From a virus: DNA of 20,012 nucleotides. The notes under the pieces are model-generated. The model was not told the origin of the DNA and ran no database searches. It worked only from the letters and a program-made list of their open reading frames with translations. The translations under genes were made by a program, and so were the position numbers. Positions 1 to 20,012 of the stretch are shown one piece after another; within the stretch, counting starts at the first letter, position 1; each line of letters begins with the position of its first letter. The stretch spans positions 1 through 20,012 of the IMG/VR virus record IMGVR_UViG_3300033145_002055; one strand, written 5' to 3'.

Positions 1-1
1 T

Positions 2-1684
2 GGAGCTGGATTATTTGGTTATGCTGCTAGTAAAGTATCTAAAACTAAAATTGGACAAAAAGTTGGTGCTAGTGTTGCTGGTATAGCAGCTAAAAAAGCA
101 ATGAAAACTGCAGCGGTTAAAGGTGCTGGTAAAGTTGCATCTAAGGCAATTCCTGGATTAGGTATTTTAGCAGGATTAGGGTTTGCCGCTCATAGATTGA
201 TGAAAGGTCAATTTATTGAGGCTGGATTAGAATTAACTTCTGGATTAGCAGGCGGCGCAGCAATTTTATCTGGTGGTACTAGTTTTTTAGCTATGGGAGC
301 AGCAGAATCAGCTTTAGCATATAGGGACTATCAAAGATCTAAAGGAAAATATGATAAGAGTAAAAAGCATAAAAATTTAGATAAATCAATGGTTAAAAAG
401 ATTCAAGCTATTCAACAATCAGTTGGATCATATCTTCCTATATTTGCTGGGTTTACCGGATCAGCTACTGCAATGCTTAGTGCTGCTTATTTAAATAAAT
501 ATAGTGTTAATAATCCAGATGCATTAGTGAAAGCTGCTAATCAAATTACTGGTGTTAGTAAAAAAGCTTGGATTAAAGCTGGTGGAGATGAAGCAGTTTA
601 CGCTGGAGCATTAGTTATTTCTAAAGGTAAAAACAAACTAAAAGAAATGTGGAATAAGAAAAGTAAAATGTTTGGTTCTATTGGAGAAACTGCTACTGAT
701 TTATATGATAAAGCAAAAGATTTTGCTATAGTAGAAGAAGTAGAAGGTATGTATAGTAAAACTAAAAAATATGCTAACAAAATGGGTAAAGCAGCATTGA
801 AAATGACTACTAAAATAGATATTAAAGATAAAATTAGTGATGCTAAAGATAAAGCTAAAGATATGTATTCAGGTTTTAAACAAAAAGCAATAAACGAAAT
901 GCCAACTTTAATATCAAAATTAGGTGACAATATAACTAGTTCATTTATGAAATTTGGAAATTTCTTAAGTGATTCAATTGGTGATCCAAAAGAACATTTA
1001 AAAAATATGAAAGAAAAAGTTTTTAAAGGAATATCAATTGCAAGAGATTCATTAGGTTCTATATATACTAAATTACATGATTTATTTCTATTAACTAAAA
1101 TGCGTGTAGAAATGGAAATAAAGAAATTAAAAGATATAAAAGACAGAGCCAAAGAGAAAAAGAAGAAAGGTTTATTTAGTTGGTTTGGTAAAGCCGCTAC
1201 AAAAGAATTTGTTTTTCCTAATTTTTTATCTCCTTCAGCAAAAATATCTGCTGGAGCTGGTATTGGATTTGAAATGGGAGGCAGTAAAAATACAACTACA
1301 GATGTTTTATTAAGAGGACATGGTGGAGAAACTGGAATCATTGGTGCATCAGGAAATATGAGTTTTGTATCCCCAGATAAAGTTAGAGAAAATCTTTTTG
1401 GAGGACTAGGAATTAATTCGAAAAAAGTTGCTTCTATGAGTGCTGGTAAAGATATATTAAAAATGAAACAAGATGGTATACTACAAGATAGTATAAATGG
1501 AATGAAAGATACAATGAAACAAACTTCTCAAAATAGTGCTAATATAATGAGTGCAACAATTGATAAATCTATAAAAATAATGAGTAGTAATAGTAATGTA
1601 TCTGGTGGTGGTAGTAGTAATTCACAACCATCTAGATCAAGAGATCCATTTATTAATTTAATTTTAAGTGGAAATATAACGTAA
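2..1684 (+). CDS. Probable tail tape-measure protein, C-terminal part (5' end outside window)
   Basis: The frame is open from base 2, so the first internal ATG (101) is not the real start; 560 residues are visible. The N-terminal visible part is rich in Ala, Gly and Lys. It then shows a Gly/Ala-rich hydrophobic stretch, KAIPGLGILAGLGFAAHRLM followed by KGQFIEAGLELTSGLAGG. From memory of the family, this type of segment is typical of tape-measure proteins of large myoviruses. Long Lys-rich amphipathic helices follow, then a segment with GHGGETGIIGASG near residue 440 (visible numbering), like the G-x-GE motif near the end of many tape measures, and a Ser/Asn/Gly-rich tail. A tape measure sets tail length inside the tube and is released at injection. 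The next gene looks like a tube-cap protein, as in the T4 order 29-48-54. The class is inferred; another virion protein with membrane-active segments is possible. Confidence 0.6.
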   Translation, partial: GAGLFGYAASKVSKTKIGQKVGASVAGIAAKKAMKTAAVKGAGKVASKAIPGLGILAGLGFAAHRLMKGQFIEAGLELTSGLAGGAAILSGGTSFLAMGAAESALAYRDYQRSKGKYDKSKKHKNLDKSMVKKIQAIQQSVGSYLPIFAGFTGSATAMLSAAYLNKYSVNNPDALVKAANQITGVSKKAWIKAGGDEAVYAGALVISKGKNKLKEMWNKKSKMFGSIGETATDLYDKAKDFAIVEEVEGMYSKTKKYANKMGKAALKMTTKIDIKDKISDAKDKAKDMYSGFKQKAINEMPTLISKLGDNITSSFMKFGNFLSDSIGDPKEHLKNMKEKVFKGISIARDSLGSIYTKLHDLFLLTKMRVEMEIKKLKDIKDRAKEKKKKGLFSWFGKAATKEFVFPNFLSPSAKISAGAGIGFEMGGSKNTTTDVLLRGHGGETGIIGASGNMSFVSPDKVRENLFGGLGINSKKVASMSAGKDILKMKQDGILQDSINGMKDTMKQTSQNSANIMSATIDKSIKIMSSNSNVSGGGSSNSQPSRSRDPFINLILSGNIT

Positions 1685-1693
1685 GGAGATAAA

Positions 1694-2947
1694 ATGGCTA
1701 AATTTATAAGTGATTTTGAAAGGTGGCTTAATGGTATTTTTTCTGATCCAACACCACCTGGTCAACTAGTATCTTTAGATGGTATGATTTTTGGGATGCC
1801 ACCATCTACACATATAAGCAATACAGTTATACATAATTCTATGCCTACGGCAACAATAATTCCATGTGAACCAGAATTTAGTTCTGGAGCTTCATTATTT
1901 ACATTAGATCAACATAAAGGATGGGAAAAATATCAAGAAATTTTAAAAAGTGTTGGTTTTACAATGGGGAATTCTAATAAAGTAAAAGTTTCTTATATAG
2001 TTGATAGTTTTCCCACAGATACATTTAATAATGAATACGGTGAGACAATATTTGACAGAATGTCTTCTGGAGTTTCATCCACAGTGGGGGATTTTTCTCA
2101 AATACTTGGTTTAACTAATATAAAAGATTTAAAGAATTTAGTAAAAGCAGCTCCTGGTGGAGGATCTATTACCGCAGGTGGGAATAAAATGAGTAGTATG
2201 TATAGTGACTTTATTGATACTTTAGAAAAAAATGGACATGATAGAGGTGCTAGTGTTGCTAAAACTTTTGGTAGTAGCATAGCTGCTGCTGCAACAGGAT
2301 CAAGAATTGATTTTCCTCAAGTTTGGAAAAATAGTAGTTTCACTCCATCATATACTATGACCATTAGATTATATAATCCTGATCCTGGTAATCCAGAATC
2401 AACAAAAAAATATATTGTTGGTCCAATAGCTGCTATATTAGCTTTAGGATTACCAAAAGTTGGCAATAAAGATGTAGCTAGTTATAAATGGCCATTGTTT
2501 TGTAAAGTTATTTCTCCAGGTATATATAATTTAAATTCAGCTTTTATAAGCAGTATATCTATTATTAAAGGTGGAGAACAACAAAATATTGCTTACAATC
2601 AAGCATTGGGAATGTGTGATATTAGAATTGAATTTGGAAGTTTATATAATAGTATGATATCTGGGAAAGGAAGTAATAATTATTCAGATAAAAGACCTAC
2701 TTTAGGTAATTATTTAGAAGTATTAGGTGGAAAAAATTTCGTTGGGGCAGATTCAATTATTAAAACTTATAATAGTAAAGATACATACAAAGGAAATATA
2801 TCTTCTATTAATCTATATGGAACTAATAAATCCAATGTAGTGGTAGAGGATAAAGATTCTTCAATAGGTAGTAGAATAAAGGATTCTGATTCTGATTCTG
2901 AAAGTTATTTAATAGGTAACTCTAAAGAATTTTTGAAAATATCTTAA
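1694..2947 (+). CDS. Baseplate tail-tube cap / junction-like protein (gp48/gp54 type)
   Basis: The start follows AAGGAG by five bases, and that site overlaps the stop of the preceding gene, so the two are translated together. The 417 residues show no signal peptide. A Gly/Ser/Ala-rich middle is followed by a C-terminal block (about residues 215-325) with TMTIRLYNPDPGNPE, IVGPIAAILALGLPKVG, FCKVISPGIYNLNSAFISSI and CDIRIEFGSLYNSM. The pattern of a hydrophobic P-x-AALLAL-LP helix, a central V-x-x-PG strand, and a final 'D-I-x-I-x-F-x-x-LY' strand resembles the tail-tube-like domain of T4 gp48/gp54 class proteins, which join baseplate hub and tube. T4 gp48 and gp54 are 364 and 320 aa, so the length fits. 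The C-terminus is Ser/Asp-rich with a short SD repeat. The domain resemblance is from pattern recognition only; the gene order supports it. Confidence 0.5.
   Translation: MAKFISDFERWLNGIFSDPTPPGQLVSLDGMIFGMPPSTHISNTVIHNSMPTATIIPCEPEFSSGASLFTLDQHKGWEKYQEILKSVGFTMGNSNKVKVSYIVDSFPTDTFNNEYGETIFDRMSSGVSSTVGDFSQILGLTNIKDLKNLVKAAPGGGSITAGGNKMSSMYSDFIDTLEKNGHDRGASVAKTFGSSIAAAATGSRIDFPQVWKNSSFTPSYTMTIRLYNPDPGNPESTKKYIVGPIAAILALGLPKVGNKDVASYKWPLFCKVISPGIYNLNSAFISSISIIKGGEQQNIAYNQALGMCDIRIEFGSLYNSMISGKGSNNYSDKRPTLGNYLEVLGGKNFVGADSIIKTYNSKDTYKGNISSINLYGTNKSNVVVEDKDSSIGSRIKDSDSDSESYLIGNSKEFLKIS
2882..2899 (+). repeat. Short tandem repeat GATTCT x3
   Basis: Three exact head-to-tail copies of GATTCT inside the 3' end of the tube-cap-like gene encode an acidic Asp-Ser run (DSDSDSES). 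This could vary in copy number by slippage and change a flexible tail linker; that is inference. Confidence 0.7.
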
Positions 2948-2984
2948 GAGGACGGAAGAAAAGTGAAAAAGAAGAAACTGATGT

Positions 2985-4085
2985 TTAACAAATTGAATTT
3001 CTCATTGATAAAGTAATATAATATGCTAAGTATAAATTAATTAAAGATTGAGTTTGTTTAGTTAATTTATTATATTCTTTATCGAACTTTATATCTTTAA
3101 TAATATTTCTAATTAGAATATTGATTTGTTGTTTAAAATAAACTAACGCTTTGGTTCTCTTAACAGCCATTAATACTCTAACATTTTTATAAAATTGATC
3201 TCCACATAAATGACCAACCTCTGATAATTCTTTTACAAATAGTTCAAGAATAAGTCTTATATTATCTTCATGTTTAATATTAGTCAAACTTTTTGATAGG
3301 GAAGTAGCTAATGATGCTCTAACTTTAGTAAGAGTTCTTGCATCATTGACCGCTTTAGAATCAACAATCTTATAAACAGTTAAACTTTTAACTGTATCAT
3401 TTATTACTCTGCTTGATTTTTCTAACTGTTGATATTGAATAGAGTCATCATTTTCAATAGGATTTTTCATTGCTGATCCATCTTTACTAGCTTTATAATA
3501 TATCTCAGCAAAACTTTTTAAACTTTGAGAAATTCTAGTTCTGCATTCAGTTATAAATTTCGTAATTTCTTCAAGATTTCCAGTCTTTAAAGCATGACCA
3601 TATCTTTTATTCATTTCACATGATAGAAAAAATAGAGAACCAGGAATAGTTTTTTCTCTTGAAAATAAATGAGTTTTAGCTAAGTTTTCCATAGCATATT
3701 TAAACACATCCTCATTACAAAATTTCAATTGTTTATGAATTAAATTAGTATAATTTCTAATGATATATATTATTAGCATTGATTTATAAGCAGTAACTTG
3801 TCTGCTTTTATTTAAAGTAACCATAAGAAATATATAAAAATTAGATATTGGATCTCTATGTAATTTCCATTTAGAAGCAGGGGTTCCTTTATAAAACCTT
3901 TTTACAAATGTGGTAATATCTTTTTCTTTTAACTTACATATATACAATAATTCATAGTAATATTTTTTTAGTGATGGATAGTAACATGGTTCCGACAAAC
4001 TAGATAATTCTGCAGCTGCAATCTTATGCAAAGTTCTTTTTAACTTATTTAAATCAATATTAGCTTCTGAATGTAATATTTCCAT
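2985..4085 (-). CDS. Unknown helical protein, last gene of the baseplate operon
   Basis: I do not recognise this 366-residue protein. It is basic and mostly helical by composition, with no transmembrane segment, signal peptide or clear catalytic motif. Notable segments are a Cys/Tyr/Lys-rich N-terminal third, SREKTIPGSLFFLSCEMNKR near residues 142-161, and the helix TRISQSLKSFAEIYYKA near residue 190. The gene begins six bases after the gp6-like gene and has only a weak GGA-type ribosome site, so it is probably translationally tied to gp6. That position, where T4 carries further wedge genes, suggests a virion or baseplate-assembly role, but nothing in the sequence proves it. Its 3' end faces the end of the plus-strand tube-cap gene with a 37-base gap and no obvious terminator. 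Confidence 0.75.
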   Translation of the reverse strand: MEILHSEANIDLNKLKRTLHKIAAAELSSLSEPCYYPSLKKYYYELLYICKLKEKDITTFVKRFYKGTPASKWKLHRDPISNFYIFLMVTLNKSRQVTAYKSMLIIYIIRNYTNLIHKQLKFCNEDVFKYAMENLAKTHLFSREKTIPGSLFFLSCEMNKRYGHALKTGNLEEITKFITECRTRISQSLKSFAEIYYKASKDGSAMKNPIENDDSIQYQQLEKSSRVINDTVKSLTVYKIVDSKAVNDARTLTKVRASLATSLSKSLTNIKHEDNIRLILELFVKELSEVGHLCGDQFYKNVRVLMAVKRTKALVYFKQQINILIRNIIKDIKFDKEYNKLTKQTQSLINLYLAYYITLSMRNSIC

Positions 4086-4091
4086 AATTTA

Positions 4092-6698
4092 TTAATCCAA
4101 TGTAAAAATTTTAATTATAATATCATCTTCTATAAAATGCATCCACTCAGGTGTATATTCTAACAACTCTTGTTGCTCAAAATCATCAATATTATAATCA
4201 AAGAATATGCCACTTTCTGGCTGTAATAACCTACAATGAGAAACTCCATTAACATTATGAACCAGATCAATAATTTTAGAACGTCTTATTATTAATTTTG
4301 GACCAAAGTCTGCTTTATAATAATTATAAATTGCTGACCTAATATTTGCTATAAGAGTTGCTTCTTGAATAGATGAATCATTAATTTTAAATACTTCCAA
4401 AGATATTTTTAAAGGAATATTATATATTGGTTTTTTCCAACCAAAATCAGTGTATATATAATTACCAGCTTTATTTAGATCATCTGGAGAAGTAACATAT
4501 GCAATATCACTACTTTTTGGTTTTATAAATGTCCATATAGTAGCAGCAACATCATCATCAACACATAAAGCAATTTCATCTCTGTGACCATTCCATGCAC
4601 CACCTTCATTTCCTGATACTATATATCTATCCGCTAAATTAGGAGAAGGAGGAATTGAAGTTAACCCTAAGTTTACAATAGGTAAAGAAGTAGGATCATT
4701 CTTTAACATATTTTTTGACTGACCGGTTGTATTACATAATTTTATATTGATAAAATCAGTTAACATTCTATAACTTTTAAATTCAGCTGATCCTAAAAAT
4801 GCTTGTAATACCTGACTTTCAAAATCAACCTTGTTTATACCACCTTCATATTCTATTGGTACACCTGGTATACCAGTTCCAGGTACTTGCGTGCCCATAT
4901 AATATGATTTTAAAATAACAGGTATATCATATATAATTGTTGCAGTACCATTGTCAAAAGTATTTGATATCATATAAGTTTTTAATTCTTGTCTAAATAC
5001 AAACTCTGCAGAATATTGACCTATAAGAGGTTGATATGTTAATGCAACTGGATTACTAATAGTAAAATAGTAAGTTTGAGGTCCTTTAGGAATATCCATA
5101 TAATCAGAAAATAAATAAATAAATTTACCACCACCAGTTGCAGGTAAATTTGTCATTGCAAATGTATCATTAGTTGATATAATTTTCATTTCACATTCAC
5201 AGTTAGAAAAATCATCCTCACTTGAATAATATGATAATTCAAATAATGCTGATGATGTACCATCATTAGTAATTTCTAAATTGTTTAAATGAAAATGATA
5301 TAGTTCTTGTTCACTATGTCCCCAACTTTCAATTAAAGTAGGAACTATTTGAATTTGTCTCATTATATAATGATAATAAGCAACTTCATTTTGTTCATCA
5401 ACTGTCATTTCAAACAATGTTATATATTCAATATCATCTATAACTATAATTTTATCTCTTGGAATATAAGTTGTACCATAAGGTTCAATAGTATAAGTTC
5501 CATTTCTTGTAGGAACAATTTCATTATCAAACTCAAGAATAGTATATAATTGAATTTCATTTACTTTTAAATCTGATCTTTTTAATACAGGTATAGAATT
5601 AGATTTAATTGGTGCATCAGGAATAACAACATCAAAATTTTTATAATCTTGCTCTGAAACTAATCTATTTAAACTAACCAAACTTTTAATTGAATTATCT
5701 CTAATTTCTTGCAAACTTTCTTCATCTGTTCCATTATAAGCAGGTGATGGATTAATAATATTGTAATCAACTATTTCAGTTACTCCACTTTGTTGAGTAT
5801 AAATTTTTCCACCAGATGTTATAGAACCAGCAATAACATTTCCATCTTCTCCATCAGTTACATTTATGTGAGCAATTACAGTTGACCCTGGTAAAGGTTG
5901 TTGGCCAATAAGTCCATTACCAAAGTATATTCTTCTTCCTTCAGGAGATACTCTTAAAACATAACCATAATCAGAATTGCTCATTAAATATAAACTGTTA
6001 AATCTTTCATACAATCTACCGGTATCTTCTGCTGAAGAATCAGGATCTCTAACATATATTTCCATATCTGCAACTTTACCATCAATAGAAACATTAATAT
6101 CTGTAAATTGATATGGTTGTAAATCTTCATCAATTGTAAACTCTTGAACAGTGGTTTTATATTGTCGGGTTGGCAATAAAAATTGAAAATTAGGATTTTC
6201 AGATGTTGTATCAATATTAACTGGAACATTAAATACTTTTCCTTCTTGTTCTGCTGATATTAAAATAGATGTATTATTAATTACATTAACATTAACATTA
6301 TAATAAGTTATAAAAGATTTATTATCATTAGTTTTAAATTCAAAACCATTAGGAATATTAAATATTGTATTTGGATCATTGAACGAAAGATTAACAGTAA
6401 TTAATACATTTGCTACTGCATATTTAGTCTCAAGCGGATTATACCCAATAAATGAACTTAAATTATGGATAGATTCTGGTAATTGAGCTTGAGTTAGAAA
6501 AAACTCATTATAGATATTGCTTTGATAGAACATTAAGTTAGAAGAAAGGGTAGTAAAAATATCTATAATATATGATAAGAATGAAGATTGGGTTAAATCA
6601 ACATTATTCAATTCCATATATTGTTGTAGAAATTCTATTACTTGTACTCTAATAGCATCTCTTGATGCATATATTATATTAGATACTGGTGTAGTCAT
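4092..6698 (-). CDS. Baseplate wedge protein, gp6 / baseplate-J family
   Basis: This 868-residue protein is a ring-forming wedge subunit of the contractile tail baseplate. The N-terminal helical part (about 10-90) ends in FIGYNPLETKYA, as in gp6/J proteins that start with a short-helix bundle before the first beta domain. RIYFGNGLIGQQPLPGSTV at about 256-274 and the following ITVTDGEDGN-like strand match the FG-G-x-x-G-x-P-x-G signature of the family. NGTDEESLQEIRDNSIKSL to LNRLVSEQDY at about 322-352 is the diagnostic 'G-x-D-E-S-x-x-x-I-R ... NR-x-V-x-x-x-DY' block. The C-terminus holds the 'V-x-G-V-x-x-C-x-L' dimerisation-type segment. T4 gp6 has 660 residues; the extra 200 lie mainly between residues 440 and 750. 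The start is preceded by AGAGGTAAAT. It is flanked by closely packed genes of the same operon. Confidence 0.93.
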   Translation of the reverse strand: MTTPVSNIIYASRDAIRVQVIEFLQQYMELNNVDLTQSSFLSYIIDIFTTLSSNLMFYQSNIYNEFFLTQAQLPESIHNLSSFIGYNPLETKYAVANVLITVNLSFNDPNTIFNIPNGFEFKTNDNKSFITYYNVNVNVINNTSILISAEQEGKVFNVPVNIDTTSENPNFQFLLPTRQYKTTVQEFTIDEDLQPYQFTDINVSIDGKVADMEIYVRDPDSSAEDTGRLYERFNSLYLMSNSDYGYVLRVSPEGRRIYFGNGLIGQQPLPGSTVIAHINVTDGEDGNVIAGSITSGGKIYTQQSGVTEIVDYNIINPSPAYNGTDEESLQEIRDNSIKSLVSLNRLVSEQDYKNFDVVIPDAPIKSNSIPVLKRSDLKVNEIQLYTILEFDNEIVPTRNGTYTIEPYGTTYIPRDKIIVIDDIEYITLFEMTVDEQNEVAYYHYIMRQIQIVPTLIESWGHSEQELYHFHLNNLEITNDGTSSALFELSYYSSEDDFSNCECEMKIISTNDTFAMTNLPATGGGKFIYLFSDYMDIPKGPQTYYFTISNPVALTYQPLIGQYSAEFVFRQELKTYMISNTFDNGTATIIYDIPVILKSYYMGTQVPGTGIPGVPIEYEGGINKVDFESQVLQAFLGSAEFKSYRMLTDFINIKLCNTTGQSKNMLKNDPTSLPIVNLGLTSIPPSPNLADRYIVSGNEGGAWNGHRDEIALCVDDDVAATIWTFIKPKSSDIAYVTSPDDLNKAGNYIYTDFGWKKPIYNIPLKISLEVFKINDSSIQEATLIANIRSAIYNYYKADFGPKLIIRRSKIIDLVHNVNGVSHCRLLQPESGIFFDYNIDDFEQQELLEYTPEWMHFIEDDIIIKIFTLD

Positions 6699-6706
6699 AT
6701 TTACCT

Positions 6707-7351
6707 CTATGTTTCTATAAGACCTGCGTTATCATTCCACATGTCTACTAGATTAGTTTTAAGTTCTTCATCTTTAGCTAACATTCGAGCTAAAGTTGTT
6801 GCTTCCTCTACAGTGTGAATTTTTTTATCATAATCAAAAAATACGTATGTATCTTCTGTTTTTTCTTCTAACTTATTAGTACCTTTACTTTCATAAACTT
6901 TACATCTTAATTTCCAATATCTCTTCTCGGTATTTGGATAAGGTTCAACTCCAGTTACTTTAAATAATGGATATGTATCATTTTGTGATTGTAAAAATTC
7001 TGACTCAAATTTAATTATATCATTAGCGTATGGAGTTATACCATAAATAGATGGAAATACAACACTGGTTTCTTGTTCTTTCACTAACCCAATATCTGAG
7101 CCATCAAATCCAGTAGCAATTTCTTCTGAAAAGTAAACAGGAAGTAATAAATATTTATCCCATTTCATTCCAGATAATTCTCCTGTTTTTTCATAAGCAC
7201 CACCATACATTTGTTGCTTGTCCCAGACTGTTGTATCTTTATTTATGTTCCAATAGGTTGTTAAAAAAGCAACTCCATGCTTACTATAGTAGTCTAGAAC
7301 GAGTTCTTGATATTCTTTAATATACTCATATAATTGTTCCAAATTTTGCAT
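6707..7351 (-). CDS. Baseplate-region structural protein of unknown function
   Basis: A 214-residue acidic protein with an N-terminal helix (about 1-25), then a mixed beta region with many Trp and Tyr residues. Segments that stand out are TYWNINKDTTVWDKQQMYGG, VVFPSIYGITPYANDIIKFE and YWKLRCKVYES. The 'P-x-I-Y-G-I-x-P ... D-I-I-x-F' pattern is common in small phage proteins that sit at tail or neck interfaces, but I cannot name the family. There is no membrane segment or enzyme motif. AGAGG of its ribosome site includes the stop codon of the 170-aa gene before it, and the gp6-like gene follows after eight bases, so the three genes are co-translated. A wedge or wedge-accessory role is the best inference from context. 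Confidence 0.8.
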   Translation of the reverse strand: MQNLEQLYEYIKEYQELVLDYYSKHGVAFLTTYWNINKDTTVWDKQQMYGGAYEKTGELSGMKWDKYLLLPVYFSEEIATGFDGSDIGLVKEQETSVVFPSIYGITPYANDIIKFESEFLQSQNDTYPLFKVTGVEPYPNTEKRYWKLRCKVYESKGTNKLEEKTEDTYVFFDYDKKIHTVEEATTLARMLAKDEELKTNLVDMWNDNAGLIET

Positions 7352-7355
7352 AATT

Positions 7356-7868
7356 TTACCTCTTTAAAACGGATAAGAATTTAGATAGTAAAGGTTTTAT
7401 TATTGTTTGTTTTTTTAAAGCTATCATTCTTAATTGAACAGGATTATCAACAAGTTTATCATCTATAACTAGTTTAAATTTGCCTGTTATTTCATACATA
7501 TTAATATTACCTTTACTATATTCTAAAGAATGAAAAATAGTAAGATGACTATTTATATGTTTTCCTTTTTTCTTTAATAAAATTTTTAATTGAGAAATAG
7601 ATTCATTTGAAATATTACAAAAAATTTCTTCTATTAACATAAAATTTTCAGTTTTTTCATATCCATCAATAAACTCACTAATATATTCAGATGGTGCTCT
7701 TAAAAGTAATTGAGCAATTTGGTTACCATTTTTTAACTGTCCTATGAGATTTAAAACCCAGAATGATTTTTCCATCTCAATAATCAATATATGGACATTA
7801 CCAATATGTTTCTTAGTAAATATTCCTTTATATGTTTTTAAGATTCCATAAATAATTCTTTTTCTCAT
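7356..7868 (-). CDS. Unknown 170-aa protein, first gene of the gp6 operon
   Basis: A basic protein (many Lys, Ile, Leu) without membrane segment or clear motif; I do not recognise it. The visible pattern is alternating beta and helix: an N-terminal strand region, a helical centre with KNGNQIAQLLLRAPSEYISE, and a C-terminal half with ITGKFKLVIDDKLVDNPVQL. AGGAA lies nine bases before the ATG. It is the first gene after the gp25 terminator, and its stop overlaps the ribosome site of the next gene, so it heads the unit 170 aa - 214 aa - gp6 - 366 aa. Context suggests a baseplate component or chaperone; the sequence itself does not show which. Confidence 0.75.
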   Translation of the reverse strand: MRKRIIYGILKTYKGIFTKKHIGNVHILIIEMEKSFWVLNLIGQLKNGNQIAQLLLRAPSEYISEFIDGYEKTENFMLIEEIFCNISNESISQLKILLKKKGKHINSHLTIFHSLEYSKGNINMYEITGKFKLVIDDKLVDNPVQLRMIALKKQTIIKPLLSKFLSVLKR

Positions 7869-7918
7869 AAGTTTTTCCTAATGTTAATAGATCAAATATA
7901 TATAAAATAGGTTTATAA

Positions 7919-7937
7919 GTTATTAATATCATTCTAA
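7919..7937 (-). promoter_or_regulatory. Weak copy of the phage late-promoter motif
   Basis: On the minus strand TTAGAATGATATTAATAAC shares TTAGAA and the AT-rich right half with the four strong copies, but differs at the CA and in the TAAA part. It lies between the gp25 terminator and the 170-aa gene, exactly where a promoter is expected. The call rests on position more than on match. Confidence 0.3.
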
Positions 7938-7947
7938 AATAAATGGT

Positions 7948-7986
7948 AAAAAAAGTGGTTCTTAGTATATATCATGAACCACTTTT
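7948..7986 (-). terminator. Rho-independent terminator after gp25
   Basis: An 11-bp perfect stem (AAAAGTGGTTC with GAACCACTTTT) encloses a 14-base loop and is followed on the minus strand by a run of seven T. It begins ten bases after the gp25 stop codon. Confidence 0.88.
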
Positions 7987-7995
7987 AGTTTGTTT

Positions 7996-8424
7996 CTAAG
8001 ACTCCATATTGATAAATTGTTTATCATAAATTACAGTATTTAATGTTTTATTACTATTATCATACTCAACACCAATACTTAAAATAAAACCATGTCCATC
8101 AGGCATAAATGAAACATCTATACTTGTAATATAAGCTCTGTTATCATATTTCATTAATCTAAATCTTATTTCTTCTTTTATACCTTCTACAGTAACTTCA
8201 TCAGCAGGTTCAAAAATATACTTATATAAATCACTACCATAATCAGGGTTAGACATATAAGTTCTAGTTTTAGTTAATAAAATATTATTCCAAGAATTTA
8301 AAATAACATCAAAATCTTTTACAGAAGAAAATTCACCAGAGGATGATATCACCGGAATAAAATCAAGTATTCTTCCTTGTGAACCAACTATGTTTAAATT
8401 GAATTTTTCTAAAATAGAAGCCAT
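7996..8424 (-). CDS. Baseplate wedge protein, gp25-like
   Basis: A 142-residue member of the gp25 / lysozyme-like baseplate wedge family, which starts sheath polymerisation on the baseplate. The core SWNNILLTKTRTYMSNPDYG with SDLYKYIFEPAD matches the family pattern of a helix, a short loop and 'NP-x-YG-x-x-L-x-x-x-x-F-x-P', followed by a helix EGIKEEIRFRLMKYDNRA and strands ITSIDVSF. T4 gp25 has 132 residues. The frame is open upstream to 8481, but I choose the ATG at 8424: it follows GAAGGG, it starts MASILEKFN like the family, and its A is the last base of the preceding gene's TAA stop (TAATG), a usual coupling junction. The upstream extension would be a basic stretch that overlaps the 76-aa frame. 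A good terminator follows. Confidence 0.88.
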   Translation of the reverse strand: MASILEKFNLNIVGSQGRILDFIPVISSSGEFSSVKDFDVILNSWNNILLTKTRTYMSNPDYGSDLYKYIFEPADEVTVEGIKEEIRFRLMKYDNRAYITSIDVSFMPDGHGFILSIGVEYDNSNKTLNTVIYDKQFINMES

Positions 8425-8654
8425 TATTTTTTCCCTTCTTCTATCATTGTAAGTTTTTGATCTTCTATATCTGCTTTCCATTTTAGAAGATCATTAAACC
8501 TTTTAACAGGCATTAACATTATATCAATATAGCCCATATGTAACATTTCAATGGCTGCAAATATAGAATCATTTAACATGGTTTTATATTCATCTATTAT
8601 ATTATCCTGAGTATACCATGCGAAAGAACTGGGAAACCAAATCGATATCCACAT
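8424..8654 (-). CDS. 76-aa frame overlapping the gp26/51-like gene; probable frameshift extension
   Basis: This frame overlaps the end of the 262-aa gene by 53 bases and ends in the TAATG junction with gp25. Its first ATG (8654) has GAAGAGG directly touching it, which leaves no spacing for ribosome binding, and the next in-frame ATG (8579) has no good site. The frame is open back to 8687. The distinctive part is SIFAAIEMLHMGYIDIMLMP, VKRFNDLLKWKADIEDQ and an acidic/basic end, helical, with the 'P-V-x-R-x-x-x-L-L-x-W-K' pattern that I associate with the C-terminal part of tail or baseplate assembly chaperones. The likeliest expression is as a fusion to the 262-aa protein through a +1 (or -2) shift. 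Independent translation from a weak start is the alternative. Confidence 0.6.
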   Translation of the reverse strand: MWISIWFPSSFAWYTQDNIIDEYKTMLNDSIFAAIEMLHMGYIDIMLMPVKRFNDLLKWKADIEDQKLTMIEEGKK

Positions 8655-9390
8655 CCTCTTCCGCGCTACAATGCGGACAAAAAGTTTTCATTTTTAAGTC
8701 AACTCCATATTTTCCAAATGCTTTATTGTATGCTTCATGAATAACTCTTTTATCTCTTGCAGGTAAAGTTAAATAAGCATCAAGTATATCTGATCTATCA
8801 TTATATACTTTAGGTTTTGTTGATTCTTCTATATCTTGTTCAAAACTATCAATAATTAAAGTTTCTGTAATTAATTCAATAGAAGATCCTAATCTATTAC
8901 TTAAATTTTTAATTGCATTCATTTCATCTAACAAAGATGGTTGTTTAATAACAACTGTAATACCTTTTGAAACTGGTAATTTAACTTTAGTTGTTTTTTT
9001 TAGAATATCTTTTCCAGGATACATATTAAATTGAAATGTATCAGATGCTTGAATAGTAACAGGGTATGTTTTACCACATGAAGAACAATTAATATCATAG
9101 TTTCTTACTTCTTCATATGTTATATGGTATAATCCATATAGTAAAGCATCTCTATCCTTTAATGTACATACTGCAAGAAAGTCTTTAAACTCTTTAATTG
9201 CTGCAGGTTTTTTAACAATTGTTTCATAAATGCAAGTGTTTAAATGTTCAGTAATTTTGTTTGGTGAAACTAAACTACCTTTCATTTTTTCTTCTTCAGA
9301 AACATTTAAACTTCTTACATTAAATGACAACTTTGTATGAGGTGTGATAACTTCATACTCCGGATAATTTAAATCAAAGCCTTTAAACAT
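8602..9390 (-). CDS. Baseplate hub assembly protein, gp26/gp51-like, with CxxC pair
   Basis: The 262-residue protein resembles the T4 baseplate family that includes gp26/gp51, proteins that help assemble the baseplate hub. It carries two zinc-knuckle-type pairs, C102-x2-C105 (INCSSCGKTYPV) and C238-x2-C241 (FCPHCSAEED), which probably bind one zinc between two halves of the protein. The middle holds strands LKLPVSKGITVVIKQPS-like and a helical region with DILDAYLTLPARDKRVI. It ends DLVSQFFRMVYSG; an aromatic FFR-x-x-Y end next to an overlapping second frame is reminiscent of tail assembly chaperones. AGGGAG precedes the ATG at a good distance. T4 gp26 and gp51 have 208 and 249 residues. The family call is from the motifs; I cannot separate gp26 from gp51. 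Confidence 0.7.
   Translation of the reverse strand: MFKGFDLNYPEYEVITPHTKLSFNVRSLNVSEEEKMKGSLVSPNKITEHLNTCIYETIVKKPAAIKEFKDFLAVCTLKDRDALLYGLYHITYEEVRNYDINCSSCGKTYPVTIQASDTFQFNMYPGKDILKKTTKVKLPVSKGITVVIKQPSLLDEMNAIKNLSNRLGSSIELITETLIIDSFEQDIEESTKPKVYNDRSDILDAYLTLPARDKRVIHEAYNKAFGKYGVDLKMKTFCPHCSAEEDVDIDLVSQFFRMVYSG
8620..8628 (-). other. Candidate programmed +1 frameshift site
   Basis: On the minus strand the 262-aa frame reads TTC TTT CGC, seven codons before its stop. A tRNA-Phe on TTT can move +1 to TTC, the cognate codon, while CGC is a slow codon in so AT-rich a gene set. The shifted product would read ...SQFF-AWYTQDNIIDEYK and enter the 76-aa frame. A shift nearer the stop (TCA GGA TAA) is an alternative. 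No experiment supports this yet. Confidence 0.4.
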
Positions 9391-9433
9391 TTTTAATCTC
9401 CCTTTCCTTCATATCTAATTAATAAAATTCAAC

Positions 9434-10174
9434 TTATAGTTTATCTTGTTTTAGCTGTAATTTGCTAATTTTAGACTGTAAGCTCTTTTTACAATTTTCA
9501 GAATTTTTAGCTTTAGAACAAGAAGATATTCCACTTCTTAATTTTGCAATTCTCATTCTCATTGCTTTATTCTGTAAATTTTTCATACAAGCAGCTTTTT
9601 CAGGTTTACCATTACACATTCTAGCATTTTTGCTTATATAATTTTTATATATTTTTGCTGCTGCAAATGCTATTAGTGCAGCTGCTGCTCCTGCGCTCAT
9701 TCCTATAGCTATTTTTCCCAAAGTACCCTTATTAACTGTATCTACAGCTAATTTAGTTGCCGCGTCTGTTCCCTTTTTTAAAGTTGACTTAGCTGTTTTT
9801 CTAATAGAACTTAATCTTTTAAAAAGCGATTGAGTAAATTTTGGTTGATCCCCAATTTCATTTAAGAAATTTAATACTGGTTTACATGATGATATATTAT
9901 ACTCAGCAATTGGACCCATCTTTGTAATGATATTTCTAAGTAGTTTATAATTTAAATTTTCACAGGCTATATATTGAAATGTGTTCCATATTTTTTTCTC
10001 TTCAATTGTATTATATTTTTCATCTGGAATTTCATTATTAACAATAATACTCATGATTTGATAATCGGATGCTTCATTTTGAATAAAATAATTAAAATCT
10101 TTTTGAGGATGCATCTCACATATAGTATCTCTACATATACTGAGAAACAATAAAGAATTTGATATATTAACCAT
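9434..10174 (-). CDS. Membrane-segment protein with Cys repeat, paralogue of the 251-aa gene
   Basis: This 246-residue protein of unknown function shares its N-terminal domain with the gene just upstream: SLLFL (7-11), IQNEASDY (31-38), IPDEKY, and MGPIAEY (86-92) all have near-identical counterparts. After a basic linker comes one Gly/Ala-rich hydrophobic segment (about 153-174, IAIGMSAGAAAALIAFAAAK) that could cross a membrane. The C-terminus has two units of C-x8-C-x-K-x-L-Q-x-K (Cys 187/196 and 219/228), probably disulfide- or metal-linked helical hairpins. The upstream copy lacks this unit. GGAGG precedes the ATG. The hairpin terminator of the neighbour ends only 17 bases before the ATG, so expression probably depends on read-through. 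It lies between tube and baseplate genes, which suggests a tail-associated role. Confidence 0.8.
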   Translation of the reverse strand: MVNISNSLLFLSICRDTICEMHPQKDFNYFIQNEASDYQIMSIIVNNEIPDEKYNTIEEKKIWNTFQYIACENLNYKLLRNIITKMGPIAEYNISSCKPVLNFLNEIGDQPKFTQSLFKRLSSIRKTAKSTLKKGTDAATKLAVDTVNKGTLGKIAIGMSAGAAAALIAFAAAKIYKNYISKNARMCNGKPEKAACMKNLQNKAMRMRIAKLRSGISSCSKAKNSENCKKSLQSKISKLQLKQDKL

Positions 10175-10190
10175 GAAACCTCCAACAATA

Positions 10191-10229
10191 AAAAAAATAG
10201 TCGGACCCTTTTACAAGTTCGACTATTTT
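10191..10229 (-). terminator. Rho-independent terminator between the two paralogues
   Basis: AAAATAGTCG pairs with CGACTATTTT, extended by a G-T and two more pairs, around a short loop. On the minus strand the stem is followed by seven T. It is 16 bases after the stop of the 251-aa gene and leaves only 17 bases before the next ATG, with no room for a promoter, so it may act as a partial terminator that lowers the level of the downstream genes. Confidence 0.82.
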
Positions 10230-10245
10230 ATATATTTAAAAAAAA

Positions 10246-11001
10246 TTATTTTTTTTTAGATTTCTTAGCTTTTCTTTTTTTCCAAGCTTTATAAGCAAGA
10301 TAAGCTGCACCAGCACCAAGAGCTGCTCCACCAACACCTTTAGCAGATGCTTGTTGACCAGGAGTCATACCTTTCCAAGATTTTTGTGTAGATTTAACTC
10401 CTTTGCTAACAACATTTTCAGCGCCTGTTGCAATTTTTTCACCAGTAGATGCTATTCCAAGTGCTCCTTTAACTCTTCTTTTTGTTGAGTTAGCACGCCA
10501 TTTTAATTTTAACTTATTTCTTTTATCTTTCATTTTATCTGAAAATGTTTTTCTACCAGTAGGTTCTCTAACACCTCTCTTAAAAAACTCTTTAGTAGTT
10601 TCTTTTTCTTTTAATGCTTCTTTATAAAAACCATTATGTTGATGTAATTCCATAATAGGTTGAGCTGAACTAAGACCATATTCACTAATAGGACCCATCT
10701 CAAAGATAATTCTATCAATATCCTTTTCATCAAATCCTTCCTCTATAGCAAAATAATCATAAGCTTTAACTATATCTTTTCTAAAACATTCCCAAACAAC
10801 TTGCTCAGAAATATCATCAAATTTATCTTCAGGCATTTCACCTAAAGTAACTAAATGAATAACTTCATAATCAGAAGCTTCATTTTGAATATAATCTTTT
10901 AGCTCTGTTTTTTCTTTTATTGAAGACTCATCTATTGATTCACAAACACTTTGTCTTGCAAGTTTAAGAAACAGCAGAGATTCAATTAATGGATGTAACA
11001 T
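10246..11001 (-). CDS. Membrane-segment protein, paralogue of the 246-aa gene
   Basis: A 251-residue protein of unknown function. The N-terminal domain (1-125) contains ESLLFLKLARQSVCE, DYIQNEASDYEVIHL, EMPEDKFDD and FEMGPISEYGLSSAQP, each matched in the downstream paralogue, so the pair arose by duplication and has diverged widely. A long very basic linker (about 130-215) is followed by one hydrophobic Gly/Ala segment (about 221-238, GVGGAALGAGAAYLAYKAW) and a final run of Lys. A single C-terminal anchor with a positive end fits an N-out or tail-anchored topology. AGGAGG precedes the ATG, 18 bases after the tube gene, so it is read from the tube promoter. A strong hairpin follows. A role in the virion or in host-membrane contact at injection is inference. 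Confidence 0.82.
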   Translation of the reverse strand: MLHPLIESLLFLKLARQSVCESIDESSIKEKTELKDYIQNEASDYEVIHLVTLGEMPEDKFDDISEQVVWECFRKDIVKAYDYFAIEEGFDEKDIDRIIFEMGPISEYGLSSAQPIMELHQHNGFYKEALKEKETTKEFFKRGVREPTGRKTFSDKMKDKRNKLKLKWRANSTKRRVKGALGIASTGEKIATGAENVVSKGVKSTQKSWKGMTPGQQASAKGVGGAALGAGAAYLAYKAWKKRKAKKSKKK

Positions 11002-11019
11002 AATATTCCTCCTACTTAA

Positions 11020-11751
11020 TTATTTTAATTTTTTTCCATAATTGTAAATTTCATTTTTAGCTTTATCAGTATTTGGTTGATATAATGATTTGATTTTTTC
11101 GTATACCCAATTTTCATGCCATACGTAATCAACATTAAATTCAATCTCAACATCTAATTTACCAATACTTTCAACATCGCTAGCATATAAATCAGCAGGA
11201 TCTTTAGTTGGAAATACACCATCATAAGCTGCATAATATTCGATAGTTTTTCCATCTGGAGCGGTTGTCCAGTAATATAAAACTGCAGAATAATTTGTTT
11301 TAGTATATGCTGTAGTTCCTTCATTTTGATCACTAAGTGGTTCTCCAGCAACACCTGTTCTATAATCACGCATCATTTTAATCCATCTATGCATAATAGT
11401 AGTTACAGGTAAACCTTGCATTTCTTGAAATTTAACTGATACTGAATTACCATAGTCAAGATTACCAGGTACAGCCCATTTTACTCCACCAAGTCCAGTA
11501 AACTCAACTTTGTTTAATGTTCCACCTGGAGGTGTTACTCCAGTACATGTTGCAGCTAAAATCAATGGTGTTTCTGATTGATTTAAACCACCTGTTACTG
11601 GTTCACTATCAAATGGAATATTTGGCATTTTATCAAACCAAATAAAGTGATATCCTGTAATATATGGATCTGCAACTCCAGTAGTATGTCCGCCCCATCT
11701 TCTTGATAGAACGTTGCTTTGTACATTTGAGAAAGCATGTTTTAAACTCAT
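11020..11751 (-). CDS. Tail tube protein (gp19-like)
   Basis: The 243-residue major tube subunit forms the rigid inner tube through which DNA passes. Evidence: FIWFDKMPNIPF near residue 37; the tube-type beta strand SVSVKFQEMQGLPVTTIMHR followed by the helix WIKMMRDYRTG; and the C-terminal AAYDGVFPTKDPADLYASDV with KLDVEIEFNVDYV, which matches the 'G-x-FP-x-x-P-x-x-x-L ... I-x-F' end of T4-type tube proteins. T4 gp19 has 163 residues; the extra length lies mainly in the N-terminal third and in a loop with CTGVTPPGGTLNK. GGAGG lies eight bases before the ATG. The 226-base leader holds a late-promoter motif, a 21-base element shared with the sheath leader, and the terminator of the preceding gene. 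The sheath is two genes upstream, the usual partner. Confidence 0.9.
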   Translation of the reverse strand: MSLKHAFSNVQSNVLSRRWGGHTTGVADPYITGYHFIWFDKMPNIPFDSEPVTGGLNQSETPLILAATCTGVTPPGGTLNKVEFTGLGGVKWAVPGNLDYGNSVSVKFQEMQGLPVTTIMHRWIKMMRDYRTGVAGEPLSDQNEGTTAYTKTNYSAVLYYWTTAPDGKTIEYYAAYDGVFPTKDPADLYASDVESIGKLDVEIEFNVDYVWHENWVYEKIKSLYQPNTDKAKNEIYNYGKKLK

Positions 11752-11780
11752 ATCGTATCCTCCACGTTATTTTCTTTTCT

Positions 11781-11801
11781 AGTTTTAAAATCCTTTTTGG
11801 A
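11781..11801 (-). promoter_or_regulatory. Leader element shared with the sheath gene (tube copy)
   Basis: On the minus strand this reads TCCAAAAAGGATTTT then one variable base then AAACT, and matches the sheath leader at 20 of 21 positions. It lies 30-50 bases before the tube ATG and downstream of the promoter motif, so it is in the mRNA. ATCC and GGAT can pair across AAAAA. Confidence 0.6.
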
Positions 11802-11871
11802 TCATCAGGACATGTTTTGCGTCAATTCGTAGAATTATAATTATTCATAATACAGTTCTGATTAATATATT

Positions 11872-11889
11872 CTTTATATTTTGTTCTAA
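11872..11889 (-). promoter_or_regulatory. Late-promoter motif, tube transcript
   Basis: The minus strand reads TTAGAACAAAATATAAAG. It differs at one base from the copy before the 225-aa gene. It lies after the terminator of the 65-aa gene and 121 bases before the tube ATG. A poorer, similar stretch, AGAACTGTATTATGAATA, follows at 11842-11859 and might be a second start. Confidence 0.65.
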
Positions 11890-11929
11890 ATATTATGTCA
11901 ACTAGTTATTTAAAAATGATAGCGGATTA

Positions 11930-11968
11930 AACTCCCTACCTGTTGATATTATCTAAAGATAGGGAGTT
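11930..11968 (-). terminator. Probable terminator after the 65-aa gene
   Basis: A perfect 9-bp stem (AACTCCCTA with TAGGGAGTT) with a 21-base loop begins nine bases after the stop. The following T-tract on the minus strand is short (TTTAAT), so termination may be partial. Confidence 0.55.
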
Positions 11969-11977
11969 AATGATAAT

Positions 11978-12175
11978 TTATTTTGACTTATCGTTTGTAA
12001 TTGAAAGAGCCCGGAAATCCTTAAGTTGATTACCTAATTGCATGCTAAGTTTTCTTGCTTGTAGTGCTTTAGTTTTACTACCACGACCGTCTTTTCCACC
12101 TTCCGCTAATTCTGAAAATGCATCAAAGGCTTCTTTTAAACTCTCAATTGATTCATCATATTCTATTAAACTCAT
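11978..12175 (-). CDS. Small basic protein in its own transcription unit, possible Hc1-like
   Basis: A 65-residue protein between sheath and tube. The N-terminal half is an acidic helix (YDESIESLKEAFDAFSELAE); the C-terminal half is basic, GSKTKALQARKLSMQLGNQL then KDFRALSI. The second half recalls the 'R-x-A-R-K-x-L-x-x-L-x-x-L-x-K-x-x-R-x-x-S' pattern of small histone-H1-like (Hc1) proteins found in bacteria and phages, which bind nucleic acid. That likeness is weak and from memory. AGGAGG precedes the ATG closely, and the gene has its own promoter motif upstream and a hairpin downstream, so it is made as a separate, probably abundant, message. It could instead be a small tail-assembly or virion protein. 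Confidence 0.8.
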   Translation of the reverse strand: MSLIEYDESIESLKEAFDAFSELAEGGKDGRGSKTKALQARKLSMQLGNQLKDFRALSITNDKSK

Positions 12176-12225
12176 AGCTTCCTCCTAAAAAAAATTAATT
12201 GATTAATTACCTATACTACTGTATG

Positions 12226-12243
12226 ATTTAATATATGTTCTTA
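12226..12243 (-). promoter_or_regulatory. Late-promoter motif, 65-aa gene
   Basis: The minus strand reads TAAGAACATATATTAAAT, in the gap between the sheath terminator and the 65-aa gene, 51 bases before its ATG. Confidence 0.62.
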
Positions 12244-12271
12244 TTAAAATACTATATCAGTGTGTATACGG

Positions 12272-12316
12272 AAAAAACAGGAAATAGAAGACTTTAACAT
12301 ATCCTATTCCCTGTTT
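12272..12316 (-). terminator. Rho-independent terminator after the sheath gene
   Basis: Six bases after the sheath stop the minus strand forms a 13-bp stem, AAACAGGGAATAG with CTATTTCCTGTTT (one G-T pair), a 16-base loop, and a T run. Confidence 0.87.
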
Positions 12317-12321
12317 GTTAA

Positions 12322-14304
12322 TTATTTAATGAAGAAATTTAAACTAATTTTTTCTGCAACTCTAGTAGGTTCTAAAGTAATATTAACATGAAAAGTTTTA
12401 GTTTTAATTTCATATGCAGTAGCACCAACCTCAACATTAAAGCTATAAAGACCTCTTCTAGATTTAATATTATCAAGGAATTGTACTATTCCACCGGCTA
12501 CTTGACTCCAAGTGATTTGATCATTTTGCTCAAATATAAAGAAACGGCAATATTGTTCAAGAGCACGTTTGCAATATAGAACAAGTCTTACAATATTCAA
12601 GTCTTGTAATGCACTTGGTTTAGCTTGAGAAGTCAATTGACCCCAGTTAGTATATCCTGGGTTGAACTTAACAATTGGATTTAATTGTTTTAAATACATT
12701 TGATCTCTTTGACCTAATCTTGGATTAAATCTAAGTTCTTTAATTGTATCAATTGAAGCTCTATTAAAACCAGCAGCAGCAAACCAAATCTCAGCTACAT
12801 TATCATTTCTTGGTAATAAATATGACATATGAAATACTGGAGAGAACCATATATCTTGTCCAGTAAATGAATCATACACTTTATTATACTCTTCATAAAT
12901 AGAACAGAAATAATTATTAAATGTATGAACATCATTACGTTTAGTAATTGAATTAGTATATGATGAGTTATCACCATTATCCATAATTGCTACACAATCA
13001 CGTCTGGTTTGAACTAATGTTGAAATACTAGTTTTAACATCAGAAGGATATCCACAATCAAATACTATTGAAAAATAAATATTTTCTTGGTCTAATAAAT
13101 CATCAACTGAACTTGAACCATCGACTGAACTAGTTAATTGACCAAGATAACCTTGAGATAATAATTGAGTAGCAACCACAGTATCTAAATCACCACTAGC
13201 AGTTAAAAGACTTCCATCACTACCTTTCTTTAATGGAACAGGTTCTGATGATGTAAAAGCTGCTGCTACTAATGCAAATGATTTTTTAATTGTATAAGTA
13301 ATTTCGCCAGTTTCATCAAACAATGAAGTATCACCAATCCAATTTCTAGCACCACTTAATATTCTATCATTATATACTTCAATGCTATCTTCATCAGCAT
13401 TCAAACCACCACACCATCCTTGAAGTTTATTACCACGTTGATCAGTAGCTTCTATACAATAAGCATAAGGAAAAGCTGTAGAAATCCAATCAGTAAAATC
13501 TTGTTTAGTATCAGTTATTGATGCTGCACCAGTAGATTTATCAACTGAAACGGTACCAATTTCTTTATCATAAACTTTAATTAATGTATCATAACCACTT
13601 GACATAATTTCATCACCATCAGTAGTCATTTCACATCTTAAAACACTTGAATAATTATTAAGAACATATTGAATCCAAATAGAATCGCCAGAGTTATCTC
13701 TAGCATTAGGATCAAATGATAATTCAAATGATTCTACTATAACTTCTGTACTATCAGCTTGTTTTTCATAAACATCAAGAACATAAATTCCGTCTAACAT
13801 TGGGTTAGCATGAGCTGTTAATCTTACACTAATACCATTATAATATTCTCCTCTACCAATTGGATAAAGAATACATAGTGGATAAGTATCTCCAACTTGA
13901 GCTAATCCTGTTCTTAATTCATAAATATTATTAATATCTGTTGAATTGATATTATTTAATGATACTGTAGCAGTAGAATCAGTTGCAGCTAACTCAACAT
14001 TAATTCTTATATTTGCATATGATGCATCATCTGGCATACATCTAATAAAGAATAATGATCCAGATTCTCCTAGATAATTATATGCACAATACATACCTTG
14101 CCCATAACTTTTTCCATATTCAGTGATATTAGGTTCACCAAATTCAGAAATAAGTTCAGCTCTTCCACCGATAAATTTTAAAACGTTGTCTTCACCTTTT
14201 TTGGTAATACCACAAATTAAACCAATTGTGCTTGGTACTGCTGCAACATAAGTGCTTAAGTCAGTGATTGTAGTATATACACCTGGTGATATTGGACTTG
14301 CCAT
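12322..14304 (-). CDS. Tail sheath protein (gp18-like)
   Basis: The 660-residue contractile sheath subunit surrounds the tube and shortens on contact to drive the tube through the cell envelope. The N-terminus MASPISPGVYTTITDLSTYV is the classic sheath start (a 'PGVY' strand that links neighbours), followed by GLICGITKKGEDN and the FGEPN/YGQG segment near 75-95. The C-terminal domain (about 490-660) has RLGQRDQMYLKQLNPIVKF, RRGLYSFNVEVGATAYE and the final VNITLEPTRVAEKISLNFFI, which matches the conserved C-terminal sheath domain that makes the interlocking mesh. T4 gp18 has 659 residues. AAGGAGG precedes the ATG. Its 118-base leader has the 21-base element shared with the tube but no clear copy of the late-promoter motif, so it may be read from the promoter of the 225-aa gene. 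A strong terminator follows. Confidence 0.95.
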   Translation of the reverse strand: MASPISPGVYTTITDLSTYVAAVPSTIGLICGITKKGEDNVLKFIGGRAELISEFGEPNITEYGKSYGQGMYCAYNYLGESGSLFFIRCMPDDASYANIRINVELAATDSTATVSLNNINSTDINNIYELRTGLAQVGDTYPLCILYPIGRGEYYNGISVRLTAHANPMLDGIYVLDVYEKQADSTEVIVESFELSFDPNARDNSGDSIWIQYVLNNYSSVLRCEMTTDGDEIMSSGYDTLIKVYDKEIGTVSVDKSTGAASITDTKQDFTDWISTAFPYAYCIEATDQRGNKLQGWCGGLNADEDSIEVYNDRILSGARNWIGDTSLFDETGEITYTIKKSFALVAAAFTSSEPVPLKKGSDGSLLTASGDLDTVVATQLLSQGYLGQLTSSVDGSSSVDDLLDQENIYFSIVFDCGYPSDVKTSISTLVQTRRDCVAIMDNGDNSSYTNSITKRNDVHTFNNYFCSIYEEYNKVYDSFTGQDIWFSPVFHMSYLLPRNDNVAEIWFAAAGFNRASIDTIKELRFNPRLGQRDQMYLKQLNPIVKFNPGYTNWGQLTSQAKPSALQDLNIVRLVLYCKRALEQYCRFFIFEQNDQITWSQVAGGIVQFLDNIKSRRGLYSFNVEVGATAYEIKTKTFHVNITLEPTRVAEKISLNFFIK

Positions 14305-14368
14305 AATGTTTCCTCCTTATAACGGATTCTTATTAAATTGTCTGTTTGTCTTTTTTCCGCTCTACATA

Positions 14369-14389
14369 AGTTTGAAAATCCTTTTTGGA
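14369..14389 (-). promoter_or_regulatory. Leader element shared with the tube gene (sheath copy)
   Basis: Second copy of the element at 11781-11801, one mismatch in 21 bases. It lies 65-85 bases before the sheath ATG, just after the end of the 225-aa gene. Confidence 0.6.
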
Positions 14390-14422
14390 GGTATCTCTAA
14401 GTTAACCTTCATAATTTTTTTA

Positions 14423-15100
14423 CTAGCAATATAAATACCAATAAAATACTAATTGTCTAGTATCATCTTTTACAATACTAGGAAATGTAACTATACTAAA
14501 TATGTGCCATGGACCAGTTGATCCACCAACATCACTATCAGAAGTATATAAACCAGCTTCATTTAAATTATAACCATTGGCATGATCTACTGATATTGTT
14601 GTAGTAACTTTTAATATTAGCCATTTATCATCGTTTAAAATATCCTGTTGAAATTCTATTGTATCAAAAGGATGTTTGTAATATTGTCCGTTTCTTAAAT
14701 CTGAACAACTTGAATCAGTTGGATGTAAAGGAATTTCACTTGCTAAACCTGTTATTGTGTTTACAGGTACATTTGGATTTAATGGATCTCCAACTGGAGT
14801 TCCTCCATTTCCTAATCCAAACCAATTAAGAAATTCATCCTCATCCGGAGCGATGTTTGGATTTTTGATATTACATAATCTAGATGCTATCCATTCACGA
14901 CCAACATATAGAACTAAGTTACTTTTACCAACCTTTTGTTTAGTTCCATCTTTATCAACAGAATAAATTTCAACATAACCTTCTGGTTTTCTTGATTTCG
15001 CAGTCGTACTATTCACTGAATCTTGTATGCACGCTTCACCATAGTTTTCATCTATATTGACCACTATAGTTTCTGGATCTTTAATCTTTTTATCATCCAT
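14423..15100 (-). CDS. Virion-associated protein of unknown function, upstream of the sheath
   Basis: A 225-residue acidic protein with an unstructured N-terminal 40 residues, then beta-rich sequence. WFGLGNGGTPVGDPLNPN at about 93-110, a LASEIPLHPTD block, and NLNEAGLYTSDSD near 180 stand out. The 'N-E-A-G-L-Y' turn followed by 'F-S-I-V-x-F-x-x-I-x-K' and an aromatic FYWYLY end is a pattern I know from beta-rich phage tail, fibre and neck proteins of large phages, but I cannot give a precise family. AAGGAG precedes the ATG and a late-promoter motif lies 40 bases upstream. No terminator separates it from the sheath gene, so both are probably on one message. It ends in TAG. Confidence 0.8.
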   Translation of the reverse strand: MDDKKIKDPETIVVNIDENYGEACIQDSVNSTTAKSRKPEGYVEIYSVDKDGTKQKVGKSNLVLYVGREWIASRLCNIKNPNIAPDEDEFLNWFGLGNGGTPVGDPLNPNVPVNTITGLASEIPLHPTDSSCSDLRNGQYYKHPFDTIEFQQDILNDDKWLILKVTTTISVDHANGYNLNEAGLYTSDSDVGGSTGPWHIFSIVTFPSIVKDDTRQLVFYWYLYC

Positions 15101-15139
15101 TATGTAACTCCTTTTATAATCTTTGCGATTCTACTTTAG

Positions 15140-15157
15140 CTTTATATTTTGTTCTTA
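15140..15157 (-). promoter_or_regulatory. Late-promoter motif, 225-aa gene and sheath transcript
   Basis: The minus strand reads TAAGAACAAAATATAAAG, 17 of 18 identical to the tube copy, 40 bases before the ATG in the divergent gap that separates minus-strand late genes from the plus-strand cassette. Confidence 0.65.
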
Positions 15158-15190
15158 TTTCTGGATATGATTGGTGACTTTTATAAAAAC

Positions 15191-15221
15191 TTGAACTATA
15201 TATATTAATATACAATATAAC
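15191..15221 (+). promoter_or_regulatory. Possible promoter of the plus-strand cassette
   Basis: TTGAAC at 15191 and TATAAC at 15216 lie in a very AT-rich gap, 34-64 bases before the first ATG. The 19-base spacing is long for sigma-70. GAAC followed by AT-rich bases also partly recalls the late motif. Weak evidence in AT-rich DNA. Confidence 0.3.
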
Positions 15222-15254
15222 ATAATTGTAATTTTAATTTAATAGGAGAGGTGA

Positions 15255-16265
15255 ATGAAACTATCAATTTTTAATCAAGGTTCTAAAAGAATCTCATTAG
15301 AAAAATTATTTTCTAATAAAATAATGAAAAAGAAAAAGAAAAATAAAAAAAAATTAATACTTGATCATATATCTAAAATTGATAATGAGCCATTTACTCC
15401 AAATGATGTAAAAAAAGTATTTAATGGATATATAGAATTAGATATGATACATACTTATCTTTCTAGGTTATGTGTTAATGGTGTCTTAATAAGACTTAGC
15501 AAAGGATTATATATTAAAGGTAATATTTCAGTTGAATCTATAACATCAAAACAATTGATAGAAACTCCAAATAATAGATGGGAAGATAAAAATGGACCAA
15601 ATAAAATTTTTATAACTGATCTTCAGTATAAGAAAGTTTCTAGATATTTTAATGGAAACTCAATGATTTTATGTGGACCAAATGTTGATCTCAGAATAAG
15701 ACAAGCTGAATGTATAACAAATGGTAATCATGATTTATATTTAGTTGATAATAATTCAGATATTTTTGATCTAATTAAAACTAAAATAAAAAACTCTGGA
15801 AATAAAAATGTTAAACCTATTTTTAAGAATATTTATGATATTAATATTCATCCTCAGTTTCAAGACTTAGATTTTTGTAATACATTGGTATACAAAAATA
15901 AAAAAGATAATAAATATTTAGAAACAGGTGAAATTTTAGCATATAGATTAATAAAACAAAAAGAGCAAGGTTATCCAATAGCAGCAATGAATTTTACTTT
16001 TTGTGGTAGAAGGTTTAAAAGAAAAATTATTGTTAGACAAATAAATAGTATTTTACATATTTTAAATTCTGCAATAACTGGATTTGACTATAACGTTAAA
16101 GGTTGTTCTAAAGGTGTAAAAATAATTCCTGATTCTAATCAAAGTTTTGGATATTATCATATACCAAATTGGATAAACAAAGGTAAAATTTTAGAATTTG
16201 ATTTCTATACTTATTCTGATACACAAAATCAAATGATTACTTGCTTGATAATTTATAAATTATAA
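15255..16265 (+). CDS. Winged-helix protein with possible methyltransferase-like C-terminal domain
   Basis: A 336-residue basic protein, probably cytoplasmic. A poly-Lys run (25-33) precedes a winged-helix-like region (about 34-90): LDHISKIDNEPFTPNDVKKV, then IHTYLSRLCVNGVLIRLSKG and LYIKG, the 'L-x-x-L-x-x-x-G-x-L-x-R-x-x-x-G-x-Y' pattern of DNA-binding wHTH domains such as those in AbiEi-type and phage regulators. From about 135 to the end there is an alpha/beta region with LYLVDNNSDI, a central FQDLDFCNTL (202-211) and a final MITCLIIYKL strand. The D-L-D-F-C motif and order recall degenerate class I methyltransferase-like domains; no clear glycine-rich SAM loop is visible, so activity is doubtful. 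AGGAGAGG precedes the ATG. The ParB-like gene follows on the same message. Confidence 0.8.
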   Translation: MKLSIFNQGSKRISLEKLFSNKIMKKKKKNKKKLILDHISKIDNEPFTPNDVKKVFNGYIELDMIHTYLSRLCVNGVLIRLSKGLYIKGNISVESITSKQLIETPNNRWEDKNGPNKIFITDLQYKKVSRYFNGNSMILCGPNVDLRIRQAECITNGNHDLYLVDNNSDIFDLIKTKIKNSGNKNVKPIFKNIYDINIHPQFQDLDFCNTLVYKNKKDNKYLETGEILAYRLIKQKEQGYPIAAMNFTFCGRRFKRKIIVRQINSILHILNSAITGFDYNVKGCSKGVKIIPDSNQSFGYYHIPNWINKGKILEFDFYTYSDTQNQMITCLIIYKL

Positions 16266-16269
16266 TAAT

Positions 16270-16274
16270 GGAGG
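16270..16274 (+). promoter_or_regulatory. Ribosome binding site that fixes the start of the ParB-like gene
   Basis: GGAGG lies eight bases before the ATG at 16283. The frame also has an ATG at 16268, but that codon is part of this Shine-Dalgarno sequence and has none of its own. Confidence 0.8.
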
Positions 16275-16282
16275 ATTTTTTA

Positions 16283-17320
16283 ATGTTAGACAATGCAATA
16301 ATTGAAAAAAATAAAAACCACGTGGCTACACCTACAACTGTAAAAAAAGAATCAAAATTAGAAGCAATTGTAATTGAACCATTAAATGGAAAATTTGTTA
16401 CAATTGATTATAATGAAGAATTCAATGCAAAAGGAGTGAGATTAGTAGCAATTCATTTTAATATGCCTATAGAATTAATAAACTTTTGTTCTGCATATCA
16501 AAGAGCTTTAGAAGATGGGAGACTTAAAACATTAATAAAGTCTTATGCTGAAAATGGTGTGTGGCAATCTTTAACTGCAACTATTAATACTTCTAAAAAT
16601 CCTGTTGATGGAAATCATAGAATTACATGTTTAATTGCAATTGGACATAAAACAATACCGATTGTACATGAATTTGAATTCACAACTGCAGAAGCAGAAG
16701 TAGATTTCTTCTTAGAAATAAATAAAATGGGAACTCAGATTAAAGCACCACAATACGTATGGCGAGCTAAATACTTGGCAAAGCATGTTGCAGGATTGCT
16801 TTTTTATAAATTAACAGATGAAGATGAATTATCTTTTTTGTTTGATAAAGTTTCTATTGCGGAAAGACCATCGACTTTAAAAAGAATTCCTATCAATTCT
16901 GCGTGGCAATTAATTGCAAAATGTGGTTTAGGATACAGTAAAGGGTGGAGAAATGATGAAGAAGAAATATATAATGCAAAGATTAAAGAAATTGGATATG
17001 AAATTGTTCTGAATAGAATTAATGAATTTCTAATATTTTTCAATAATTGTTTTGGACCAAAAGAAAGAGGTTCTATATGTTGGAAAGCAAAAACATTCAA
17101 AGCATTTATACATTTATTTATACTTTTGAAAAAGAATAATCTGTTAAATACAACTTCAAAATATAAAAGAACAGTCCAAAGAATTTCTAAATTCAATATA
17201 GATGAAAACCTTGCTAAAATGGAATTTGGATCTCTTATGACTTGTCTTATTGATAAGTATAATATTAAGAAGAAAGAACATAATAGAATTCTTATCACAA
17301 ATCCTTTTATAAGAGAATAA
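16283..17320 (+). CDS. ParB / DGQHR-like nuclease-fold protein
   Basis: A 345-residue protein. The signature is at about 71-150: AYQRALEDGRLKTLIKSYAE, a helix that ends before a strand, then NPVDGNHRITCLIAIGHKTI with the D-G-N-H-R motif at 109-113, and TTAEAEVDFFLEINKMGT. This order (Y-Q-R, basic helix, strand, D-G-x-H-R, aliphatic strand, 'E-x-x-x-x-F-x-x-x-N') is that of the ParB-N/Srx fold, found in partition proteins, ParB-type nucleases and DndB-like DGQHR proteins. The C-terminal half (155-345) is helical and basic with no motif I recognise. Such proteins act on DNA, by binding or cutting, usually with NTP; which applies here cannot be seen. It is the second gene of a two-gene unit that runs against the flanking late genes and ends at a strong hairpin. 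Confidence 0.82.
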   Translation: MLDNAIIEKNKNHVATPTTVKKESKLEAIVIEPLNGKFVTIDYNEEFNAKGVRLVAIHFNMPIELINFCSAYQRALEDGRLKTLIKSYAENGVWQSLTATINTSKNPVDGNHRITCLIAIGHKTIPIVHEFEFTTAEAEVDFFLEINKMGTQIKAPQYVWRAKYLAKHVAGLLFYKLTDEDELSFLFDKVSIAERPSTLKRIPINSAWQLIAKCGLGYSKGWRNDEEEIYNAKIKEIGYEIVLNRINEFLIFFNNCFGPKERGSICWKAKTFKAFIHLFILLKKNNLLNTTSKYKRTVQRISKFNIDENLAKMEFGSLMTCLIDKYNIKKKEHNRILITNPFIRE

Positions 17321-17324
17321 ACAG

Positions 17325-17363
17325 AAAAATGAGGGACTCAACTTAATTGCTGAGTCCCTCATT
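17325..17363 (-). terminator. Terminator at a convergent junction
   Basis: A perfect 13-bp stem (AATGAGGGACTCA with TGAGTCCCTCATT) and a 10-base loop lie between the ends of the ParB-like gene and the zinc-ribbon gene. The T run follows the stem on the minus strand (TTTTT); on the plus strand the T-rich stretch begins only about eight bases later. It serves the minus gene well and may also stop plus transcription. Confidence 0.88.
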
Positions 17364-17392
17364 AGTCCATCTTTTATTTTTTTGTTTATTTT

Positions 17393-18196
17393 TTATGCTT
17401 GTAGATTTGTCCCACACTCAGGACAAAATTTAGTTCCATATCTTGATTTAGTTCCACAAGTAGGACATTCTTTTTTAGTTGATACAAATAGAGGAGTCTT
17501 TACAGGTTCATCTATCTTATCAGTACCTTTAAGTCTAATAATAATTGTTCCATGATCTTCAATAGTTCCTACATAGGTACTATTAAAATCTTGTTTTAGT
17601 TCAGAACCAGGAACTGTTATACCCTCTTCTATCTGAGGTGCTTCACTTGGTCCAAGACTATCCATAGTAACATTACTTGAAATATTAGCAGATGCCATTG
17701 GATCAGATTGTCCTACAATGCTTCTAACTGCATTCATATCATTACTACATCCACCATATTTTACTTCATGGTTACTATATACATTAGTAGTATCAAAACT
17801 TCTATATACTGTTGGATATGTCCATGTAGTAGTAGATGATAATTGTCTTTCAAAACCAAATTTAACACGGATGAAACCATCATCTATTTTATCTCCACGA
17901 TGATCTTGAATTTTTTTTGTTTTTTGAATGAATTTAAAAGCATTCTTGACTGCATTATTAACCATGACACCTTTTAACTCAGTATCATCATTGGCGTCAA
18001 TAACAAGTCTTCTTCCATCCAATACATCAGTTCCATCAATAGAAACTTCTGCAACCGCTCTTCTATTATCAAGATTTTTTAATAGGATAGAATACTCTGC
18101 TCCGAAAGGAAGGATGACATCATTCTCATTTGATACTTCTCTAAGAATTTTACCATTACATTTGATCACTGCTACGAAATTATTGTTATATACCAT
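17393..18196 (-). CDS. Virion-type protein with C-terminal zinc ribbon
   Basis: A 267-residue protein with two parts. The first (about 1-117) is beta-rich: FVAVIKCNGKILREVS, LKNLDNRRAVAEVSIDGTDV, DGRRLVIDAND, then FKFIQKTKKIQDHRG and DDGFIRVKFGFE. I associate this 'N-R-R-A-x-x-x-V-S-I-D-G ... D-G-x-I-R-V-x-F' pattern with conserved virion or surface-associated proteins of large phages. The middle (120-235) is Ser/Thr/Asn-rich and probably flexible. The end is a classical zinc ribbon, CPTCGTKSRYGTKFCPECG, with Cys 244, 247, 258 and 261. A zinc ribbon on such a protein is unusual and suggests a nucleic-acid or protein contact. AGGAG precedes the ATG; a promoter motif and a possible leader hairpin lie upstream, and a strong terminator follows, so it is a separate unit. 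Confidence 0.82.
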   Translation of the reverse strand: MVYNNNFVAVIKCNGKILREVSNENDVILPFGAEYSILLKNLDNRRAVAEVSIDGTDVLDGRRLVIDANDDTELKGVMVNNAVKNAFKFIQKTKKIQDHRGDKIDDGFIRVKFGFERQLSSTTTWTYPTVYRSFDTTNVYSNHEVKYGGCSNDMNAVRSIVGQSDPMASANISSNVTMDSLGPSEAPQIEEGITVPGSELKQDFNSTYVGTIEDHGTIIIRLKGTDKIDEPVKTPLFVSTKKECPTCGTKSRYGTKFCPECGTNLQA

Positions 18197-18213
18197 TTTT
18201 ATCTCCTAAGCAT

Positions 18214-18244
18214 ACAGACTAGATGCTTTATGTTTAAAGTCTGT
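18214..18244 (-). other. Possible leader hairpin of the zinc-ribbon gene
   Basis: ACAGACT and AGTCTGT can pair across 17 bases, 18 bases before the ATG. A second small stem, CTTTA with TAAAG, overlaps it, so two folds compete. It lies between promoter motif and ribosome site and might tune translation or stability. No T run follows, so it is not a terminator. Confidence 0.35.
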
Positions 18245-18259
18245 GGATTAAGATGGACT

Positions 18260-18277
18260 ATTTATAATATGTTCTAA
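18260..18277 (-). promoter_or_regulatory. Late-promoter motif, zinc-ribbon gene
   Basis: The minus strand reads TTAGAACATATTATAAAT, followed by A, so it contains a full TATAAATA, the T4 late-promoter element. Its TAG is the stop codon of the preceding gene. It lies 64 bases before the ATG. Confidence 0.65.
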
Positions 18278-20010
18278 GAAATTTCAATAACAGTTAAATT
18301 AGTATCATATATTGTAGAAGAAATACTTGCTGTTGAAGTTACCACTTCATGTATTCCAATATCTAAATATATTCCTTCATGCCCTATATATGAACTAGTC
18401 CACTCTACTTTATTTTCTATATTTCTAAATAAAATATATGGACTAGGCACACCACCAATAGCAGTTTGGATTGAAACAGTACTAGTTAATGGTTCATAAA
18501 TATCTAAACTAGTTAATGAATCATAAAAATTACCTAAATCATATGCTGATGGATAATTACCAATATTAACAACATTTGTTGTAATGAAAGAATAACCAAC
18601 AAATGAAATATCTATATGAATATTATCACGTACAATATTAGAATCAATAATATTTTGTCCTATTTGATGATTAACTCCATCATCATCTATTGGAACAATA
18701 TCGCCAGGCGGTAATTCATCATTAGTAATATTAATTTTATCAAACCATTGTTGTTCAAATCCAGAATCAAAGAAAGAGTTTGGTGTATCCCAATTTTTAT
18801 TATAGTGATGACTTGTGCCAACTTTATCTCTAAAAAACATACCTATCTCAAGCATATAAGAATCACAAATACCACCACCAGGATGTTGGTTTAATGCTTC
18901 TATAAAATATTTTTGTAAACTAGGAGGAATATCATAATATCCACCACTATCATAACTAAAATTTAAAAACTCAGATTTAAATTCTATTTGAGGACAGTAT
19001 TCTCCACCGGGTCTTATACTATCTCTAAGTGAACTCTCAATTTGAGTTAATATCCATTCATCTAATAATATAGATTCAGTTAATGGATTTTTAAACGAGA
19101 AAGATGTATCCATAAAAGCTAATCTAGCTCTATATGGTTTAAAGAAATTTAGTATTTCATATAACTCTTTTCTAAAACCAAGACCTAACATTGTTATAAC
19201 TAAACTTGGAGATTTAAAATCAATATTCAATCTAATCCAGTTATCTAACGTACCAATTAAATATGTTATTAAATAAGATTCATCTCCAATAGTAAACCAA
19301 GAATCAATAACAGCTTTAAAATCAGGATTTAATGCATCTAATAAAGGTTCAACAGCATTCATTGAATTTAAAAAATTTTGAGATAAAGGTCTTGACCAAT
19401 CATTTATAAGTGTATTTATTCTATTAGTTCTATCATCTCTTGATATAGGTTTTTTAATTAATTCTTCATATAGATCTGTTAAGTTAGATAAATTATAAGG
19501 AATTGGTGGAGTTGTGCTATGATAAAAATCCCATTCAGAAGGTAGTGGTGGATGATCTTTAAAATATTTAATTTCTCCAGTTACTGAATGTATATATAAA
19601 CCTTCTTCACTACTTATATTATAATTCACTTCTCCATTATAACAATTATAATTGGTAAATGTAGTTGAAGACCCATAACCAAACATTTTTTCATAAACAT
19701 AAATTGTTGCAATATAAACATGTAGTATAGGAATAACTAAACCTAAATTCTTAACAGGAATATTATATGGTAATTCTAACCCTAACATATATCTATCATA
19801 CTGATCTTCAACAATTCTAAAAAGAACAGACAATGAAATAGTTATATTATATAATGAAAAAATAGAACTTAAAGAATAATATGGACTTTTAGAAGGTAAG
19901 CTTATTTTATTTGTTTGAAGCAGTGATTCAATTTTATCTCTGGATTGCAACCAATGCGGATCAGGGTTGGTTAATTTTTCAAATGGAACATCTGAATCTA
20001 GTAAAATAGT
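18274..20010 (-). CDS. Large structural-type protein of unknown function (5' end outside window)
   Basis: The frame is open to the window edge; a TTG at 19950 is an internal codon, not a start, since the preceding 20 codons (TILLDSDVPFEKLTNPDPHW) read well and look like protein. About 578 residues are visible. The first 130 are helical and aromatic, with YDRYMLGLELPYNIPVKNL and LHVYIATIYVYEKMFGY; the middle is helical (DALNPDFKAVIDSWFTIGDE); the last 150 are beta-rich with repeated Thr/Ser/Ile strands and SPYILFRNIENKVEW. I do not know the family. The end with IEISL-like strands and TAG stop overlaps the promoter motif of the next gene. Size, composition and neighbourhood suggest a virion protein, perhaps baseplate, fibre-associated or head-tail. 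No signal peptide can be judged because the true start is absent. Confidence 0.8.
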   Translation of the reverse strand, partial: TILLDSDVPFEKLTNPDPHWLQSRDKIESLLQTNKISLPSKSPYYSLSSIFSLYNITISLSVLFRIVEDQYDRYMLGLELPYNIPVKNLGLVIPILHVYIATIYVYEKMFGYGSSTTFTNYNCYNGEVNYNISSEEGLYIHSVTGEIKYFKDHPPLPSEWDFYHSTTPPIPYNLSNLTDLYEELIKKPISRDDRTNRINTLINDWSRPLSQNFLNSMNAVEPLLDALNPDFKAVIDSWFTIGDESYLITYLIGTLDNWIRLNIDFKSPSLVITMLGLGFRKELYEILNFFKPYRARLAFMDTSFSFKNPLTESILLDEWILTQIESSLRDSIRPGGEYCPQIEFKSEFLNFSYDSGGYYDIPPSLQKYFIEALNQHPGGGICDSYMLEIGMFFRDKVGTSHHYNKNWDTPNSFFDSGFEQQWFDKINITNDELPPGDIVPIDDDGVNHQIGQNIIDSNIVRDNIHIDISFVGYSFITTNVVNIGNYPSAYDLGNFYDSLTSLDIYEPLTSTVSIQTAIGGVPSPYILFRNIENKVEWTSSYIGHEGIYLDIGIHEVVTSTASISSTIYDTNLTVIEIS

Positions 20011-20012
20011 AC

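Follow-up and report, generated by a model that had tools for sequence, protein, structure and literature searches.

A conserved UUU-CGN signal for a probable +1 frameshift in the gp26/gp51-type tail gene of uncultured giant phages

The PF12322 (T4 gp26/gp51-type) gene in the tail module of virus record IMGVR_UViG_3300033145_002055 (its 20,012 analysed nucleotides are called the window below) appears to encode two proteins from one start, a short form of 262 residues and, after a +1 ribosomal frameshift at TTC-TTT-CGC, a predicted long form of 321 residues, which together are likely to act as a chaperone pair. We assign this whole account a probability of about 0.88. A +1 frameshift at UUU-CGN in the PF12322 gene of this clade is very strongly indicated by the comparison of homologous genes, while the chaperone role of the pair, argued from the homology to T4 gp26/gp51 and from the layout of lambda G/GT, is favoured with modest confidence. 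The group carrying the signal is a large set of uncultured giant phages.

The minus strand of the window carries the tail module of an AT-rich myovirus, probably a jumbo myovirus. From higher to lower coordinates, it contains the tail sheath gene (12322..14304; phrog_19666/phrog_23 tail sheath, PF17482), a probable tail tube gene (11020..11751; phrog_45 tail tube at E=0.004 and phrog_21400 virion structural protein at E=2e-12), two genes with no assigned function (10246-11001 and 9434-10174), the gene of the 262-aa protein, the gp25 baseplate wedge gene (7996..8424; PF04965, E=1e-7) and, separated from gp25 by another two function-unassigned genes, a baseplate wedge gene (4092-6698). The tandem genes between the tube-like gene and the 262-aa gene have an N-terminal pattern in common (LLFL...C...YIQNEASDY...MGPI.EY) as well as lysine-rich tails, and look like paralogues. 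For gp25, the program-made ORF of 161 aa (7996-8481) is too long, the likely start being the ATG at 8424. Elsewhere in the window, positions 17393-18196 encode a 267-aa protein with a C-terminal zinc-ribbon (CxxC...CxxC).

The short form (8602..9390, minus strand, as are all features of this gene; stop TAA at 8604-8602) scores 37.9 bits with PF12322, which is above the curated cut-off of 24.5 (E=2e-9; residues 10-257, profile 2-219 of 219), and also matches phrog_150 (baseplate hub; E=3e-11, 10-235). Its two CxxC pairs, C102/C105 (9076..9087) and C238/C241 (8668..8679), are invariant in the family alignment, the second lying about 15 residues upstream of the shift site. An earlier sequence-only reading had assigned the gene to the gp26/gp51 type with two CxxC pairs, and the PF12322 score bears this out. 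The same reading had described a 53-base overlap between the 262-aa ORF (9390-8602) and a 76-aa ORF in the +1 frame (8654-8424), a +1 frame that stays open over the last 86 bases of the 262-aa ORF, and TTC TTT CGC at 8628-8620, all of which we recovered at exactly these positions. The shift site (8620..8628) is found five codons before the 0-frame stop, and is followed in the +1 frame by an extension of 65 codons (8427..8621; AWYTQDNIIDEYKTML...EEGKK), for which three helices are predicted in a relative. The fusion would give the long form (8427..9390; stop TAA at 8426-8424), so that, as in the G/GT type, a tail-module gene would acquire a C-terminally extended form through a shift close to its 3' end. 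The phrog_150 match reaches profile column 247 with the fused protein and column 235 without the extension, which is a small gain. The ATG of gp25 (8424-8422) shares bases with the extension stop as TAATG, and the gp25 ribosome site is inside the extension; the spacing between extension stop and gp25 is similar in most relatives where it was found (-8 to +25, one at +46).

Taken alone, a +1 open frame of 76-87 codons is unremarkable, since the AT-rich window holds spurious ORFs of 74-247 aa, and several antisense ORFs of similar length are present. The frame stands above chance because its geometry and TTY-TTT-CGN are kept in 110 of 110 distinct related genes. Within the window itself (5,591 codons counted), CGC is used once and in-frame TTT-CGN occurs once, both at the shift site.

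To gather relatives, IMG/VR and GTDB were searched with peptide patterns taken from parts of the protein body outside the shift site, which yielded 82 genes at first and 110 distinct genes (the window and 109 others) after a second collection with different seeds. In all 110, the 0 frame ends with F-F-R and 4-8 further codons, and the shift-site DNA is TTY TTT CGN (TTTTTTCGN in 106 genes and TTCTTTCGC in 4), TTC at the shift Phe or AGA/AGG at the Arg being found in none. All relatives keep the +1 frame open for an extension of 63-82 codons, apart from one contig that breaks off within the extension. No homologue places the two frames in separate genes, and the overlap and TTT-C are kept exactly, which supports the proposal, made from the single sequence, of a +1 shift at TTT-C before a rare Arg codon. 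TTT-C followed by a +1 extension of the same kind is also present in a relative with 25% identity (L086, from a Thermoproteota bin), for which we found no relatives among phages or in IMG/VR. This contig and that of L085 are binned as archaea (Thermoproteota and Thermoplasmatales, respectively), which reflects either a binning error or archaeal hosts for the phage group. The +1 clade has no cultured member in the phage collection, and a search of cultured phages with the extension alone gave no match.

Codon use at the site was analysed in 52 non-redundant members (<85% nucleotide identity). The shift Arg is CGN in 52/52, compared with 15/52, 9/52 and 16/50 at other invariant Arg columns, and the shift Phe is TTT in 52/52, compared with 33-45 of 52 at other invariant Phe columns. 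The alignment used (A6) leaves out extension-only rows, which were misplaced in A4 and A5. On a tree of these members, built without the shift site, the shift codons show no TTT/TTC switch and no CGN/AGR switch, while the other invariant columns show 7-14 switches for Phe and 7-11 CGN/AGR switches for Arg; the Phe immediately preceding the shift Phe has 3 codon switches. The third base of CGN, which is left free by the +1 model, changes 19 times on the tree. Among 124 columns, the lowest synonymous variation is that of the shift TTT.

Past the 0-frame stop, the extension has a median dN/dS of 0.18 (159 pairs), and by this comparative measure it is coding sequence under purifying selection. UUU_CGN lies in the 0 frame, within the overlap with this coding +1 frame, in every one of the 110 genes. 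It is very improbable that the extension is made as a separate small protein, through internal initiation in the +1 frame or through translation resuming past the 262-aa stop, even though an in-frame ATG is present just upstream of the site in the window (8652..8654, the only +1-frame ATG upstream of the site) and in four close relatives, some other members have an ATG three codons past the site, and in AR9 and MarsHill the -1 version of the extension, described below, is annotated as an ORF of its own. The statement that the 76-aa frame lacks a usable start needs correction in so far as this ATG (8654-8652) exists, but it has poor ribosome-site spacing and recurs only in the group of five close relatives to which the window belongs; in most family members, a +1-frame stop separates its position from the shift site. 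No start is conserved: 28/52 members have no ATG, GTG or TTG ahead of the fifteenth codon after the site, that is, inside the conserved domain, and in most members the +1 frame is closed by a stop typically 35-50 bases upstream of the 0-frame stop. Together, the missing starts and the upstream stop mean that independent initiation cannot be the shared mechanism, and the position of the stop limits the crossing between frames to about 11-16 codons around FFR. A separate protein would also leave the invariant TTT-CGN unexplained.

The +1 frame could in principle also be entered if ribosomes shifted by -2, as they do in phage Mu, or if RNA polymerase slipped on the T run; the TTTTTT of most members would permit either. 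We regard this as highly unlikely, as the sequence in the window and three other members is TTCTTTC, whose T run is three long and does not allow re-pairing on TTT after a -2 step, and the C after TTT, required solely by +1 re-pairing, never varies. The virus record is a single 20 kb contig, for which a sequencing or assembly artefact or a decayed gene might be suspected, but this reading is refuted by conservation and retains practically no probability: many metagenomes contributed to the 110 distinct genes, all of which break at this codon, and dN/dS is low, as given above. A different question is whether, the frameshift being real, the long form is no chaperone but a structural hub or baseplate isoform retained in the virion, which we consider rather unlikely. 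In some genetic work T4 gp26 was assigned to the hub, on whose content the reports conflict (PMC3004832), but T4 gp51 is essential for assembly and yet absent from the particle, gp26 and gp51 are both tabulated as hub assembly chaperones (PMC3004832), and the layout is that of lambda G/GT.

According to the preferred reading, a +1 frameshift, the majority of ribosomes would produce the short form, terminating five codons past FFR. At TTC-TTT-CGC, tRNA-Phe (anticodon GAA) would be in the P site on TTT (8625-8623), with the rare Arg codon CGC in the A site; some ribosomes would then move by +1, with tRNA-Phe re-pairing on TTC (8624-8622) and GCA (8621-8619) being read next, to produce the long form with its helical C-terminal domain. 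UUU followed by C would be kept because the GAA anticodon must re-pair on UUC in the +1 step. Comparative sequence analysis shows that the extension is coding and that the shift signal is conserved, and from this we infer that the shift occurs in cells. Its rate may be low, because stimulators were not found: a Shine-Dalgarno-like element upstream of the shift site is absent in 51/52 members, no consistent hairpin was found downstream (mean z -0.6, window z +1.9), and an Rfam search returned sub-threshold chance matches only. Most probably, the two forms would act during tail assembly as a set of chaperones, loading the tape measure and hub and passing it on to tube or baseplate proteins, a role that we infer from the relationship to short gp26 and long gp51 of T4 and from the G/GT layout.

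T4 gp26 and gp51 are paralogues from one Pfam family (hhalign E=8e-14, gp26 18-208; locus L090:2803-4229). The PF12322 match extends to residue 206/208 in gp26, to 201/249 in gp51 and to 257 in the window protein, which is the shift site, and gp51 has a 48-residue tail (202-249) where this clade has the frameshift extension. AlphaFold (AF2) was used to model a relative of gp51 (pLDDT 82) and the fusion (pLDDT 83), the latter as it occurs in the relative L020 and not in the window; both tails are predicted as a long helix, a five-residue helix and a long helix, following immediately on the final helix of the PF12322 domain. In BFVD, the L020 fusion model matches proteins of the PF12322 type; a PDB fold search gave no meaningful match, and we found no solved structure for the family. 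Profile similarity between the extension and the gp51 tail is weak (E=0.008), and a direct profile comparison of the whole fusion with the gp51 family was not significant. The extension is likely homologous to the gp51 tail, as judged mainly from its position and predicted helices, and it is possible that gp26/gp51 of T4 are a duplicated short/long chaperone pair.

A -1 version of the arrangement is found in eight PBS1-like and Staphylococcus jumbo phages, in which the phrog_18873 gene is extended C-terminally in the -1 frame, with CTT-TTC at the site in PB50 and CTT-TTT in the others (L003:5780-6073 in AR9, L112:1380-1673 in PBS1, L001:5790-6082 in BpSp, L087:3320-3642 in PALS_2, and L089, L109, L110 and L111). 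A comparison with the +1 extension shows the two to be related (E=5e-4), and the databases carry a separate small hypothetical gene in place of the -1 extension. The Bacillus phages PBS1, AR9, Goe21 and BpSp have a homologous domain (22-24% identity) with an extension that overlaps the end of the domain gene; they and the Staphylococcus jumbo phages differ from the +1 clade in the -1 frame and in a long N-terminal addition, and are not annotated as frameshifted. In Listeria phage LPJP1 (L088, L108), the linear record breaks inside the gene, the two ends have no clear joint frame, and the record may be incomplete at this gene. The present analysis corrects the annotation of such extensions, which are now missed or listed as separate hypothetical genes, including those of PBS1, AR9 and the Staphylococcus jumbo phages.

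The analogy with lambda G/GT and P2 E/E', already suggested by the sequence-only reading, holds for the layout and is strengthened by the -1 version in the PBS1-like phages and by the paralogy of gp26 and gp51, the chaperone function remaining presumptive. In those systems too, a tail-module gene yields a short form and a long form with a C-terminal domain, the long form being of low abundance and the shift preceding the stop by a few codons (PMC5009743). They shift by -1 at X_XXY_YYZ, whereas here the shift would be +1 at UUU_CGN, and the protein belongs to the PF12322 family, with two CxxC pairs. As to gene position, genes of the G/GT type are located between those of the major tail tube and the tape measure, which their product binds; this gene is downstream of sheath and tube, with two genes separating it from the tube gene, and adjoins gp25. 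T4 gp26 and gp51 are of the same family, and gp26 ends at the shift position (KEFFELL), but T4 has two separate, divergently oriented genes and no frameshift. According to a review (PMC5009743), long-tailed phages have lambda-type G-T shifting as a conserved feature, "except T4". We have a slight preference for the view that PF12322 proteins are the short/long chaperone pair of this lineage, with the long form obtained by a +1 shift, a -1 shift or duplication. This would offer a testable account of the roles of gp26 and gp51, and would account for the seeming lack in T4 of the frameshifted chaperone known in other long-tailed phages. The chances are about even that the whole PF12322 family is the counterpart of G/GT and descends from a frameshifted short/long pair, with +1 shifting at UUU_CGN in this clade and -1 shifting in PBS1-like phages, which a duplication into gp26 and gp51 would have superseded in T4, so that T4 is no exception, and that a bare UUU_CGN lacking recognisable stimulators is sufficient for functional +1 shifting in prokaryotes. 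In the open-access literature, which was the scope of our search, we found nothing on frameshifting in PF12322 or on gp26/gp51 as a G/GT equivalent.

In other phages, the tape measure chaperone of the Felix O1-like phage Moogle is annotated as frameshifted (PMC4319497), and a +1 shift at TTT-CGC was proposed for the tail assembly chaperone of HF1-like haloviruses (PMC7230728). The haloviruses HF1/HF2 and HSTV-2 differ from the present case in that their chaperone family is unrelated (phrog_14268/phrog_12163, no Pfam match), their hosts are GC-rich and the evidence comes from six close genomes. With 110 genes and no exception, the signal described here is among the best-conserved natural +1 signals in tailed phages, and its motif was previously familiar chiefly in RNA viruses of eukaryotes. 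As a +1 motif, UUU_CGN is established for influenza A PA-X and plant amalgaviruses (PMC5052127), where the slip quartet and the class of A-site codon are the same and all four CGN codons are used (PMC5052127, PMC5009743); no stimulator is evident for PA-X either (PMC5009743). These are eukaryotic RNA viruses and the genes are unrelated, but the shift signal is the one that is kept throughout this clade of giant phages.

What the first reader, a model, noticed from the sequence alone, without database searches (positions are those of the whole stretch)
11872..18277. An 18-base late-promoter motif, TWAGAACAWAWWWTAAAK, in four leaders
Copies at 11872-11889, 12226-12243, 15140-15157 and 18260-18277 (all minus strand) match the consensus fully, and the first and third differ by one base. 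All sit 40-121 bases before a start codon, two directly after a terminator. The right half resembles the T4 late element TATAAATA, but the fixed AGAACA part is not in the T4 element. This suggests a late promoter read by a phage-encoded or phage-modified polymerase with its own upstream contact.
Basis: partly seen in the sequence, partly recalled or inferred. Interest (0 to 1): 0.72.

Follow-up and report, generated by a model that had tools for sequence, protein, structure and literature searches.

The report
Late promoter of jumbo-phage RNA polymerase
The repeated 18-letter sequence is very probably the "on switch" for late genes of an uncultured giant phage whose relatives carry their own cell-like RNA polymerases, and it is a variant of the switch known from Bacillus phage AR9, apparently in a lineage without AR9's uracil-sensing residue.

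Summary
In detail: four exact copies, all on the minus strand, in four leaders; none arose in 300 simulated windows. In related viral contigs the motif is strongly enriched in leaders and keeps its place before orthologous genes. Relatives encode two multisubunit RNA polymerases with unsplit beta/beta' and a sigma-like subunit that folds like AR9 gp226 (Z 20; next unrelated 5.1). AR9's late promoter is AACA-(6N)-T[A/G]+1. In that register the motif reads [A/G]G-AACA-(6N)-[A/T]-A+1-A, which puts the start inside TAAA, not after it. A separate early-type element, CTATATATATTAAT, lies back to back with late copy 3. So a phage-encoded polymerase is supported; the T4 comparison is not. New: strict T-1 is lost; a G precedes AACA; AR9's uracil-sensing Val206 is absent from 34 of 34 homologues (33 Phe/Tyr, 1 Ser; 24 of them came from a scan that favours Phe/Tyr). 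AACA-N6-T[A/G] is also enriched in phiR1-37 leaders. Transcript starts, DNA base and host remain untested.

The parts
11872..11889 (-). late promoter copy 1 (TTAGAACAAAATATAAAG); predicted +1 at 11874; drives 11020-11751
   Evidence: exact match; present in 10 of 10 orthologous leaders whose protein is at least 65% identical, 19 of 45 over all
12226..12243 (-). late promoter copy 2 (TAAGAACATATATTAAAT); predicted +1 at 12228; drives 11978-12175
   Evidence: present in 11 of 13 orthologous leaders
15140..15157 (-). late promoter copy 3 (TAAGAACAAAATATAAAG); predicted +1 at 15142; drives 14423-15100 and, by inference, the tail sheath 12322-14304
   Evidence: present in 65 of 71 orthologous leaders
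18260..18277 (-). late promoter copy 4 (TTAGAACATATTATAAAT); predicted +1 at 18262; overlaps the stop codon of the upstream frame; drives 17393-18196
   Evidence: present in 8 of 8 orthologous leaders whose protein is at least 63% identical, 26 of 46 over all
15196..15209 (+). early-type promoter element CTATATATATTAAT, divergent from late copy 3, 45 nt before the plus-strand gene at 15255
   Evidence: pieces of the word are found de novo in leaders of relatives; resembles the AR9 early promoter AAATATATATTAT
12258..12318 (-). terminator-like hairpin with T run between the sheath gene and late copy 2
   Evidence: -17.6 kcal/mol, z -4.4
11915..11980 (-). hairpin between gene 11978-12175 and late copy 1
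   Evidence: -17.5 kcal/mol, z -4.6
11020..11751 (-). virion structural protein gene behind late copy 1
   Evidence: PHROG 21400 'virion structural protein', E 1.7e-12
11978..12175 (-). 65-aa gene of unknown function behind late copy 2
12322..14304 (-). contractile tail sheath gene, downstream of 14423-15100
   Evidence: PHROG tail sheath E 3.1e-68; sheaths of BpSp, LPJP1, phiR1-37, PBS1 and AR9 lead the hit list
14423..15100 (-). virion structural protein gene behind late copy 3
   Evidence: PHROG 19418, E 1e-11
17393..18196 (-). gene with a C-terminal zinc ribbon behind late copy 4
   Evidence: Pfam Zn_ribbon_3 E 9.5e-5, below that family's curated cut-off

Best explanation
The motif is the late promoter of a jumbo phage of the AR9/phiKZ-like, two-RNA-polymerase type. 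Early in infection a virion-borne polymerase reads CTATATATATTAAT promoters. These make, among other things, a sigma-like subunit (a distant homologue of AR9 gp226 and phiKZ gp68) and a non-virion polymerase. That holoenzyme then reads [A/G]G-AACA-(6N)-[A/T]-A+1-A before virion and other late genes, and probably also upstream of the virion polymerase genes, so that the enzyme can be packaged. AACA lies at -11 to -8 and transcription starts on the second A of TAAA. Shown by computation: enrichment, placement, conservation, two promoter-like classes, presence of two polymerases and of the sigma-like fold in relatives. Inferred: that this enzyme reads this motif, the +1 position, the timing of both classes, and that the window's own phage, a 20-kb fragment without polymerase genes, carries the same machinery as its collinear relative G001.
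For: Window and G001 (207 kb) are collinear: 16 of the 18 window proteins compared have homologues at G001 75.9-100.4 kb. Degenerate motif in sense leaders: 4 of 4 occurrences in the window, 25 of 31 G001, 9 of 10 G002, 5 of 7 G003, 21 of 29 G036, 30 of 40 G037, where intergenic DNA is 4-8% of the sequence; expected in intergenic DNA 0.02-0.17. Words of the motif are among the top de novo words in leaders. Of 12 G001 genes scanned behind it, 5 match virion families (head, major head, tail, two virion structural), 1 a homing endonuclease, 6 nothing informative. G002 and G003 encode two full sets of unsplit beta and beta', G001 one full set, a second beta and part of a second beta' near the contig start; in the beta' N-part tree one set groups with the virion enzyme of AR9/phiR1-37/LPJP1 (93/93) and the other lies on the non-virion side. 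The sigma-like subunit matches the gp226 family by profile (hhalign E 1.4e-6 and 4.1e-6, probability 90 and 87) and by fold (7s01_A Z 20.0 over 403 residues, Foldseek 6.9e-5; phiKZ gp68 chains Z 8.4-8.8; next unrelated 5.1). 10 of 28 sigma-like genes have TATATATATTA within 260 nt upstream, 0 of 28 a late motif there; 12 of 28 have a late motif within 700 nt downstream, directly before the virion-type beta' in G002 and before a small gene of 89-197 aa in the other 11. Register: in 148 [A/G]GAACA leader sites with no condition downstream, -1 is A .72/T .23, +1 A .85/G .09, +2 A .81; published AR9 late promoter AACA-(6N)-TA/G.
Against: No transcript data. The window has no polymerase or sigma-like gene, and no sigma-like gene was found on G001's contig. 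AR9's strict T-1 is not kept. In 9 of 26 further contigs of the group the strict pattern is not above its reversed control (for example G041 1 v 1, G049 4 v 5, G057 0 v 1), so the motif has drifted in deeper branches or these records are too incomplete. The sigma-like gene was found in only 6 of 48 further contigs that carry a related beta' (42 of them shorter than 100 kb, so mostly fragments). Its homology to gp226 is remote: tblastn against 50,697 phage records and a profile search of five AR9-type genomes at E up to 10 found no gp226. The C-part beta' tree does not resolve the virion/non-virion split and warns of long branches. The fold model's pTM is only 0.56 and the whole-chain rmsd is large (16.7 A), as between differently placed domains.
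Confidence: 0.88

Rival explanations
1. Host sigma-70/sigma-A promoters whose -10 is TATAAA and whose AGAACA is incidental spacer.
For: Copy 1 alone also reads TTGACA-17-TATAAA, a full -35 match at the right spacing.
Against: Across 148 sites the best -35 match averages 2.56 of 6, against 2.51-2.81 at four control offsets; the other three window copies score 2 of 6. A sigma-70 promoter needs no fixed AGAACA.
Confidence: 0.04
2. T4-type late promoter: host RNAP redirected by a phage gp55-like sigma to TATAAATA.
For: Copy 4 contains TATAAATA; copies 1 and 3 contain TATAAA.
Against: 1 of 4 window copies only; the base after TAAA is free and most of the conserved information lies in GAACA; relatives encode their own polymerases and a gp226-like sigma. 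A gp55 homologue was not searched for.
Confidence: 0.02
3. A motif in RNA (5' leader element or processing site) or a packaging/replication site, not a promoter.
For: It lies in leaders, 18-99 nt (first to ninth decile) before start codons.
Against: Same core, spacing and purine start as the mapped AR9 promoter; two copies follow hairpins where a fresh start is needed; early-type and late elements meet back to back at 15140-15209.
Confidence: 0.05

Closest known systems
AR9/PBS1 late promoter, AACA-(6N)-T[A/G]+1 (PMC5312081, passages seen; PMC9209446, passages seen)
   Same: AACA core, 6-nt spacer, purine +1, virion genes downstream, a second early class of AT-rich promoters, non-virion multisubunit polymerase and a gp226-fold subunit (in relatives).
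   Different: T-1 is mostly A; conserved [A/G]G in front of AACA; AT-rich spacer with A at -6 in .84; A at +2; weak upstream signal near -32 to -29; beta and beta' not split; gp226 Val206 replaced by Phe/Tyr in 33 and Ser in 1 of 34 homologues.
phiKZ late promoter TATG (PMC7598289, passages seen)
   Same: Phage with two multisubunit polymerases; gp68 shares the C-terminal fold.
   Different: The published phiKZ consensus is TATG without an AACA element.
mReC, multi-subunit RNAP-encoding Caudovirales (PMC7481178, passages seen)
   Same: Metagenomic phages with beta and beta' genes; contig IMGVR_UViG_3300017989_000062 of this group comes from the metagenome of the paper's mReC1 and mReC3.
   Different: 'promoter' has 0 occurrences in that paper's main text; identity of contigs was not established.
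T4 late promoter TATAAATA (recalled)
   Same: AT-rich right half.
   Different: Conserved GAACA part, unconstrained right flank, different polymerase.

Membership tests
AR9-type late promoter | AACA at -11 to -8 | tested here: met
   4 of 4 window copies; logo columns 2-5; the position relative to a start is by register, not mapped
AR9-type late promoter | 6-nt spacer, then T-1 | tested here: not met
   -1 is A .72, T .23 in 148 sites; all four window copies have A in that register. In AR9, BpSp, LPJP1, S6 and phiR1-37 the k=6 spacer peak is clear
AR9-type late promoter | purine at +1 | tested here: met
   that position is A .85, G .09; the start itself is not mapped
AR9-type late promoter | read by a non-virion polymerase with a gp226-type subunit | tested here: inconclusive
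   both present in relatives, not in this 20-kb fragment; binding not tested
AR9-type late promoter | template-strand uracils at -11/-10, sensed by gp226 Val206 | tested here: inconclusive
   Val in 0 of 34 homologues, Val in 7 of 7 AR9-type proteins; the DNA base cannot be read from sequence
AR9-type late promoter | drives late virion genes | tested here: met
   placement before virion genes; timing not measured
T4 late promoter | TATAAATA at -10 | tested here: not met
   1 of 4 copies; right flank free
T4 late promoter | gp55/gp33 present | not tested
   no search made
sigma-70 promoter | TTGACA-like -35 at 16-18 nt | tested here: not met
   mean 2.56 of 6, controls 2.51-2.81; met in copy 1 only
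mReC phages | phage-encoded beta and beta' RNA polymerase | tested here: inconclusive
   in relatives G001, G002, G003; window too short; same contigs as the paper not shown

The most novel reading that the evidence does not exclude
The AACA-(6N) late promoter code is older than, and independent of, uracil DNA. In this lineage with unsplit polymerases a gp226 homologue with Phe/Tyr (once Ser) in place of the uracil-sensing Val206 reads the same core in thymine DNA, with compensation from the added G-12 (and A-13) and perhaps an upstream contact near -30. AR9's uracil requirement would then be a later refinement.
Probability: 0.4. Interest if true: 0.75.

Novelty: new variant of a known kind. 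Interest (0 to 1): 0.62.

Why it matters
It gives a readable late-promoter code, and an early-type one, for a large uncultured group of jumbo phages, so their temporal programme can be proposed from sequence alone. It shows one promoter core kept across polymerases whose subunits are about 22-33% identical over the aligned parts, although the sensing residue has changed. That makes the open question of how AR9-type enzymes came to tell uracil from thymine directly testable. It also supplies a candidate late promoter for phiR1-37 (67 leader sites against 14.7 expected; 58 against 12.4 with shorter leaders), whose RNA-seq paper reports no new conserved sequences upstream of putative new starts.

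Tried and rejected
Tried: exact AGAACA-N5-TAAA in AR9, phiR1-37, BpSp, LPJP1 and S6 gives 3, 1, 3, 2 and 4 matches against 2, 1, 10, 1 and 5 for the reversed control, so the extended form is specific to the window's group. I first read the motif as one base shorter than AR9's; the logo chosen only by [A/G]GAACA (and the EM logo) showed that the AR9 register holds and T-1 is relaxed. Upstream CYRA-like element: clear among orthologous leaders, but with one site per downstream-protein cluster (35 clusters) only 0.33 bit at -16 and 0.18 at -19 against a maximum of 0.13 over 24 positions further upstream; kept as tentative. EM runs on AR9, phiR1-37 and the early seeds drifted to ribosome-binding or early motifs and were not used. 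The first fold model (4 sequences, pLDDT 61) gave gp226 as top hit only weakly (E 0.19); the second replaced it. Host: the sheath has no relative in genome contigs; the beta' query returned a capped list of 80 loci at 28-32% identity in bacterial genomes, which look like cellular rpoC and say nothing of the host. DNA base: ThyX in 0 of 9 records; thymidylate-synthase family in 1 of 9 and 4 of 16; dUTPase in 2 of 9 contigs of this group and 0 of 5 AR9-type phages; suggestive at most.

Bias found on checking: the scan that brought most sigma-like genes used a pattern that itself holds Phe/Tyr at the Val206 place, and my script required Asp-x-x-Met-Trp, so '28 of 28 Phe/Tyr' was partly built in. 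Four of the 28 also came from a scan without that pattern, and a profile search of 48 contigs chosen by their beta' gene gave 6 new homologues: 5 Phe/Tyr, 1 Ser. Free of that bias: 9 of 10 Phe/Tyr, 1 Ser, no Val. I left the odds of the novel case as they were.

Gene calls in the scripts are my own simple caller, so intergenic fractions are approximate; some 'coding' motif copies (for example at G001 position 44) may be miscalls. Sites within 45 nt of a contig end or with a repeated 30-base context were dropped. The orthologue count used a looser pattern (any base at four spacer positions) within 320 nt and had no chance control of its own; its printout shows at most 40 rows for each copy.
Full report
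OBSERVATION. The four copies are exact and lie at the stated places, all on the minus strand. No other place in the window comes within two mismatches, and 300 Markov simulations of the window gave none. Each copy lies in the leader of a minus-strand gene, its 15-base core ending 40, 51, 64 or 121 nt before the start codon. The 12226 and 11872 copies follow strong hairpins.

WHAT THE WINDOW IS. The record is a 20,012-base IMG/VR contig and the window is all of it. It carries a contractile-tail module: sheath, baseplate wedge, hub and virion proteins. The best sheath matches among 2,285 phage records are BpSp, LPJP1, phiR1-37, PBS1 and AR9, at 26-29% identity over 78-87% of the query; PaBG and phiXF1 follow at 72%. 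In viral contigs 177 stretches encode a relative and the best 80 were kept, the first at 91%. The 207-kb contig G001 is collinear with the window: 16 of the 18 window proteins compared have homologues there, the exceptions being the two plus-strand genes 15255-16265 and 16268-17320.

IS THE MOTIF MORE THAN CHANCE ELSEWHERE? WAGAACANNNNNTAAA matched in 11 of 11 related contigs, 64 times against 13 for the reversed pattern. In 26 further contigs it matched in 24, 146 times against 48; in 9 of the 26 it was not above the control. By my gene calls, occurrences of [A/G]GAACAWAWWWWWAW that lie in intergenic DNA within 300 nt before a sense start are 4 of 4 (window), 25 of 31 (G001), 9 of 10 (G002), 5 of 7 (G003), 21 of 29 (G036) and 30 of 40 (G037), with 0.02-0.17 expected in intergenic DNA; in AR9, phiR1-37 and LPJP1 the same form gives 1 of 3, 0 of 1 and 0 of 2. 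Of 150 distinct AGAACA-N5-TAAA sites in the window and the relatives fetched by then, 120 are intergenic, median 37 nt before a start for 119 of them. Orthologous leaders keep the motif: 65 of 71 for copy 3, 11 of 13 for copy 2, 19 of 45 for copy 1, 26 of 46 for copy 4; in the closest orthologues (protein identity at least 65% for copy 1, 63% for copy 4) it is 10 of 10 and 8 of 8.

TWO PROMOTER-LIKE CLASSES. Word enrichment in leaders of G001, G002 and G003 returned, besides ribosome-binding words, pieces of the late motif and of CTATATATATTAAT. The latter resembles AR9's early promoter AAATATATATTAT. It occurs once in the window, at 15196-15209 on the plus strand, 45 nt before the gene at 15255 and divergent from late copy 3. 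Of 12 G001 genes scanned behind a late motif, five match virion families (virion structural protein twice, tail, head, major head), one a homing endonuclease and six nothing informative. Of eight genes scanned behind early-type words (seven in G001, one in G002), one matches a helicase family, one (about 900 nt from its word) a phosphoesterase, and six nothing; one of the eight has a late motif as well. So the early class rests on sequence likeness and placement, not on gene function.

THE MACHINERY. G002 and G003 each hold two sets of RNA polymerase genes, with beta' and beta as single frames of about 900-1000 and 1000-1380 residues, rather than split in two as in AR9; G001 has one full set, a second beta and part of a second beta' near the contig start. 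In the beta' N-part tree one set joins the virion enzymes (93/93) and the other stays on the non-virion side; the C-part tree does not resolve this. A 483-residue protein next to the virion-type set in G002 and G003 hits a gp226 profile (E 1.7e-5 and 1e-6). Profile-profile comparison of 22 homologues with 7 gp226 proteins gives E 4.1e-6, probability 87, over 106 columns of the sigma2-like part. Simpler searches miss the link: tblastn of the phage records and a profile search of five AR9-type genomes found no gp226. The AlphaFold model (pLDDT 82, pTM 0.56) finds AR9 gp226 (7s01_A, Foldseek 6.9e-5; VIA-align Z 20.0, 403 residues, rmsd 16.7) and phiKZ gp68 (Z 8.4-8.8, 163-167 residues, rmsd about 4); the next match has Z 5.1. 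10 of 28 of these genes have TATATATATTA within 260 nt upstream, none a late motif there, and 12 of 28 have a late motif within 700 nt downstream. In G002 that motif lies directly before the virion-type beta'; in the other 11 it lies before a small gene of 89-197 aa, and in L160 and L163, for example, such a small gene stands just before beta'. Several of the 28 are near-copies. This fits an early-made sigma-like subunit and a late-made virion polymerase. In AR9 too an early promoter is annotated before g226.

REGISTER AND MECHANISM. AR9's late promoter is AACA-(6N)-TA/G with the last base as start (PMC5312081, passages), and its enzyme reads template uracils at -11 and -10 (PMC9209446, passages; PMC7598289, passages). 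In 148 leader sites chosen only by [A/G]GAACA, the AR9 -1 position is A .72/T .23, +1 is A .85/G .09, +2 is A .81, and -6 is A .84. So the same register holds with a relaxed -1 base. A weak upstream signal lies 16-19 nt before the hexamer, about -32 to -29; AR9 is reported to have no sequence conservation at -35.

A WIDER POINT. In leaders of AR9, BpSp, LPJP1, S6 and phiR1-37, AACA-Nk-T[A/G] peaks at k=6 among k=2-10 (z 16.8, 17.0, 10.0, 5.0, 15.3). The next base differs by lineage: G .79 in phiR1-37, T .83 in LPJP1, T .91 in S6. The phiR1-37 transcriptome paper reports no new conserved sequences upstream of putative new starts (PMC4848604, abstract and passages). On late promoters of this metagenomic group I saw no paper in the listings of searches (10 of 100 listed) and 114 of an open-licence library; a 2026 jumbo-phage review has no mention of mReC (PMC13282480, passages).

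URACIL. Val206 of gp226, which excludes thymine, is Val in 7 of 7 AR9-type proteins. In 34 homologues here it is Phe or Tyr 33 times and Ser once, beside a conserved Asp and Trp. 24 of the 34 came only from a scan whose pattern favours Phe/Tyr; of the 10 free of that bias 9 are Phe/Tyr and 1 Ser. Together with dUTPase in 2 of 9 contigs of this group and 0 of 5 AR9-type phages this suggests, but does not show, that these phages use thymine DNA and another way to sense the core.

VERDICT. Very probably a real late promoter, a new variant of the AR9 kind.

Noticed in passing
window 15255-17320 (+) and G001 92133-94595 (+): The same early-type promoter slot inside the late block carries different genes: two of 336 and 350 aa in the window, an 820-aa helicase-like gene in G001. 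It looks like a swappable cassette.
   Followed up: partly
L130-L143 (phiR1-37), L391-L404 (S6), L405-L417 (BpSp), L144-L155 (LPJP1): AACA-N6-T[A/G] is enriched in leaders at that spacing, with a lineage-specific next base; in phiR1-37 AACA-N6-TAG.
   Followed up: partly
L092:5291-11122, L161:7484-13449, L115: The multisubunit RNA polymerases of this group have unsplit beta and beta' genes, unlike AR9.
   Followed up: partly
orthologues of window 17393-18196, for example L019, L023, L040, L057, L071: An early-type element in the opposite direction directly abuts the late motif (TTAATATATATAG or a near form next to AGAACA).
   Followed up: no
window 11872-11907 (-): Late copy 1 overlaps a full TTGACA-17-TATAAA sigma-70-like arrangement; the other copies do not.
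   Followed up: yes
G037:C1:142576-142968 (L385): A dUTPase gene with a late motif just upstream (142420) in one contig of the group.
   Followed up: no
L422 (G047:C1:53747-55147): The one sigma-like homologue with Ser at the Val206 place; its contig has 4 strict motif matches against 3 for the control.
   Followed up: no
window 16268-17320 (+): 350-aa protein with a GNHR motif that recalls ParB-type domains (from memory; Pfam gave no match).
   Followed up: no
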